A stretch of DNA of 64,000 nucleotides from Amniculibacterium aquaticum (lineage in GTDB: Bacteria; Bacteroidota; Bacteroidia; Flavobacteriales; Weeksellaceae). Of the stretch, positions 1-64,000 are shown piece after piece; the first letter of the stretch is position 1; each line of letters opens with the position of its first letter. A program made the position numbers and the translations under genes. Location of the stretch: positions 1 to 64,000 of the forward strand of contig NZ_REFA01000007.1 in the NCBI RefSeq assembly GCF_003852705.1, read 5' to 3'. The notes beneath the pieces were generated by a model. It saw nothing but the letters and a program-made list of their open reading frames with translations. It had not been told where the DNA came from and ran no database searches.

Positions 1-117
1 ATGAACGCTTGGATAGATAGCTTTAAAGCGCTATTAATACGATATGAAACTAAAGAAAAACATTGGAGGGATTTTCATCTGCTCGCATTCTGTTGTATTT
101 TGATTAGGAAACATTAA
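1..117 (+). CDS. Transposase C-terminal end (partial, cut by window edge)
   Basis: An open frame runs from the first base to a TAA at 115-117 and gives 38 residues, beginning NAWIDSFKALLIRYETK and ending LAFCCILIRKH. This resembles the last part of IS5-type (DDE) transposases common in Bacteroidota, where a W-I-D-x-F-K-x-L-L-x-R-(Y/F)-E-T stretch lies just before the C-terminus. The match is from memory of the family. The rest of the element lies outside the window, so neither its activity nor its inverted repeats can be judged. The ATG at position 1 is probably an internal methionine. Confidence 0.55.
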   Translation: MNAWIDSFKALLIRYETKEKHWRDFHLLAFCCILIRKH

Positions 118-130
118 ACAAGTTCATAAT

Positions 131-168
131 AAAAAAAAGAAAATGATAGAAATCACTTTCTTTTTTTG
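131..168. terminator. Hairpin terminator between transposase fragment and catalase
   Basis: Arms at 132-142 and 157-167 (A7-G-A3 against T3-C-T7) form an 11-bp stem with an inner TGAT/ATCA helix. Runs of A and T flank it on both sides, so it could end transcription from either direction, chiefly that of catalase. Confidence 0.55.
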
Positions 169-194
169 TGTAAATTGTTAAAAATAATTGTATA

Positions 195-1679
195 TTATTT
201 TGAATGATTCAAGGTGTTGGTGTCTATATTAATGTTGAGTCCCATGGCGATCTTCATTCCTAATTCAATATTGGCACGGAAGAAATGGCAGAGTTGCCTG
301 TTGATGATTTCCTCTCGTTTAGGACCAGAAATTTTGCTCATATGATCAATAATATTTTGTATTAACCGTCCCTTTTCTTCAGGATTTAAGACTTTAGTAT
401 ATAGAAGTCCTGGTTGAGTATAGTGATCGTCTTCGTTTTCATTTCTATTGTAGTGTCCTACCCAATTGCTGTCCAATTCGTAATTGTTGTTTTTGTATTT
501 TTCATCAGTAACAATGTCATCAAAACTATTTGGAGAATAATTTGGTGTGTCACCGGCTGGGTTGGTTGCCATTGCGCCGTCTCTTTGATAGTTGTGATAG
601 CCGTATGGACAGGCGTTTACCGGAAGTTGGTGGTAGTTGGCACCCAAGCGATAGCGTTGTGCATCGGGATAGGAAAATATTCTGCCTTGCAGCATTTTGT
701 CGGGAGAAAATCCTATTCCGTTTATAATCTGACTTGGTGAAAAAGCCGCCTGCTCAACATGCGCAAAGTAATTGTTCGGGATTTCGTTGAGTTCTAAAAT
801 GCCTACTTCGATAAGTGGAAATTCTTGATGAGGCCATACTTTGGTAACATCAAAAGGATTCCAGCGGAATTCTTTTGCTTGTTCATCAGACATAACCTGA
901 ATGTACAGCTTCCATTGTGGAAATTGTCCTTTTTCTATAGATTGGCAAAGGTCTTCTTGAGCAAAATCTGGATTTTCTCCCGCTAATTTCGTCGCTTCGT
1001 CATCCGACCAATTTTTTATCCCTTGCAGTGTTTTAAACTGAAACTTTACCCAAACTTGTTGGTTGTCGTTATTGGTCATGGAAAAGGTATGAGAGCCGTA
1101 GCCGTTCATGTGGCGGTAACCGTACGGCGTACCTCGATCCGACATTAAAATTAAAACTTGATGTAAGCTTTCGGGATTCAAACTCCAAAAATCCCAAATC
1201 GCCGTGTGGCTTTTCAAATTGGTTTTGGGGTTTCGTTTTTGAGTGTGGATGAAATCGGGAAATTTTTTAGCATCTTTTATGAAAAAAACCGGAGTGTTGT
1301 TTCCAACAATGTCCCAGTTCCCCTCTTCGGTATAAAATTTCGTGGCAAAACCTCGCGGATCTCTTGCGGTATCGGCTGAGCCTTTTTCTCCACCAACAGT
1401 AGAAAATCTGGTGAAGGTTCTGCACGAGTTGCCCACCTTAGAAAATAGCTTTGCTTTGGTATAAGAACTGATGTCTTGGGTTACCGTAAATGTCCCGTAA
1501 GCACCGCTGCCTTTTGCATGAACCACGCGTTCTGGGATTCTCTCGCGGACAAAGTGTGCTAAGTTTTCTTGCAACATGAAATCTTGTAACAATACAGGGC
1601 CTCTAGGTCCTACGGTTTGCGAGTCTTGATGCTCAAAATAAGGGTTTCCTTGTGCTGAAGTTAATTTTTTGTTGCTCAT
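195..1679 (-). CDS. katA: Heme catalase
   Basis: A 494-residue monofunctional heme catalase that breaks hydrogen peroxide down to water and oxygen in the cytoplasm. The catalytic-His segment RIPERVVHAKGSGAYGTF lies near residue 50, and the proximal heme-ligand segment FSYPDAQRYRLGANYHQLP lies in the second half, where its tyrosine binds the iron. The length fits small-subunit catalases of about 480-500 residues. The frame stays open another 51 codons upstream, but MSNKKLTSAQGNPYFEHQD at 1679 is the family's usual start, and the extension would cover the promoter. It is divergent from oxyR, which points to peroxide induction. The gene symbol is chosen by family. Confidence 0.95.
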   Translation of the reverse strand: MSNKKLTSAQGNPYFEHQDSQTVGPRGPVLLQDFMLQENLAHFVRERIPERVVHAKGSGAYGTFTVTQDISSYTKAKLFSKVGNSCRTFTRFSTVGGEKGSADTARDPRGFATKFYTEEGNWDIVGNNTPVFFIKDAKKFPDFIHTQKRNPKTNLKSHTAIWDFWSLNPESLHQVLILMSDRGTPYGYRHMNGYGSHTFSMTNNDNQQVWVKFQFKTLQGIKNWSDDEATKLAGENPDFAQEDLCQSIEKGQFPQWKLYIQVMSDEQAKEFRWNPFDVTKVWPHQEFPLIEVGILELNEIPNNYFAHVEQAAFSPSQIINGIGFSPDKMLQGRIFSYPDAQRYRLGANYHQLPVNACPYGYHNYQRDGAMATNPAGDTPNYSPNSFDDIVTDEKYKNNNYELDSNWVGHYNRNENEDDHYTQPGLLYTKVLNPEEKGRLIQNIIDHMSKISGPKREEIINRQLCHFFRANIELGMKIAMGLNINIDTNTLNHSK

Positions 1680-1747
1680 AATGAAGAGATTTGTATGAAA
1701 AATACAAGTAAATAAAGAGTGGTGTATCCTGTATTTTTTTGTCCACC

Positions 1748-1755
1748 CAAATTTA
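1748..1755 (-). promoter_or_regulatory. Candidate -7 promoter element of catalase
   Basis: The minus strand reads TAAATTTG, a match to the Bacteroidota -7 consensus TAnnTTTG, 69 bases upstream of the catalase start. No clear -33 element is visible. The 138-bp katA-oxyR gap is the likely OxyR binding region. Confidence 0.45.
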
Positions 1756-1789
1756 CCACGAAAAATTAGAAATAAAAGAAAAATCGTAA

Positions 1790-1797
1790 TATCTTTG
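1790..1797 (+). promoter_or_regulatory. Candidate -7 promoter element of oxyR
   Basis: TATCTTTG matches TAnnTTTG and lies 20 bases upstream of the chosen oxyR start. It supports starting the protein at 1818, because the upstream in-frame TTG at 1797 lies inside the promoter itself. Confidence 0.5.
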
Positions 1798-1817
1798 TGA
1801 TAGATAATATATATCCA

Positions 1818-2774
1818 ATGAACATTCAGCAATTAGAATATCTTATCGCGGTAGATAAGTACAAACATTTTGGTAAGGCAGCACAAGCGTGTTTTATTAC
1901 CCAACCGACCCTTAGTGCAATGATTCAAAAGTTAGAAGACGAGTTGGATGTGAAAATATTCGACCGAACGACTCATCCTATCCGGACGACAGATGTTGGG
2001 GTGAAGATCTTGGATCAGGCCAGAAAAGTGATAGATGAAGTCAATGAACTGAGAAACACAGCCAGTCTTCTGAACAATGTTTTGGCAGGAAGACTTAATT
2101 TGGGGATCATCCCAACGGTATCTACTTTTATATTGCCCAAAGAAATTTTTGATTTTTTACAGTTGCATCCAAAGATTGAACTGAATGTGAAAGAAATGAC
2201 CACGGAAAATATCATAAAGTCTCTAAAATCCGGTGAGTTGGATGCGGGGATTATTGCAACGCCTTATGATGCCGCCAATGAGTTTTACCAGGATTTTATT
2301 TTCAATGAAGAACTCATGGTCTATTCGGCAACGCAACAAAAGAAAAACGAAGATTCTTTTGTCATTCCGGAAGAAATAGACATCGATAAAGTTTGGTTAT
2401 TGGAAGAAGGGAATTGTCTAAGAACTCAATTTGAAAATATTTGCAATTTGAAAGAGAATACCCTGAAACCCAAAAATCTGGATTTTATGGCATCCAATAT
2501 TCATACATTGTTGCAAATGGTGGATCGTGTAGGTGGAATTTCAATTTTACCGGAGTTGGCTGTTAGTCAGCTTTCAGAAGAGAAAAGGTCAAAAGTCATG
2601 AGGTTCAGAAAGCCGTTTCCGTATCGTGAAATTAGCGTGATCTATTATAAACCCACCTATAAGCAAAAAATTATCGACGAATTGGTGAATGAGATAAAAA
2701 ATACCATTAATCCAAAGCTGAACTATAACAGTTCGCCAGAAGATTTTGTGAACATTAAACCTCAAAAAAAATAA
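1818..2774 (+). CDS. oxyR: Hydrogen-peroxide-sensing LysR-type regulator OxyR
   Basis: A 318-residue LysR-family transcription factor. Residues 1-60 form the winged helix-turn-helix (MNIQQLEYLIAVDKYKHFGK, then TQPTLSAMIQKLE), followed by a substrate-binding-like sensor domain. Two cysteines at residues 200 and 209 (EEGNCLRTQFENIC) are eight residues apart. This is the same spacing and context as the redox pair Cys199/Cys208 of E. coli OxyR, which forms a disulfide on peroxide exposure. The divergent catalase gene is the expected target. The start at 1818 is preferred over 1797 because it gives the conserved LysR N-terminus. Confidence 0.93.
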   Translation: MNIQQLEYLIAVDKYKHFGKAAQACFITQPTLSAMIQKLEDELDVKIFDRTTHPIRTTDVGVKILDQARKVIDEVNELRNTASLLNNVLAGRLNLGIIPTVSTFILPKEIFDFLQLHPKIELNVKEMTTENIIKSLKSGELDAGIIATPYDAANEFYQDFIFNEELMVYSATQQKKNEDSFVIPEEIDIDKVWLLEEGNCLRTQFENICNLKENTLKPKNLDFMASNIHTLLQMVDRVGGISILPELAVSQLSEEKRSKVMRFRKPFPYREISVIYYKPTYKQKIIDELVNEIKNTINPKLNYNSSPEDFVNIKPQKK

Positions 2775-2790
2775 AAAGAGGCTTGTTTTC

Positions 2791-2821
2791 TTTGTTAATC
2801 AATTTATTGTCTGTAATTTTG
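2791..2821 (+). promoter_or_regulatory. metK promoter
   Basis: TTTG at 2791-2794, a 19-base spacer and TAATTTTG at 2814-2821 form a full match to the Bacteroidota promoter consensus. Transcription from here would give a leader of about 130 bases that contains the SAM-II-like element. Confidence 0.65.
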
Positions 2822-2837
2822 CTCCATTAAAAAAGTA

Positions 2838-2888
2838 GAGGAAAAATTTGAACTGATTGCAACCTCCTAAAAAAATGCTAAAACAGAC
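2838..2888 (+). ncRNA. SAM-II-like riboswitch in the metK leader
   Basis: The leader shows the SAM-II (metA motif) layout. P1 pairs GAGG at 2838-2841 with CCTC at 2863-2866. The loop contains the conserved TTGCAA at 2857-2862 immediately before the 3' arm of P1. An A-rich joint follows, with ATGCTAAAA at 2875-2883. A pseudoknot can form between CTG at 2853-2855 and CAG at 2884-2886. SAM-II binds S-adenosylmethionine and represses methionine/SAM genes; here it would give metK product feedback. CAGA at 2884-2887 can instead pair with a TCTG about 15 bases downstream, a possible alternative fold (inference). No covariance search was run. Confidence 0.75.
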
Positions 2889-2960
2889 TTTCTATTTTAG
2901 TTTCTGCTGTAATCATTTCTTGTTTTTCTATTTGTTAAATTAAAAAATACAAGAAAAATT

Positions 2961-4238
2961 ATGTCTTATTTATTCACATCAGAGTCCGTATCAGAAGGAC
3001 ATCCAGACAAAGTTGCCGACCAAATTTCCGATGCGCTTATCGATAATTTTTTGGCCTATGATCCCAGTTCTAAAGTAGCATGCGAAACTTTGGTAACTAC
3101 CGGTCAGGTGGTTTTGGCAGGTGAGGTAAAGTCCGATGCGTACTTGGATGTACAGACCATTGCAAGAGAAGTCATCAACGGAATAGGATATACCAAAGGT
3201 GAATATATGTTCAACGGTGACTCTTGTGGGGTTATTTCGGCCATTCACGAACAGTCAACCGACATCAACCAAGGGGTGGATCGTGTGGTATCTAATGACG
3301 ATTTCGAAACCCGTGCCAACGCACAAGGTGCTGGTGACCAAGGAATGATGTTTGGTTATGCCACCAACGAAACCGAAAATTATATGCCTTTGGCTTTGGA
3401 TCTTGCGCATTCTATCCTGAAGGAATTGTCTGATCTAAGAAGAACAGGGCAGATCTCTTACCTTAGACCCGATGCAAAATCTCAAGTAACCATCGAGTAT
3501 TCTGATGATCACAAGCCGGTTAGGATTGATACCATTGTTGTTTCTACTCAACACGACGATTTTGATAGCGAAGAAGAAATGTTGGCTAAAATTAAAAAAG
3601 ACATCATCGAAATTCTAATTCCTAGAGTAAAAGATACTCAGAAACCAGAGATTCAGGCTTTGTTCAACGATCAAATTCAATATCACATCAATCCAACAGG
3701 GAAATTTGTAATCGGTGGACCGCACGGAGATACAGGACTTACTGGTCGAAAAATTATTGTGGATACTTACGGTGGAAAAGGAGCTCACGGTGGTGGTGCT
3801 TTTTCAGGGAAAGATCCTTCAAAAGTAGATAGAAGTGCAGCTTATGCAACTCGACATATTGCGAAAAACCTAGTGGCTGCAGGTGTTGCAGATGAGGTTC
3901 TGGTGCAAGTTTCTTATGCAATCGGTGTGGCAAAACCTTGTGGTTTGTACATTAACACTTACGGGACAGCGAAAGTAAATCTGAACGATGGTGAAATTGC
4001 AAACTTGGTGAACGAGATTTTTGATCTTAGACCTTATGCCATTGAAAAGAATTTGAAACTTAGAAACCCAATTTATCAAGAAACGGCTTCTTATGGACAC
4101 ATGGGAAGAACGCCTTATGTAGCAGACAAAACCTTCAATGCAGGTAAGCCAAATGAAAAAACTGTAAAAGATTTAGAATTCTTTACTTGGGAAAAATTGG
4201 ATAAAGTAGATGCTATAAAAGCAAAATTCGGAATTTAA
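2961..4238 (+). CDS. metK: S-adenosylmethionine synthetase
   Basis: A 425-residue cytoplasmic enzyme that makes S-adenosylmethionine from methionine and ATP, releasing phosphate and pyrophosphate. The N-terminal signature [20 protein letters not shown] carries the catalytic His of GHPDK. The glycine-rich loop [20 protein letters not shown] near residue 275 is the second family signature. The protein is slightly longer than the roughly 385-residue E. coli enzyme, as is common in Bacteroidota. It has its own promoter and a SAM-II-like leader, so expression probably falls when SAM is abundant. A terminator follows, so it is a single-gene unit. Confidence 0.97.
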
Positions 4239-4260
4239 ATTTTTAAATATTTTATAATTG

Positions 4261-4294
4261 AAAAGCAGCTTTACTCGTTAAGGCTGCTTTTTTA
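4261..4294. terminator. Bidirectional terminator between metK and the TPR lipoprotein gene
   Basis: AAAAGCAGC and GCTGCTTTT pair around a 13-base loop, with T6 on the plus side and T4 on the minus side. It separates two convergent genes. Confidence 0.8.
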
Positions 4295-6037
4295 TTCATC
4301 CAAATGAATGTTTTTCGTTTTTTTTGACTTTAAATTCTGAATAATGCTGATGATGTATTTTCTAATGTGCCCGTTAAGGAGGAGTTGTATGAATTTTTTC
4401 TCCAGCCAATGATGGGTAGGGAAAAGAAAAGAAAGTAATACGATTTTGGAAAGTAAGATGGGTATGGGTGCTCCATGAGTAATCTCGTGAAGCTGATGAT
4501 CGACCAAAAGAATGATGAACTCAAAAAACATGATGAAGGAAATATAGCCCATGGATTTGATCCACCAATCCGGAATTTTGTAAAATGAAATTACCACCAT
4601 GGCCATGGCCACCAAAATGATGAATAGGATGATGATGAGGTATTGGGTGAAATGTTTTCTTTCCAAAGCATCTTGACTTTTTTGATGCTCCAATTCCTTC
4701 TGAGCAAGTATGTTATTGAGTTCGATGTTTTGAATGTTTTCATTACTCAAAACCTTAATCCATTGACTTTTTGCAGAATTAAGTTTTTCGAGAATCTGAA
4801 AGGCTTTATCGCTTTGTTGGTGATCCAAATAATGTTGGGCAATTTGTTCGCCAAGCTCCACTTGGTTGGAGTAGATGTTGGTTTGTAAGCAATACTGGAA
4901 AGCCTTTTCCAAATCTTTAATTTTTTCATTTTCCAGACCCATTCTCTTTTCAAATTCTGCTTTTCGTAAGTAATAGTTGTATTGAAAATGCGGATTAAGA
5001 TTGTCTTCTTCTTTAGCTAAATTCCAATAAAAAATAGCCGAATCTTTTTCACGGTCATGCTCTGCAATTCCCGCTTTTATCCGGTGGTAGATGGTGGGCC
5101 TGTCGCTTTCAAGAGCTTTTAGATCTTCCGGATTTTCTTTGTACCATTGCTTTAATTTGCCAAATTCCAGTTGGTTGAAATAGTAAGTTCTTAATGAACT
5201 TTGTGCATTATACGACAGCTGTTTTAGATTGTGTTTTTTAGCATATCGAACGATTTTTTTTGTGATTGCTGCAATGGCTTCGTTGTTTAGGAATTGAGTC
5301 AGGATTAGCACTCTGTTTTCTTCTGCATAGTACCATTTTGTAGAGTCGATAGGTTGGGATTGTGAAATTTCAGTTTTTACTTTCATGTTGTACTCTAATG
5401 CCTTTTCATATTTTTTTTGAAAATAATAGTAATCGGAAAGTAGCCCTAGAGTCACTACTTTTAAGGAGTCATGTCCTAAATCATAGGCCAAATAATGGGC
5501 ATCCAATAAATTTCGCAATTGCTCTTCCGGCAGGTTTTGTTTTTCTTCGATTTTGCTTAGGATAATGAGTTGTATGATCTTGTACTTCGGGTTTTCTTCG
5601 GAACTGTTAAGTGTTAGGTTTAGATAGTTTAGTGCTTTGTAGGGTTGGTTTTTATTAATTAGAAAGTTGCTATACGCATAATACACCTGTTTTTTCAAAT
5701 TGGTTGAGTTGCTTTTTTCTGCGTTTTCTTTGGCTTGTGAATAAAGATCGTACCCTTTTTCGTCACTAATGTTTTCGGGATCTGAGTGTTCCAGAATTGA
5801 AATATAGCATTGTGTATTGGTTTTTGGATCATTAAGCACAATGGCTTTTTCTAACGCTTTGTTTAAAAGTGAATCGGCTGCTTGAGAATTTTGCAAAGTG
5901 TCTTTTTGTCGAACAGCTTCTTGTAAAACAACATCAATAGGCCCAGTACGGTTCGTGTGTGTTTTGTTGCAAGAATACAATTCTAGCAAAAGAAAAATAT
6001 AAACCCAAGTGGTGAAAAGTTTTTTGAAATTTAACAT
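4292..6037 (-). CDS. TPR-repeat lipoprotein with C-terminal membrane domain
   Basis: A 581-residue protein of unknown function. The N-terminus is a lipoprotein-type signal with candidate acylated Cys23 (LLLELYSC). Residues of roughly 40-420 are helical TPR-like repeats. A short coiled coil follows (ELNNILAQKELEHQKSQDAL), then a hydrophobic helix (QYLIIILFIILVAMAMVVI) and at least two more membrane segments. The TPR-coiled coil-membrane order is typical of the sensor half of Bacteroidota signalling proteins that end in a histidine kinase or DNA-binding domain. Here no such domain follows: after the last membrane segment there is only a basic tail of about 40 residues. It is probably a sensory or scaffold protein (inference). 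Confidence 0.7.
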   Translation of the reverse strand: MLNFKKLFTTWVYIFLLLELYSCNKTHTNRTGPIDVVLQEAVRQKDTLQNSQAADSLLNKALEKAIVLNDPKTNTQCYISILEHSDPENISDEKGYDLYSQAKENAEKSNSTNLKKQVYYAYSNFLINKNQPYKALNYLNLTLNSSEENPKYKIIQLIILSKIEEKQNLPEEQLRNLLDAHYLAYDLGHDSLKVVTLGLLSDYYYFQKKYEKALEYNMKVKTEISQSQPIDSTKWYYAEENRVLILTQFLNNEAIAAITKKIVRYAKKHNLKQLSYNAQSSLRTYYFNQLEFGKLKQWYKENPEDLKALESDRPTIYHRIKAGIAEHDREKDSAIFYWNLAKEEDNLNPHFQYNYYLRKAEFEKRMGLENEKIKDLEKAFQYCLQTNIYSNQVELGEQIAQHYLDHQQSDKAFQILEKLNSAKSQWIKVLSNENIQNIELNNILAQKELEHQKSQDALERKHFTQYLIIILFIILVAMAMVVISFYKIPDWWIKSMGYISFIMFFEFIILLVDHQLHEITHGAPIPILLSKIVLLSFLFPTHHWLEKKFIQLLLNGHIRKYIISIIQNLKSKKTKNIHLDE

Positions 6038-6093
6038 TTGGGAACGCTTTCTTTAATAAAGTGAATAAAATTACGAAATAAATTAAAAATAAT

Positions 6094-6101
6094 TAACTTT
6101 G
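6094..6101 (+). promoter_or_regulatory. Candidate -7 promoter element of the 6123 gene
   Basis: TAACTTTG matches TAnnTTTG, 21 bases upstream of the ATG. Confidence 0.5.
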
Positions 6102-6122
6102 TAACACTAAAAACATCGAATC

Positions 6123-6596
6123 ATGAAAAAATTATTATTGATAGCTGCACTTTCTCTAGGTGTAGGCTATGTGTTGGGAAATTACCAAACCTTATTGAAA
6201 CTGGTTCAAGGAAAATATGAAACAGTCGATCTTCCGGATCAAACGAATGATGTGTTAGAATATCGAGAAGCCAGAAAGCTGTTTCAAAATTATCGTGTAG
6301 AAAGAGGTTTATCAGGGAATAACCAAACAGAAGGTTATTTTGACTTAACACAAAATCAAGCAAAAGAATTGTTTAACCTGATGGTTGCCAATAATTACGA
6401 AAAGGCCAGAGTATATTTTGGATACGACGGAAAAGGTATACATTGTTTATTGATCAATGGAATTGTAAGAGATGTCGAACAAAATGAAATGACCGGAAAA
6501 AGGAAATTGGATTTTATAACCATTGGCGGAGGCAATAAAGACTGTCCAAAACATTGTGACATTGAAGCTACCGTTGTTGGAGTTCAGGAAAATTAA
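6123..6596 (+). CDS. Hypothetical membrane-anchored protein
   Basis: A 157-residue protein I do not recognise. A single hydrophobic N-terminal helix (LLLIAALSLGVGYVLGN) could be a signal anchor, leaving a soluble domain of about 130 residues outside the cytoplasmic membrane. That domain has a glycine-rich stretch (ITIGGGNKDCPKHC) with two cysteines four residues apart. It has its own promoter. Its stop codon overlaps the convergent phosphoesterase gene by 4 bases and no terminator separates them, so the two transcripts may overlap. Confidence 0.7.
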   Translation: MKKLLLIAALSLGVGYVLGNYQTLLKLVQGKYETVDLPDQTNDVLEYREARKLFQNYRVERGLSGNNQTEGYFDLTQNQAKELFNLMVANNYEKARVYFGYDGKGIHCLLINGIVRDVEQNEMTGKRKLDFITIGGGNKDCPKHCDIEATVVGVQEN

Positions 6597-7801
6597 CTCA
6601 ATTCAAAAACTGTAATTTCAGGCTCAATTCCCACTCTGCCGGGATAGCCAATCACACCAAAACCTCGATTGACATAGAGGTATTTGCCTTCGGATTCGTA
6701 CAAGTCGGCCCATTTGGGATATTTGTATTGTACCGGAGACCATTTTATATTTTTTAGATCCAGGCCAAATTGCATACCGTGGGTGTGACCAGAAAGAGTA
6801 AGTTGTATGTTGGACGAATGTTTTTTTACCACTTGGTCGAAATGTGTGGGGTCGTGGCTCAATAATATCTTTGCCGACTCAGTAGGAAGTCCAACAGTAG
6901 CTTTGTTCAAATCTCCAAACTGAGGAAAGGGCTTTTCGCCCCAGTTTTCAACCCCAATTAGGTATAGTTTTTCTCCATTTTTTTCTATGGCAACAGCCTC
7001 ATTTCTTAGCATTCTGAAGCCTGCCTGTTTTTCATAATCAATAAGTTGTAGGAGATTGGCATTTTTTTTCTCCATGCTTTCCCAAGCCACATAGTCGCCG
7101 TAATCGTGATTGCCCAAGATGGAAAATTTGCCATCTTTGGATTTTATTTTTGAAAAAAGAGGGATGAACGGACGGAATTCGTCGGCCAAATTATTGACCA
7201 TGTCACCCGTGAAAACTACCAAATCAGCATCTTGATCGTTGATGAGCTGAATGGCTTTTTCTAATCTATCTGGATGAAGGAAACTTCCGCTATGGACATC
7301 GGAGATCTGCACAATTTTGTATCCTTTAAACGCTTTCGGAAGATGCCGAAGTTTTAATCTCACCGTTCTCACCTTATGTCTGTATTTACCAAAAATCACC
7401 CCATCCACCACCATCGCCGAGACCAATCCTCCTAAGGAAAGTCCAAGCAGGCTCAAGAATTTTCTACGGTCAGGAAAATGTTCTGCCGTATTGTTGAATT
7501 TTTGAAAAAAGTAACCTAAAGTACGGACGATGTCATCGCTTAAAAGAAAAATGGCAACAATAATCTTAGGCACGATAAAACCCAAGATTATTGTTGCAAG
7601 AAGTTGTATGGTTGAAGTTGCTCCTTGATCTGTTTTTTGAAAAGTAAGAATTTTGAAGAGGATGAAAACATAAATTAATAAGGTAATTATCCGATACAAA
7701 TTTCTAGACCAAGTTGCATTAACCAGTGTTTTGAATGCCTGATAGACATAAAATTCCAGCAGAAAAAATAGACCAATAAAAATTAAGATGTTTTTCTGCA
7801 T
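6593..7801 (-). CDS. Membrane-bound calcineurin-like metallophosphoesterase (YkuE-like)
   Basis: A 402-residue protein. Residues 1-150 contain about four membrane helices. The catalytic domain follows with the metal-binding blocks QISDVHSG (D168, H170), VVFTGD (D200), LGNHDYGD (N231, H232), LLSHDP and LSGHTHG near residue 350. This is the complete dinuclear-metal phosphoesterase set. The architecture matches YkuE/YaeI-type enzymes, some of which act on lipid substrates at the membrane; the actual substrate is unknown. The gene starts 9 bases after the threonine dehydrogenase stop and is probably cotranscribed with it. Confidence 0.88.
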   Translation of the reverse strand: MQKNILIFIGLFFLLEFYVYQAFKTLVNATWSRNLYRIITLLIYVFILFKILTFQKTDQGATSTIQLLATIILGFIVPKIIVAIFLLSDDIVRTLGYFFQKFNNTAEHFPDRRKFLSLLGLSLGGLVSAMVVDGVIFGKYRHKVRTVRLKLRHLPKAFKGYKIVQISDVHSGSFLHPDRLEKAIQLINDQDADLVVFTGDMVNNLADEFRPFIPLFSKIKSKDGKFSILGNHDYGDYVAWESMEKKNANLLQLIDYEKQAGFRMLRNEAVAIEKNGEKLYLIGVENWGEKPFPQFGDLNKATVGLPTESAKILLSHDPTHFDQVVKKHSSNIQLTLSGHTHGMQFGLDLKNIKWSPVQYKYPKWADLYESEGKYLYVNRGFGVIGYPGRVGIEPEITVFELS

Positions 7802-7810
7802 GACTAATCG

Positions 7811-8776
7811 TTATGATTTACAGAATTTGTTTTTTAAGTTTTTGATCATGTCGATGGACATTTCGCTCACGCCAAATTCGTAGGTCAATCCCCAATCCTT
7901 TTTTGCCACAGAATCGTCTATGGAAGCCGGCCAAGAGTCGGCAATGGCTTGTCTAAAATCCGGTTTGTAATCGATTTCGAATTCGGGAATGTGTTTTTTG
8001 ATTTCTGTAGCCAACTCGTTTGGGGTAAAGCTCATTCCGCCTAAGTTGTAAGAGGTTCTTACCGTAAGGTTCTCGGAAGGCGCTTGCATCAATTGCAGTG
8101 TGGCATTGATGGCATCGTCCATGTACAACATGGGCATGGCGGTGTTTTCAGAGATAAAACTGGTATATTTTCCGTTTTCGACCGCTTCGTAATAGATTTC
8201 AACTGCGTAATCCGTTGTGCCTCCACCTGCAGGAGTTTTCCAAGAAATAAGTCCGGGATAACGGATGCTTCTTACATCGACACCGTGTTTTTCATTGTAA
8301 TATTCGCACCATTTTTCACCTGCTAGTTTAGATATTCCGTAAACCGTTGACGGGTTCAGGACTACATCCTGACCTACATTTTCCTTAGGGATTCCTTTTC
8401 CGAAAACAGCAATGGAGCTTGGCCAAAAAATCTTATTCAGCTTTTGTTCTTTCGCCATTTCTAGGAAATTTAACAAAGGTTCAACATTGAGTTTCCATGC
8501 AAATTGTGGATTTTTTTCTGAAGTTCCTGAAAGCAAAGAAGCCAAATGGTACACCGTGGTTATTTGGTACTTGTTAACGATTTCTTTGGCCAATTCGGTA
8601 TTGGAAACATCTAAGATTTCATAAAAACCAGCATTGGTGTGGTTTTTTTCCGGCTGAGCAATATCGCTAGCGATAACATTTTCTTTGCCGTAGATTTCTA
8701 CCAATTTATTCGTCAGTTCAGAGCCGATTTGACCAAGAGCTCCGGTGATTAATATTTTTTCTGTACTGTTGGACAT
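7811..8776 (-). CDS. L-threonine 3-dehydrogenase, SDR (epimerase-like) type
   Basis: A 321-residue extended short-chain dehydrogenase. The NAD-binding Rossmann motif ITGALGQIGSEL is at residues 9-20, and the catalytic tyrosine and lysine are in TVYGISKLAGE. The segment GGGTTDYAVEIYYEAVENGK and the following MPMLYMDDAINAT match the bacterial epimerase-like threonine dehydrogenases described from Flavobacterium and Cupriavidus. These oxidise threonine to 2-amino-3-ketobutyrate, which is then split to glycine and acetyl-CoA. The partner ligase gene (kbl) is not in this window. A promoter lies directly upstream and the phosphoesterase gene follows. Confidence 0.88.
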   Translation of the reverse strand: MSNSTEKILITGALGQIGSELTNKLVEIYGKENVIASDIAQPEKNHTNAGFYEILDVSNTELAKEIVNKYQITTVYHLASLLSGTSEKNPQFAWKLNVEPLLNFLEMAKEQKLNKIFWPSSIAVFGKGIPKENVGQDVVLNPSTVYGISKLAGEKWCEYYNEKHGVDVRSIRYPGLISWKTPAGGGTTDYAVEIYYEAVENGKYTSFISENTAMPMLYMDDAINATLQLMQAPSENLTVRTSYNLGGMSFTPNELATEIKKHIPEFEIDYKPDFRQAIADSWPASIDDSVAKKDWGLTYEFGVSEMSIDMIKNLKNKFCKS

Positions 8777-8798
8777 TGTTGTTGTTTATTTTAATTTG

Positions 8799-8806
8799 CA
8801 AATGTA
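8799..8806 (-). promoter_or_regulatory. Candidate -7 promoter element of the threonine dehydrogenase gene
   Basis: The minus strand reads TACATTTG, matching TAnnTTTG, 23 bases upstream of the start. Confidence 0.5.
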
Positions 8807-8863
8807 CTAAAAATATAAATTTTATGGGACTTGTAATACGGATCGAGAGAGATTCATTCCAAC

Positions 8864-9952
8864 TTATTTCGCCGACCAATTTTTCAGTTTGTACAAGAAT
8901 TTCCAACCCCAATCATCCAGTTTTTTTACAAGTTTTGCCAGTTGTACTGCAATGGCAATGTTTAGGACAAACATCAAGACCATTAAAATGTACCAAGGCA
9001 TTTGATCTTTCAACCCAACCACTGCAAAATAAATTAATGACGAACTCAGACCTTGTGCAAAATAAAAGAAAATAGCGTTGGTCCCGATGTTGGTGATGAA
9101 GTTCGGCTTCTCAATTTTTAGTCGGTTATATAGCGTGAACAATACGGTTAGCGAAAAAATTGACCAGAAGATGTACAAGAGTTTTGGAGGGAATTTGGCC
9201 TTGTTCATCTTCATCAAAGCCTCGTAGCCAAGATCGGCATACAAATATATTAAGATCAGGAACCATAAACTGAACAATACAATAGACCAATTTATTGGAA
9301 GTTTTTTACCTTTCATTTGATGGGCTATTAAAAATAAACCGAGATAGAATGCAACATAACCCACCTGACCTGTAGGGTAGTATTGTGTGTTGAGGTTGAT
9401 GAAAAGCGTATAACCTAAACAGATCCCGATGAACCACAAAATATGTCTAGGAAAGAATTTTAATATTAAAACCCCCAAAACCGTCAAGATATAGTACACT
9501 TTCAGATACCAAAAACTGCCCATCACCACAGGAAAAGTGTCGCACATGGTGTATTGGTGCAGGTACCAGTTGCCCAAGTTTTCCCATGCCGGCATGGTGG
9601 ATATGCTTGTTGGAGTATATTTGGTCCCGAAGGTTGAGTAGAAACTTTTTAAGCTGTCCAAACCAAAAAAATACAAACCAAAAACTTTGAAAAAATAATC
9701 GGCAAAAAATAAAACAGTCACAAAAATCATGTAGGTGATCTGTAATTTTAATAACCGATAAAATGTCTTTTCTATATTTCCTCCAGAAGTCAATCCGCTG
9801 AGTGCATAAAATAAAGGGACATCAAAAAGTAAGGAGAGTACCCGGAATTCGGTTTTTATATAAAACTGTCCACTCCAAAAAGCCGTATGGATAAAGATGA
9901 TGGAAAGCGTAGCTAAGCCTTTGGCATAGTCGATGTATAAATCTCTTTTCAT
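8864..9952 (-). CDS. Acyltransferase 3 family membrane protein
   Basis: A 362-residue integral membrane protein of the acyltransferase 3 (OafA/YrhL, DUF1624-like) group. It begins RDLYIDYAKGLATLSIIFIH, the family's usual first helix with a conserved Asp and His. About ten hydrophobic segments follow. Members move acetyl or other acyl groups onto sugars of surface polysaccharides, but no glycan gene lies nearby, so the acceptor cannot be guessed. It appears monocistronic: it has its own promoter, and there is an 87-base gap with a separate promoter before the next minus-strand gene. Confidence 0.85.
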   Translation of the reverse strand: MKRDLYIDYAKGLATLSIIFIHTAFWSGQFYIKTEFRVLSLLFDVPLFYALSGLTSGGNIEKTFYRLLKLQITYMIFVTVLFFADYFFKVFGLYFFGLDSLKSFYSTFGTKYTPTSISTMPAWENLGNWYLHQYTMCDTFPVVMGSFWYLKVYYILTVLGVLILKFFPRHILWFIGICLGYTLFINLNTQYYPTGQVGYVAFYLGLFLIAHQMKGKKLPINWSIVLFSLWFLILIYLYADLGYEALMKMNKAKFPPKLLYIFWSIFSLTVLFTLYNRLKIEKPNFITNIGTNAIFFYFAQGLSSSLIYFAVVGLKDQMPWYILMVLMFVLNIAIAVQLAKLVKKLDDWGWKFLYKLKNWSAK

Positions 9953-9969
9953 ATTTGGGAAATAGAGTT

Positions 9970-9977
9970 CAAAAATA
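9970..9977 (-). promoter_or_regulatory. Candidate -7 promoter element of the acyltransferase gene
   Basis: The minus strand reads TATTTTTG, matching TAnnTTTG, 17 bases upstream of the start. Confidence 0.45.
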
Positions 9978-10036
9978 GGAAATTAATTGAAAAATGAGGG
10001 TTTTCTTAAGAATGGCAAAATTAATTTTTAATACTT

Positions 10037-10044
10037 TATTTTTG
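10037..10044 (+). promoter_or_regulatory. Candidate -7 promoter element of pabB
   Basis: TATTTTTG matches TAnnTTTG. It lies only 4 bases before the annotated pabB ATG, so either the message is nearly leaderless or translation begins at the second in-frame ATG (10082). Confidence 0.45.
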
Positions 10045-10048
10045 CATC

Positions 10049-11026
10049 ATGTTTAACATCGATCATCATTCTTTTCAAAAGATGGACAACTTGTCCATGC
10101 AGAAGCAGCCTTTCTTTTTCATCATCAATTTTTTGATGGATCGGGTGGAAGTTTTCACCGAAGATCAACTAAAAAGCTCTGGTGTTTTGGTAGAATTTAA
10201 AGGCATGTCGAATGTTGATACTCAATCCTATTCAACCCCAAAATTAGAATTTGAAGCCTTGATCGAAGATGTAGAAAGCTATAAAAAGGGATTTGAAATA
10301 GTACAGAATCATTTAAAATACGGGAATTCTTATTTGGCCAACTACACCAGAAAAACCGAAGTGAAAACCAATTTTTCTTTGGCTGACTTTTTTCATCAAT
10401 CCAAGGCGAAATATAAAGTCCTATATCCCGAAAAATTTGTTTTTTTCTCCCCAGAAACCTTTGTGGAAATCAAGGGGAACCGAATTTTCACCCATCCCAT
10501 GAAGGGCACCATCGATGCAAGTGTAGAAAATGCAGCTGAGGTCTTGAAGAACGATGTTAAAGAAAAAGCGGAGCATTACACCGTGGTCGATTTGCTTAGA
10601 AATGACCTGAGCATGGTGGCCGATGAAGTTGTAGTGGATGAGTTTCAAAGGATCGATCACTTGGTGACGGCACAAAAAAATCTTTTGACCATGAGCTCTG
10701 AAATTTCAGGAGTATTAAAGCCTGAATTTCAAAATAAAATAGGATCTGTACTGAAGAAATTGCTTCCGGCGGGCAGTATTTTGGGGGCACCAAAAACCAA
10801 AACTTTAGAAATTGTTTTAGAAGCTGAAGGGCATGAAAGAGGTTTCTATACCGGAGTTTGCGGTTGGTTTGATGGCGAAAACCTGGATTCTTGTGTCATG
10901 ATTCGTTTTATTGAACAAGAAAATGAAAAATTTTATTTCAAAAGTGGTGGTGGCATCACACATTTGAGTAAATTAGAGGACGAATACCAAGAAGTTAAAA
11001 ACAAAATCTATGTCCCGATTTATTGA
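10049..11026 (+). CDS. pabB: Aminodeoxychorismate synthase component I
   Basis: A 325-residue chorismate-binding enzyme that aminates chorismate to 4-amino-4-deoxychorismate for p-aminobenzoate and folate. The visible motifs are FTHPMKGTIDA, the active-site block VVDLLRNDLSMVADEV, and PAGSILGAPKTKTLEIV. It is shorter than E. coli PabB (about 450 residues) because it lacks most of the N-terminal domain, as in other Bacteroidota. It overlaps the downstream lyase gene by 17 bases, so the two are translationally coupled. A start at 10082 (MDNLSMQKQP) is possible given the promoter position. Confidence 0.92.
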   Translation: MFNIDHHSFQKMDNLSMQKQPFFFIINFLMDRVEVFTEDQLKSSGVLVEFKGMSNVDTQSYSTPKLEFEALIEDVESYKKGFEIVQNHLKYGNSYLANYTRKTEVKTNFSLADFFHQSKAKYKVLYPEKFVFFSPETFVEIKGNRIFTHPMKGTIDASVENAAEVLKNDVKEKAEHYTVVDLLRNDLSMVADEVVVDEFQRIDHLVTAQKNLLTMSSEISGVLKPEFQNKIGSVLKKLLPAGSILGAPKTKTLEIVLEAEGHERGFYTGVCGWFDGENLDSCVMIRFIEQENEKFYFKSGGGITHLSKLEDEYQEVKNKIYVPIY

Positions 11027-11636
11027 AAGCATAAAAGTAGAGCACCAAAAGATGCATCTTTTGGAATTTCATCAGCATCGTGTGAACCAAACTTTTTCTC
11101 ATTTCGGAAAAATGGGTTCCTTGGACTTGATGGCGATTTTTAAAAAATTGGATCTGGATGAAGACGGTTTTTTCAAATTTAGAATCGCCTATGATTTGGA
11201 CAAAAATTACAACTGCTCGCTAATTCCCTATGCCTTGCCGGAAGTAGAAAGCTTTGCCTTGGTCGAAGCCAATCAGTTGGATTATGCCTTCAAATTCGAA
11301 GACAGAAAAGAGTTGGATCGTTTGAAAAATTCAGCAAAAACCGAAGAAATAATCTTGGTGAAAAACAATCACCTGACCGATACCTCGATCAGCAATCTGA
11401 TTTTTTTAAAAGACAAAACCTGGTACTGTCCAGATACCCATCTCCTGAATGGAGTGATGCGTCAATCCTTATTGAAATCCAAAAAAATTAAAGAATGTCC
11501 GATTACCCTTCAAAATTTAAAGGATTTTTCCCATTTTAAAATCATCAATGCAATGAATAATCTGGATGACTCTTTTGTCTATCCCATTGAGAAAATAAAA
11601 AATCTCCCCGAAAGTTCTGCTTATTTAGAAGTCTGA
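11010..11636 (+). CDS. Aminotransferase class IV protein, probable aminodeoxychorismate lyase
   Basis: A 208-residue fold-type IV PLP enzyme, shorter than typical PabC (about 270). The motif LTDTSISNLIF, equivalent to the E-(T/S)-x-x-x-N-(I/L) segment of the family, and LLNGVMRQSLL are seen. The gene overlaps the end of pabB, so the likely reaction is splitting aminodeoxychorismate to p-aminobenzoate and pyruvate. It ends 2 bases before the convergent menD stop with no visible terminator. Confidence 0.85.
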   Translation: MSRFIESIKVEHQKMHLLEFHQHRVNQTFSHFGKMGSLDLMAIFKKLDLDEDGFFKFRIAYDLDKNYNCSLIPYALPEVESFALVEANQLDYAFKFEDRKELDRLKNSAKTEEIILVKNNHLTDTSISNLIFLKDKTWYCPDTHLLNGVMRQSLLKSKKIKECPITLQNLKDFSHFKIINAMNNLDDSFVYPIEKIKNLPESSAYLEV

Positions 11637-11638
11637 AT

Positions 11639-13312
11639 TTAGGACTTCAAATGTTCGAAATACGATTTTAAAACTTCAGAATTTTCAATTTCTTGGGTGC
11701 ACACTTCCAAAATTTTTGGCTTGCTGTCCGGTTTGAAAAAATTGTCCAAAACCCTACCCAAAGTGGTGTCGTCATCTACTTTTACATAGCCGTATCCGAA
11801 ATGCTTAGCAATGTGCTCGGCATTCAAACGGTGTTTGGTAGAGATGAATTCGTTCAAAGTATTTTCGTTGGTATTGCCCGGGCCGGGGATGATTTTGAAA
11901 ATGTCGCCCTGTCCGTTGTTGCAAACTACAATTCGTGTAAACGGTGGTATGTACGGATTCCAAAGGCCGTTGATGTCATAAAAAAAACTGATGTCTCCAG
12001 TAACCAAGACCGTAGGATTTTTGTCTTTTATGGCAAATCCCATTGCGGTAGAAGTAGAGCCGTCTATTCCGCTGGTACCACGATTGCAATAGACTTGTTT
12101 GTCGTAATAGTCGAAGAGTTGTGCATATCGAATCGCCGACGAATTGGAGAAATGGATGTTGTAGTGCTCAGGAGTTTTCAGAGCCAATAAATAGTAGAAG
12201 TAAAAATCCGAGAAGCCTACTTTGTTCAAAAATGCATCGTGTTTTTTATCTCTTTTGTCTTTCAGTGTAGACCAAAGATTGTGATAAGCTTGTGGTTCGA
12301 GGTTTACGGAACCGATGAATTGAGCAAAAAAATCTTCGGCTTTGGTTTGGATTTTTTCGCTCAAGCAAAAATAAGTATCGGGTTGCCAATACGGATCAAT
12401 GTGCCAATGCGATTTGGGCTTGGCTTGTCTTAGGAATTGCTTCACTTTTTTCGAAACCACATTTTGTCCCACCGTGATCAGCAAATCCGGTGCATAAGTT
12501 TTGTAATCCTCTTCGGTAAAGTTGAAGATGTAACGGTCGATATGCTGGAAAAATTTTTCGTGGTGAATGTTGGAGTTGGCCTCGCTGAGGACCACTGCCG
12601 TATGGTTTTTTGCCAGTTGTGCCAATTGCGCATTTAACTCTGACGAATGCGCCTGAGAACCGACCAAGATCAAAATTCTTTTGGTGGTGTTCCATTCAGC
12701 AATCAATCGGGACGGGATTTGGTACCGGTTTTTTTGTAGATTTTTTTCAAAGCTCGGAAAGCTCGGTATCTCGGCAACCAAATCGTACAAAGGCTCATGA
12801 AGTGGGATGTTGATGTGTACCGGTCCCGATTTTTCTATACACAATTCCACCGCTTTTTGAATGATTTCTCTGTTGATGAACTCGGCATCTTCAATTTCAT
12901 CTTCAATCATTTGAAAATCGCCATAAGAATGCTGATGAAAAATATTTTTCTGACGGATGGTTTGTCCATCAAAAATATCAATAAAATCTGTTGGTCGATC
13001 TGCAGTCAGTACCAACAAAGGGATGTTGGCATAGAAAGCTTCGGTTATGGCAGGGTAGTAGTTGGCTACAGCCGAACCACTGGTACAGGTTATGGCAACC
13101 GGTTTTTTCTCGGACATCGCCATGCCCATGCCTACAAAAGCGGCACTTCTCTCGTCAACAACACTGTAACAATGGAAGCTGTCGGTTTCTGCAAAATGTA
13201 TGGCAATGGGCGCATTTCTTGATCCTGGAGAAATGATGATGTTGTTAATGCCATATTCCTTCAGGATATGGGTGAGTAGTTGTATGCTTCTTTTGGAAGA
13301 GTACTTTTTCAT
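11639..13312 (-). CDS. menD: 2-succinyl-5-enolpyruvyl-6-hydroxy-3-cyclohexene-1-carboxylate synthase
   Basis: A 557-residue thiamine-diphosphate enzyme that joins isochorismate and 2-oxoglutarate in menaquinone synthesis. The N-terminal signature NNIIISPGSRNAPIAIHF holds the isochorismate-binding residues. VDERSAAFVGMG carries the ThDP-activating glutamate. GTSGIDGSTSTAMGFA and the metal/ThDP block GDISFFYDINGLW lie in the C-terminal third. Length and domain order match the family. No other men gene is in the window, although menaquinone is the usual quinone of flavobacteria. Confidence 0.95.
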   Translation of the reverse strand: MKKYSSKRSIQLLTHILKEYGINNIIISPGSRNAPIAIHFAETDSFHCYSVVDERSAAFVGMGMAMSEKKPVAITCTSGSAVANYYPAITEAFYANIPLLVLTADRPTDFIDIFDGQTIRQKNIFHQHSYGDFQMIEDEIEDAEFINREIIQKAVELCIEKSGPVHINIPLHEPLYDLVAEIPSFPSFEKNLQKNRYQIPSRLIAEWNTTKRILILVGSQAHSSELNAQLAQLAKNHTAVVLSEANSNIHHEKFFQHIDRYIFNFTEEDYKTYAPDLLITVGQNVVSKKVKQFLRQAKPKSHWHIDPYWQPDTYFCLSEKIQTKAEDFFAQFIGSVNLEPQAYHNLWSTLKDKRDKKHDAFLNKVGFSDFYFYYLLALKTPEHYNIHFSNSSAIRYAQLFDYYDKQVYCNRGTSGIDGSTSTAMGFAIKDKNPTVLVTGDISFFYDINGLWNPYIPPFTRIVVCNNGQGDIFKIIPGPGNTNENTLNEFISTKHRLNAEHIAKHFGYGYVKVDDDTTLGRVLDNFFKPDSKPKILEVCTQEIENSEVLKSYFEHLKS

Positions 13313-13367
13313 AATGCTACGGTCTGAGAAGTCGGTAGTTTCCTACTTTTTGTTGTGTATAAAATTC

Positions 13368-13375
13368 CAAATTTA
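13368..13375 (-). promoter_or_regulatory. Candidate -7 promoter element of menD
   Basis: The minus strand reads TAAATTTG, matching TAnnTTTG, 56 bases upstream of the menD start. Confidence 0.4.
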
Positions 13376-13434
13376 AAGAAAAAAAATAAGGATTTTCATC
13401 ACGAGGTTAAAGTTCTCATCATTTTTTAACTTAA

Positions 13435-14193
13435 ATGTTATTTCGTTTTGTCATTTTTGTAAAAAATAAACTATTGAAAACGGTATTGTTGCTCGGAGCC
13501 AATTCGGATGTGGCCAAACAAACGATGATGAAGTATCTGGATATGGGCTGTTTTGTGATGGCTGCTTCACGGGATTTGGTTGCTTTGGAAAATTTTATTC
13601 AACAAAACAATTTGGCTGTCGAAAGATTAAAAGTTTTGTATTTTGATGCAGAAGATTTTGATGGGCATCAAAAATATTATGAAACTTTACCCTACAAACC
13701 ACACATTGTGGTGTATGCTGCCGGATTTTTGTCTCAGAACGAAGAAGCGCTGCGTCACTTTTCTGCAGCTCATCGCATGATGAAGGTCAATTACATTGGG
13801 GCGGTGTCCATCCTGAACATTATTGCCATGGACGGAGCCAATAAAAATTTAGAAAAAATCATAGGTCTCTCTTCGCTTTCCGGGGTTAGGGGTAGGAAAT
13901 CCAATTTTGTGTACGGCAGTACCAAGTCGGCTTTTACACAGTATTTAGCAGGTCTTAGACAAGAGTTGTCGGCGAGGAAAGTTGTGGTCAATGTGATGAT
14001 TTTGGGCTACATCGATTCTAAAATTAATCAAGGTTTGGATCTTAATAAAAACCTGATCATGCAGCCCGAATATGTTGCCCGTCATGTGGTGGGTGCCGGC
14101 TCTTCTTTTGTCCAAGTTCCGAATTGGAAATGGAAAATAATCTATTGGATTTTGAAGCTTCTACCTGAAAATTTGGTGTCCAAACTGCCATAA
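13435..14193 (+). CDS. Short-chain dehydrogenase/reductase
   Basis: A 252-residue NAD(P)-dependent oxidoreductase. The cofactor loop is VLLLGANSDVAKQ and the catalytic Tyr and Lys are in FVYGSTKSAFTQYLAG. The GANSDVA form resembles the DprE2-like branch, which reduces a polyprenyl-phosphate-linked keto sugar in actinobacteria; that substrate is only a suggestion here. The annotated ATG adds 13 unusual hydrophobic residues before the Rossmann strand. A TTG at 13474 would give a more typical N-terminus (LKTVLLLGAN), so the start is uncertain. Confidence 0.8.
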   Translation: MLFRFVIFVKNKLLKTVLLLGANSDVAKQTMMKYLDMGCFVMAASRDLVALENFIQQNNLAVERLKVLYFDAEDFDGHQKYYETLPYKPHIVVYAAGFLSQNEEALRHFSAAHRMMKVNYIGAVSILNIIAMDGANKNLEKIIGLSSLSGVRGRKSNFVYGSTKSAFTQYLAGLRQELSARKVVVNVMILGYIDSKINQGLDLNKNLIMQPEYVARHVVGAGSSFVQVPNWKWKIIYWILKLLPENLVSKLP

Positions 14194-14315
14194 TTATACT
14201 TTGTTTTCTTGTTTTTATAATTTTCTTATTTTTACGGCTTCTACCGGAGCGCTTATTGTGAACTTTGATTTAAGAAATCTTAGGGCACTTTTATTCTGGT
14301 GTAAACAAGAAACAA

Positions 14316-16058
14316 ATGAAAATAGAAATGGATAATCCACCCGTGTTGGATTTTAAGAAAAGAAAGGTCGTACAGTATTCACTAATTTTTTGCGTGTTGT
14401 TGGTTCAGTTGGTAATCGCTGGATTTTTCTACAACGAATACAAAAATAAGGAGTCTCTGATGTTTATTGAGAAACAATTGAAAGAGGTACAGCATTTGGA
14501 AGGTTTGACTTCTGGTGCCAAAGTTGAACTTTCCCAAGCTCAGGATCATCTACAAGATTATCTTAAAAATGACAATCCCAAATCCTTGGACGCCTATTTT
14601 GCTTCTTTAAACAATTTGAATTCTAAAATTGAGTCCATCAGCCAATTCAATAACCAACATCCTAAGTTTAGTAAATTGGTTTCCGAAAAAACTCGTCGTA
14701 CTACCAATCCCAATGACCTCAAAGTTCTAATCGACTCTATGCGATTGCTCTCGACACAGACTGTTCTGAAAAAAAATGAAGCACTTCCGAATCTTAAAAA
14801 GTACAACCTGGATTACGATTTTGGAAAATTAGAAGTGGAGACCAAAACCTTCTCCGATTCAACCAAGAAAAAAGGACTTTTTGGCCGTTTGAAAGATGCA
14901 GTTGCTGGTAATGTTACTACAAAAAAAGACAGTACTGTGGTAACGATAAAAACTGGAGCATCACCAAAAGCCATCAACATAAAACATGAGATGGACAGCC
15001 TGTATCGCTCCGTGGTAAACCACTATACCAAAGAAGTGCAAAGGATAAAAGTGAAAGCCATTCGCAATCAGAATGCACGCGAGAATAATGAAAAATTCTT
15101 CAATGCCTTCAACAATCTTTTCGTGTACTCTGCCGGGATGATGGAAGTCTATGATACCGCAGCGAAAACCTCTAAAAGCGATTTGGAAAATGAATTTGCC
15201 AAACAAAATGCAAAAACCAGTAAAACCCGATATCTGTTGCTTTGGATCTTGTTCGGACTTTTGTTTTTGATGTCTTTGATGATCCTTTATTTTACCAAAA
15301 TCGCCTTCCAATACGAAACCAAGTTGAACGAAGCTAATAATGAAATCAAGGAAAACTTGAAATTCAAAAATAGAATTTTAGGCATGTTGAGTCATGAAAT
15401 TCGTTCGCCTCTAAAAATTATGGGACTGTTCATCAATAGGATTGCTAAGAAAACCAATGACGATACGGTGCAGGAATATTTGAAATCCATTTCTTTTACC
15501 AACGATTCCCTATTGTTACAAGCCAATCAGATTTTAGAATACACCAAAAACCAACAGGTAGGAAATAAATTGGTTCCGGTTGTGTTTAATTTGAAAAACG
15601 AGATATCGTCCATCCTTACTGCAATCCAACCTTATGTAGAGTCCAGACACAATCAGTTGCTGGTTCAAGAAACGATAGATCCTCAGTTTATGGTCTATTC
15701 CGATAAGGCAAAAGTGCATCAGGTTTTCATAAACATCTTGGCCAATGCCAATAAATTTACCGAAAAAGGTAAAATCACAGTGCATACACAAGCCGAAAAA
15801 CTGAACGATGAGGTGATCGTTCTGAAAACAGAAATTACGGATACCGGAGCCGGAATTGCCAAAGAGGATTTGGAAAGAATTTTTGAACCGTATTATCAAG
15901 GAGTGCTTTCTGAAGAAGTGGATAATTTAGGTGCAGGCTTGGGCTTGAGTTTGTGTAAAGAATTGCTAGCTCTATTTGATGGCGAAATTTCTGCTGCAAG
16001 TGAATTGGGCAAAGGAACAACCGTGTCGTTCTCGTTTAATTTTCAAGTGAAAAAATAA
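14316..16058 (+). CDS. Sensor histidine kinase
   Basis: A 580-residue membrane kinase. One helix is at about residues 19-41 and a second at about 304-326. Between them is an extracytoplasmic region of about 260 mostly helical, lysine-rich residues that I do not recognise as a named sensor. The dimerisation/phosphoacceptor box GMLSHEIRSPLKIMGLF has His360. The ATP-binding N, G1 and G2 boxes are ILANANKFTEKG, ITDTGAGIAKEDL and GAGLGLSLCKELL. The regulator gene begins 6 bases downstream, so the two form a two-component pair. The signal is unknown. Confidence 0.92.
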   Translation: MKIEMDNPPVLDFKKRKVVQYSLIFCVLLVQLVIAGFFYNEYKNKESLMFIEKQLKEVQHLEGLTSGAKVELSQAQDHLQDYLKNDNPKSLDAYFASLNNLNSKIESISQFNNQHPKFSKLVSEKTRRTTNPNDLKVLIDSMRLLSTQTVLKKNEALPNLKKYNLDYDFGKLEVETKTFSDSTKKKGLFGRLKDAVAGNVTTKKDSTVVTIKTGASPKAINIKHEMDSLYRSVVNHYTKEVQRIKVKAIRNQNARENNEKFFNAFNNLFVYSAGMMEVYDTAAKTSKSDLENEFAKQNAKTSKTRYLLLWILFGLLFLMSLMILYFTKIAFQYETKLNEANNEIKENLKFKNRILGMLSHEIRSPLKIMGLFINRIAKKTNDDTVQEYLKSISFTNDSLLLQANQILEYTKNQQVGNKLVPVVFNLKNEISSILTAIQPYVESRHNQLLVQETIDPQFMVYSDKAKVHQVFINILANANKFTEKGKITVHTQAEKLNDEVIVLKTEITDTGAGIAKEDLERIFEPYYQGVLSEEVDNLGAGLGLSLCKELLALFDGEISAASELGKGTTVSFSFNFQVKK

Positions 16059-16064
16059 AAAAGT

Positions 16065-16694
16065 ATGAAATCACCCATCCGTTTTTTATTGGCCGATGAT
16101 CATGCTTTGATCCGACAAGGTTTGGTTTTTCTTTTGGAAGATCTGGATGTTGAAGTCGAAATTTTGCAGGCTTCTACTTTGGGACAAACTTTGTCTTGCA
16201 TTCAGGAAAATCCCATTGATATTGCGATTGTTGACGCTCAGTTTCCTGATGGATCCAGTCTTTCAATTCTACCGAAAATAATAACTCAAAATCCTGAAAC
16301 TCTAATCTTAATTTTTTCGGGTGTTGATGAAAATCAGGCGTTGAGGTTTGTGAGTGCCGGAGCTCACGGGTTTTTGTCTAAACTGAGTGAGGAAGAAGAA
16401 ATTATCCATGCTCTGCAAAAAATGATCAGTCAAGGCGAATATCTCAGTGAAAAAACACAGTCGTTGTTGTTGGATTCCTTGCGGAATCCCAGCTTGGCAA
16501 ATCCTCTTTATGCGTTAACCGATCGTGAATTGGAGGTCTGTAAACTCTATGCTGATGGTTTAGGAAATTTGGAGATCGCCAACAAGTTGGACATTAAACA
16601 GAATACCGTCAGCACCATGAAAAAAAGAATCTTCGAAAAGTTGAAGGTTGAAAATATGGTGGATTTGGTGGAAATAATCAAAACGAATTTATAA
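16065..16694 (+). CDS. LuxR/NarL-family response regulator
   Basis: A 209-residue regulator. The receiver domain covers residues 1-120, with phosphoacceptor Asp57 in DIAIVDAQFPDGSS and the acidic pair at the start of the first helix (LLADDHALIRQG). The C-terminal LuxR helix-turn-helix is at about 145-205 (LTDRELEVCKLYADGLGN, then KQNTVSTMKKRIFEKL). It is the partner of the upstream kinase. The conserved Lys in the SKLSEEE segment is present. No target operator can be identified. Confidence 0.93.
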   Translation: MKSPIRFLLADDHALIRQGLVFLLEDLDVEVEILQASTLGQTLSCIQENPIDIAIVDAQFPDGSSLSILPKIITQNPETLILIFSGVDENQALRFVSAGAHGFLSKLSEEEEIIHALQKMISQGEYLSEKTQSLLLDSLRNPSLANPLYALTDRELEVCKLYADGLGNLEIANKLDIKQNTVSTMKKRIFEKLKVENMVDLVEIIKTNL

Positions 16695-16695
16695 C

Positions 16696-16733
16696 AAAAA
16701 CGGGTTCTGATATTAATCAAAACCCGTTTTTTT
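16696..16733. terminator. Bidirectional terminator between the regulator gene and aspS
   Basis: AAAAACGGGTT and AACCCGTTTTT pair around a 13-14 base loop, with T and A runs on both sides. It serves two convergent genes. Confidence 0.85.
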
Positions 16734-16748
16734 ATGTTAAAAATAAGA

Positions 16749-18494
16749 TTATTTCAATCTCAATTCCAGTTCGTCCAATTGTTCGTTAGCGATTGCACTT
16801 GGTGCATCGATCATCACATCTCTTCCCGAATTGTTTTTTGGGAAAGCGATATAATCTCGAATCACTTCGTTGCCGTCCAAAATCGCAACCAATCTATCGA
16901 AACCGAAAGCCAAACCTCCGTGTGGCGGAGCGCCATATTTGAAGGCGTTCATCAAGAATCCGAACTGAGCCTCTGCATCTTCTGGTGTGAAGCCTAATAA
17001 ATCGAACATCTTTGCTTGAAGGTCTTTGTCGAAAATACGGATGGATCCACCACCAATTTCGTTACCGTTCAGTACCAAATCATAAGCGTTCGCTCTTACT
17101 TTTCCAGGATCTGTGTCCATCAAGGCGATGTCTTCTGGTTTTGGTGAAGTAAACGGATGGTGCATCGCGTGGAATCTTTCAGTGTCCTCGTCCCATTCCA
17201 AAAGTGGGAAGTCGATCACCCAAAGTGGCGCAAACTCGTTTCCTTTTCTTAAACCTAAACGGTTTCCTAGCTCCATTCTTAGGGCAGAAAGTTGGGTTCT
17301 CACTTTATTTTCTCCACCACAAAGGATGAGCATCAAATCTCCGGCTTTTGCACCGAATTTTTCAGCAATCGCTTTCAGGTCGTCTTCGTTGTAGAATTTA
17401 TTCACCGATGAGGTTACCACACCGTCGTTTTGGTATTTCACCCAGATCATTCCGGTAGCGCCAATCTGTGGTCTTTTCACCCAATCGATTAGTTCATCAA
17501 TTTGTTTTCTGGTATAGTCGGCGCAACCTTCTACATTGATCCCTACCACCAATTCGGCATCGTCGAAGATTTTGAAGTCTTTACCTTTTACCAAATCGTT
17601 CAGTTCCACAAACTCCATCCCGAAACGGATGTCCGGTTTGTCGTTACCGTATTTTTGCATGGCATCGGCAAAGGTCATTCTTGGGAAAGAACCGAAATCC
17701 TGATCGGTCACTTCTTTCAACATCGCTTTTGCCATCCCTTCGAAAACATTCATCACATCTTCTTGTTCTACAAAGGCCATTTCACAATCTATTTGGGTAA
17801 ATTCCGGTTGTCTGTCGGCTCTAAGATCCTCATCGCGGAAACATTTCACAATTTGAAAATATTTGTCCATACCGCCCACCATCAATAATTGTTTGAAGGT
17901 CTGTGGCGATTGAGGAAGAGCGTAGAATTGTCCAGGATTCATACGGCTTGGCACCACGAAATCTCTTGCACCTTCTGGAGTAGATTTAATGAGAACTGGA
18001 GTTTCCACCTCGATAAAACCTTCGTCTGAAAGATAATTTCTCACTTTCTGAGCCATCTTGTGACGGAAAATTAATTTTTCCTTCACCGGATTTCTACGGA
18101 TGTCCAAATATCTGTATTTCATTCTCAATTCTTCGCCACCATCGGTTTCATCCTCGATGGTGAAGGGCGGAAGTTGAGATTCGTTTAAAATGGTTAATGT
18201 ATCAACCAAGATTTCGATTTCTCCGGTTGGGATTTTCGGGTTTTTGGAAGCTCTTTCGATGACTTTTCCTTTCACCTGAATTACAAATTCTCTACCCAAT
18301 TTTTTGGCATCGCCCATCAATTCGGCAGTAGAACGATCTTGATCGAAAACCAATTGGGTAATTCCGTAGCGATCTCGAAGGTCGATCCAGATCATAAAAC
18401 CTTTGTCTCTGATGGTTTGTACCCATCCTGAAAGTGTGACTTCTTCGTTTAGATTTTTCAGCGAAAGCTCGCCGTTGGTGTGTGTACGGAACAT
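16749..18494 (-). CDS. aspS: Aspartyl-tRNA synthetase
   Basis: A 581-residue class II synthetase that charges tRNA-Asp. The N-terminal OB-fold anticodon-binding domain ([19 protein letters not shown]) is at residues 15-110. The catalytic core has motif 2 around [18 protein letters not shown] and motif 3 around [19 protein letters not shown] insertion domain lies between motifs 2 and 3, as in bacterial AspRS. Length is normal (about 585). It is monocistronic with a candidate promoter at 18560-18567. Confidence 0.97.
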
Positions 18495-18559
18495 ATTCTT
18501 AAATGTTATATTATTGAGTTAAGGTATGGAAACGATTTTTCTTTCTAAAATTCAAGATG

Positions 18560-18567
18560 CAAAGATA
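18560..18567 (-). promoter_or_regulatory. Candidate -7 promoter element of aspS
   Basis: The minus strand reads TATCTTTG, matching TAnnTTTG, 66 bases upstream of aspS. Confidence 0.45.
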
Positions 18568-18902
18568 AGAATTTGTCCAAAAAGCGATGTTTTAATTGTC
18601 GTACTTGTGGTATTTATTTTTTTTAGTCGGATGGTTTTGTGTTGTTAAAATTTAGAAAAGAGGTTTTTTTGTAGATTTAAGATGTTTTTATCTTGAAAAA
18701 GTAGGACTTAAATAATGTTTAATACCTATGAATGCTGGTTTTCTGAAAAAAAAATAAAAAATATTTTGTTTTTCAGGAATAAATTGTATATTTGATACAG
18801 GTTAAGTGATAGAGAGGTTGAAGTATTTAATTAAATCTTCAAAAAAATAGAACACTTACTGTTTATTTTACAAATTGCTTGTTTTGTATTGTAAATGTGT
18901 TT

Positions 18903-18910
18903 TATCTTTG
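18903..18910 (+). promoter_or_regulatory. Candidate -7 promoter element of the pilin-like/usher-like pair
   Basis: TATCTTTG matches TAnnTTTG, with TTTG 16 bases further upstream at 18883-18886 (short spacing). It lies 36 bases before the ATG at 18947, which excludes the upstream in-frame start at 18875. Confidence 0.5.
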
Positions 18911-18946
18911 ACATCACTTTTGCTTTTGATGTTAAACTTTAAGTAT

Positions 18947-19670
18947 ATGAAAAACAGCGTTTTGCTCAAGTATTTCATTGCGCTTTTTCTACCGATGTTC
19001 GCAAGTGGTCAGAGTACCTCTTCGGCTTCAGTAACCATTCGATTGGGAGATTTTCACCAATTGGGGGTTCCGAAGTTGGACGAACAAATGGTGTTCTTAG
19101 ATTTTAACCCTTTGAAAAATTTTATTGAATCGGAAGAGGAAGGTACGCCGGTACTTTTGTCTTCTACGGGAAATTTTAATTTGTTTGCACGCGCAGCGAG
19201 TCAGAGTTTTTCGACCCTAAATTATGCGACTGGAATTTACCATTACCACACAGTCTTTGAGCAGCATTGTGTTGCAAGGTTCTCCGGATGTGAATTTTAA
19301 TTTTTCTTCACCTTCTGATTATCAGACCGGTAAAAGCCAGAATATGCCCAACCATCTTTTGGTAACCAATTATAAGTCGTATGAAATTTATGTGAAATCG
19401 TCTTCTAATTTTTTCACTCTAAACGGAACTCCGACTACGGTACCGGCATCTATTGTACAAATCCAAAATGGAAATGGGCAAACCGGAATTGTCACAAAAA
19501 ATCTGAGTACAACGCCACAAGCCATTGTGACCGGAGCCTCACCAGAACTCAATAGAAACATCTCTTTAAAATATGTGATCCCTGCAGACAAAACCTCCGT
19601 GCTTTTGGGACAAACGACGGGAGCGACACCGTATATTTTGAATGTGATTTATAGTTTTACCAACCAATAG
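18947..19670 (+). pseudogene. Pilin-like secreted protein, reading frame broken by one base
   Basis: Two overlapping frames make one protein. The first (18947-19300) has a signal peptide (LLKYFIALFLPMFASGQS) and runs to SFSTLNYATG. The second (open from about 19221, ending 19670) continues FTITTQSLSSIVLQGSPDVN. Removing one base near 19232-19240 (GGAATTTACC) joins them into about 240 residues. The C-terminal half, with LNRNISLKYVIPADKT near the end, resembles the DUF4402/spore-coat-U-like pilin-type domains of Bacteroidota. It ends 19 bases before the usher-like gene and shares its promoter. The break may be mutation, phase variation or sequencing error. Confidence 0.65.
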
Positions 19671-19689
19671 TTGGTTTATAGAATTTGAC

Positions 19690-22458
19690 ATGAAGTTTTT
19701 CGCTAAAGTATTTTTTTTAAGTCTTTTTTTCTTCAATTTTTTTTACGGACAAGACCAAAAGCCAGCAGGGTTGGAGACCTTCTTCAGGGAAGATAGCATT
19801 TTGTTGAAAGCTGGAAAGGCGTTTTCCAATGTCATTGTTCTGAAAAATACAAGCTCTTCTCCTGTGAAAATTGACAGTGTAAAAGCGGTAGAAGCCTATC
19901 CCGGCTTGTTGTTTTCGCCGAGTTTCAATGAGAGAATTGCAGCCAATGACTCTCAGGAACTGAATGTGAGGATGATTGCCGGCAAAGACCTTTTGATATC
20001 CAAGGTATCGAGAGTCGAATATTTGGTTTATTCTACTGAAAATGGAGAAAAAAAAATACAGAAAATAGGATTCACCCTCCTTAGAGAGAAAATGGATTTT
20101 GTGTCCATCATGCCTCTTGGTGAGCTGTATTACAACCCGGCAAGTCCCGAAAATTTACTCAGAATTTTTGTTGAAAACCAAGCATACGCTCCAAGGGTGT
20201 TGAAACTGAAAATCAAGTTGACTCCCGATGATTTTCTTGCGGCATTTCCTGAAGAGCAAATTCTTAGATTGGACTCCAAAGAAAAACAGCTGATCACCGT
20301 TCAACTGAAAAAAAGACAAAACATTACCTATTATCCGGATTACAATTTGTCGGTATCTGTTTTTGACGAGACCAGCAATACCATGGTTTCATCGGTGATA
20401 TTGGCCATTCGTTCTTTGTCCACTTATCGTATGGTCAATTACGACAACAACCCGGTTCAGTATAAAAATTATGTAGAAGCATCCTACAACAATTCGGACA
20501 ATCTGAACACCTATTATAAATTTAGAACCAATTACGAAAAGAAAATTGGCGAAGATGGAAATATAGGATTCAACTCGACCGTAGATTATTACAGCAACAC
20601 CAAGCAGACCAATGTCTATGACACCCGATTGGATCTGGAATACTCTAAGTACAGCGCCAGTTTGGGGAATATTTATGGTCAGAATTACGATTTCAACATC
20701 AGCGGTCGTGGTTTGAAATTGGGTGCAAAAGTGGGTGAAAAAAATACGGTTGAAGTTTTGGGATTGGAGAACAATTACATGCTTTATTCCGATTTTTCTA
20801 ACGGGGTTTCAGCGGGGAAAACGGCAGGTGTACAAGCAACACATCTTTTCAAATCGGGGAATTCGGTACAGTTAAATTATGTGTACAATCAAAATAATTT
20901 TTCTAAAGTAACCACCAATTTGGTCAACTTAAAAACTCCTGTATATACCGATTCTCTACAGGTTCTAAGTTTTGAGACCGGACTAAGTGATGAGTTTCTG
21001 GACGGAGTCAACAACAAGATATCCAAGCGAGGGTTTTCTTCCGGAATCAATTACCGATTGATGAAGCCTAAATTTTCTTTGTATTCCAACAATTATTACA
21101 GCAGTCCGTACTACTCCGGTGTCCGTCGTGGCTCTTTTACAATGGACGAAATGTTGAATTATAGAATTTCTAAAAGTCAAAACCTCTACATCCGATACAA
21201 TACCAGCAACAATACCTCAGGATATTTGAACGATATGGAAGCTTTGGGTTATGTGGAAAACAGCAAGTTTCTAAATCATTTGATAGAAGCCGGATGGGGA
21301 TGGAATGGGAGTTGGCTGCGTGTGTCGTTGGCACCCAATTATACCTATCAATACATCCGTACGGTCTACAATACTTTAGAGTATCAGGCGTATAGAATGC
21401 GTGTGAATGTTGGGAAATCCTTAAAATCTCATAATTTCAATTTGTCTTGGGACGGTGGATTGTCGCAATTTTCTAGCCGCTCTGGAAATGTTTTTGCGCA
21501 ACGATTCGTGTTTAATTATTCGTATAAATTCATCAATTGGTCGGCAACGGCAGACATTAACCCTACCAATGCCTACGATCTCAATTGGTACAACGGAGGT
21601 ACTTTTGTCAATTACTCGACCAGTTTGGGAACCATGATCAATGCAATGAAAAATAAATTGAACGGTTATTTCAGTTTGGGATATAATTTTATGAACAGCC
21701 AAAGGTCGGATAATTTGTACATGAATTCCAATATCGATTACAAATTATCGCCTTCGTGGAGCTTGACCGGAATGGCCTATTATAATTTTTTCCACGGAAG
21801 GGGCAACGATACGAATCCTTCGTATCAATACAGCAACCTGCAATTCAAGGTGGGAGTTAAGATGTCTTTGGGATCGTCCAAAGGAAATAAATTGACCTTG
21901 AAAATCTACGAAGATGAAAATCTGAACAATAAAATAGATCCCGACGAAACTTTGGTATCCGATGCTATTGTAAAACTGAACCAGAATATTGTGGCACTAA
22001 CCAATGCCAAAGGTTTTGTAAAATATGCCAACTTGACACCGGGAAATTATACTTTGTCGGTAACCAAAAACAACCAAAGGATACCTTTGCTGGGCTTGGA
22101 TAAGCTAACGGTGAAAAAAAATACAACAATAGAAATTCCTGTGGTAAAAACCATGCCTCTGGTTGGGCAAATGATTCAGATAAAAGACAAATACGACAAT
22201 CAGAAAGCCGATTTTATGGGAATCAACATCTATGCTCAGGATCTGAAAACCGGAAAAACTCTTGTGGCGGTAACCGACATTGATGGTAATTTTAATTTCC
22301 AATTGATTGAAGGTCTTTATAAAATTTACATTCAGAATGACCGTTACGAAATTGTCAATAACAACCAAGAAATTCAGCTGAAGAAAGGCGAAACTGCAAA
22401 TAAACTCATTTTTAATTTTAAAAATAAAGAATTAAAGATCAGAAAGAAACAGTTCTAA
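19690..22458 (+). CDS. Large usher-like outer-membrane protein with Ig-like and SdrD-B-like domains
   Basis: A 922-residue secreted protein with signal peptide (FFLSLFFFNFFYGQ). Residues of about 25-240 look like two chaperone-type immunoglobulin folds (SNVIVLKNTSSSPVKIDSVK). Residues of about 245-735 are aromatic-rich alternating strands typical of a beta-barrel (YYKFRTNYEKKIGEDGNIGF, FNISGRGLKLGAK). About 740-815 is an SdrD B-like domain (YEDENLNNKIDPDETLV) and about 820-905 a second small beta domain. A barrel of roughly 490 residues with C-terminal sandwiches resembles the plan of fimbrial ushers. With the pilin-like gene upstream, an export or assembly role is inferred. I know no named family for it. 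Confidence 0.7.
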   Translation: MKFFAKVFFLSLFFFNFFYGQDQKPAGLETFFREDSILLKAGKAFSNVIVLKNTSSSPVKIDSVKAVEAYPGLLFSPSFNERIAANDSQELNVRMIAGKDLLISKVSRVEYLVYSTENGEKKIQKIGFTLLREKMDFVSIMPLGELYYNPASPENLLRIFVENQAYAPRVLKLKIKLTPDDFLAAFPEEQILRLDSKEKQLITVQLKKRQNITYYPDYNLSVSVFDETSNTMVSSVILAIRSLSTYRMVNYDNNPVQYKNYVEASYNNSDNLNTYYKFRTNYEKKIGEDGNIGFNSTVDYYSNTKQTNVYDTRLDLEYSKYSASLGNIYGQNYDFNISGRGLKLGAKVGEKNTVEVLGLENNYMLYSDFSNGVSAGKTAGVQATHLFKSGNSVQLNYVYNQNNFSKVTTNLVNLKTPVYTDSLQVLSFETGLSDEFLDGVNNKISKRGFSSGINYRLMKPKFSLYSNNYYSSPYYSGVRRGSFTMDEMLNYRISKSQNLYIRYNTSNNTSGYLNDMEALGYVENSKFLNHLIEAGWGWNGSWLRVSLAPNYTYQYIRTVYNTLEYQAYRMRVNVGKSLKSHNFNLSWDGGLSQFSSRSGNVFAQRFVFNYSYKFINWSATADINPTNAYDLNWYNGGTFVNYSTSLGTMINAMKNKLNGYFSLGYNFMNSQRSDNLYMNSNIDYKLSPSWSLTGMAYYNFFHGRGNDTNPSYQYSNLQFKVGVKMSLGSSKGNKLTLKIYEDENLNNKIDPDETLVSDAIVKLNQNIVALTNAKGFVKYANLTPGNYTLSVTKNNQRIPLLGLDKLTVKKNTTIEIPVVKTMPLVGQMIQIKDKYDNQKADFMGINIYAQDLKTGKTLVAVTDIDGNFNFQLIEGLYKIYIQNDRYEIVNNNQEIQLKKGETANKLIFNFKNKELKIRKKQF

Positions 22459-22469
22459 ACGGGACAATA

Positions 22470-22958
22470 TTAAAGGCCAACTTTTCGTTGGTCTTTTTTG
22501 TTTTTTCTCCATTCCCATGGGGCAATAGGATGTTGTTCTTGCCAAAGCCCAAGTCGTTTACCTCTGGCAATTTTTTCCAACTCGGCATAGACCTCGTCTT
22601 TAGAATATTTTTTGAAATGCCAAGCCAGACCATTTCGGATCAGTTCTTTGTTTAGATTTTGGTTGTTGTAAAAAATCTCGGCAATCCATCTTCCGTACCG
22701 ATCGGGTTTGGATGAAATAATGATCTCCACAGTTTTTCCATAACAAAATCGGGAGACAAATTCTTTGGCACGCATCCCAAATGCCTGTTTTTTCTCGGGA
22801 CAATCCACATGCGCCAATCGCACGGATTTGCCTTTGCCTTCCCAAAGAATTTCTATCGTATCACCGTCTTTCACCCCGATGACTTTGGCTTGATGTCTTT
22901 GTGCTTGTAAGACGATGTGTATAAAAAGGCATAAAAATAAACCGATTCTAATGTTCAT
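22470..22958 (-). CDS. Secreted thermonuclease-family (SNase-like) nuclease
   Basis: A 162-residue protein with a signal peptide (IGLFLCLFIHIVLQAQ) and one staphylococcal-nuclease OB-fold. The catalytic set is present: Arg and Glu in SVRLAHVDCPEKK and the second Arg in DRYGRWIAEI, with the metal-binding Asp in VKDGDTIEI. It probably degrades DNA or RNA in the periplasm or outside the cell with calcium. The end of the gene overlaps the terminator of the convergent usher-like gene. Confidence 0.9.
   Translation of the reverse strand: MNIRIGLFLCLFIHIVLQAQRHQAKVIGVKDGDTIEILWEGKGKSVRLAHVDCPEKKQAFGMRAKEFVSRFCYGKTVEIIISSKPDRYGRWIAEIFYNNQNLNKELIRNGLAWHFKKYSKDEVYAELEKIARGKRLGLWQEQHPIAPWEWRKNKKDQRKVGL
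22472..22499 (+). terminator. Terminator of the usher-like gene
   Basis: AAAGGCCAAC (22472-22481) pairs with GTTGGTCTTT (22487-22496) with one G-T pair, followed by T6 overall. It sits 13 bases after the stop and inside the 3' end of the convergent nuclease gene. Confidence 0.8.
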
Positions 22959-23101
22959 GAAAAATGTTTTAAAAGATGCAGATTGTGGATGTGCAAAAAT
23001 AGAAATATCATCGATTTTTCAACGAGAATATAAAATTCAAACTTAGTTTGTTAAAGTTTAGATAATTATGTGCAACTATTTCATGGATATAACGAAAAGA
23101 G

Positions 23102-23109
23102 TATCTTTG
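23102..23109 (+). promoter_or_regulatory. Candidate -7 promoter element of the TlpA-like lipoprotein gene
   Basis: TATCTTTG matches TAnnTTTG, 25 bases upstream of the ATG. Confidence 0.5.
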
Positions 23110-23134
23110 CGAAATTAAATTTTTTAAACTATTC

Positions 23135-24649
23135 ATGAAAAAGTATTTATTGTTGCTTTTAATGGCAATAACTTTTATTTCTTGTTCTAAAAAAGTAGAA
23201 TTAACAGGAAAGGTTTCAGGGGGATCTCCTCTGGAAAGAATTGAACTTATCGAAGGTTCTGGTGTTGCAACTTTGCCTCTAATTAACATTGGACTGGACA
23301 AAGACGGAAAGTTTTCAGGAAGTTTTGATGCTCCAAAAGACGGTATCTATGTACTTTCTTATGCCGGAAAACAAAACCTAATCTATCTGAAAGGTGGACA
23401 AACTGTAAACATCAACGGTAATGCAGCCAATTTCCCGGCAGAATATGTGGTGACAGGAGATGCGAAAGAGAACAACGACTTCTTGAAGCAAACTCAAAAG
23501 TTTTTGGTTTCCTACGCTCAAAAATTTAATATGCAAGATTTGGTGACTAAAAAAGAACCTGAATTCTTGAAAGCCATTCAAAAGATAGAAACGGATCTTA
23601 ATAAAAATATCGACGAGGTTGCTGGTACAACAAAAGCCGATAGCGATGTGGTAAAATGGAAGAAAAACGACTTGGTGTCCACCCTTCTTAATGTCATGTC
23701 TCAATACAAAATGAACTACGGTAAGCTAACCAACAACCCGGCATTCAAAGTGTCAAAAGCATTTACCGATTACGAAAACAAGTTGCAGCCCAACAAAGAC
23801 GAGTTGATCCAACAAAGTCCTTCCTACAGAAATTATTTGCTAAGCACAATGGGCGAAGAGTATATGAAATACTCCGCAGAAAAAATGAAAACCAATGTAG
23901 ATGCCAGCACTTCTGAAGTTTTTGCAGATTTCTTAAATTCAAAAAAAGAAATCTCTCAATTGGAAAAAGATTATCTTTTGGCGTATGTAATTGCTCAGTC
24001 CGACATCACCCCAAGTGCCGATGCAAACATGGTTAAGAAAGTGAACGACATCATCGAGAAAAACATTAAAGATGCAACGGTTAAAAAAGACATTCAGCAC
24101 CTACAATTTGTGATTTCCGGAGTTAAATTGGGTGATCTTGCTCCAGATGCAGCTCTTACAAAAGAAGATGGAAAAGCATTCAAATTTACAGATCTTAAAG
24201 GAAAGCCAAGTTTGGTGATGTTCTATGCTTCTTGGAATCCTGGTATTGCCGAAAACACCGTTTCTGTTCTGAAGGATGTTATGAAACACTACAACGGAAA
24301 AATCAATTTGGTGGCCATCAATATGGACGATACCAAAGATCAATTTACAAAAACGCACAAGGCTTTGCTTAACGGAATTGCTGCAACACATGCCTATGCC
24401 GATGGCGGTATGAATTCAGCAGCAGCCAAAGCATTCGGAATTTACGGTTTCAAATTGCCAAGCTTTGTCATCATTAACAAAGACGGAAAAATTGCTTCAA
24501 AACCAATATACAATTTAGGAGAACCTGAGTTTATAGAAGCGATGACCAAAGAAACTGGAGTAGCCGCTCCTGCAGCTCCTCAAGCTGAACTAAACATGGA
24601 TCCTAGCATTTTGGCTCCAGAAATGGCAGCGCCTCAACCGGCAAAGTAA
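23135..24649 (+). CDS. TlpA/AhpC-like lipoprotein lacking the redox cysteines
   Basis: A 504-residue lipoprotein (lipobox LMAITFISC). Residues of about 20-110 form a DUF4369-like beta domain, and about 110-320 are helical. A thioredoxin-like domain of the TlpA/AhpC group follows at about 330-475 (GDLAPDAALTKEDGKAFKF, then KLPSFVIINKDGKI). At the site where active relatives have W-C-x-x-C, this protein reads ASWNPGIAEN, so Trp367 is kept but both cysteines are gone. It cannot act as a CXXC thiol-disulfide oxidoreductase; binding or structural function is inferred. The last 30 residues are Pro/Ala-rich. Monocistronic with promoter and terminator. Confidence 0.85.
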   Translation: MKKYLLLLLMAITFISCSKKVELTGKVSGGSPLERIELIEGSGVATLPLINIGLDKDGKFSGSFDAPKDGIYVLSYAGKQNLIYLKGGQTVNINGNAANFPAEYVVTGDAKENNDFLKQTQKFLVSYAQKFNMQDLVTKKEPEFLKAIQKIETDLNKNIDEVAGTTKADSDVVKWKKNDLVSTLLNVMSQYKMNYGKLTNNPAFKVSKAFTDYENKLQPNKDELIQQSPSYRNYLLSTMGEEYMKYSAEKMKTNVDASTSEVFADFLNSKKEISQLEKDYLLAYVIAQSDITPSADANMVKKVNDIIEKNIKDATVKKDIQHLQFVISGVKLGDLAPDAALTKEDGKAFKFTDLKGKPSLVMFYASWNPGIAENTVSVLKDVMKHYNGKINLVAINMDDTKDQFTKTHKALLNGIAATHAYADGGMNSAAAKAFGIYGFKLPSFVIINKDGKIASKPIYNLGEPEFIEAMTKETGVAAPAAPQAELNMDPSILAPEMAAPQPAK

Positions 24650-24680
24650 TTCCAAAATATTTGGAGGTTTAATCATATCC

Positions 24681-24715
24681 AAGCCTTGTCGTCTTTCGAT
24701 TGACAAGGCTTTTTA
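24681..24715 (+). terminator. Terminator of the TlpA-like gene
   Basis: AAGCCTTGTC pairs with GACAAGGCTT around an 11-base loop, followed by a T run. It lies 13 bases before rlmD. Confidence 0.85.
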
Positions 24716-24727
24716 AAATTTAAGAAG

Positions 24728-26134
24728 ATGAAGAAGAAAAAGAATATCATTCTAGAAAATATTCAATTGGTAACCGCAGGTGCCAAAGGGGTCGCTGTAG
24801 GAAAAACGGAAGAAGGAAAAACCGTTCTGGTGTCCGGAGCTGTCCCTGGTGATGTGGTAAATGCACGAGTGAAAAAATCCAAATCCAAATATTACGAAGC
24901 CGAAGCCCTAGAGATCGTTCAGCCGTCTCCAGATAGGGTAAACGCTTTGTGCAAGCACTTTGGTGTTTGTGGAGGATGCAAATGGCAGAATCTGAGCTAT
25001 GCCAAACAATTGGAGTTCAAACAAAATGAAGTGGTCAACAACATCACCAGAATTGGTGGCGTCTCAGACTTTGAAATTCTCCCTATCCTCGGTGCCGAAG
25101 AACAGTATTATTACAGAAATAAAATGGAATTCTCCTTCTCCAATGCGCGTTGGCTAACTTTGGATGAAGTAAATTCCGGAACGGATTTCCAAGACAAAAA
25201 TGCACTAGGCTTCCATATCCCTGGGATGTGGAGTAAGATTTTGGATCTTACCGAATGTCATCTGCAAGAAGATCCTTCCAACGAAATTCGTTTGTCGGTG
25301 AAAAAATATGCAGAAGAAAACGGGCTGGACTTTTTTGATGTCAAAAATCAAGAAGGTTTCTTAAGAAGCTTGATGCTGAGACAAAATTCCAAAGGCCAAT
25401 GGATGGTGTTCTTCCAATTGTACAGGGAAGAGAAAGAAAATCGTGAAGCGCTGTTTCAGTTTTTGCTAGGCCGTTTTCCACAGATTTCGACTTTGCTATT
25501 TGCCATCAACTCCAAACAGAATGATTCGATCTACGATTTGGATGTTCAAACCTATTTTGGTGATGGATTTTTGATGGAAGAAATGGACGGATTGAAATTT
25601 AAGATCGGTGCCAAGTCTTTCTTTCAAACCAATTACAAACAAGCTCTAAATCTGTATAGAAAAACTTTAGAATTTGCCGACCTAAAAGGAGGCGAAGTGG
25701 TCTATGATTTGTACACCGGAACCGGAACTATTGCCCAATACATTGCTCGATCTGCAAAAAAAGTAATTGGGATAGAAGCCGTGCAAGAGGCCATAGATGC
25801 CGCAACCGAACATGCTAAACTTAACGGATTGGAGAATTGCGAATTTTTTTGTGGCGATATGAAGGAAGTATTTACCGAAGAGTTTTTGGCCAACCATCCC
25901 AAAGCCGATGTCTTGGTTACCGACCCACCAAGAGACGGTATGCACCAAAAGGTGGTGGAGCAAATTTTGAAACTTTCGCCTAAAAGAATCGTTTATGTAA
26001 GCTGCAACTCAGCAACACAAGCAAGAGATATTGATTTGATGAAAAACGATTATCGTTTGATTAAAATTTTGCCGGTAGATATGTTCCCACAAACCCATCA
26101 TGTGGAGAACATCGCTTTGTTGGAAAAAATATAA
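24728..26134 (+). CDS. rlmD: 23S rRNA (uracil-5-)-methyltransferase RlmD
   Basis: A 468-residue RumA-type enzyme that methylates C5 of a uridine in 23S rRNA using SAM. An N-terminal TRAM domain (residues 5-68) binds RNA. The iron-sulfur cysteines are C75, C81, C84 and C177 (ALCKHFGVCGGCKWQNL and LTECHLQ), a C-x5-C-x2-C plus distant C pattern. The SAM-binding block is VYDLYTGTGTIAQYIA and the catalytic cysteine is C426 in VYVSCNSATQARD. Two small lipoprotein/secreted genes follow closely and are probably cotranscribed, an arrangement I recall as common in flavobacteria. Confidence 0.95.
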   Translation: MKKKKNIILENIQLVTAGAKGVAVGKTEEGKTVLVSGAVPGDVVNARVKKSKSKYYEAEALEIVQPSPDRVNALCKHFGVCGGCKWQNLSYAKQLEFKQNEVVNNITRIGGVSDFEILPILGAEEQYYYRNKMEFSFSNARWLTLDEVNSGTDFQDKNALGFHIPGMWSKILDLTECHLQEDPSNEIRLSVKKYAEENGLDFFDVKNQEGFLRSLMLRQNSKGQWMVFFQLYREEKENREALFQFLLGRFPQISTLLFAINSKQNDSIYDLDVQTYFGDGFLMEEMDGLKFKIGAKSFFQTNYKQALNLYRKTLEFADLKGGEVVYDLYTGTGTIAQYIARSAKKVIGIEAVQEAIDAATEHAKLNGLENCEFFCGDMKEVFTEEFLANHPKADVLVTDPPRDGMHQKVVEQILKLSPKRIVYVSCNSATQARDIDLMKNDYRLIKILPVDMFPQTHHVENIALLEKI

Positions 26135-26144
26135 TTTTGTAAAC

Positions 26145-26621
26145 ATGAATTTCATAAAGACCGTCTTGCTTTCTATCCTTGCGTTGTTGCTCTTTTCTTG
26201 CAACAGCGACGATGATATTTGTACCAATGGCGAAGCGACACCGCGATTTAAGATGAAGTTTAAAAGCCAATCCACCGGAAAACTGAAAACCTTGGACTCG
26301 CTCTATCTGACCGTTGATTATGGAAATGGAAATCTAGGAGTCTTGACGCGTGCAAAAGTAGATTCGGTATTGGTGCCTCTTCGTATCGACGATTCTGGTT
26401 TTACTGAAATTTATGTTAAAACGAGTAAAAATGGACCTCAATCTAAGTTGAGGTTCATGTATCAAAGTAAAACCGAATATGTGTCACCGGCTTGTGGAGT
26501 AAAGAAACTCTACGAACAATTGAGCGTAGAGTTGTTAGCACCCAATCCTGTTTTGTCCGTAGAAACCATAGAAAACCAAATCATCAATGAGAACAAAACT
26601 CCTGTTTATCTGCATTTTTAG
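26145..26621 (+). CDS. DUF6452 family lipoprotein
   Basis: A 158-residue lipoprotein (ILALLLFSC lipobox) with the family-like start of the mature part, CTNGEATPRFKMKFK. The rest is predicted beta-rich, with a second cysteine in SPACGVKK. Function unknown. The start at 26145, 10 bases after the rlmD stop, places the signal peptide correctly; the upstream in-frame start lies inside rlmD. It overlaps the next gene by 35 bases. Family assignment rests on motif and neighbourhood, not on a search. Confidence 0.75.
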   Translation: MNFIKTVLLSILALLLFSCNSDDDICTNGEATPRFKMKFKSQSTGKLKTLDSLYLTVDYGNGNLGVLTRAKVDSVLVPLRIDDSGFTEIYVKTSKNGPQSKLRFMYQSKTEYVSPACGVKKLYEQLSVELLAPNPVLSVETIENQIINENKTPVYLHF

Positions 26622-27249
26622 TTTTTCCTTTCCTTTTGTTTTTTGCCAGGAAAAACCTGTCCAAAAGCAAGGTGTTCTTAGGAATTATCAGCCCAATTTT
26701 ATGCTGGGTTTTGATGTTTTGAATGCCGGTGTCGGTCTTTTCTCGGAAAGAAAATTGTATCAAGCCTATGTTTCTACAGAGCTTAAACCAAGACTTCATG
26801 CTATTGTAGATGCGGGTTTTGAAAAAAATGTGTTTCAAAAAAACGGTTACGATGCCAAAGCCAATGGGACATTTCTTAAATTGGGTGCTCTTTACATGCT
26901 GATTTCGGATCCCGAAAACCGTTTCAATGGTTTTTATGTCGGTGGAAAATTAGCAGGATCTTTGTATGAACAAGAATATTTTGCAATACCCATCAAGGGT
27001 TTTCAGTCAGGAGATTTTTCAGTTTCATATCCATCGACCACGCAATCGTCGTTTTGGGCAGAGGCACTTTTGGGTGCGAGAATTCAGTTGTTTCAATCGT
27101 CTTTTTACATCGATGCCAATGTTCAGCCCAAATATTTGATCCATTCAACCAAACAAGATCGCATTCAGCCCATGATTGTTCCGGGTTTTGGAAAATCGAC
27201 TTCAGCTTTTGGTGTTGGATTTTCTTGGGCTTTGGCGTATAAATTCTAA
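26587..27249 (+). CDS. DUF6048 family secreted/outer-membrane protein
   Basis: A 220-residue protein with signal peptide (LLFICIFSFSFPFVFC). It is rich in alternating aromatic strands (FNGFYVGGKLAGSLYEQEYF, ending SWALAYKF), consistent with a small outer-membrane beta-barrel. DUF6048 proteins commonly lie beside DUF6452 and rlmD in flavobacteria. It overlaps DUF6452 by 35 bases, implying translational coupling. Function unknown. Confidence 0.75.
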   Translation: MRTKLLFICIFSFSFPFVFCQEKPVQKQGVLRNYQPNFMLGFDVLNAGVGLFSERKLYQAYVSTELKPRLHAIVDAGFEKNVFQKNGYDAKANGTFLKLGALYMLISDPENRFNGFYVGGKLAGSLYEQEYFAIPIKGFQSGDFSVSYPSTTQSSFWAEALLGARIQLFQSSFYIDANVQPKYLIHSTKQDRIQPMIVPGFGKSTSAFGVGFSWALAYKF

Positions 27250-27270
27250 AATAAAAATTACGAATATTTT

Positions 27271-27765
27271 TTACAACCTTCTAGGAATAGAAGGTTTATT
27301 TTTTGTTTGAAAATCTTGGGTCAACCGAATTATTTCATGGTACAGTTCTTGAAGTTCTGCTGGAGGATTTCCGAAATCAAAACTTTTAGAAGTATAGGTG
27401 TTTTTTTGATCGGTAAGGATGCTGATCTCACTGCTTGGAGCAGCATCGTTGAAGCGGTTTTGAGTTGGAGATTCGTAAGAATTAATTTTTTTGAGATTTA
27501 TTTTTTGTACAAGATCGTTCAGGTTGTTCCAGTCGCTTGTTTTCAGCTCTTTCTTCTGTGTCCTGTTGTTGTTCTGATAGACAATGTGTTCTCCTTGTAT
27601 TTTAAAACTCTCTTGGCTTCCTCTGGATTGTTTCGTCAGGGTTATTTCGCTAAAGTGCTCATTTTGTTTTGCATCCATCAAGGACAAAGTGTTGCTTTTT
27701 TTCTGAGCCGTGCAGCTAAGTTGTAACAATGAAAATAAACAGATGATGAATGTTAAAGTTTTCAT
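27271..27765 (-). CDS. Hypothetical lipoprotein
   Basis: A 164-residue lipoprotein (CLFSLLQLSC lipobox, Cys at residue 18). The mature part is charged, with ITLTKQSRGSQESFKIQGE and a C-terminal SFDFGNPPAELQELYHEI stretch. I do not recognise a family beyond similar Bacteroidota lipoproteins. The start at 27765 places the lipobox; the longer in-frame start would add 14 residues and overlap the promoter. It is divergent from the M43 protease gene, with which it shares a palindromic promoter region. Its last codons overlap a terminator hairpin. Confidence 0.72.
   Translation of the reverse strand: MKTLTFIICLFSLLQLSCTAQKKSNTLSLMDAKQNEHFSEITLTKQSRGSQESFKIQGEHIVYQNNNRTQKKELKTSDWNNLNDLVQKINLKKINSYESPTQNRFNDAAPSSEISILTDQKNTYTSKSFDFGNPPAELQELYHEIIRLTQDFQTKNKPSIPRRL
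27275..27304 (+). terminator. Terminator of the rlmD-DUF6452-DUF6048 operon
   Basis: AACCTTCTA (27275-27283) and TAGAAGGTT (27288-27296) form a perfect 9-bp stem with loop GGAA, followed by a T-rich tail. It lies inside the 3' end of the convergent lipoprotein gene. Confidence 0.8.
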
Positions 27766-27791
27766 GATTTTAAATATTATGTTAAATTTGT

Positions 27792-27823
27792 TTTGATGAG
27801 AAGTCAAAAATAAGTTATTTTTG
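27792..27823 (+). promoter_or_regulatory. Promoter of the M43 protease gene
   Basis: TTTG at 27792-27795, a 20-base spacer and TATTTTTG at 27816-27823 fit the Bacteroidota consensus. Confidence 0.6.
27805..27812 (-). promoter_or_regulatory. Candidate -7 promoter element of the lipoprotein gene
   Basis: The minus strand reads TATTTTTG, 39 bases upstream of the start. It is the left arm of a 19-bp palindrome whose right arm is the opposite promoter. Confidence 0.45.
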
Positions 27824-27851
27824 CCAACCTTTAATAGTAAGTTTTAAAAAT

Positions 27852-29873
27852 ATGAAAAAGCAATTATGTTCTTTGGCAATCATCATGATGGCATCGTCAT
27901 TTATGAATGCCCAAGTTGTTAAAAAAACGGAAACTGAATCTAGGTTTCTGGGTAGAGGTGTTGCACGAGAAGATAAACACAACGGTTTTGTTAGATGTTT
28001 GACTACAGAGTATGAAAACTACTTGCAAGAAAAAAATCCAAAGCGACTTAATACCGAACAGTTCGAAGAATGGTTGTCACCATTGATCAAAAAACAATTG
28101 GAGAACAGATCTCAAGTGGGTAATGTGATTACCATTCCGGTTGTTGTTCATGTGATCCACAATGGTCAGGAGATTGGTGTAGCTCCTAACATTACCGATG
28201 CCCAAATCCAATCTCAACTTACTGTGATGACCCAAGATTACAGAAGAATGGCAGGGACAAGAGGGTTTAATGACAATCCCGTAGGTGCCGATGTAGAAAT
28301 TGAATTTGTATTGGCAAAAGTAGATCCTAATGGAAATCCAACAAACGGGATCAATCGTGTTAATCTTTGCGAAGAAAGCTGGTCAACGACTGATATCAAT
28401 GATATTGTAAAACCCAATACCATTTGGGATCCTACACAGTATATGAATATGTGGAGCGTCAACTTTAGTGATAGCTCGTTGTTGGGATATGCTCAATTCC
28501 CGTCCAATTCCAACCTGGGTGGTCTAAATCCAAATATGGGTGATGCAAGTACCGATGGTGTAGTTGCCAATTATTCTACTTTTGGAAGCAGCGATTACAA
28601 TGACGGTACCTTTTTGTTATCCGCTCCTTTTGATAAGGGGAGAACCATGACCCATGAAGTAGGTCACTTTTTAGGACTTCGTCATATTTGGGGAGATAAC
28701 AGCAGTTGTACGGTTAATGCAACAGACAGTGCCAAAGATTTTTGTCCAGATACTCCAGCAGCCAGCACTTCAAACGGAGGTTGCTCGCCAACGGATACTT
28801 GCCCATCTGCTCCAGGTATGGATATGATTGAAAATTACATGGACTACACCAACGATGCGTGTATGAATATTTTCACACAAAATCAGAAAACAAGAATCAG
28901 AACGGTAATGGATAATTCTCCTAGGAGAAATACTCTAAAAACTTCAACGAAAGGTGTTGCAATACCATTGTTTCCTAACGATGCAGAGCTTAGAGTGGAA
29001 GGGATGTGTGCAGATGCTTTCAAATGTGGAAGCGATGTGCTAAACTTCTCCATCATCAACAGAGGGACCAGTCCTTTAACATCTGCAACCATTTCGTATA
29101 CAGTAGGAGGTACAACCAAAACATACACTTGGACGGGTAATTTGTCTCAAGATAAGTTGGATTATTTTTCTGTACCAATCAGCTATACCATACCGAGCGG
29201 TGCCGTAAGTGCGAATGTTGTAACGGTAAATGGTGTTGCCGACCAAAGGGCTACCAACAATGCATCTACCGGTTATTATAATAAGATTAATAATCCTGAT
29301 TATTTCGATACAACAACCGTTAATTTCAAATTACAAAGAGATCAGTACGGATCTGAAACGGTTTGGGGATTGTTTAACAGTGCAGGTCAATTGGTGAAAA
29401 CCGGAGGCCCTTACAACGATACGGCCAATCCTGGATTGATTACTCAAACATGGAGCTTACCAGCAGATTGTTATGAATTCAAATTGTACGATGCTTATGG
29501 AGACGGGATGACCTCTATCACCGGGACTTATGTTGAAATGAAAACATCAGCAGGACAAACCATTTTCTATGCCGCAGGAGATAGTTTTACCACAAAAACA
29601 GGTAAAAACTTTACGACTCAAGTGTTGGCAACCGTAGAAAAAGATATTGCTAACGATATCCAAGTGTATCCAAACCCAATAACCGATGTTTTGAATGTTA
29701 CGAAAGTGAGCGCAAAGGCTACTTTTGAAATCCATAATGCTGTTGGACAATTGGTGAATAAAGGCAAAATTGCAGATAACAAAGTGCAAGTAGTTCACCT
29801 TGAAAAAGGAGTGTATTTTATTACCATATCAGAAGCAGGTGTTTCTAAAAAAGTAAAGTTTATTAAAAAATAA
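27852..29873 (+). CDS. T9SS-exported M43 (pappalysin-like) zinc metalloprotease
   Basis: A 673-residue secreted protease. A signal peptide (residues 1-20) is followed by a propeptide-like region to about 85. The M43 catalytic domain at about 90-360 has the zinc site HEVGHFLGLRH (H268, E269, H272, H278) and a Met-turn in MIENYMDYTNDACMN. A linker beta domain (CARDB-like) and a second sandwich follow. The last 75 residues are a type A T9SS sorting domain (IQVYPNPITDVLNV to KKVKFIKK). It is exported to the surface or medium and probably degrades proteins. Single-gene unit. Confidence 0.93.
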   Translation: MKKQLCSLAIIMMASSFMNAQVVKKTETESRFLGRGVAREDKHNGFVRCLTTEYENYLQEKNPKRLNTEQFEEWLSPLIKKQLENRSQVGNVITIPVVVHVIHNGQEIGVAPNITDAQIQSQLTVMTQDYRRMAGTRGFNDNPVGADVEIEFVLAKVDPNGNPTNGINRVNLCEESWSTTDINDIVKPNTIWDPTQYMNMWSVNFSDSSLLGYAQFPSNSNLGGLNPNMGDASTDGVVANYSTFGSSDYNDGTFLLSAPFDKGRTMTHEVGHFLGLRHIWGDNSSCTVNATDSAKDFCPDTPAASTSNGGCSPTDTCPSAPGMDMIENYMDYTNDACMNIFTQNQKTRIRTVMDNSPRRNTLKTSTKGVAIPLFPNDAELRVEGMCADAFKCGSDVLNFSIINRGTSPLTSATISYTVGGTTKTYTWTGNLSQDKLDYFSVPISYTIPSGAVSANVVTVNGVADQRATNNASTGYYNKINNPDYFDTTTVNFKLQRDQYGSETVWGLFNSAGQLVKTGGPYNDTANPGLITQTWSLPADCYEFKLYDAYGDGMTSITGTYVEMKTSAGQTIFYAAGDSFTTKTGKNFTTQVLATVEKDIANDIQVYPNPITDVLNVTKVSAKATFEIHNAVGQLVNKGKIADNKVQVVHLEKGVYFITISEAGVSKKVKFIKK

Positions 29874-29894
29874 TTTTTCTTTTTCCAACCTAGT

Positions 29895-29924
29895 AAACTC
29901 CGACTTTTTAGTCGGAGTTTTTTT
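29895..29924 (+). terminator. Terminator of the M43 protease gene
   Basis: AAACTCCGACT and AGTCGGAGTTT form a perfect 11-bp stem with a T4 loop and a T tail. Confidence 0.9.
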
Positions 29925-30003
29925 ATTTTAAAAGCCTTTTAATGATTTTCTATTATTGTTGAAAAAAAGGTTGGAATACTACAATTAAATCACAAAAAAT
30001 TTT

Positions 30004-30011
30004 TAGATTTG
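30004..30011 (+). promoter_or_regulatory. Candidate -7 promoter element of the 30040 gene
   Basis: TAGATTTG matches TAnnTTTG, 28 bases before the chosen ATG at 30040. It leaves little room for a start at 30022. Confidence 0.5.
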
Positions 30012-30039
30012 TGGGATTAATATGTTAATAAGTATAATT

Positions 30040-33000
30040 ATGAAGAAACTCTTTACATTTTGGCTTCTTCTCCTTATGTCAACGGCTTCGTTCGCGCAAT
30101 GGAGTCCAACAGATTATAGGCGAGAAGGGAAAAGTAGAGCCGATAAGGACATCTACTTCAAGTTAAATCTAAACGAGTTAAGATCACAATTGGCTTCTGC
30201 ACAGGAAATGGGAAGAAATTCCCGCCCTGTTCTCGTGTCCATACCAACCCTTGATGGGAAAATTGAAAACTTTAATGTGTACAGTTTCCCGGTGATGGCT
30301 AGTGAATTGGCACAGCAGTATCAATTGGGGTCTTATTCTGGAGTGTCGGTTAACGATCCTTCCAAAACCGTTAGATTTAGCCTTGCTCCCAACGATTTTC
30401 AATGCATGATGATCGTTAATGGCGAGTATCAATTTATCGATCCTGTAGATAAGGGACAATCCATCTACAGCGTTCATTCTAAAACAAAACCTACAGGAGG
30501 CAAAGCTTTTGTTTGCTCAACAAAAGAAAGTGCCGTTTCTCAGCAAGAGATGCAAAGGTTGTATGCGAAAGGAAATTCGTTTGCAAACAATCCTGCAGAT
30601 TTTTCTAGAAGCTCAGATAAAAAATACAGAACAATGCGTCTAGCAATGTCTGTGACTGGTGAATATACTCAGTATTTCGGAGGTACGGTAGCAGGTGCAT
30701 TAACAGCGATTAATGCAACCGTAACTCGTGTCAACGGAGTATATGAAAAAGATTTTGGCCTTCATTTGAATGTTCAAAACTTTCCACAACTTATTTATAC
30801 CAATGCAGCAACGGATCCCTATTCTCCGTCTGCTCAGATGAACAATTGGAATAACGAACTTCAACAAAATTTAACAGCAACGATAGGAAATGCTGCCTAC
30901 GATATCGGCCACCTTTTCGGTAGAGATGGTGGAGGTGGTAATGCAGGCTGCATCGGTTGCGTTTGTATCAATCCAACGGGGCCTGCGAGTAACCAAAAAG
31001 GTTCTGGATATACTTCTCCTGCAGATGGAATTCCACAAGGAGATAATTTTGATATCGATTATGTTGCTCACGAAATGGGCCATCAGTTAGGAGCAAACCA
31101 TACTTTTTCAAATTCATTAGAAGGTGCTGGTGTAAATGTAGAGCCGGGTTCAGGATCTACCATCATGGGTTATGCCGGAATTACCGGTCCTAATACCGAT
31201 GTGCAACCGCATTCGGATCCGTATTTTCATACCGTAAGTATTGGTCAGGTTCAGACGAATTTGAATAATAAAACTTGTGATGTAGAAACAACTACAACCA
31301 ATAACCCACCGGTAATTGCTGCATTTACGACCTATACCATACCTAAAGGAACGGCATTCGTTTTGACGGGTTCTGCAACGGATCCAGAAAACGATCCGAT
31401 GACTTATGTTTGGGAACAAAGGGATAATGCTACAGTTACTATTAATAAAAACAATCTTGGAAACACCACTTCAGGTGCGGCATTTAGATCTGTAGTACCC
31501 TCTACAAGTCCGGTGCGATATTTCCCAAGACTGTCATCGGTGTTGGCAGGTGTTCTTAATAATACCAACAACCTTTGGGAAGCAGTTCCTACTGTAGCTA
31601 GAACAATGAACTTTGCATTTACCGTTAGGGATAACAACCCAGCGGCTAATCAAAAGCAAACACAAACTGCGACTCAACAAATTGTTGTAGGGAACGATGG
31701 GCCGTTTACCGTAACAACAACAGCGGTAACCAACAATGTGGCGTCTCCTGTTACTTGGACGGTAGCCAATACCAACAATGCTCCGTACAATGCAACCAAT
31801 GTACAGATCGATTATACGGCTGACAATGGGGCAACTTGGACTGTGGTATCGGCATCTACACCAAACGACGGAACAGAGAATGTTACTTTTACAGGTCTTA
31901 CCAATGGACAAGTCATCAAGATAAGAGTTTCTGCAATTGGAAATGTATTTTATGCAGTGAGCAGTGCTACGGTAGCAGCAGCGCCTATGGCTGCAACTTT
32001 GCCATACACGCAACCGTTTACCAATAACGATTTTACTTTTGTGAACGGTGCCTCAGCAAATAAATGGGTTTGGGGATCAGCAGCAGGTAATCCAGCGAAC
32101 TCAATCTATGTGTCCAATGACAATGGAGTGTCCAATACTTATACAACCACCTCAGCTACTACAATTCATGCATATAATGATTTTTTAATTCCTGCTGGAA
32201 CGGTTAATGCTACATTATCTTTCGACTGGAAGGCCAATGGAGAAACTTCTTATGACAGAATGAAAGTTTGGTTGGTACCGGATACTTATGTACCGACATA
32301 CAATACTCAAATCCCTGCGGGTGGAGGAAGATTACAAATTGGAGGAAACTGGAGTGCGACTACTTCATGGCAAACCTATTTTAATCCGACTTTGAATATT
32401 TCGACTTTTGCGGGACAAACCATGCGTTTGGTATTCGAATGGAAAAATGACGGAAGTGGTGGTAACCAAAATCCGGCAGCTGTGGATAATATTAATTTAT
32501 TGATCCCGACTTGTCAGGTTCCGACCAATGTTGCTGTAAGTAATATTACACAAAATTCCGTTCAGGTTAGCTGGACTGCCGCTAACCCGGTACCGGCAAT
32601 GGGTTATGAATATTATATTTCTACATCCAATACACCACCAACAGCCGCTACACCAGCATCTGGTGTGTCAGCAGCTTCTCCAGTGGTTATCAATGGTCTG
32701 ACTCCTAATACCGTTTATTATATTTGGGTTAGATCCAGATGTACAGCATCGGATACCAGCTTATGGATGCCTGCGCCAATGGTTTCTACTACTCAGATTC
32801 CGGCGACTCTTCCATACAATGAGAATTTTTCTGGACCTAGTAATTTTACCTTTACGAACGGTACACAACCCAATAAATGGGAAACCGGTGCAGCAGCAGG
32901 TAACCCAGCAAACGGATTGTATATTTCTAACGACAACGGACTTAACAATGCGTACAATGTAAGTGCAGCTTCCATTGTCCATGCGTATAGAGATATTGCC

Positions 33001-36000
33001 ATTCCATTTGGAACAGTAAATGCTACTTTTGGCTATGATTGGAGAGCGGTAGGACAAGCTTCTTCAGATTATATGAAAGTGTGGTTGGTGCCAACTTCTT
33101 ATATCCCAGTAGCCGGTACTGCCATCCCAACTGGTGGAGGTAGGGTACAGATTAATGGTTTCCACCAACAACAAGCCAACTGGCAATCGTATTTCTCTTT
33201 TACACAGAATATTTCCGCTTTTGCAAATCAAACCATGCGTTTGGTTTTCGAATGGACAAACAATGCCAGTATAGGTACGCAAACACCAGCAGCGGTAGAT
33301 AATATTACTTTATTTGTGCCTACTTGTCAGGTGCCTACCAACATTGTATTGGGTACAGTAACACAAAATTCAGCTACTATTTCTTGGACGGCTGCCAACC
33401 CGGCTCCTGCCAATGGATATGAATATTATGTATCGACAGTAAACACACCACCAACAGCTGCAACAGCTCCTACGGGAACATCGACTGCATCACCGGCAAC
33501 CCTTACTGGATTGTTACCGAATACAACTTATTATGTATGGGTAAGATCTAAGTGTATTGGTCCGGATAGAAGCTTGTGGATGACAGGTCCTTCGTTTACA
33601 ACGGGGCAAATACCTGCGAACATGCCGTATCTGCAACCGTTCAATAACGGACCGGTAGATTTTACTTTTGTTAATGGTACCCAACACAACAAATGGGAAT
33701 TTGGTAATGCAACGGGTAACCCAGCGGGTTCTATCTATATATCTGATGATAACGGAACCAGCAACAATTATAGTACTTCTGCAAGTACCGTGTTTGCTTA
33801 TAGAGATATTACTGTTCCTGCTGGTACAACGATGGCAACTCTTACCTACAATTGGAAAGGTATGGGAGAAGGTTCTTTTGACTTTTTACAAGTATGGACA
33901 GTTCCTGTATCTTTCTCACCAACTGCGGGTACAGCAATTGTTGGAGGAGGTGGTAGAACTCAGATAGGTGGTAACCTTAGTCAACAAGGTGCATGGCAAA
34001 ATTATTTTAACCAAAATGTTAACTTAACCGCATTTGCAGGTAATACTGTACGATTGGTATTCCAATGGAAAAACGATGGTTCTATATTTAACCAAACACC
34101 AGCAGCGGTAGATAACATTAATTTAATAGTTCCTACTTGTCAGGTGCCAACCAATGTTAACATCAATACCGTAACAACGACTACGGCTAACATTACTTGG
34201 ACGGCAGCCAACCCGGTTCCTGCAGGTGGTTATCAGTATTATGTTTCTACAAACAATACTCCGCCAACAGCTGCTACCGTACCTACTGGAAACTCTGCAA
34301 CTTCTCCAGCTGCACTAACAGGTCTTACGCCTAATACAACTTATTATGTTTGGGTAAGGTCTAAATGTATTGGTACCGATACCAGTCTTTGGATGCCTGG
34401 ACCTAGTTTCACAACGCAACAAATTCCGGCAAACTTCCCGTACATCCAACCGTTCAACGGTACCACGAATGACTTTGCATTTGTAGGTAACACAGCGAAT
34501 AAATGGGTGCAAGGAACGGCTACAGGTAACCCTGCAAACTCCATGTACATTTCTGATGACAACGGGGTAAGTAACAATTATACATACACAACTACGGTAT
34601 CTCATGCATACCGTGATATCAATATTCCTGCGGGTCTTGGAAACTTCATTTTAGAATTCGACTGGAAATCTGAAGGAGAAGGTAACTGGGATAACTTGCA
34701 AGTGTGGGTTGCTCCAACAACATTTGTACCTACCAACGGTAATGCAATTGCCGCTGGTGGTGGTAGAGTACAAGTAGGAGGAAATTATGTTGGGCAAAAT
34801 ACTTGGCAAACATTCTCTGATCAAAACTTTGCTGTACCAGGATTTATTCCTGCAGCAGGTGGGGTGATGAGATTGATCTTCCAATGGAAAAATGATGGAT
34901 TTGGTGGTACGCAACCGCCAGCAGCAATTGATAATGTTCGTTTGACAAAATGCGACAATGCTGCACCGGCTAACTTTACTGCAACCAACATTACCAGTAC
35001 TTCTGCTACAGCAACTTGGACTGGCGATATGGGTGGCGCAACTTATGTGTTCAAGTACAGACCGGTAGGTTCAACAACTTGGATCATCGTACCACTTGCA
35101 CAAGGTTCTACTTCTTATATCATGCAAAACTTATTGCCATTTACACAATACGAAATGGAAATTACAGCATTCTGTAAGAATATTGCAGGTACACCATCAA
35201 CAGGTACATTTACAACTCCATGTAGTACAGCGGCACCTTTGAACCTTACGGTATCCAATGTGTTGTTTACTTCCGCAGATATCAGCTGGTCTGCTTCTGC
35301 AGGGGTAACTTACTCTGTACGATATAGAGAAGTGGGTGCTGGTGTTTGGACTGTATTTACAACAGCGGCAACCAATGCACAACTAACAGGTCTTACACCG
35401 GGTAAAACTTATGAAGTTCAGGTAGCCAATATCTGTAACAATGTGGTAGGTGCTTATTCGTCTTCTCAAGTATTTACTTGTCCTACGACTTGTGATATGG
35501 CTCCAACAGGATTAACCATTACCCAGATCACCAACTCTTCTGCAGTTGCCAACTGGAATGCTTTCCCTGGTGCTTCGTATATTGTAAGAATTAGAAAAGT
35601 AGGATCCCTAATGTGGAATACTTTGAACTCTGCAACCAACACTTATACTTTCACTGGATTAACTGAAAATACTCAGTATGAAGTACAAGTAGCGAATGTA
35701 TGTAGCGGTACTCCGGGTAACTTTACTCCACTGTACTTGTTTACAACTTCTGCAGTAGTTTATTGTGATCAAACTTCACACAACTCCGGATCCGAGCATA
35801 TTGCTAATGTAACGGTGAAAAACTCTAACGGTATTACCATGAGTAACGATTCTGGACCGTCTAACTACACCAGCTTTGTTCCAGTTAACGATGCTTTGGT
35901 TAGATTGTATAAAGGAACATCCAACAACCAAATCTCAATTGAGAAAAAATGGGCATCTACCACTTATGATGAAGCGGTAGTGGTTTGGGTAGATTTCAAC

Positions 36001-36471
36001 AGAAACGGTATGTTTGAAGCTTCTGAAATGATTGTTAATTCACCAGCGAATCAAGTAACTCCAATTACTGCAACTTTCAATGTACCAAGCAATGCTTATG
36101 TTAGCATTACCGATGATAAGTACATCTTGATGAGAGTAGCGATGAGAAGGGATGCTGCACCAGATCCTTGTGTTGATTTTGACAACGGTGAAGTGGAAGA
36201 TTATAAAGTCTTAATCATCGAGCCACCAATGAACAATGTACTAGATCCAAACAGCATCCAGATCTATCCAAACCCGGTTAAGAATAACCTATTCGTAACC
36301 AAAGTGAAGGATGGTGCTAAATACAAAATCTATGACAGTGCCGGTAGAGTGATTAAGTCAGGAGTGATCTTGGCGAATAAGATTGATCTTTCTCACCTGA
36401 TCAGCGGAGTCTATATTATCGATGTCGATAACAATGGGGAAACTGCTCAGAAAAAATTCATCAAAGAGTAA
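30040..36471 (+). CDS. Giant T9SS-exported reprolysin-type metalloprotease with FN3/MAM-like tandem modules
   Basis: A 2143-residue multidomain protein. After the signal peptide (FTFWLLLLMSTASFAQ) comes a propeptide, then a zinc protease domain with HEMGHQLGANH (H344, E345, H348, H354) and a Met-turn in STIMGYAGITG. A cadherin-like domain follows. Four MAM/choice-of-anchor-J-like domains alternate with fibronectin III domains (coding region 31996-34950), then three more FN3 domains. A GEVED domain (VVWVDFNRNGMFEASEM, NGEVEDYKVLI) and a type A T9SS sorting domain (IQIYPNPVKNNLFVTKV) end the protein. It is probably a surface adhesin-protease. The start at 30040 sets the signal peptide correctly. 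Confidence 0.92.
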   Translation: MKKLFTFWLLLLMSTASFAQWSPTDYRREGKSRADKDIYFKLNLNELRSQLASAQEMGRNSRPVLVSIPTLDGKIENFNVYSFPVMASELAQQYQLGSYSGVSVNDPSKTVRFSLAPNDFQCMMIVNGEYQFIDPVDKGQSIYSVHSKTKPTGGKAFVCSTKESAVSQQEMQRLYAKGNSFANNPADFSRSSDKKYRTMRLAMSVTGEYTQYFGGTVAGALTAINATVTRVNGVYEKDFGLHLNVQNFPQLIYTNAATDPYSPSAQMNNWNNELQQNLTATIGNAAYDIGHLFGRDGGGGNAGCIGCVCINPTGPASNQKGSGYTSPADGIPQGDNFDIDYVAHEMGHQLGANHTFSNSLEGAGVNVEPGSGSTIMGYAGITGPNTDVQPHSDPYFHTVSIGQVQTNLNNKTCDVETTTTNNPPVIAAFTTYTIPKGTAFVLTGSATDPENDPMTYVWEQRDNATVTINKNNLGNTTSGAAFRSVVPSTSPVRYFPRLSSVLAGVLNNTNNLWEAVPTVARTMNFAFTVRDNNPAANQKQTQTATQQIVVGNDGPFTVTTTAVTNNVASPVTWTVANTNNAPYNATNVQIDYTADNGATWTVVSASTPNDGTENVTFTGLTNGQVIKIRVSAIGNVFYAVSSATVAAAPMAATLPYTQPFTNNDFTFVNGASANKWVWGSAAGNPANSIYVSNDNGVSNTYTTTSATTIHAYNDFLIPAGTVNATLSFDWKANGETSYDRMKVWLVPDTYVPTYNTQIPAGGGRLQIGGNWSATTSWQTYFNPTLNISTFAGQTMRLVFEWKNDGSGGNQNPAAVDNINLLIPTCQVPTNVAVSNITQNSVQVSWTAANPVPAMGYEYYISTSNTPPTAATPASGVSAASPVVINGLTPNTVYYIWVRSRCTASDTSLWMPAPMVSTTQIPATLPYNENFSGPSNFTFTNGTQPNKWETGAAAGNPANGLYISNDNGLNNAYNVSAASIVHAYRDIAIPFGTVNATFGYDWRAVGQASSDYMKVWLVPTSYIPVAGTAIPTGGGRVQINGFHQQQANWQSYFSFTQNISAFANQTMRLVFEWTNNASIGTQTPAAVDNITLFVPTCQVPTNIVLGTVTQNSATISWTAANPAPANGYEYYVSTVNTPPTAATAPTGTSTASPATLTGLLPNTTYYVWVRSKCIGPDRSLWMTGPSFTTGQIPANMPYLQPFNNGPVDFTFVNGTQHNKWEFGNATGNPAGSIYISDDNGTSNNYSTSASTVFAYRDITVPAGTTMATLTYNWKGMGEGSFDFLQVWTVPVSFSPTAGTAIVGGGGRTQIGGNLSQQGAWQNYFNQNVNLTAFAGNTVRLVFQWKNDGSIFNQTPAAVDNINLIVPTCQVPTNVNINTVTTTTANITWTAANPVPAGGYQYYVSTNNTPPTAATVPTGNSATSPAALTGLTPNTTYYVWVRSKCIGTDTSLWMPGPSFTTQQIPANFPYIQPFNGTTNDFAFVGNTANKWVQGTATGNPANSMYISDDNGVSNNYTYTTTVSHAYRDINIPAGLGNFILEFDWKSEGEGNWDNLQVWVAPTTFVPTNGNAIAAGGGRVQVGGNYVGQNTWQTFSDQNFAVPGFIPAAGGVMRLIFQWKNDGFGGTQPPAAIDNVRLTKCDNAAPANFTATNITSTSATATWTGDMGGATYVFKYRPVGSTTWIIVPLAQGSTSYIMQNLLPFTQYEMEITAFCKNIAGTPSTGTFTTPCSTAAPLNLTVSNVLFTSADISWSASAGVTYSVRYREVGAGVWTVFTTAATNAQLTGLTPGKTYEVQVANICNNVVGAYSSSQVFTCPTTCDMAPTGLTITQITNSSAVANWNAFPGASYIVRIRKVGSLMWNTLNSATNTYTFTGLTENTQYEVQVANVCSGTPGNFTPLYLFTTSAVVYCDQTSHNSGSEHIANVTVKNSNGITMSNDSGPSNYTSFVPVNDALVRLYKGTSNNQISIEKKWASTTYDEAVVVWVDFNRNGMFEASEMIVNSPANQVTPITATFNVPSNAYVSITDDKYILMRVAMRRDAAPDPCVDFDNGEVEDYKVLIIEPPMNNVLDPNSIQIYPNPVKNNLFVTKVKDGAKYKIYDSAGRVIKSGVILANKIDLSHLISGVYIIDVDNNGETAQKKFIKE
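32512..34950 (+). repeat. Three exact-length 813-bp tandem FN3+MAM modules
   Basis: Units start at 32512, 33325 and 34138, each with a Cys codon opening (C)QVPTN, and end just before the Cys codon at 34951. Each is exactly 813 bp (271 residues). A MAM-only half unit precedes them at 31996-32511. The copies differ in many synonymous and some amino-acid positions, so the expansion is not very recent. Confidence 0.85.
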
Positions 36472-36497
36472 GATTCAATTTCTTCAAATTATATTTT

Positions 36498-36529
36498 TAA
36501 AGCCCTTCGAGAAAATCGAAGGGCTTTTT
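36498..36529 (+). terminator. Terminator of the giant protease gene
   Basis: AGCCCTTCGA and TCGAAGGGCT form a perfect 10-bp stem with loop GAAAA, followed by a T run. Confidence 0.88.
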
Positions 36530-36720
36530 GTTTTATATATTGTTATTGTGGATTTTGTAATGCATTTTTGTTAATGTGTAAAGTATACTATTTTTTAAAA
36601 TATAAGAATTTATTAGAAAGCTGATGGATTATTTGGTTTTCTCTTTTTTTTCTTTGTCAGGTATTTGATCATGTTTTATATTAATGTTAAGGAATGTACT
36701 GCCCCAATGTTGATACTGTA

Positions 36721-36728
36721 TAATTTTG
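36721..36728 (+). promoter_or_regulatory. Candidate -7 promoter element of the small peptide gene
   Basis: TAATTTTG matches TAnnTTTG, 97 bases upstream of the ATG. Confidence 0.4.
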
Positions 36729-36825
36729 ATAATGGTAATATGAACAATCTTAACATGAGTTAATATTATGTTTAATCAACTAAAAATTATTTGTAAAAAA
36801 TTTAAAATCTAAAAAATTATTGATT

Positions 36826-37086
36826 ATGAAAAAATTTATTTTACTTACATCTTTATGTATAATTGGATTTGCAAATGCTAATACGATGCTAGGAAACAAC
36901 GACTTATCTACTTTAGAAAATGAAACCAATTGTACTCACATTACACTTAGTTGTGGAATTGAATATGATATTTGTAATTTTAAAGGAACTACAAGTCAAT
37001 TAGTACAAGTAGTAATTAATGCAAATAATAGTAATTGCAGATCAGAAATAATTGCACCTAAAGAAGATCATTCACTTGAACCTTAA
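36826..37086 (+). CDS. Small secreted cysteine-containing peptide
   Basis: An 86-residue protein with a signal peptide (FILLTSLCIIGFANA) and a mature part of about 65 residues. The mature part has four cysteines (NCTH, SCGI, ICNF, NCRS), enough for two disulfides. I do not recognise a family. It is followed after 93 bases by the GLPGLI gene in the same direction. The ATG at 36826 is preferred over an in-frame TTG at 36820. The local sequence is more AT-rich than its neighbours. Confidence 0.65.
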   Translation: MKKFILLTSLCIIGFANANTMLGNNDLSTLENETNCTHITLSCGIEYDICNFKGTTSQLVQVVINANNSNCRSEIIAPKEDHSLEP

Positions 37087-37091
37087 TTAAA

Positions 37092-37166
37092 AAAAGTCCA
37101 ATATAAATATAAGATTTATATTTGTCATTCTTATTTATTGTCTTCAGTATTTTATGTTGGACTTTT
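37092..37166 (+). repeat. Nested inverted repeats between the peptide and GLPGLI genes
   Basis: The outer arms AAAAGTCCAA (37092-37101) and TTGGACTTTT (37157-37166) are perfect complements. Just inside the left outer arm (sharing its last base), ATATAAAT (37101-37108) pairs with ATTTATAT (37114-37121). The outer helix ends in a T run, so it could act as a terminator or attenuator for the GLPGLI gene. Confidence 0.55.
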
Positions 37167-37179
37167 ATATGTGAATTCT

Positions 37180-37989
37180 ATGAAAAAAATGACTTTTATT
37201 TTGTTATTCCTATTTTGTTTTTTTACTGTAAAATCACAGACAAATATAGATGTAACTTATGAATATACCTTTACGCCTGATTCCGAAAATAAAGCGAATA
37301 AAATAAAAACAGAAAATTTTATTTTAACAATAGATTCTGATCAGAATTCGGTTTACAGAAGTATTAGGAAATATAAATTTGACTCAGCAATGGTTGATTT
37401 GGAAAAGCAAGGCTTTCATGAAGCATTTGTAAAGTTGTCATCTATGCCACAACCAAGTACAGATAGGAAAGTATTTGTATTCAAAAACCAGCAAGGATTT
37501 CAAATAACCAATACAATCTATGGTAGCACTTATCTGTATCATAAAAATAAGCCAAAAAACAATTGGGTTATAGGAAAAGAAACAAAAATATTGAACGGTT
37601 ATAAAGTTACGAATGCATTTTTAGATTATGCAGGGAGACATTACGAAGCCTGGTTTACACAAGATTTACCTATAAATGCAGGACCATATTTGTTTTGTGG
37701 ATTACCGGGACTTATATTAGAAGTGTATGATGTCGAAAAAGATTTTTACTTCAAAATGATAGAAATCAAAAAATCAGTTTTAATATTTGATGAAATAGAA
37801 AATGGTGTTCGTAAAGTATCCATTCAAGAGTTTAGTAAAATTGCTAAAAATTATAAAGAAAATCCAATTTTTGAGATGGTCGCAAATGGAGCTGTGATAG
37901 ACGAAGCCAATCGAAAAAAAATAATGGATAAAGCTAAGTTAAGAAATAGTGTAAAAGCTAACTTAATGGAATTATCTCCTGAGTACTAG
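37180..37989 (+). CDS. GLPGLI family protein
   Basis: A 269-residue secreted protein with a signal peptide (MTFILLFLFCFFTVKSQ) and the family motif GPYLFCGLPGLILEVYD near residue 180. The N-terminal part is beta-rich (VTYEYTFTPDSENKAN) and the C-terminal part is helical and charged. GLPGLI proteins are a Bacteroidota family of unknown function, often with small secreted or transporter genes beside them. The start at 37180 sets the signal peptide; the upstream in-frame TTG adds 14 odd residues. Confidence 0.88.
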   Translation: MKKMTFILLFLFCFFTVKSQTNIDVTYEYTFTPDSENKANKIKTENFILTIDSDQNSVYRSIRKYKFDSAMVDLEKQGFHEAFVKLSSMPQPSTDRKVFVFKNQQGFQITNTIYGSTYLYHKNKPKNNWVIGKETKILNGYKVTNAFLDYAGRHYEAWFTQDLPINAGPYLFCGLPGLILEVYDVEKDFYFKMIEIKKSVLIFDEIENGVRKVSIQEFSKIAKNYKENPIFEMVANGAVIDEANRKKIMDKAKLRNSVKANLMELSPEY

Positions 37990-38031
37990 TTTTTCATGTT
38001 CAACTATGACTCATTTTTGAATTTATTCTAA

Positions 38032-38061
38032 CCCTTCGATTTTTTCGAAGGGCTTTTTTTT
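38032..38061 (+). terminator. Terminator of the GLPGLI gene
   Basis: CCCTTCGA (38032-38039) pairs with TCGAAGGG (38045-38052), followed by a T8 run. The stem sequence repeats that of the terminator at 36498. Confidence 0.85.
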
Positions 38062-38071
38062 ACAAAATAAA

Positions 38072-38096
38072 CCCTCTAAGTTTTTAGCTTAAAGGG
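38072..38096 (-). terminator. Terminator of the coaE-lipoprotein operon
   Basis: Read on the minus strand, CCCTTTAAG pairs with CTTAGAGGG (one T-G pair) around a 7-base loop, followed by a T-rich tail. Confidence 0.65.
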
Positions 38097-38116
38097 GATT
38101 TAATAGGTGTAAATTT

Positions 38117-38509
38117 TTATTGTTTTGTCAATTGCCAACTTCCGGTTTGCGTACCCATTTTCCAAGTACCACTTGTAGAATGGTTTGCGCTGATGCTTCC
38201 TTCTAATTGAAACCCCGTATTCTGAGAATATGCGGTGTTGAACGCTCCATAGTCGTTAACAGCACCATGAAATGTTTCTGAGTAGTTGTTTGCATTGGTT
38301 CGGATTACTTCAATAGATCCGGATTTGAACACTTCTACAGACAAGGTTCCGGATTCGTTACCCGAGTAGCTGCCTTTATAAGTACCTTTGTAGGGCGAAG
38401 TATAATTTTCTATACCTTTTTGTTCCCAATAATTTTCTAACATCCTGTCACAGGAAATCATAGTTATAAGTACTGAAAATGCAAATAGTGCAATCGCTTT
38501 TCTTTTCAT
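38117..38509 (-). CDS. Hypothetical lipoprotein
   Basis: A 130-residue lipoprotein (FSVLITMISC lipobox, Cys20). The mature part is a short helical segment followed by repeated glycine/serine-rich strands (YKGTYKGSYSGNESGTLSVE, GSISANHSTSGTWKMG), suggesting a small beta-barrel or sandwich. The family is not recognised. It starts 10 bases after the coaE stop, so the two are probably cotranscribed, without an obvious functional link. Confidence 0.72.
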   Translation of the reverse strand: MKRKAIALFAFSVLITMISCDRMLENYWEQKGIENYTSPYKGTYKGSYSGNESGTLSVEVFKSGSIEVIRTNANNYSETFHGAVNDYGAFNTAYSQNTGFQLEGSISANHSTSGTWKMGTQTGSWQLTKQ

Positions 38510-38519
38510 TTGATGGATT

Positions 38520-39107
38520 TTAATTTTGTATTTTTTCGAGTAGGCGTAGCGTTTCCTTTTCTACTTCATCCAGTGTAGAATTGTTGTAGATGATGTGGTC
38601 GGCAAGTTTAATTTTATCTTTTTCTGGCATTTGTTTTTGCAAAACAGCCTCCACCTCTCGATAGGTTTTTTGGTCTCTGTTCATGACTCTTTTTATCCGG
38701 ATATTGTCATCGGCAGTTACCAAAATGGTTTGGTAGCAGTTTTTGTAAATGCCCAATTCATACAGCAGTGCCGATTCTTTAAAAACCCATTCTGATTTTT
38801 GGGCTTTTACCCAATTTTCGAAATGCTCTGCGACGGCTGGATGGATAATTTGGTTGAGCTTTTTTAAAAGTTCATCGTTGCCAAAGACTTGTTCGGAAAC
38901 CCATTTTCGGTTGTAATTGCCCAAATTGTCGTATGAAGAATTCCCTAAAAGCTGAATTATTTTTTCTTTTAGTTTGGAATCCAAATTGACCAATTCTTTT
39001 GCCCAATAATCCGAGTTGTACACGGGAAAACCTTTTTCTGTGATGAAATGGGCAACGGTTGATTTGCCACTGCCAATACCTCCGGTTATGCCTATTATTT
39101 TCTTCAT
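38520..39107 (-). CDS. coaE: Dephospho-CoA kinase
   Basis: A 195-residue P-loop kinase that performs the last step of coenzyme A synthesis, phosphorylating the 3'-hydroxyl of dephospho-CoA with ATP. Walker A is GGIGSGKST at residues 9-17. The substrate-binding segment FPVYNSDYWAKELV and the lid-region segment RVMNRDQKTYREVEAVLQKQ are present. Length is normal. A structured intergenic element lies directly upstream. Confidence 0.93.
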   Translation of the reverse strand: MKKIIGITGGIGSGKSTVAHFITEKGFPVYNSDYWAKELVNLDSKLKEKIIQLLGNSSYDNLGNYNRKWVSEQVFGNDELLKKLNQIIHPAVAEHFENWVKAQKSEWVFKESALLYELGIYKNCYQTILVTADDNIRIKRVMNRDQKTYREVEAVLQKQMPEKDKIKLADHIIYNNSTLDEVEKETLRLLEKIQN

Positions 39108-39120
39108 AATGTTGTTGTGT

Positions 39121-39240
39121 TCTAACCTGCAGCCCGACTTGAGTGGAGCTCTTTTTATTTTTTTATAAGGTCTTTTCGAAGTCGAATTGTGACCTTATAA
39201 AAAATAAAAAAGCGGGAACGGAAGGCGGTTAAGCTGCCCA
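39121..39240. repeat. Structured intergenic element, copy 1 (Flavo-1-like candidate)
   Basis: A 22-base arm (39151-39172) pairs almost perfectly with 39191-39212; each ends in TATAAGGTC or its complement. The loop carries its own TTCGA/TCGAA hairpin. Flanking blocks AGCCCGACTTGAGTGGAGCT on the left and AGCGGGAACGGAAGGCGG on the right resemble those of the element near 45750. From memory, similar AGCCC...GGAACGG elements are scattered through Chryseobacterium and Flavobacterium genomes and may be the Flavo-1 RNA motif; I could not check this. Confidence 0.5.
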
Positions 39241-39250
39241 AATGAAAAAA

Positions 39251-40117
39251 TTAATATCCAAAAACTTCGTTGAAGCTAAAGGTTTGGTCCAGTTTTACGC
39301 CACGATCGGTCATTTTAAGGCTTGCCAATTCGTTGTGGGTGTCGTGTTCAAAGAATAGCAGGTAGTCATTGTCCACGCATTGTTTTAGAAATTTTCCTTT
39401 TTCTTCCAAAGTGAGTAAAGGTCTGGTGTCGTATCCCATGACATAAACTTGTGGGATGTGCCCAGCGGTTGGGATCAGGTCGGCTGCAAATACGATTGTT
39501 TTTTCTTGGTATTGCAAGACGGGTAACATCTGTTTTTCGGTATGTCCATCGACAAAAATAACATCCATTTTCAGATCAGGAGCAAATCCGTAATTTCCAG
39601 TAGTGGGCAACGGTAAAAAGTTAAGCTGTCCACTTTCTTCAATGGGAATGATGTTTTCTTTCAGGAAGCTTGCTTTTTCTCTGGCGTTGGGTTCGGTAGC
39701 CCATTTCCAATGGTTTTCGTTGGTCCAAAATTGTGCATTTTTAAAGGCAGGTCGGTAACCGTTTCGCTCGTCGTTCCATTCTATGGCGCCGCCACAATGG
39801 TCGAAATGCAGGTGGGTTAAAAAAACATCCGTAATGTCTTCTTTTACAAAACCGTATTTTTTAAGGTTTTTGTCCAGGGTGTCATCTCCAAAAAGGGAGT
39901 AATGTCCGAAAAATTTTTCGTCTTGTTTGTCTCCAAGTCCACAATCGATAAGGATTAGTTTTTTCCCGTCTTCCACCAAAAGAGAGCGAGTGCCCAATTC
40001 GATTAGGTTTTTTTCATCGGCGGGATTGGTTTTTTCCCAAAGGTTTTTTGGTACTACACCAAACATGGCGCCTCCGTCTAGTTTAAATTTTCCACACTGT
40101 ATAGGATATAGTTTCAT
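39251..40117 (-). CDS. MBL-fold metallohydrolase
   Basis: A 288-residue cytoplasmic metallo-beta-lactamase-fold hydrolase. The zinc motif THLHFDHCGG matches HxHxDH. Further ligands are likely the His in VDGHTEKQ, the Asp in FAADLIPTA and a C-terminal His in FFEHDTHNE. The N-terminal LEDGKKLILIDCGLGDK-type strand pair is typical. Substrate unknown; quorum-quenching lactonases, glyoxalase II and hydrolases of other esters share this fold. The start at 40117 (MKLYPIQCGKF) is preferred over a longer one. Confidence 0.87.
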   Translation of the reverse strand: MKLYPIQCGKFKLDGGAMFGVVPKNLWEKTNPADEKNLIELGTRSLLVEDGKKLILIDCGLGDKQDEKFFGHYSLFGDDTLDKNLKKYGFVKEDITDVFLTHLHFDHCGGAIEWNDERNGYRPAFKNAQFWTNENHWKWATEPNAREKASFLKENIIPIEESGQLNFLPLPTTGNYGFAPDLKMDVIFVDGHTEKQMLPVLQYQEKTIVFAADLIPTAGHIPQVYVMGYDTRPLLTLEEKGKFLKQCVDNDYLLFFEHDTHNELASLKMTDRGVKLDQTFSFNEVFGY

Positions 40118-40209
40118 ATAAATTTTATTTTTTACTAAAGTAATCAATTTATATGAAGTAAGAAAAAGCTAAATTTAAAGGACGGTCTGTTATTGGGGTT
40201 TAATGAAAA

Positions 40210-40824
40210 TTAATTCTTTAAATGTTTCATGATTTCTGCCACCTCCAAGTCAGATTTTGATGAAGATTCCTCTAGTTGGTGGATGATGTTCTCATAATCT
40301 TCTTGGTTTCTATTTTGTGACATTTTCTGAGCGATATAAATTTCTGTAGGATAAATTTTAAAACCAAAAGCTCCTTTCATCGCTTTGTTTATAAAGTCGT
40401 TGCCCATTTTTTCTAAAGTCATGGGGCATTTTTGGTGATTTTCGTATTTGTTGGTCAGCTTATCCAAATGGTGTTTCAGTTCAGCATCGGTCATCAACTC
40501 AACCGTTCCATAGATTTGTACGGCTTCATAATTCCATGTGGAGGCGTTGATATGATTGTACCAAGAGCTGGAAATGTAGGTGTGTTTACCCAAAAAATCA
40601 CACAAAACCACATCACCATTATTAATTTCTTTTGCCTGTGGATTGGTCATCGAGATATGAGCTTCTACAAAAGGTTTTTCAATGTTTTCTTCGTTCCATA
40701 AAAGCATGGAGTGGGTGGCTCTTATTTTTTCTTTTGATGAAATGATCAATGCAAAACCATTTTCTGCAATGATTTTTTTCATAACTTCACGGTTCTCAGT
40801 TCTGTACGGTTTGGGTATGTGCAT
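40210..40824 (-). CDS. PaiB-like FMN-binding protein
   Basis: A 204-residue protein of the FMN-binding negative transcriptional regulator (PaiB) family, with a split-barrel flavin-binding fold. It begins MHIPKPYRTENREVMKKII, the family's usual start, and contains ATHSMLLWNE and TYISSSWYNH, which form the flavin site. In Bacillus, PaiB affects sporulation and degradative-enzyme genes; here a regulatory role is only inherited from the family name. It lies 14 bases after the ruvB stop and is probably cotranscribed. Confidence 0.88.
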   Translation of the reverse strand: MHIPKPYRTENREVMKKIIAENGFALIISSKEKIRATHSMLLWNEENIEKPFVEAHISMTNPQAKEINNGDVVLCDFLGKHTYISSSWYNHINASTWNYEAVQIYGTVELMTDAELKHHLDKLTNKYENHQKCPMTLEKMGNDFINKAMKGAFGFKIYPTEIYIAQKMSQNRNQEDYENIIHQLEESSSKSDLEVAEIMKHLKN

Positions 40825-40838
40825 GGTGGTTTTTGGGA

Positions 40839-41861
40839 TTAAAAAAGTTCACCTGGTTTTTTAGGTATTTTGATGTTTAGGTGTTTATATGCTTTTTCGG
40901 TGACTTCCCGGCCTCTCGGAGTACGGATAATAAATCCTTCTTGGATCAGGAAAGGCTCGTAGACTTCTTCCAAAGTTTCGGGGTTTTCGCCTATGGATGT
41001 GGCAAGGGCCGAAATTCCAACGGGTTTTCCACGGAAGTTTTCTATCATTACCCTCATGATTTTATTGTCCATATCGTCCAGTCCGTATTCATCAACATTT
41101 AGAGAGTCTAGAGCAAATTTGGTGATACCAATTTCTATTTCGCCGTTGCTTTTAATTTCAGCAAAATCCCGAACTCTTCTCAACAGAGCATTAGCAATTC
41201 TTGGTGTTCCACGGCTTCTTCTGGCAATTTCTAGTGCTGCATCTTCGTAGATTGGTACACCCAAAACTCGGGCACTTCTTTCGATAATCATCCCGAGCAA
41301 TTCAATGCTGTAATATTCCAGTCGGCTTTGTATCCCAAATCGTGCGAGCATCGGTTTGGTTAGCATTCCGCTGCGTGTGGTGGCGCCAATTAAGGTAAAT
41401 GGGTTCAGTCCAATTTGTACACTTCTGGCATTGGGACCGGTCTCCAACATGATGTCAATTTTATAATCTTCCATTGCCGAATACAAGTATTCTTCTACAA
41501 CGGGCGAAAGTCTATGGATTTCGTCAATAAAAAGGACATCGTTTTCTTCTAAATTGGTCAGCAGTCCGGCTAGACTTCCCGGTTTGTCCAAAACAGGACC
41601 AGAGGTTACTTTGCAATTTACGCCCAATTCATTGGCTATGATATGGGAAAGTGTCGTTTTTCCAAGACCTGGAGGTCCATGCAACAAAACATGATCCAGT
41701 GCAGAGCCTCTTTTTTTGGCAGCAGCAACAAAAACCTCCAAATTGTCCAATGTTTTTCGCTGTCCGGCAAAGTCTTGAAAACTCTGGGGACGGATTTTTT
41801 CTTCTTGCGAAAGGTCTTCGGAAGAGTAATTATCTTTTTCTGGGCGTAAAAATTCAGACAT
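40839..41861 (-). CDS. ruvB: Holliday junction branch migration helicase RuvB
   Basis: A 340-residue AAA+ motor that drives branch migration with RuvA during recombination repair. Walker A is [10 protein letters not shown] at about residues 61-70, Walker B is [10 protein letters not shown], sensor 1 is GATTRSGML, and the C-terminal winged helix ends [14 protein letters not shown]. The length matches the family. ruvA and ruvC are not in the window. Confidence 0.97.
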
Positions 41862-41893
41862 TATTAAGAATTATTTTTAGTTGCTAAACTTTA

Positions 41894-41901
41894 CAAAAGT
41901 A
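41894..41901 (-). promoter_or_regulatory. Candidate -7 promoter element of ruvB
   Basis: The minus strand reads TACTTTTG, matching TAnnTTTG, 33 bases upstream of ruvB. Confidence 0.5.
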
Positions 41902-41978
41902 ATCATTTTTAGAGCGTCTTCAATATTTTGGGCTATTAAATGATTTGGGCTAAAGTTTTATTTTTTACTTTTACAGCT

Positions 41979-43208
41979 ATGAAATTAATAGGACCATTTA
42001 AGCAAATCATAACCCTGGATCACTTGGATCTTCGGGGCAAATTATCCGATGAACAATTAATAATTATAGAAAACGGTGGCATCTTGATAAAAGATGAAAA
42101 GATAGAAGCAGTAGGCGATTTTGAAGATTTGAAAGCCCAAAACCCATCTGTTTTTGTTGAAGCCATCGACAGCGAACAAATTGTACTTCCCGCTTTTGTA
42201 GATTGCCATACACACATTTGTTTCGGTGGAAATAGGGCCAATGATTTTGCAATGAGAAATGCCGGTAAAAGCTATTTGGAAATTGCCGAAGCCGGTGGTG
42301 GGATTTGGAGCTCGGTACAACATACCCGAAATGCATCAGAAGAGGATTTGCTAAACCTACTTTTAGAAAGAATTAATAAGCTTTTGTCCTTGGGAATTAC
42401 CACCATAGAGATCAAATCGGGCTACGGATTGAATGTAGAATCCGAACTGAAAATGCTGAGAGTCATAAAAAAAGCACAAGCCCTAACCAAAGCGACCTTA
42501 GTCCCAACTTGTCTGTCTGCACATCTGAAGCCACGAGATTTTGAGGGAAGTTCGGAGGTGTATTTGGAGTATATTTTAAACGATATTTTACCCATTGTGA
42601 AAGCTGAAGATCTTGCACACCGAGTGGATATATTCATTGAAAAATCTGCATTTTTACCCGATGAAAGCAAGGCATTTTTATTAAAAGCTAAAGAAATGGG
42701 CTTCAAAATTACCGTTCATGCCGATCAATTTACACCGGGCAGTTCTAGAATTGCGGTAGAAGTGGGAGCGCTGTCTGCCGATCATTTGGAGGCGACATCA
42801 GCTGACGATATTCAGTTTTTGGCGAGTTCCGATACGGTTGCAGTTGCTTTGCCGGGTGCCAGTGTCGGACTGGGAGAGCCGTTTACACCGGCTAGGAAAA
42901 TTTTGGATGCCAACGGAATTTTAGCCATTGCCAGCGATTGGAATCCTGGATCTGCACCCATGGGAAATCTAATTACCCAAGCGAGTATTTTGGCAACTTT
43001 TCAGAAATTGTCCACAGCAGAAGTCTTGGCGGGGCTTACCTTTAGAGCTGCAAAAGCACTCGATTTGTGCGATAGAGGGATTTTAGCAAAAGGCAAAAAA
43101 GCCGATTTTGTTGTTTTTCCTACGGATAATTTCCAAAATATAATGTACCAGCAAGGCGAACTAAGACCTTCTAAGGTTTTTGTAAACGGCGAAATGATAA
43201 CCATCTAA
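41979..43208 (+). CDS. hutI: Imidazolonepropionase
   Basis: A 409-residue amidohydrolase that opens imidazolonepropionate to N-formimino-glutamate in histidine breakdown. The metal site HTH is in VDCHTHICFGGNRA (H77, H79). Further ligands are the His in TVHADQFTPG and the Asp in ASDWNPGSAP. Length is normal. hutG follows after 93 bases behind a terminator and its own promoter. The start at 41979 (MKLIGPFKQI) fits the family; the in-frame ATG at 41940 would add 13 hydrophobic residues. Confidence 0.95.
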   Translation: MKLIGPFKQIITLDHLDLRGKLSDEQLIIIENGGILIKDEKIEAVGDFEDLKAQNPSVFVEAIDSEQIVLPAFVDCHTHICFGGNRANDFAMRNAGKSYLEIAEAGGGIWSSVQHTRNASEEDLLNLLLERINKLLSLGITTIEIKSGYGLNVESELKMLRVIKKAQALTKATLVPTCLSAHLKPRDFEGSSEVYLEYILNDILPIVKAEDLAHRVDIFIEKSAFLPDESKAFLLKAKEMGFKITVHADQFTPGSSRIAVEVGALSADHLEATSADDIQFLASSDTVAVALPGASVGLGEPFTPARKILDANGILAIASDWNPGSAPMGNLITQASILATFQKLSTAEVLAGLTFRAAKALDLCDRGILAKGKKADFVVFPTDNFQNIMYQQGELRPSKVFVNGEMITI

Positions 43209-43239
43209 AATTTTTGCGATTGTCATCAATATTTTCGAT

Positions 43240-43270
43240 GATCTATCTCTTCTTGGGATAGGTCATTTTT
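43240..43270 (+). terminator. Terminator of hutI
   Basis: GATCTATC (43240-43247) pairs with GATAGGTC (43257-43264) with one T-G pair, followed by ATTTTT. Confidence 0.65.
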
Positions 43271-43272
43271 CT

Positions 43273-43280
43273 TAATTTTG
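43273..43280 (+). promoter_or_regulatory. Candidate -7 promoter element of hutG
   Basis: TAATTTTG matches TAnnTTTG, 21 bases upstream of the TTG start codon. Confidence 0.45.
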
Positions 43281-43301
43281 TTTCCTTAAATTTTTTCAGT
43301 T

Positions 43302-44231
43302 TTGAATACAAATACTACAATTTGGCAAGGTCGATGGGATGGTGATGAAGATGAATTTCTAAGAATTTTTCAAAAAGTTACAGTTTCTACGGAATATCAA
43401 ACGATTGATGCTAACAATTTTGTTCTGCACGGATTTGCTGTAGATGAAGGTGTTAGGCGGAATAAAGGTAGGGTAGGTGCCGCTCAGGCTCCGGACATCA
43501 TCCGAAAGAATATGAGCAACTTCCCCGTGAAAAATTCATCGTTTAGACTGCTGGATTTTGGTAATGTACTATGTGAAAATCAAAATTTGGAACGAGCACA
43601 AGAAAATCTTGCTGAAAAAGTGGCTTTGGTTTTGCAAAAAAAAGCAAAGTCTGTGGTTTTGGGTGGCGGACATGAAGTTACTTTTGCACATTATTCTGGA
43701 TTGAAGTACGCCTTTCCAAATGAAAAAATAGGAATCATCAATTTTGATGCTCATTTTGATAACCGCGAACCCGAAATTGGAGTAGGACCTTCTTCCGGTA
43801 CTGGATTTTGGCAAATTGCTCAGCAAGGTGAGATCCACTCTTTGCACATCGGTATTCAGAAGAATTCGAACACCAAAAAATTATTTAATACCGCCGATCA
43901 TTTTGGGATGAAGTACATTTTGTCTGATGACCTGTACATGGAAAATCTGGATGCAATAAAATCGAAGATTGATGCCCTGTTCCAGTCGGTGGACAAAGTT
44001 TATGTAACGATTTGCATGGATGTTTTCAATGCCGCTATCGCTCCCGGTGTGTCAGCAAGTGCATACAACGGCATTTTTGCAGATGCCGTAATGCTAAAGG
44101 TGTACAGACACATTCTTCAAAATCCTAAGACGGTAGCTCTGGATGTTGCAGAGGTCAACCCCAACTACGATATCCAAGAAAGAACTGCAAGATTGGCGGC
44201 GTGCCTTGTCAATGAATGGCTGATGCTGTAA
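43302..44231 (+). CDS. hutG: Formimidoylglutamase, arginase/ureohydrolase family
   Basis: A 309-residue enzyme that hydrolyses formiminoglutamate to glutamate and formamide, the step after HutI. Manganese ligands of the arginase family are recognisable: H124 in GGGHEV, then D149, H151 and D153 in NFDAHFDN. At the last motif, relatives usually have D-x-D, but this protein has VTICMDVFNAAIAPGVSA, with Cys238 at the first Asp position and Asp240 retained. The start is a TTG; no in-frame ATG precedes the conserved TIWQGRWDG segment. Confidence 0.9.
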   Translation: MNTNTTIWQGRWDGDEDEFLRIFQKVTVSTEYQTIDANNFVLHGFAVDEGVRRNKGRVGAAQAPDIIRKNMSNFPVKNSSFRLLDFGNVLCENQNLERAQENLAEKVALVLQKKAKSVVLGGGHEVTFAHYSGLKYAFPNEKIGIINFDAHFDNREPEIGVGPSSGTGFWQIAQQGEIHSLHIGIQKNSNTKKLFNTADHFGMKYILSDDLYMENLDAIKSKIDALFQSVDKVYVTICMDVFNAAIAPGVSASAYNGIFADAVMLKVYRHILQNPKTVALDVAEVNPNYDIQERTARLAACLVNEWLML

Positions 44232-44309
44232 CTTTGCACTCTAGTTTTTATTTTGAAGTATTGGGAATTTTTAATCTTTAATTTTCAATATTTCTAAAAT
44301 CAATTGAAC

Positions 44310-45605
44310 ATGAAAGACCAAAATTTTAAAAATATTCAAAATGCTCAAGATCAACACCAAGTTTGGAAAGGTTTGGATTTTGAAGCTCGACAACTTTATT
44401 TTTCTCGTTTAGCAACTCTGCTTTTGGATAAGAAAGAAGACTTAGGATTGATCATCACCGAAGAAATGAACAAACCCATTTCGCAGTCGGTTTCCGAGAT
44501 CGAAAAATGTGCAGGCTTGTGCCTCTATTATGCCAAAGCAGAAAATGTCTTGGCTGTTGAAACCGTAGAAACTCAGTTTGAGATTTCTGAAGTTCATCAT
44601 GAAGCTTTGGGAGTGATCCTTGGAGTTATGCCGTGGAATTATCCTTTTTGGCAGGTGCTTCGCTTTGCTGTTCCAACTTTATTAGCCGGAAATGCTGTGG
44701 TGATGAAACACGCCTCCAATTGTTTGAGAAGTGGAGATGCCATCCAGAATTTGTTTGAAGAAGCGGGTTTTCCTATAGGCTTGTTTCAACATCTTAGGTT
44801 GGGACATGAGGAAGTGGAAGAACTGATTGCTCATCCGATTATAAAAGCAGTTAGTCTTACGGGTAGTGAAGCTGCTGGACGAAAAATTGCAGAAATTGCG
44901 GGGAGAAATCTAAAAAAATGTGTCCTGGAATTGGGTGGCAACGATGCTTTTATAATCTTGGCCGATGCCGATTTGCAACTTGCTGCTAAAAATGCCGCTA
45001 CGGCAAGACTGCAAAATTGTGGTCAGACTTGTGTGTCGGGCAAACGATTCATCATTCATCAAGAGGTTTATGAAGCGTTTCTGCATTTGTTTGTGGATGA
45101 ATATAAAAAATTTGTACCTACAAATGCCTTTGATAGAGAGACCAAACTGAGTAAAATGTCTAGAGCGGATTTGGCTGTGGAGCTTAACAATCAATATCAA
45201 ACGGCTCTTGATCATGGTGCAGAAATTATTTTGCCTCTTGAGCAAAAGGATGACCTTACTTTTATACCTGGACTTTTGAAAATGAATGTCCATAATCCCA
45301 TCTCGGATCAGGAGCTTTTTGGTCCCTTAGGAATGGTCTTTTGTGTAAAGTCGGATGAAGAAGCGCTGGAAGTTGCCAACAACACTTCTTTTGGTCTGGC
45401 AAATGCTGTTTTTACTCAGGATAGAAAGAAAGCTTTTTATTTCGCTAATAATCTTGAAAGTGGTTCGGTAGCGATCAATCAATTGTTCAAGTCGGATGTG
45501 AGATTGCCGTTCAACGGTAGAAAAAATTCGGGTTACGGAATTGAACTTTCGACCAAAGCGTTGTTCGAGTTTACAGCGATTAAAACGATTATTGGAAAAG
45601 TTTAG
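44310..45605 (+). CDS. NAD(P)-dependent aldehyde dehydrogenase (succinate-semialdehyde type)
   Basis: A 431-residue aldehyde dehydrogenase. The general base Glu217 is in CVLELGGNDAF and the catalytic Cys251 in QNCGQTCVSGKRF. The cofactor-binding PWNYPFWQVLRFAVPTLLAG and SLTGSEAAGR segments are present. The short length and PWNYPFWQ context fit the succinate-semialdehyde dehydrogenase branch, but substrate is not provable. The start at 44310 (ATG) is preferred over a TTG two codons earlier. It follows the hut genes without a clear pathway link. Confidence 0.88.
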   Translation: MKDQNFKNIQNAQDQHQVWKGLDFEARQLYFSRLATLLLDKKEDLGLIITEEMNKPISQSVSEIEKCAGLCLYYAKAENVLAVETVETQFEISEVHHEALGVILGVMPWNYPFWQVLRFAVPTLLAGNAVVMKHASNCLRSGDAIQNLFEEAGFPIGLFQHLRLGHEEVEELIAHPIIKAVSLTGSEAAGRKIAEIAGRNLKKCVLELGGNDAFIILADADLQLAAKNAATARLQNCGQTCVSGKRFIIHQEVYEAFLHLFVDEYKKFVPTNAFDRETKLSKMSRADLAVELNNQYQTALDHGAEIILPLEQKDDLTFIPGLLKMNVHNPISDQELFGPLGMVFCVKSDEEALEVANNTSFGLANAVFTQDRKKAFYFANNLESGSVAINQLFKSDVRLPFNGRKNSGYGIELSTKALFEFTAIKTIIGKV

Positions 45606-45630
45606 TCTTGTAGACTATTTTGTCATAAAA

Positions 45631-45667
45631 AAAATAAGCTGTCCTGAATGTGGATAGCTTATTTTTT
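45631..45667 (+). terminator. Terminator of the aldehyde dehydrogenase gene
   Basis: AAAATAAGCTGTCC pairs with GGATAGCTTATTTT (one G-T pair) around a 7-base loop, with a T7 run. Flanking A and T runs suggest it can also act on the opposite strand. Confidence 0.85.
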
Positions 45668-45680
45668 TATTTTTTGTGGG

Positions 45681-45863
45681 GGGCGAGCCGAAGGCGAGCC
45701 CAAAAAGACGAATCTCACAAGATTGAATAGAGTCTTTACCTGATGTCCTAGCCCAGATGGAAACGGCATCCTTTTGCTTGGCGATGGAATTTTGCGGTGG
45801 CAAGCAAAAGATAGAGTGAACAGCTGGACCGAATATCGAAAGAAGCTGTTCTTTTGAAGCTCC
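45681..45863. repeat. Structured intergenic element, copy 2 (Flavo-1-like candidate), with upstream hairpins
   Basis: From left to right: a compact hairpin at 45681-45701 (GGGC and GCC arms with a symmetric GA/GA internal loop and GAA loop); a second hairpin at about 45703-45737 (AAAGAC/GTCTTT with inner AATCT/AGATT); and the element proper from 45750. That element has AGCCCAGATGGAAACGGCAT, the perfect stem CTTTTGCTTG/CAAGCAAAAG (45771-45780 with 45801-45810), a hairpin AACAGCT/AGCTGTT (45819-45850) and a final GAAGCTCC touching the pyk stop. Its block order parallels the element at 39121. Confidence 0.5.
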
Positions 45864-47311
45864 TAAATGGTGGTCAATCGTAGAGAATTGGTTTTGCCTC
45901 CTTCGTGTGCCGGTGTGGCATTGAGGTTGATGACGAAATCTCCGGGTTCTACATATCCGTGGTTCCAAGTGAGCATGTTGACTTGGATGATGGTTTCGTC
46001 GGTGGATTTTTTTAGATCATAATAATACGCTCGAACTCCCCAAAGCAGGTTGAGCATCGTGAGTACCCTTTTGTTGGAACTGTACACGATGATGTGCGAA
46101 TTGGGTCTGTGAGAGGATATTTGAAATGCGGTGTACCCGGAATATGTCAGAGTGACAATGGCCTGTACATTGCTGGATTTTGCAATTCTAACAGCAGCCA
46201 TGGAAATCCTGTTGGTGATGTATCTTTCGTCTACACAATTATAAACTTGTTCTATGGGTCTGTTGTTGTTTTTGTAAAAGGTTGTGTCCTCGATGCTTTT
46301 GATAATCTTAGTCATGTTTTTCACCACATCCACAGGATATTTGCCAACTGAAGTTTCACCGGAAAGCATTACGGCATCGGCACCGTCCAATACGGAGTTT
46401 GCGACATCGTTTACCTCGGCTCTTGTTGGGGTTAGGCTGTTGATCATGGTTTCCATCATTTGTGTGGCAATGATGGCCGGTTTTGCACATATTCTGGCTT
46501 TTTCGACAAGATTTTTCTGGATGGCAGGTACTTCTTCCATCGGAACTTCAACTCCCAAATCGCCTCGGGCAACCATTAATGCATCGCATTCCGCTAGGAT
46601 TTCATCGATGTTTCTTACGCCTTCTGGCTTTTCAATTTTTGCAATGATGGGGGTGCGGAATTCTTTACCGTTCGGATGATTGGCTATTAATTCCTTAAGA
46701 TCTTTGATGTCTTGGGCATGTCTTACGAAAGAAAGCGCAATCCAATCGAACTTTAGATCCATCATGAATTGTGCGTCTTGTATGTCTTTTTCTGTAAGTG
46801 CCGGTAGCGAGACATTGGTATTGGGTAGGTTGACTCCTTTTTTGGAGCTCAACGGTCCACCTTGTATGGTTTTGGCTTTTACAATGTCTTTTTTGTTAGT
46901 TTCTATAACTTCCAATACCAATTTGCCATCGTCGATTAGGATTCTTTCCCCCACTTTTACATCATTTGGAAATTGGGTGTAGGTCATGTACACTTTTTCC
47001 GAATTTCCCTCAATATTTTCATTGGTAAAGGTAAGGATGTCTCCAGGGTTAAGATAAGAGCCGTCTTCTACAATGCCAATTCTGAGTTTAGGTCCTTGCA
47101 GATCACCAAGAATACCCACAGAATAGCCAAATTCTTTGTTGATTTCTCGGATAAGTTTGACATTTCTTTTTACCAAATCGTAATCGGCATGTGAAAAATT
47201 TATTCTAAAAACATCGGTTCCGGCTTTTACCAAGTCAAGCATGGTTTCTTTGGTTGAAGACGCTGGTCCTAATGTTGCGATGATTTTTGTTTTTTTTGAA
47301 TATTTATTCAT
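45863..47311 (-). CDS. pyk: Pyruvate kinase
   Basis: A 482-residue glycolytic enzyme that converts phosphoenolpyruvate and ADP to pyruvate and ATP. The N-terminal KTKIIATLGPASSTKE, the catalytic block PIIAKIEKPEGVRNIDEIL with its lysine, and the metal/substrate block MVARGDLGVEVPMEEVP are all present. The C-terminal regulatory domain (AIVTLTYSGYTAFQISSHRP) is normal. It lies at the end of the rnc operon and overlaps the preceding small gene by 8 bases. Confidence 0.97.
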   Translation of the reverse strand: MNKYSKKTKIIATLGPASSTKETMLDLVKAGTDVFRINFSHADYDLVKRNVKLIREINKEFGYSVGILGDLQGPKLRIGIVEDGSYLNPGDILTFTNENIEGNSEKVYMTYTQFPNDVKVGERILIDDGKLVLEVIETNKKDIVKAKTIQGGPLSSKKGVNLPNTNVSLPALTEKDIQDAQFMMDLKFDWIALSFVRHAQDIKDLKELIANHPNGKEFRTPIIAKIEKPEGVRNIDEILAECDALMVARGDLGVEVPMEEVPAIQKNLVEKARICAKPAIIATQMMETMINSLTPTRAEVNDVANSVLDGADAVMLSGETSVGKYPVDVVKNMTKIIKSIEDTTFYKNNNRPIEQVYNCVDERYITNRISMAAVRIAKSSNVQAIVTLTYSGYTAFQISSHRPNSHIIVYSSNKRVLTMLNLLWGVRAYYYDLKKSTDETIIQVNMLTWNHGYVEPGDFVINLNATPAHEGGKTNSLRLTTI

Positions 47312-47780
47312 AGTTTTGAATTATGTGGAATAGCTCGTCATTTGAAGAAATGGCGATGCTCTCCATTTGAAAAAGATTCGTTTCTGGTTGCAAAATTAAC
47401 GAAAAATTACTACTGGAATATGAACAAGTTGTAATATAGCGGATGTTTTGCTTATTAATGAGCATCAAATTCTCGTTTTCTTCTATGAATAGCTCGGTTA
47501 CTTCTTTTTTCTGTATCCGGTGTGATGATTGATTTGAGAAAAATCGGAAAACAGTTTGTGTATTTTCACAAAAGGCTTCGAATACGGGAAAATAATAGTC
47601 AAAGTATTTTCCATAGACTACGATGTCTTTTTTTCTTTCAAAAAAGAAAGTGTTAGCGGAATTAAGTTTATAGAAAAATGAAAAGTCCTGAAAGTTTTGA
47701 ACACAAGTTACCAAACCAATGAAAAGCAGTTCGTCGGCGGTATCACAATCTAATTGGAGTATTGTTTTTTGCTTGCTCAA
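47304..47780 (-). CDS. Small protein between rnc and pyk, IPExxxVDY-family-like by position
   Basis: A 158-residue cytoplasmic protein. In flavobacteria this slot between RNase III and pyruvate kinase usually holds an IPExxxVDY-family protein of similar length. Here the name-giving motif is not clearly visible; the nearest match is LINKQNIRYITT. Assignment therefore rests mostly on position. The start is a TTG inside the end of rnc (38-base overlap), since a stop lies just upstream and no suitable ATG exists. Function unknown. Confidence 0.7.
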   Translation of the reverse strand: MSKQKTILQLDCDTADELLFIGLVTCVQNFQDFSFFYKLNSANTFFFERKKDIVVYGKYFDYYFPVFEAFCENTQTVFRFFSNQSSHRIQKKEVTELFIEENENLMLINKQNIRYITTCSYSSSNFSLILQPETNLFQMESIAISSNDELFHIIQNYE

Positions 47781-48522
47781 GGATGTTTTCTTTTTTATTT
47801 AGAATATAAAATGCTCTTTGGGCGGCTTTTTCTTCGGCTTTTTTCTTGGAAGAGTCCGTTGCGTTAGAAATGCTTTTGTCGTTCAGCCAAACCACACATC
47901 GAAATACAATGCTTTTGTTGGCTTGGTGTTCTTCTGCAGTTTCGTAGCGAATGGCAACTTTCTTTTTTTGACTCCATTCCAAAAGAATGCTTTTGTAGCT
48001 GACAATTTTTCGCTCTAATTTAGTGATTTCTTCCGGAGTAAGGAGCTTGTTGAGAACAATCTCTTTGCATTTTTCATATTCTAAATCCAAAAAGAGAGCA
48101 CCCACCAAGGCTTCGAACAAGTTTCCGGTGATGTTCTCACTGAGCGTTGTCGTTTGATTGGTTTGGATGAATTTTTTTAAATCCAATTGCTCACCGATCT
48201 TATTGAGATTTTTGCGGTTTACAATTTTAGATTTCAATTGGGTAAGGTACCCCTCATTGGCTTTGGGGTAGTTGTGGAATATATAACAAGAAATTATGGT
48301 TCCTAAAACGGAATCGCCCAGAAATTCTAATCGTTCATAATTGTTTTGAAAATCGATGTTTTTAGACTGCGATTTCAAAGAAAAAGCTTCTCTGTAAATC
48401 GAGACATCACGAATCTCTGTACCTAAAAGTTTGTTTAATTCCTGTGAAAGATAAAAATCTTTTTCCGATAATATTTTTTTTCTTTGCTTTAGGAATTTAG
48501 AAAAATATTTCTTTAACTCCAT
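47743..48522 (-). CDS. rnc: Ribonuclease III
   Basis: A 259-residue double-strand-specific endoribonuclease for rRNA and mRNA processing. The catalytic signature is NYERLEFLGDSVLGTIIS, with the second acidic cluster in ITGNLFEALVGALFLDLEYE. A double-stranded-RNA-binding domain covers about residues 165-245 (YKSILLEWSQKKKVAIRYET). The ATG at 48522 is preferred over a TTG two codons upstream. It follows fabF by 15 bases, in the conserved order acpP-fabF-rnc. Confidence 0.96.
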   Translation of the reverse strand: MELKKYFSKFLKQRKKILSEKDFYLSQELNKLLGTEIRDVSIYREAFSLKSQSKNIDFQNNYERLEFLGDSVLGTIISCYIFHNYPKANEGYLTQLKSKIVNRKNLNKIGEQLDLKKFIQTNQTTTLSENITGNLFEALVGALFLDLEYEKCKEIVLNKLLTPEEITKLERKIVSYKSILLEWSQKKKVAIRYETAEEHQANKSIVFRCVVWLNDKSISNATDSSKKKAEEKAAQRAFYILNKKENILEQAKNNTPIRL

Positions 48523-48537
48523 AGTCAATAGAGTGGA

Positions 48538-49782
48538 TTAGATTTTTTTAAATAAAACACAAGCGTTGTGTCCTCCAAATCCGAAAGTATTGCTCATGGC
48601 TATCTTAACTTCTTTTTTAACCGAATGGTTAAAGGTAAAGTTCAGCCTGCTATCAATTTTTTCGTCATCGGTAAAATGATTGATGGTTGGTGGCACCTCT
48701 CCATGGACAATGGTACCCAATGCTGCAATAGCTTCGATAACTCCGGCAGCTCCCAATAAGTGACCGGTCATGGATTTGGTTGAATTGATTTGGATGTCGT
48801 ACGCATGATCGCCCAATAATCTGGAGATGGCACTGGATTCTGCAATGTCTCCCAATGGAGTAGATGTACCGTGCATGTTGATGTGATCGACCTCGTCAGC
48901 GGTTACACCAGCATCTTCCAAACAGTTTTTCATTACGAGATAAGCTCCAAGACCTTCAGGATGTGGCGCTGTCATGTGATGTGCATCAGCACTCATACCG
49001 CCTCCTTTTAGTTCTGCGTAGATGGTTGCACCTCTTTTTAGAGCGTGTTCATATTCTTCCAAAATCATACATCCTGCACCTTCTCCCAAAACAAAACCAT
49101 CTCTGTCTTTGTCAAATGGTCTAGAAGCGGTTGTAGGATCGTCGTTTCTTGTAGAAAGTGCCATTAAGGCATTGAACCCACCAACGCCACTAGCACATAC
49201 AGCAGCTTCTGAACCTCCACACACGATAACATCTGCTTTGCCCAATTGGATGAGCATTTTAGCATCAATTAAAGCGTTGGCAGATGATGCACAAGCAGAT
49301 ACAGTAGTGTAGTTAGGGCCGTGGAAGCCGTACTCGATGGAGATTTGTCCAGGCGTGATGTCGGCAATCATTTTAGGAATAAAGAACGGGTTGAATCTAG
49401 GGATGTCCGATTTTGCCCAATTAACCACTTCGGATTCGAAAGTTTCAAGACCACCAATACCGGAACCCCAGATAACTCCAACTCTGTTTTTGTCAACTTC
49501 GGTATTCAAAATCTCAGAATGTTCAATGGCTTCTTTAGCAGCAACCATTCCCAACTGAGTATTTCTATCCATTTTTTTAGCTTCTTTTTTGTCGAAGTGT
49601 TGCAATGGATCAAAGTTTTTTACTTCGCAAGCAAAGCGAGTTTTAAAATTTGTGGCATCAAAAAGAGTAATCGGAGCGGCACCGCTCTGACCTTTTACAA
49701 GATTTTCCCAGTATTCTTTTGCATTATTGCCTATTGGCGTTATTGCACCAAAACCTGTTACGACTACTCTTTTTAATTCCAT
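48538..49782 (-). CDS. fabF: Beta-ketoacyl-ACP synthase II
   Basis: A 414-residue condensing enzyme that elongates acyl-ACP with malonyl-ACP in fatty acid synthesis. The catalytic Cys164 is in VSACASSANAL, and the two histidines are in NMHGTSTPLGD and MTGHLLGAAGV. The N-terminal start RVVVTGFGAITPIGNN is typical. It lies 34 bases after acpP and upstream of rnc. Confidence 0.97.
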   Translation of the reverse strand: MELKRVVVTGFGAITPIGNNAKEYWENLVKGQSGAAPITLFDATNFKTRFACEVKNFDPLQHFDKKEAKKMDRNTQLGMVAAKEAIEHSEILNTEVDKNRVGVIWGSGIGGLETFESEVVNWAKSDIPRFNPFFIPKMIADITPGQISIEYGFHGPNYTTVSACASSANALIDAKMLIQLGKADVIVCGGSEAAVCASGVGGFNALMALSTRNDDPTTASRPFDKDRDGFVLGEGAGCMILEEYEHALKRGATIYAELKGGGMSADAHHMTAPHPEGLGAYLVMKNCLEDAGVTADEVDHINMHGTSTPLGDIAESSAISRLLGDHAYDIQINSTKSMTGHLLGAAGVIEAIAALGTIVHGEVPPTINHFTDDEKIDSRLNFTFNHSVKKEVKIAMSNTFGFGGHNACVLFKKI

Positions 49783-49816
49783 AAATTATAATTTTTTATT
49801 TCTGAAACTAGAAATA

Positions 49817-50056
49817 TTATTTGTTAACTACTTCTTCGATGTAAGCGATAGCATGACCTACAGTGGTGATTTTTTCTGCTTGATCATCTGGGATTTGAAT
49901 GTTGAATTCTTTTTCAAATTCCATGATAAGTTCTACAGTGTCCAAAGAGTCCGCTCCTAAATCGTTGGTGAAGCTAGCTTCTGGAGTTACTTCTGTTTCT
50001 TCAACGTCAAGCTTATCAGCGATGATAGCTTTAACTCTTGATGCAATGTCTGACAT
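49817..50056 (-). CDS. acpP: Acyl carrier protein
   Basis: A 79-residue acidic four-helix carrier. The phosphopantetheine attachment site is Ser37 in [10 protein letters not shown]. It carries growing acyl chains for FabF and other Fab enzymes. Length and sequence are standard. First gene of the acpP-fabF-rnc-pyk block, with its promoter just upstream. Confidence 0.98.
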
Positions 50057-50382
50057 AGTAAATTGTTTTTATTAATTGTTATTCGGTGCAAATATATAAA
50101 AATCTTTAAAACTATAAATTGTTTTATTGTTTTTTGATGAAATATACGATTGTATTTTGTGTAACGATTTAGGAATGAAAAATTTAAAAAAGCACGAAAT
50201 ATTGGTTTGTTTTTGTATTTGTCATAAATATGTGTATTCGATGAATAATCAAGAAAAAGTAAATAAAACATAAAGGATGAACGATAAAATTTAATTTAAA
50301 ATGTTAAAAATCAATTATTATTGCAATAGAATGAAAATAATATTTATATAGCAACAAATTAAATTATATTAAATTAATAATT
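50057..50382. other. 326-bp AT-rich intergenic region
   Basis: The acpP promoter lies at the left end (50089-50096). The rest is very AT-rich with no gene, no stable hairpin and no convincing promoter that I can assign to the 50383 gene. Confidence 0.55.
50089..50096 (-). promoter_or_regulatory. Candidate -7 promoter element of acpP
   Basis: The minus strand reads TATATTTG, matching TAnnTTTG, 33 bases upstream of acpP. Confidence 0.5.
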
Positions 50383-53300
50383 ATGAAAGTAAAATTACTA
50401 TGCTCTGCATTGCTGATTGCATCCTTGTACAGCAATGCTCAAGTTTATCAGTCTGTTCCCATACAATCTGGGTTTAATCATGATGTTATAGCTAATGGAG
50501 TAGGGAATTCCATCAGTTCTACAACTTCTGATGTCGATGGGGTAGATTATGCTTTTTTGTCAAAAGATTTTAAACCTTTAGCGACAAGTCCGGATCTTAC
50601 CTATGGTTTACCGATAGATGGAAGCTTTAGTTCAATGGTTGCATCAACCGTTGGTTTGCCGTTTCAGCTTGCATCTTATTCTGGTAATAATGCTCTACGA
50701 TTGGTGTTGCCTGCGGATAGTGGTCTTTTAAATTTTTCGACTCCAATTTCTGCGAATCGTTTATTTATGTTAGCTACTTCAGGAAGTGGAACTTCTGTGG
50801 TAGATGTTACGATTACATTTACAGATTCTAGTACTCAAACCATCAGTGGTATTTCATTATCGGATTGGTACAATGGAACTAATTATGCGATTTATGGTAT
50901 TGGTAGGGTGAAAAGATCATCGAATGCTTTAGAATCTGGTGGTGGGACTAACCCAAGGTTGTATCAGGTTGAACTTGGTATTGATGCTGCAAATCAATCC
51001 AAACAAATACAAAGCGCTACGATTACCAAGGTTTCAGGTGGAGGATTGCCTAACATATTTGCGTTTTCTGCAGATGCAATAGTTTCTTGTATGCCGCCTT
51101 CGGCCTTGACAACAACAGCTGTTTCTGCCAATTCTGAACTTTTTCATGGACGGCTCCAGCTTCAGTACCTTCTCTAGGGTATGATGTGTATTATAGTACT
51201 TCAAGTACGCCACCCACAGTTGCTACAACTCCCAATATGTCTGCTGTTACGGGAGTGTCGACTACAATTGCTGGTTTAAGCCCAAATACGGAATATTATG
51301 TATGGATGAGATCTTTGTGTACATCGGAAACAGGACCATGGAACGGATCTTATTTGAAATTTAAAACATCTTGTGCGCCTGTTGCTTCTCTGTATGAAGG
51401 TTTTGAGACGACAGCTACGGGGAATTTTGTTCCTACTTGCTGGGAGAGAATGGCTCCGTCTGCTTCAGCGGGATCCATGTCGATTTCTACAGCAACTCCT
51501 GCTGCAGGTACGAAAAATGTTTATCAATATGCATCAACAACACAAAGCCCAACAATTGTTGCTTTACCAGAGTTTTCTAATGTCAATGCTGGGACCCATT
51601 GGTTGAGGTTTAAGGCTAGAACGACTGTTGCGGGAGGTACATTGTCAGTTGGTTATGTAACCGATGTGACGGATGTGATGAGTTTTGTGACTATTGAGGA
51701 TTTGACGATCAATAATACTTCATATGCAGTTCCGTCCGCTGAATATAAAGTGATTGTTCCGAATACGCTTCCATCGAATGCTAGACTGGCAATTAAAAAT
51801 AAAAATGATGGTAAGGCTTATTATTGGGATGAGGTGAATTGGGAACCGGTACCAACTTGTCTTGAGCCATCCGACTTAGCGGTAAGTAACATCACTGCTG
51901 ATGGAGCAACTTTAACTTGGACAGCATCTACTTCTAGTCCAACAGGGGGTTATGATGTTTATTATAGTACAACGAATACTGCGCCAACATCTACATCTAC
52001 TCCAAATGTGAATGTTAATTCAACTACTGCTAATCTTAGTTCTCTTACAGATAACACGACTTATTATGTTTGGGTAAGAAGTCATTGTAGTTCTACAGAC
52101 CAAAGTACTTGGTTGGCATTGCCAAGTTTCAAAACATCATGTCTGCCTGTTGCTTATATGTATGAAGGTTTTGAAAGTTATGCATCAGGAAGTATTGTTC
52201 CGGATTGTTGGGTAAGAATGGCAGCTGCTACTTCTGCGGGATCCATGTCCATTTCAACGGTTACTCCAGCAACAGGAACCAAAAACATATATCAATATGC
52301 ATCGGCGACACAAACGCCAACCATTGTTGCCTTGCCTGTTTTTTCTAATGTAGATGCAGGTACTCATCGATTGAGATTCAAAGCCAGAATATCTTCAGGA
52401 ACCGGTGGGACTCTTTCTGTTGGATATGTAACGGATATTAATGACCTGAATAGTTTTGTGTCTTTAGAAGATCTTACGATTAACAATACCACTTATACTG
52501 GAGCAGCGGCTCAATATCAGGTTGTGATTCCGAATACGGTTCCTTCTGGAGCGAGATTGGCATTAAAGAATAAAAATGATGCTAAATCGTATTATTGGGA
52601 CGATATCTATTGGGAACCTAACTCATCATGTGAAGAGCCTACAACATTATCTGTAACGAATATTACAACGACCGCAGCAACTGTTAACTGGGTTGCTCCA
52701 GCAACAGCTCCAGCCAATGGATATGATGTTTATTATAGTTTGGTAAATACTGCACCTATACCGACTACGACTCCTACAACAACGGTGTCGGCTCTTTCTG
52801 CTAATTTAACATCATTAAATCCAAGTTCAGTATATTATGTATGGGTGAGATCCAGATGTTCATCTACCGATCAAAGTCCATGGGTTGCTCTCTCTAATTT
52901 TGCTACAGCTTGTGATGCGGTTAATCTTCCTTATGTTCAAAACTTTGATGCGGTTACAGTGCCGGCTCTACCTAACTGTACCACGAATCAAAATGTGGGA
53001 AGTGGAAATAATTGGACTACAATTGCTAGTCCAGGATACGGATTTAATTCTCAAGTTTTAAGGTATTCTTATAGCTCGTCTAATGCCGCTAATGCATGGT
53101 TTTATACCGCGGGTATTAATTTAATTGCGGGTACCAATTACAAAATCTCTTTTGACTACGGTAACAACAGTACAACTTATGTTGAAAAAATGAAAGTGGC
53201 GTTTGGAACTTCAGCGGATGCAACTGCAATGACAACACAGGTGGTTGATTTGCCAAATATTACTGGTTCTGCTAAACAGACCGTGACATATTCTTTTACG

Positions 53301-53651
53301 GTTCCAACAACTGGAGTGTATTACTTTGGATTCAATGCTTATTCTATTGCAAACCAATACGCTTTATATGTGGATAATATAAACATAGATCAAGATGTTT
53401 TAGGAACTTCAGAAGTAAATACAAAAGATGGAATTATGGTATATCCAAATCCTTTCCATGATGTTGTTACAATTTCTGGGACTAGAGACCTGAAATCGGT
53501 ACAGGTTATGGATGCTTCTGGAAGATTGGTAAAAACCATTGAAAGACCTGCTGCACAATTGCAATTGGGTGATCTGAAATCCGGAATGTATATTTTACAA
53601 CTGGTTCATAGGGACGGAACAACATCATCTGTCAAAGTGATGAAGAAATAA
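50383..53651 (+). pseudogene. T9SS-exported FN3-repeat surface protein, reading frame broken by one base
   Basis: Two frames encode one protein of about 1089 residues. The first (50383-51177) has a signal peptide (LLCSALLIASLYSNAQ) and a beta-rich N-terminal domain, and ends shortly after ALTTTAVSANSE. The second is open from before 51141 (FSWTAPASVPSLGYDVYYST) and ends at 53651. Adding one base at about 51136-51145 (GAACTTTTTC) restores the FN3 domain. Three FN3 domains alternate with choice-of-anchor-J-like domains, and a type A T9SS sorting domain (IMVYPNPFHDVVTI to SSVKVMKK) closes it. As read, the long C-terminal part lacks a signal peptide and would not be exported. Confidence 0.8.
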
Positions 53652-53674
53652 TAATTAATTTTTTAACCATGAAT

Positions 53675-53707
53675 AAGCTGTCCAAAAAGTCTGGGCAGCT
53701 TTTTTTG
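53675..53707 (+). terminator. Terminator of the FN3-repeat gene
   Basis: AAGCTGTCCA pairs with TGGGCAGCTT (one T-G pair) around a 7-base loop, followed by T6. Confidence 0.82.
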
Positions 53708-53778
53708 TTATAAAAACATAATCAAGTTATGAGATTCATAATTACAAGGAATGGTATTTTTTTTTCATGAACGGGTAC

Positions 53779-53809
53779 AAAAAAATCTCTCAAAAAAATG
53801 AGAGATTTT
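53779..53809 (-). terminator. Terminator of the tRNA cluster
   Basis: AAAATCTCTC (53782-53791) and GAGAGATTTT (53800-53809) form a perfect stem; read on the minus strand it is followed by a T run. It ends the tRNA transcript 4 bases after tRNA-Thr(GGT), where tuf would be expected in many bacteria. Confidence 0.8.
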
Positions 53810-53812
53810 AAG

Positions 53813-53884
53813 AGCCATTATCGGGAATTGAACCCGAGACCTCTTCCTTACCAAGGAAGCGCTCTACCCCTGAGCTATAACGGC
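53813..53884 (-). tRNA. tRNA-Thr (anticodon GGT)
   Basis: A complete cloverleaf: acceptor GCCGTTA/TAATGGC, anticodon arm CTTCC-TTGGTAA-GGAAG with GGT, T-arm TCGGG-TTCAATT-CCCGA. No CCA is encoded. It is the last tRNA of the cluster. Confidence 0.95.
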
Positions 53885-53892
53885 GGTTTGTT

Positions 53893-53928
53893 GAAAAAAA
53901 ATCACAATCCTAAGTTGGTTGTGATTTT
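53893..53928 (-). terminator. Terminator-like hairpin between tRNA-Gly and tRNA-Thr(GGT)
   Basis: Read on the minus strand, AAAATCACAACC pairs with GGATTGTGATTTT (one weak position) and is followed by T8. It could end part of the transcripts before the last tRNA, or serve as a processing site. Confidence 0.5.
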
Positions 53929-53930
53929 AG

Positions 53931-54003
53931 AGCGGAAGACGGGGGTCGAACCCGCGACATTCAGCTTGGAAGGCTGACGCTCTACCAACTGAGCTACTTC
54001 CGC
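53931..54003 (-). tRNA. tRNA-Gly (anticodon TCC)
   Basis: A complete cloverleaf: acceptor GCGGAAG/CTTCCGC, anticodon arm TCAGC-CTTCCAA-GCTGA with TCC, T-arm CGGGG-type stem with TTCGA loop. No encoded CCA. Confidence 0.95.
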
Positions 54004-54040
54004 ATTAAGTGTTTACTTAACAGTGTTGGTAAACGGTGTG

Positions 54041-54048
54041 CAAATTTA
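54041..54048 (-). promoter_or_regulatory. Possible internal promoter before tRNA-Gly
   Basis: The minus strand reads TAAATTTG, matching TAnnTTTG, 38 bases upstream of tRNA-Gly and between it and tRNA-Tyr. Confidence 0.35.
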
Positions 54049-54107
54049 AGAATTAAATTTTAATCTGCAACATTTTTTTTAATCTTTTTTTTATTTAAAA
54101 AAAATAG

Positions 54108-54188
54108 TGGGGAGAGCAGGATTCGAACCTACGAAGCCGAAGCAACTGAGTTACAGTCAGTCCCATTTAGCCACTCTGGAATCTCCCC
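54108..54188 (-). tRNA. tRNA-Tyr (anticodon GTA)
   Basis: An 81-base tRNA with the long variable arm typical of bacterial tRNA-Tyr. Acceptor GGGGAGA/TCTCCCC with discriminator A, anticodon arm ACTGA-CTGTAAC-TCAGT with GTA. Confidence 0.95.
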
Positions 54189-54205
54189 GATCCATTTTTT
54201 TAAAG

Positions 54206-54279
54206 AGCCTCCAGAGGGATTCGAACCCACGACCCCGAGATTACAAATCACGTGCTCTGGCCAACTGAGCTATGGAGGC
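54206..54279 (-). tRNA. tRNA-Thr (anticodon TGT)
   Basis: Acceptor GCCTCCA/TGGAGGC, anticodon arm CGTGA-TTTGTAA-TCTCG with TGT. The middle pair of the anticodon stem and one pair of the T-stem are T-T mismatches, which I recall as normal for this tRNA in flavobacteria. First tRNA of the cluster. Confidence 0.93.
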
Positions 54280-54349
54280 AAAGATTTCAAAAGAACTTCT
54301 CTTTCTGCAAACAGTCAAACTTGTTGTGTTTGTTTCTGTTTTACGGGTG

Positions 54350-54381
54350 CAAATATGAGCACTTTTTTTGAAATCCCCAAA
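54350..54381 (-). promoter_or_regulatory. Candidate promoter of the tRNA cluster
   Basis: On the minus strand TTTG (54378-54381), a 20-base spacer and CATATTTG (54350-54357) approximate the consensus with one mismatch in the -7 element. It lies between the hpf stop and the first tRNA. Confidence 0.4.
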
Positions 54382-54421
54382 TTATTTTGAAAAAAAATTA
54401 ACTTTTTTTTGAACTTTTTTT

Positions 54422-54712
54422 CTAAGCCATTTCTTTCTTCTTGATTAAGAGTTTCTTAGCGGCTTCGGCGCAAAGGTCTAAACTTTCTTCAAAACTAGCA
54501 CCGGTCTTCTTAACTACGATGTCATCGCCGGGAACGACTAAGATGATCTCTGAAGTTTTGTTCTCCTTGTCGGAAGTGTTTTCAACTTTTAAGAACACTT
54601 TGCATTCTTGGATACGATCGTAGAAGGTCGCAAGTTTGTTTAATTTTTTTTCGATGTGGTCTTCTAGTGGTTCGTGAGGAGTCAATCCCATTGACTGAAC
54701 TGTAATTTTCAT
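54422..54712 (-). CDS. hpf: Ribosome hibernation-promoting factor (HPF/RaiA family)
   Basis: A 96-residue short-form factor that binds the 30S subunit and helps store inactive ribosomes in stationary phase. It begins MKITVQSMGLTPHEPLEDHI and has the family's beta-alpha-beta-beta-beta-alpha plan, ending in a lysine-rich helix (AAKKLLIKKKEMA). No C-terminal dimerisation domain is present. It belongs to the codirectional rpsU-xerC-hpf-tRNA group. Confidence 0.92.
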   Translation of the reverse strand: MKITVQSMGLTPHEPLEDHIEKKLNKLATFYDRIQECKVFLKVENTSDKENKTSEIILVVPGDDIVVKKTGASFEESLDLCAEAAKKLLIKKKEMA

Positions 54713-54748
54713 AATCTGTCAATTTTAATTTGGTTAAACTTTGAAACC

Positions 54749-55636
54749 TTAAGTTTCTTCTTCATTGTTATTTGCTCTTGGATGAGCTTTGTTGTATGCT
54801 TTTTTTAATTGTTCGATGTTGGCGTTGGTGTAAACTTGTGTTGATGCCAACGAGGCGTGCCCCAAAATCTTTTGTACTTTAGATATTTCGGCCCCGTTGT
54901 CCAAGATGTGTGTTGCGAAACTATGTCTTAGGATGTGTGGGCTTTTTTTGTCTTTTGAAGTAACAAGACTAAGGTAGGAAGTAACCGTGAGATAGACAAA
55001 TTTTTCTGTGAGTTTTTTCCCTTTTTCATTTACAAAAAACAGATGTTGGCTGTTCTCATTTGGTTTTCTGAGGCTTAAATATTCTGAGAGTTTGTTTTTA
55101 AGCTCAATAGAAATGGGGATGATTCTCGTTTTGTTTCCTTTTCCAGTGACTTTTATTTCGTTATTGGTAAGATCGGTGTTTTGGTAGAGTAAGGTGCATA
55201 GCTCTGCTCTACGGATGCCGGTTTGGTACAATACCTCTATGATCAGCTGGTGGAGTAGGCTGGGTGAGTCCTCCCAAGTGTTGCTGAGGTCTTCCATTTC
55301 GTCCTTGGATATGGGGATTTGCTTTTTGGGATAGAATTTTAATGAGTTTATGTTTTCCATTGGAGAAGTTTTTAGTTCTCCAACTCTCATAAGGAAGGTG
55401 AAAAAAGATCTAAGACTGGATAATTTTCTGTTGATGCTTCTTTTGCTCAGTTCTTTTTCGCTTAAAGAAATCATGAAATTTCTGATGATTTTTCTATCTG
55501 CTTTAGCAATGCTGTTGTGGCCTTCGGTTTTCGCTAGAAAATTTTCAAAATCTTCTAAGTCTTTTTTATAGCTGCTGATGGTGTTGGGGGAGTATCTTTT
55601 TTCTTTGGTGAGATACTCTAGGAAACGCTGGGTCAT
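54749..55636 (-). CDS. Tyrosine recombinase XerC-like
   Basis: A 295-residue site-specific recombinase with an N-terminal SAM-like DNA-binding domain (residues 1-90) and a C-terminal catalytic domain. The catalytic set is complete: R142 in TGIRRAEL, K166 in VTGKGNKT, H234 and R237 in PHILRHSFATHIL, H260 in LGHASLAST and nucleophile Y269 in TQVYTNA. It probably resolves chromosome dimers with a partner recombinase. Its position between rpsU and hpf is conserved in flavobacteria, so it is housekeeping, not part of a mobile element. The start at 55636 (MTQRFLEYL) is preferred over a TTG 7 codons upstream. Confidence 0.92.
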   Translation of the reverse strand: MTQRFLEYLTKEKRYSPNTISSYKKDLEDFENFLAKTEGHNSIAKADRKIIRNFMISLSEKELSKRSINRKLSSLRSFFTFLMRVGELKTSPMENINSLKFYPKKQIPISKDEMEDLSNTWEDSPSLLHQLIIEVLYQTGIRRAELCTLLYQNTDLTNNEIKVTGKGNKTRIIPISIELKNKLSEYLSLRKPNENSQHLFFVNEKGKKLTEKFVYLTVTSYLSLVTSKDKKSPHILRHSFATHILDNGAEISKVQKILGHASLASTQVYTNANIEQLKKAYNKAHPRANNNEEET

Positions 55637-55702
55637 AATAAAAAAATCTCTTTCCAAATTTACAAATTCGGAAAGAGATCAATATTATTTTATTGAAAAT
55701 AA

Positions 55703-55900
55703 TTAAGCTTGTTCTTCTCTACTAGCTTCTCTTTGTTTGTGAGCCGCTTTTAGTTTAGCTTGTCTGTTGGTAACGGAAGGTTTGATAAACTGTTGTCTCG
55801 CTCTTAGTGATCTAACAACTCTTGTTTTATCATATTTTCTTTTGTACTTCTTAAGTGCTCTGTCGATAGACTCTCCGTCTTTTACTTGAATTATTAACAT
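55703..55900 (-). CDS. rpsU: 30S ribosomal protein S21
   Basis: A 65-residue basic ribosomal protein with the family pattern VKDGESIDRALKKYKRKYD, then R-rich helices. It is involved in initiation on the small subunit. First gene of the rpsU-xerC-hpf group, with a well-matched promoter upstream. Confidence 0.97.
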   Translation of the reverse strand: MLIIQVKDGESIDRALKKYKRKYDKTRVVRSLRARQQFIKPSVTNRQAKLKAAHKQREASREEQA

Positions 55901-55922
55901 ATTTTACATCTCATTTCGGGTG

Positions 55923-55954
55923 CAAAAGTAAGAACTATTTTTTTAACTCACAAA
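55923..55954 (-). promoter_or_regulatory. rpsU promoter
   Basis: On the minus strand TTTG (55951-55954), a 20-base spacer and TACTTTTG (55923-55930) fully match the Bacteroidota consensus. Confidence 0.65.
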
Positions 55955-55990
55955 TTTATTTCAGTAAATGCAAAAAAGCCTAAAAAATCT

Positions 55991-55998
55991 TACATTTG
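55991..55998 (+). promoter_or_regulatory. Candidate -7 promoter element of the choice-of-anchor L gene
   Basis: TACATTTG matches TAnnTTTG, 17 bases before the ATG at 56016. It rules out the upstream in-frame start at 55968. Confidence 0.5.
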
Positions 55999-56015
55999 TA
56001 GAAATATTATCAACG

Positions 56016-59000
56016 ATGAAATTAAATTCATACATATTATTTATTTTTCTTTTGATGAGCGGATTTTCTTTTGCTCAAAGAAATCGTGCGGCTCGGGTAG
56101 AAACGCCTTCAGCTCAAACTTTAAGGGCCGGAGCTTTTATTGATGTTAACGCTGCAGGTTATGCTCCGAGCGCTTATACCATCGATCAATTGATAAAAAA
56201 TATATTGATTACGGGTGGCAATAGCAATTGTGCGACACCAAATATTTCTAATGTTCAGGTTTCTCCCAATTTGGCAGCTACAGATGTTAATAGATCTTGG
56301 GGATATTTTAACAAAGCGCTTACGGCTTTTCCTTTTACAGATGGTATTGTACTCACCTCGGGATATGCCAGAAGAGCGGGAAATAATTTCGCAAATGGAA
56401 CTTTAAGTGATGTATTAGGAACAGGTGGTGATACGGATTTGGCAACTGCAATTAATGTGTCTAATGGCCAGTTGAATGATGCAACATACATTTCGTTTGA
56501 TTTCGTGCCTTCGGTTTCTACCATTTCGTTTAATTATATTTTTGCCTCAGAAGAATATTCCAGTTCTTATCCATGTACATTTACAGATGGTTTTGCATTA
56601 TTAATTAAGAAACAAGGAGATCCCAACTATACCAATTTGGCCGTATTGCCCAATAATGCCGGTCCCGTGAGTGTGACCAATATTCACCCAAATATTCCGG
56701 GGAATTGTGGCTCTGTAAACGAACAGTATTTCAACGGCTACAACTCCAATAACATAGAAACTAATTTTAATGGAAGGACAATTCCGTTAACTGCTACTGC
56801 TACTGTCATTCCAGGGCAAACCTATCATTTCAAAATTGTTTTGGCGGATTATTCAGACTCTTCTTTTGACTCTGGAGTTTTTATCCAAGCTGGATCTTTT
56901 AATATTGGTGTTCAAATTGGCGACGGAACCGGTGCTGCGTTGCCACCAAATGTAAATGTTTGTGGCCCGATTTCTCAGACCATGGTCGCTACTTCACAGG
57001 CGAGTGGAGCAACTTATCAATGGTTTTTGAATGGCAACCCTATTGCCGGTGCAACCAACGATACTTACACAGCAACACAGCCAGGAACTTATTCTGTAGA
57101 AGTTACAGTTCCGGGAAGTAATTGTCCGGGTACCGCTCAGGTGGTTGTCACATCTACACCCGCGCCAACGGTACAGAATACTTCGTTGGAAGTCTGTTCC
57201 AGTACCACGACGGGAGTTTTTAACCTGACCAATGCACAACCCAATATAAGTACAACCCCGGGTGCGGTTTTTTCGTATTATCAAAATCAGGCAGATGCCT
57301 TGGCGGGTAATACCAATGCCATAGGAAATGCTACGGCATTTTCTTCGGCCAATACCACTTTATATGTGCGAGTGCAGGTGGGTAATTGTTTTAATGTTGC
57401 TCAACTGCAATTAACCGTAAATCAAACTCCGGCAATACCAACCGTTACGGCTTCTTCCGGTGTTTTGTGTGCCGGTGGAACGGTAACTTTAACCTCAAAT
57501 TATACTTCTGGAAATCTATGGTCAACAGGTGCAACAACTCAAAGTATTGTTGTGAATGCAGCGGGAACTTATACCGTAACCAATTCTGTTGGTACTTGTA
57601 CCAGTGCACCGGCTTCTGTTACCATAACGGACTCTGTAGATCCCAATCTTCAAATTTCTGGTAACTTGGCTTTTTGTCAAGGTGGTGCATCGACACTCAC
57701 GGCAAGTGCAGATGGTACAGGAAATACTTATGCTTGGAATACCGGTGCAACAACTCCGGCAATAACCGTAACTGCGGCAGGTGTCTATACGGTAACGGTG
57801 ACTACGGCAGCAGGCTGTCAGTATGTTAAATCGGTAACTGTTACTACAGATGCGCCACCAACCGCTCAGAACGCTCAGTTGAGTGAATGTTCGGCAAATG
57901 CAACAGCAACTTTTAATTTGACATCGGCACAAAATGCAATCAGTACCACGCCCGGAGTTACCTTTACATATTATCAAAATCAAGCGGATGCTGTAGCTGC
58001 AAATGCCAATACCATTGTCAATTCCAATGCCTATACTTCGCCCAACGCAACCGTTTATGTTTTGGTGAAAAAAGGAACTTGCTCTACAGTTGTACAACTT
58101 CAGTTGACGGTTTCTTCTACTCCTGTGGTTCAGAATGCGACATTGAACGAATGCTCGGTAGCAACTACAGCGTTGTTCAATTTGACTGCGGCGCAAAATT
58201 TAATTTCCGCCAATCCAAATGCAATTTTTTCTTTTTATCAAAATTTAGCCGATGCACAAGCAGGAAGTGCCAATACGATTGCCAATCCAACCGCATATAC
58301 ATCTGGAAATGCCTTAATTTATGTTTTGGTAAAAGCAGGGACATGTACTTCTATTGCTGAGTTGCAACTGAATGTTGTGGCCATTCCGGTGACAAACATT
58401 ACACAATCTGCACCGGCAATTTGTGGAAATACGCCTGTGGTTTTAACTTCTAATTATGCGGTGGGGAATCTTTGGTCCAACGGTTCAACCAATCAAAGCA
58501 TCACGGTGACGGTACCTGGGACTTATACGCTAACAACGACTAACGGGAATTGTACAGGAAATACAGCATCGGTAACTTTGGTGTCGACTCCAGATCCTAA
58601 CATACAAATAACAGGAAATCTTAATTTCTGTCAAGGAAGTTCGACAACGCTTACGGCTACAGCGGATGGAACTTCGAACATCTTTTCTTGGTCAAACGGT
58701 GCCAACGGCAATACAACGCTCATTACAACTCCCGGTGTTTATACCGTTACGGTGACGACTCCTTCTGGTTGTGTGTTTCAGAAATCGGTTACGGTAACCA
58801 TGGATCCGGCGATTGTGATTAATATTGCAACTCCTGGACAAATTAACTGTACCAATTCACAAATCACCTTGAATGCTTCAAATTCTGTTTTTGTGCCAAA
58901 TTCTACCTTACTTTGGACGGCTTCTGGGGGTGGAAATATTGTTTCGGGTGCCAATACAACAACACCTGTGGTGAATGCAGCAGGAACTTACACGCTGACC

Positions 59001-59987
59001 ATTACCAGTCCAAACCCTAACGGTTGCTCGGCTCAAAGTCAGGTGGTGGTTGTTAAAAACATTACTCCACCAACCATTGCGGTGAATGCCTCTTCCATAA
59101 AAATTTGTAAAGGACAATCGGTAATTTTGACGGCAGCAGGTGCTGTTACCTATATTTGGACTGGACTTACAGGAAACGGAAATACACAAACGGTTACCCC
59201 AGATGTTACAACAACTTATTCTGTAACGGGGGTTGGAGCAAACGGTTGTGCTGCCGCCAATCCTACCAATATTACCATTGAAGTGGTTCCTGCGATTGTA
59301 TCTGTACTTCAAAACGGACACATGTGTAAAGGCGATGCTCTGACTTTGGATGCAGGTGCAGGTCCTAACTATACCTATCTGTGGAGTACGGGACAGACAA
59401 GTCAGACCATAGATGTTGTGCTTCCGGGGACTTATTCTGTGGTGATTGATAACGGAACTTGTACCAAATCCGTTACCGCAATTGTTACTTATACCGTTGT
59501 TCCCGAAATTAAAGAAGTGGTTTTCGAAAACCATACTTTGACCATTACAGCGACCAATCCGCAAGGGACACCGTTGGAATATTCATTGGATCATGGAGCT
59601 ACATGGCAAAGTTCTAATGTCTTTTCCGGTATTGAAAGCAATATGAACTATACCATTACGGTAAGAAATCAAGGAATGAATTGCTCGAATTCCGTACTGT
59701 ATTTTACCGTTTACATTCCGAATTTGATTACTCCAAACAACGATGGCAACAACGATACCATCAGTTTTGCAGAGTTGGCAAAATATGACAATTTTGGTGG
59801 AGGCATCTACGATCGATACGGAAAACCGGTTTTCAAAGCCAGTAAGTCCAATTACATTTGGAACGGTCAGTACATCAACTATCCATTGCCAACGGCAACT
59901 TATTGGTATCAATTGCATTGGAAAGATCCTATTTCTTCTAAGCTGATTGAAAAAACAGGATGGATTTTGTTGAAAAATAGAGATTGA
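56016..59987 (+). CDS. Choice-of-anchor L protein with Ig-like repeats and T9SS type B sorting domain
   Basis: A 1323-residue surface protein. After a signal peptide (YILFIFLLMSGFSFAQ) comes a choice-of-anchor L domain at about residues 55-300 (GIVLTSGYARRAGNN, SFNYIFASEEYSSSYPC). The central 850 residues are Ig-like and repeated domains. Three copies of a 90-residue unit each carry an (E)CS...FNLT...AQ...IS...YQN pattern. The C-terminus (NLITPNNDGNNDTISF to TGWILLKNRD) is a type B (gliding-motility-associated) sorting domain. It is exported by T9SS and probably cell-attached. Adhesive function is inferred. Confidence 0.92.
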   Translation: MKLNSYILFIFLLMSGFSFAQRNRAARVETPSAQTLRAGAFIDVNAAGYAPSAYTIDQLIKNILITGGNSNCATPNISNVQVSPNLAATDVNRSWGYFNKALTAFPFTDGIVLTSGYARRAGNNFANGTLSDVLGTGGDTDLATAINVSNGQLNDATYISFDFVPSVSTISFNYIFASEEYSSSYPCTFTDGFALLIKKQGDPNYTNLAVLPNNAGPVSVTNIHPNIPGNCGSVNEQYFNGYNSNNIETNFNGRTIPLTATATVIPGQTYHFKIVLADYSDSSFDSGVFIQAGSFNIGVQIGDGTGAALPPNVNVCGPISQTMVATSQASGATYQWFLNGNPIAGATNDTYTATQPGTYSVEVTVPGSNCPGTAQVVVTSTPAPTVQNTSLEVCSSTTTGVFNLTNAQPNISTTPGAVFSYYQNQADALAGNTNAIGNATAFSSANTTLYVRVQVGNCFNVAQLQLTVNQTPAIPTVTASSGVLCAGGTVTLTSNYTSGNLWSTGATTQSIVVNAAGTYTVTNSVGTCTSAPASVTITDSVDPNLQISGNLAFCQGGASTLTASADGTGNTYAWNTGATTPAITVTAAGVYTVTVTTAAGCQYVKSVTVTTDAPPTAQNAQLSECSANATATFNLTSAQNAISTTPGVTFTYYQNQADAVAANANTIVNSNAYTSPNATVYVLVKKGTCSTVVQLQLTVSSTPVVQNATLNECSVATTALFNLTAAQNLISANPNAIFSFYQNLADAQAGSANTIANPTAYTSGNALIYVLVKAGTCTSIAELQLNVVAIPVTNITQSAPAICGNTPVVLTSNYAVGNLWSNGSTNQSITVTVPGTYTLTTTNGNCTGNTASVTLVSTPDPNIQITGNLNFCQGSSTTLTATADGTSNIFSWSNGANGNTTLITTPGVYTVTVTTPSGCVFQKSVTVTMDPAIVINIATPGQINCTNSQITLNASNSVFVPNSTLLWTASGGGNIVSGANTTTPVVNAAGTYTLTITSPNPNGCSAQSQVVVVKNITPPTIAVNASSIKICKGQSVILTAAGAVTYIWTGLTGNGNTQTVTPDVTTTYSVTGVGANGCAAANPTNITIEVVPAIVSVLQNGHMCKGDALTLDAGAGPNYTYLWSTGQTSQTIDVVLPGTYSVVIDNGTCTKSVTAIVTYTVVPEIKEVVFENHTLTITATNPQGTPLEYSLDHGATWQSSNVFSGIESNMNYTITVRNQGMNCSNSVLYFTVYIPNLITPNNDGNNDTISFAELAKYDNFGGGIYDRYGKPVFKASKSNYIWNGQYINYPLPTATYWYQLHWKDPISSKLIEKTGWILLKNRD

Positions 59988-60007
59988 TGTTTTTTTGAAT
60001 GTATAAC

Positions 60008-60038
60008 TTGATTTCCACAATTATATAATGTACTTTTG
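60008..60038 (+). promoter_or_regulatory. tmRNA promoter
   Basis: TTG at 60008-60010, a 20-base spacer and TACTTTTG at 60031-60038 match the Bacteroidota consensus, 14 bases before the tmRNA 5' end. Confidence 0.65.
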
Positions 60039-60052
60039 CAAGACTTAAACAT

Positions 60053-60449
60053 GGGGTTGACTGGTTTCGACAGCAAGACCAATGGGTAAGTAAGCATGCA
60101 GAGAACCGTAGCGCGATCTCTTTAATCCCTTGCTACAACATTTTAACTGGCAACGAAGAGTTCGCTCTTGCTGCTTAATCTGAAGTTTAGTAGGATTCAA
60201 GCGTTCTCCCGAAGATAGTAAGGAGGCAAGATGTCTCACAAATGCTCTGTTCTGCGGCATTTGATTCTGGGGCATAGCAATGCAGGAATAAGTCACTAAA
60301 AGCTTCGGTTGGTGATCGAAAATCTTAGAAGATAAGCTGAAAATTGGGTGTCTGTGCTCTGTTTTTGGTCGAAAATCAATTGCAGAATAAGCATGTAGAA
60401 AGCTTGCGTGTTGCTTGTTTGGACGAGGGTTCGAATCCCTCCAACTCCA
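60053..60449 (+). ncRNA. ssrA: Transfer-messenger RNA
   Basis: A 397-base tmRNA. The 5' end GGGGTTGACTGGTTTCGACA and the 3' T-arm GGGTTCGAATCCC with CAACTCC form the tRNA-like half (GGGGTTG pairs with CAACTCC). The tag frame at 60149-60178 encodes GNEEFALAA and stop, ending in the ALAA degradation signal. CCA is not encoded. With SmpB it rescues stalled ribosomes and marks the unfinished protein for proteolysis. Own promoter and terminator. Confidence 0.97.
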
Positions 60450-60463
60450 CAAAGTGAAAAATT

Positions 60464-60491
60464 AAGGTACTCAATCGAGTGCCTTTTTTTT
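60464..60491 (+). terminator. Terminator of ssrA
   Basis: AAGGTACTC pairs with GAGTGCCTT (one T-G pair) with a 4-base loop and a T8 run. Confidence 0.85.
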
Positions 60492-60642
60492 CGTTATAAC
60501 ACCGATGGATACAACAATTAACGCCTATTGGTGGGGGTGGCAAGGATTGCAAAAAATACGAGCTTAGTTGTTGGGCTTTGGCTACAGGGTGAGGAATGGC
60601 TGAAAATAGTTTTTGTTTTTTATTGAAATAAAAAAACAAAAA

Positions 60643-60672
60643 AAAGAGACTTACATTTCTGAAAGTCTCTTT
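60643..60672 (-). terminator. Terminator of the BspA-like gene
   Basis: AAAGAGACTT and AAGTCTCTTT pair around a 10-base loop, followed on the minus strand by a T-rich tail. Confidence 0.75.
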
Positions 60673-60689
60673 TTACAAGCGCATAGTCT

Positions 60690-62023
60690 TTATTTCTTAA
60701 TCACTTTGTACGGTTTGCCGTCAATATTGATGATGTACATGCCGTTGATCAGTTGCCTAAGGTCTATGGTGTTTTTCCCTTTGTTTAGAGAAAGTTCTTT
60801 CACTTTTTTTCCGGTCATGTCAAAAAGTTGAGCCGTTGTTTTAGAAAGCGATTCTATAAACAGTTCTCCTGTGGTTGGGGTAGGGTATAGCTTTATTGGG
60901 TTTGCAGCACTTATTTCTTGGTTGGCAAGGTTGGTAACACAAGAGCTGTCGTACACATCTCCAGAGATGCTCCAGCCTTTGGTGTTGATCAAGATGTTTC
61001 TGTAGGTTTGTGCTTGTGGTCCGTACAAGATGTTGTCGGCTTTCATAGTTCCGTTTTGTGGGAAGTTTGGGTTGTTGGCCCATCCCATCAGGGTTTTGGA
61101 ATAATTTTCACAAGTCATACCGGTGTTTGATAGAAAGTCTAATAAATTATATGCTTTAATATCCCAACTACCCAAGTCTTGGTTGAAGTTGAAGGCATTG
61201 GTAAACATATTGTAGATTTGAGTAGCATTGCTTACATTCCAATTGCTGATGTTGCTGTTGAAGTTGTATGCCGATTGAAACATGCTGGACATGTTGGTGA
61301 CATTGCTTACATTCCAACTGCTGAGGTTTCCGTTGAAATTTGTAGCATAATAAAACATGTTTTGCATATTGGTAACATTGCTTACATTCCAATTGCTGAT
61401 GTCGCTGTTGAAATTATCAGCACTACTAAACATGCTGAACATGTTTGTAACATTGCTTACATTCCAAGAGCCAATCGGAGCATTAAAGTTGGTACAGCTA
61501 GAAAATAAACTAGACATATCCGTAACATTGCTGACATTCCATTGGTTGATGTTGGGTATGGTCGTGATGGCATAACAATACGAAAACATTTTTGCCATGC
61601 TGGTCACATTGGAAAAGTTCGGGATGTCGGTAGCGGTTATTTGTAAATCAGGACATCCTTGGAAAGAACTGGAGAGGTCGTTAAACCATTGTACATTCCC
61701 CCATTGTTGCAATTCTTTTATCTCATAATTGTCATTATAATTCAATGCGGGGTGTCCAAAGACAAATTTAAAGTTCCGCTTGGGGTAATGTCCAAAATGT
61801 AATCTCCAGCTATAGGAAGGGCAATGGTGTTCAGTCCAGAGTTTACCGTAGCAGTACCGGTAACACTGGGATCGCCTACTTTTGTGTATTGATAGCTATA
61901 GCCTCCTAGGGTGAAAAGTTTGATACTTCCATCGCTCACCGACCATTTGGTCTTAATGGGATTGTTTTGCGCAAAAGCATGTGTTCCTGCGATCATCAGC
62001 AGGAAAAAAGAAAGAGTTTTCAT
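60690..62023 (-). pseudogene. BspA-like leucine-rich-repeat surface protein with T9SS sorting domain, frame broken by one base
   Basis: Two frames encode one protein of about 444 residues. The first (62023 down to 61742) has a signal peptide (LSFFLLMIAGTHAFAQ) and a PKD-like strand region ending SLDTPH. The second (61745 down to 60690) continues LNYNDNYEIKELQQWG. One extra C in the CCCC run at about 61748-61751 would read SLDTPALNYNDNYE and join them. The middle is a DUF285/BspA repeat array of NVSNVT(D/N)M units, and the end is a type A sorting domain (IKLYPTPTTGELFI to YKVIKK). As read, the second part lacks an export signal. The stop and a TTG overlap, so re-initiation is also possible. 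Confidence 0.8.
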
Positions 62024-62205
62024 GGTTATTGTTTTTTAAAAAATTGCCGCAAATATAAATCTTCAACCGCGATAAATATTACGGTTTCCCGTAAGAATTG
62101 AAAAATAATGGATAAGCTTTTTGCTGTCAACCAATTATTTGTTTAATTAAAAAAATGGATGCGACACAATGATGGGTCGAAACAGAAAAAACAAGGATTA
62201 TTTCG

Positions 62206-62213
62206 TACTTTTG
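62206..62213 (+). promoter_or_regulatory. Candidate -7 promoter element of the OmpR-type two-component operon
   Basis: TACTTTTG matches TAnnTTTG, 17 bases upstream of the regulator ATG. Confidence 0.5.
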
Positions 62214-62230
62214 TGTAGGCAATAATTTTT

Positions 62231-62905
62231 ATGAATATTCTTTTGTTAGAAGATGATCTGATACTGTCATCTGAGATTTCAAAATTTTTAGAACAAAAAA
62301 ATACGGTGTGTACCAAGGTCTATTCCGGCGATCAGTTTGTAGATCAATTTAAAAAGGACAACTACGATGTTTTTCTATTGGACATCAATGTGCCCAACGG
62401 AAATGGTTTGGATATTTGTTCGATGATCCGAAAAGAAGATGTTTTGGTGCCCATACTGATGATTTCTGCCTACGGCGAACTTTCGGATAAAATGGATGCG
62501 TACAACCGATATGCCGATGATTATTTGGTGAAACCTTTTCATTTTGATGAATTGTGGATGAAAATAAACTCCTTGCTCCGCAGGACATCTAAAGAAGAAC
62601 CTTCGGATGTGATCCGGATTGAAGATTTGGTCATCAACAAGCCGCAGAGAAAAGTGACCCGTTGCGGAAAAGAAATTACCCTGACTTTAAAAGAATTTCA
62701 ACTTTTGGTATTCTTGGCCGAAGCCGAAGGAAAGATTGTCTCCAAGCAAGAAATTACCGAGCAAGTATGGGAGCATAATTTTAATACCAATACCAATACC
62801 GTTGAGGTGTATATTAATTTTTTAAGAAAAAAAATTGATAAAGATTTTTCAACCAAACTCATCCATACCCGTTCGGGATTTGGATATTACATGAGTTCAA
62901 TCTAA
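62231..62905 (+). CDS. OmpR-family response regulator
   Basis: A 224-residue regulator. The receiver domain covers residues 1-118, with acidic residues in LLLEDDLIL, phosphoacceptor Asp51 in VFLLDINVP and the conserved Lys in YLVKPFHFDEL. A C-terminal winged-helix DNA-binding domain (about 125-222) has VYINFLRKKIDKDF and ends HTRSGFGYYMSS. Its partner kinase starts 10 bases downstream. Target genes unknown. Confidence 0.94.
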   Translation: MNILLLEDDLILSSEISKFLEQKNTVCTKVYSGDQFVDQFKKDNYDVFLLDINVPNGNGLDICSMIRKEDVLVPILMISAYGELSDKMDAYNRYADDYLVKPFHFDELWMKINSLLRRTSKEEPSDVIRIEDLVINKPQRKVTRCGKEITLTLKEFQLLVFLAEAEGKIVSKQEITEQVWEHNFNTNTNTVEVYINFLRKKIDKDFSTKLIHTRSGFGYYMSSI

Positions 62906-62915
62906 GCAAGAAGAG

Positions 62916-64000
62916 ATGTCTTTAAAACGAAAAATAGCCATCAGAATCAGCATCGTGTTTTCCATCCTTTTTGCGGTGGTCATGGTGGTTATCTATTTTT
63001 CTTTCAGCGATTTCAGACGGGACGAATTCGAAAACAGATTCAAGCAGCGTTTGGTTTTTACCGTTCGTTTTATCGAGCAATCCAAAGATTTTGATGAAGA
63101 GGCTCCTGTTTTTTTTAATGAAAATTCGGACAATGTTTTGCTCAACGAACAGATTCTGATCTTTAATGAAGAAAAAAAACTCATCTACAGCACGGTGAAA
63201 GACGATGTTATCCACTGGGACGATCATCTTTTAGAAGATTTAGACGCCAACAATACCATTTATAAGGAAGGCGGCTCACCGGATATTTATGCCGCATTGC
63301 GAAAGATTAACCGTAGAAACTACTACATACTGACCAGTGCTCAAGACATAACGGGAGTGGCAAAACTGAATTATTTGAAATATTTATTACTCTTTTCGTT
63401 TTTAATCACAGGGTTAAGTATTGGCTTTCTGAGTTATTATTTCATGGGGAAATACCTGTTGCCTTTGGAGGTGCTGAACACAAAAATTAAAGACATCACC
63501 TCGAGTCATGAATTGAGTCCTATACATTTTACAGATTCCGGTGACGAGATTGCAACATTGACCAAATCGTTTAACATCATGCTAAGTCGTTTGAATGTAG
63601 TCTTCGAAGCTCAGAAAGGATTTACGGCAAGTGCATCGCACGAAATTCGGACACCTTTGGCCAGGATGGCATTTCAGTTGGAAAATTTGTCGCATGAAAA
63701 ATCCGTGTCTCATGAAGATCGTTTGCGGGTTGATAAGATTCTTCAAGAAGTATATCAGCTTTCGGATCTAACGCAGTCGCTATTGCTGTTGGCAAAAATG
63801 GAGGATCAAAATAAGGTGAACACTTTTGAAGAGGTTAGGGTAGATGAGGTAATCTTTGATGCCTATCAAAAGGTGAAATCCAATTTTCCGGAATTGGAAA
63901 TGAATTTTTTAATCGTCGAAAATGTTCAAATGGACTATACCTTTAGCATCATGGGGAACAAGTCTCTGCTGGAAATAGTTTTAATTAATTTATTGAAAAA
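62916..64000 (+). CDS. Sensor histidine kinase (partial, cut by window end)
   Basis: The first 361 residues of a membrane histidine kinase. Helices are at about residues 7-29 and 155-178 (LKYLLLFSFLITGLSIGFLS), with an extracytoplasmic sensor loop of about 125 residues between them. A HAMP-like linker follows, then the phosphoacceptor box SASHEIRTPLARMAFQLENL with His242. The window ends within the N box (LEIVLINLLKK), so the ATP-binding domain is missing only because of the edge. It is the partner of the upstream OmpR-type regulator. Confidence 0.92.
   Translation, partial: MSLKRKIAIRISIVFSILFAVVMVVIYFSFSDFRRDEFENRFKQRLVFTVRFIEQSKDFDEEAPVFFNENSDNVLLNEQILIFNEEKKLIYSTVKDDVIHWDDHLLEDLDANNTIYKEGGSPDIYAALRKINRRNYYILTSAQDITGVAKLNYLKYLLLFSFLITGLSIGFLSYYFMGKYLLPLEVLNTKIKDITSSHELSPIHFTDSGDEIATLTKSFNIMLSRLNVVFEAQKGFTASASHEIRTPLARMAFQLENLSHEKSVSHEDRLRVDKILQEVYQLSDLTQSLLLLAKMEDQNKVNTFEEVRVDEVIFDAYQKVKSNFPELEMNFLIVENVQMDYTFSIMGNKSLLEIVLINLLK

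Follow-up and report, generated by a model that had tools for sequence, protein, structure and literature searches.

The metK leader of Amniculibacterium aquaticum carries a SAM-II riboswitch of the Bacteroidota type that is already catalogued as RF01726. Comparison of leader sequences showed that a strand downstream of the aptamer, complementary to the aptamer 5' half, is conserved and co-varies between species, and this anti-aptamer strand is likely the expression platform of the metK SAM-II leader. The aptamer is not new; the expression platform is the added part worth following. The features of the leader are listed below with their coordinates in the window, by which we mean the whole stretch of 64,000 nt that was analyzed.

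2814-2821 (+): Bacteroidota-type -7 promoter element TAATTTTG, seen in the sequence, 16 nt 5' of P1
2832-2891 (+): SAM-II (long loop) aptamer, RF01726, 64.5 bits, E 4e-10
2838-2866 (+): P1 helix with enclosed loop, GAGG 2838-2841 against CCTC 2863-2866, from the sequence and the Rfam alignment
2857-2862 (+): TTGCAA, directly 5' of the P1 3' arm
2869-2875 (+): A-rich joint, from the sequence
2875-2883 (+): ATGCTAAAA, from the sequence
2884-2886 (+): CAG opposite CTG 2853-2855, 3-bp pseudoknot arm, from the sequence
2853-2886 (+): P2 pseudoknot strands, 5' CTGATTGC at 2853-2860 and 3' GCTAAAACAG at 2877-2886
2840-2861 (+): aptamer 5' half, to which the switch strand would pair in the fold proposed without SAM, from duplex energy and minimum-energy fold
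2877-2901 (+): inner hairpin of the proposed SAM-free fold, 2877-2883 with 2895-2901, using the P2 3' strand
2908-2929 (+): putative switch strand, pairing with 2840-2861 or, via 2916-2923, with the start region
2949-2956 (+): A-rich initiation region, -12 to -5 of metK, pairing with 2916-2923 in the proposed SAM-bound fold
2961-4238 (+): metK, methionine adenosyltransferase (SAM synthetase), TIGR01034, 515 bits against a cut-off of 309

A cmscan with all Rfam families matched the leader to RF01726 (SAM-II "long loop") 20 bits above the gathering score of 44, with an alignment to model positions 1-60. The E value of 4e-10 in the 64-kb window became 1.9e-12 in a 301-nt search, and the 2.55-Mb genome has no other match to the model at E ≤ 0.001. 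The match ends 69 nt before metK. The initial annotation had proposed a SAM-II-like riboswitch at 2838-2888, ahead of the gene that makes SAM. The RF01726 score and the core kept in relatives supported this reading, the Rfam match being slightly wider than the proposed span, and the TIGR01034 match with an ATG at 2961 identified the gene as metK. All features that had been named (P1 GAGG/CCTC, TTGCAA, the A-rich joint, ATGCTAAAA and the 3-bp pseudoknot partner) were found in the sequence. The SAM-II core order is present, with P1, the P2 pseudoknot strands, UUGCAA before the P1 3' arm and GCUAAA in the P2 3' strand; for the P2 assignment in the window we partly assume the pseudoknot architecture of the SAM-II class. 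Judged from its sequence, the aptamer presumably binds SAM.

The covariance model that had been suggested, RF00521 (SAM_alpha), has a consensus of P1 and a pseudoknot with UUGCAA and GCUAAA. It gave no match at E ≤ 1 in 2700-3000 and was rejected as the family of the window aptamer. A search of the whole genome with RF00521 also gave no match, and the control genomes were equally silent in the same search. P1, the pseudoknot, UUGCAA and GCUAAA are common to the window aptamer and the alphaproteobacterial RF00521 elements of metA, metX and metZ, whereas the RF00521 model does not match here, the target here is metK and an intrinsic terminator was not found here.

The RF01726 model scored over the cut-off in 31 of 40 genomes (A. 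aquaticum and 39 relatives), and metK adjoined the element in all 30 loci that were fetched from the 32 listed matches. Within the same family, 287 of 296 genomes had a match at E ≤ 0.001 and 286 were above the cut-off; the weak match of the one genome in between (G306) reads by eye as ffh coding sequence. The aptamer core is nearly invariant in the metK leaders of the family, and UUGCAA and GCUAAA, the conservation of which had been named as a check, are retained in related metK leaders. A chance resemblance with no riboswitch at all is practically negligible in view of the 64.5 bits, the metK context in 30/30 loci and the retention across the family. The nine family genomes without a match comprise one of genus g15 and all eight that were searched of genus g16. 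By eye, the aptamer was not visible in the metK leaders L223 (g15), L224-L227 (g16) and L228-L230 (0.6-Mb genomes of another family, f16), and cmscan of the L224 and L229 leaders did not find it. Two genomes with metK leaders lacking RF01726 (G016 and G017) retain a SAM-I match. In an order-wide sample, 111 of 146 genomes matched RF01726, 108 of them above the cut-off. The presence of RF01726 was confirmed by cmscan in Flavobacterium hibisci (L038) and Porphyromonas loveana (L107), and the aptamer was recognized by pattern only in leaders of Tenacibaculum, Polaribacter and Tannerella. In five leaders of the Flavobacteriaceae type (L038, L052, L055, L043 and L045) the P1 3' arm is separated from the GCUAAA strand by an extra stretch of about 20-60 nt that often looks hairpin-like by eye.

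Weak second matches to RF01726 (31-36 bits) occurred in ten genomes of genus g20, and the G306 match is of this kind, standing alone. We considered them as second SAM-II targets and rejected this: the A. aquaticum genome has one match, and the weak extras, of which 5 of 11 were inspected, were taken as chance. Four of these (L210, L214, L215 and L222) are ffh coding sequence by eye; the fifth (L213), which has no UUGCAA, precedes an ORF that looks tail-sheath-like by eye.

SAM-II feedback on metK in a flavobacterium had initially been regarded as worth confirming; the surprise is reduced by reports of Bacteroidota SAM-II from 2005 and 2010. PMC1273637 (2005) mentions a few SAM-II occurrences in the Bacteroides group, and a table in PMC2864571 (2010) has the entry "SAM-II long loops, Bacteroidetes, marine, RF01726". 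The element described here shares the aptamer architecture, the conserved core and the phylum with that entry, with no difference at the aptamer level as far as the entry goes. The entry does not give an expression platform; one is proposed here. No paper on the expression platform of Bacteroidota SAM-II was found by title or by the start of the abstract.

Besides SAM-II at metK, the A. aquaticum genome has two SAM-I (RF00162) riboswitches before methionine-synthesis genes, one at G000:C18:24424-24533 (+; L243:1225-1334) and one at G000:C9:65446-65547 (-; L244:3947-4048). One of them precedes genes for a MetX-like acyltransferase and a homoserine dehydrogenase-like protein, both below the NCBIfam cut-offs, and the other precedes the gene for O-acetylhomoserine sulfhydrylase (TIGR01326, above the cut-off). 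Since the genome has both SAM-I and SAM-II, two unrelated aptamers would read one metabolite in one cell. Both classes scored over the cut-offs in 22 of the 40 genomes, SAM-II only in 9, SAM-I only in 3 and neither in 6. In two loci SAM-II and SAM-I lie back to back: they are 66 bp apart in G034 (L245:3220-3278 (-) and 3345-3443 (+)), where SAM-II faces metK and SAM-I a metH-like gene (metH by eye), and 136 bp apart in L012 (1266-1364 (-) and 1501-1559 (+)). SAM-III and SAM-I riboswitches also occur before metK; their aptamers are unrelated to SAM-II. The SAM/SAH riboswitch before metK in Rhodobacterales (text of PMC2864571) exerts the same SAM feedback on the synthetase through an unrelated aptamer. 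Elsewhere in the window, a catalase-like gene (195-1832 (-), by eye) is divergent from a gene for an OxyR-like LysR regulator (1797-2774 (+); NF008361, 213 bits, below the cut-off of 329) just upstream of metK, and a Flavo-1 RNA (RF01705, 65.7 bits) lies at 45746-45834 (+).

The pairing of leader strands was compared in two sets of metK leaders. The family set of 97 loci gave 90 distinct parsed leaders in 41 clusters, and in the outside set the aptamer could be parsed in 68 of 101 leaders, which fell into 58 more distant clusters; clusters were cut at 70% downstream-leader similarity and are not phylogenetically independent, and the pairings had first been spotted by eye in sequences that are also present in the test sets. 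The outside set drops 33 leaders, 32 without a regex match and L062 for its 184-nt leader, although L062 carries an RF01726 match. L031-L033 were placed in the family partly on metK identity. In L153 the aptamer was parsed to end too early, so that the true P2 3' strand is counted as leader. A MAFFT alignment put the start regions of L152 and L023 in the wrong place and was set aside for the counting of pairs.

A TAnnTTTG-like element lies 5' of the aptamer in 41/41 family clusters and 51/58 others. The consensus promoter that had been annotated about 17 bases upstream corresponds in the window to the Bacteroidota-type -7 element TAATTTTG; a sigma-70 consensus scan of 2700-3000 found no promoter, and a promoter of the TAnnTTTG type would escape such a scan. 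The transcript start is expected 4-5 nt 3' of this element, a spacing taken from the text of PMC6847099.

In the window, 2908-2929 and 2840-2861 form a duplex of 19 bp including three G-U pairs, with -18.7 kcal/mol and a shuffle p of 0.012; the paired blocks of the switch strand are 2908-2915, 2917-2919 and 2922-2929. The unconstrained minimum-energy fold of 2838-2984 is the anti-aptamer structure together with the inner hairpin 2877-2883/2895-2901. Whole-fold energies were ordinary in the window (z -0.94, and -0.22 when only the stretch 3' of the aptamer was folded). Comparative support for the inner hairpin CUAAAA/UUUUAG was weak (3/41 family clusters with p < 0.05, Fisher 0.04).

For the anti-aptamer strand, the comparison across species paired the aptamer 5' half (32 nt) with the downstream leader up to 12 nt before the ATG, against dinucleotide shuffles. 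In the family the mean z was -2.08, with 21/41 clusters at p < 0.05 and 9/41 at p < 0.01 (combined Fisher 5e-21). Outside the family the same test gave a mean z of -1.99, 30/58 clusters at p < 0.05 and 12/58 at p < 0.01 (combined Fisher 1e-27). A repeat run together with the controls (n = 40 in two of the tests, for which one family leader did not have the length) gave p < 0.05 for the downstream leader in 23/40 family clusters (Fisher 3e-20) and 27/58 others (Fisher 2e-24). The controls were null. At p < 0.05, the upstream 70 nt gave 3/41 family clusters (Fisher 0.42) and 4/58 others (0.24), the first 75 coding nt none in the family (0.99) and none outside (0.995), and the leader reverse complement one in the family (0.22) and one outside (0.78). 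The aptamer 3' half paired with the leader at p < 0.05 in 2/40 family clusters (Fisher 0.013) and 5/58 others (0.003).

Leaders also fitted their own aptamer better than foreign ones, as would be expected if they are functional. The mean in the family was -17.49 versus -14.96 kcal/mol, and the double-centred value lay below zero in 34 of 41 clusters (Wilcoxon 4e-7; permutation 5e-5, which is the floor of 20,000 permutations); only 5 of the 41 family leaders, however, had no foreign aptamer that fitted better than their own. Outside the family the values were -17.57 versus -14.41 kcal/mol (52/58, Wilcoxon 3e-10). When family leaders were shuffled, on average 23.6 of 41 values were negative, and composition accounts for a minor part of the preference in the family, because the double-centred mean was only -0.48 (20 shuffles, range -0.95 to -0.03) compared to -2.53 for the real leaders; this control covers the family clusters. 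The register of the pairing varies by lineage: in L017 and L114 it involves chiefly the P2 strand and in L056 chiefly L1, and in L080 and L111 it covers most of the aptamer 5' half.

We then considered where the switch strand may act. When the aptamer is unavailable, the leader folds UUUCUUGU (2916-2923) onto ACAAGAAA (2949-2956), and as a duplex this start helix gains five further pairs reaching into the AUG. The start helix occupies the switch strand, and therefore the two states are mutually exclusive in the window. All three genomes examined from the genus retain it, and the same pairing is formed by other sequences in L015 (UGUGUGUUUU/AAAACACACA), L023 (UUCCUUUU/AAAAGGAA) and L017 (UUUCUUUUGU/ACAAAAGAAA). 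For the window alone the start pairing was not significant (duplex p 0.12, accessibility difference p 0.066), and the start codon itself is predicted to stay largely unpaired in the OFF state (0.64-0.74).

Across the family, the start segment (-16 to +3) paired with its own upstream leader at -5.57 compared to -4.36 kcal/mol with foreign leaders (29/41; Wilcoxon 9e-4, permutation 5e-5). The shuffled control reached -0.21 versus -1.21 for the real leaders, and the preference had a p of 0.015 after dropping the four clusters of the commonest sequence type. Tested against shuffles, 8/41 clusters were at p < 0.05 (Fisher 9e-5). The predicted openness of -15 to +3 was 0.60 with the aptamer and 0.45 with the aptamer removed, a difference of 0.15 versus 0.05 in shuffles (33/41, Wilcoxon 4e-6). 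With the aptamer removed, the start of family leaders was barely less open than in shuffles (0.45 versus 0.48; Wilcoxon 0.04, Fisher 0.15). Since this openness is about that of shuffled leaders, much of the predicted switching is opening in the free state, an effect that any U-rich strand held elsewhere would produce. Outside the family the start pairing was weak (7/58 at p < 0.05, Fisher 0.07); the comparison with foreign partners gave a Wilcoxon p of 0.025 and a permutation p of 0.002, and accessibility was above the null in 25 of the 50 clusters used (p 0.18), 8 of the 58 with leaders longer than 110 nt being excluded. We concluded that the leader comparisons support pairing with the start region within the family of the window only. 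Start masking as a phylum-wide rule is unsupported, given the weak pairing in the 58 clusters outside the family.

These results bear on other possible outputs of the same leader. The SAM-bound state might instead affect ribosome standby or how stable the mRNA is, and the anti-aptamer strand would then do no more than tune how sensitive the aptamer is. This would fit the many lineages that show anti-aptamer pairing without clear start pairing, and PMC9373788 describes altered mRNA stability by SAM-II in Sinorhizobium; the start pairing that co-varies above expectation in the family speaks against it, and we regard it as rather improbable. Since the leaders have much U and little G (family: T 0.49, C 0.18, G 0.09; outside: T 0.39, C 0.23, G 0.11), the main rival is that the same aptamer and anti-aptamer strand control transcription termination, either through Rho or in another non-canonical way. 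SAM would then free a U/C-rich strand for Rho loading, which without SAM would be hidden in the anti-aptamer helix. The pyrimidine-rich, G-poor leaders in both sets, and the conservation of the anti-aptamer pairing but not of the start pairing in both, are consistent with this. Part of this composition, however, is a consequence of being complementary to the purine-rich strand of the aptamer, and the start pairing co-varies within the family; we consider this output unlikely, at roughly one chance in four. Intrinsic termination by a hairpin and U-run has been predicted for many proteobacterial leaders, and terminators for proteobacterial SAM-II are described in the available parts of PMC1273637 and PMC2258182, the latter assigning them to most alpha- and beta-proteobacterial SAM-II elements and calling the mechanism not yet established. 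A simple scan for such sites found none in the window leader, none in the 41 family clusters and three in the 58 others, which makes this output very improbable for metK.

In the reading that we prefer, the metK mRNA carries a SAM-II (long-loop) riboswitch at its 5' end, which would exert feedback control on SAM synthesis through an anti-aptamer strand that masks the metK start. Without SAM, 2908-2929 would pair with the aptamer 5' half (19 bp) and the inner hairpin would take the P2 3' strand, leaving the A-rich region ahead of the start codon more accessible (ON). SAM would lock the pseudoknot before the switch strand can invade, and the freed strand would pair with -12 to -5 of metK and hinder initiation (OFF). 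The scheme would involve no Shine-Dalgarno sequence and no intrinsic terminator. Folding programs can score neither the pseudoknot nor SAM, and the energies without both are -17.3 kcal/mol for the anti-aptamer state with the inner hairpin and -8.6 kcal/mol for P1 with the start helix. This gap of about 9 kcal/mol in favor of the anti-aptamer state implies that the switch must be kinetic or strongly SAM-assisted: SAM would either take effect kinetically, while the switch strand has yet to be transcribed, or make up the difference.

Because of the results against start pairing, we restrict the proposal of translational masking to this lineage, and we hold the whole model, a SAM-II switch whose anti-aptamer strand masks an SD-less metK start, to be about as probable as its opposite. 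The direction of the switch and the translational level of control are inferred. More tentatively, and with the balance leaning against it, one shared switch strand may be complementary to both the aptamer 5' half and the A-rich metK start, so that the landing site would imitate the competing aptamer strand, and lineages would keep both complementarities while sequence and register change.

Hiding a Shine-Dalgarno sequence is not an option for SAM-II in Bacteroidota because the phylum lacks such sequences. The study of metA and metZ of Sinorhizobium in PMC9373788 offers a comparison: the SAM-II element of S. meliloti metA acts on translation from a far-downstream start, there 74 nt after the SD, as the element described here would do. 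In S. meliloti the SD lies inside the riboswitch and is hidden directly, whereas our proposal for metK has another strand, located downstream, that selects either the aptamer or the start region as its partner. In Flavobacterium johnsoniae, which is without SD, adenines at -3, -6 and about -12/-13 together with local structure tune initiation, according to the ribosome profiling in PMC6847099.

The comparative data lead to a concrete, testable SAM-II platform in Bacteroidota and point to individual nucleotides as targets for mutation. If start masking is true, it would tie riboswitch control to the upstream adenines and the structure that are important in F. johnsoniae, as reported in the same text.
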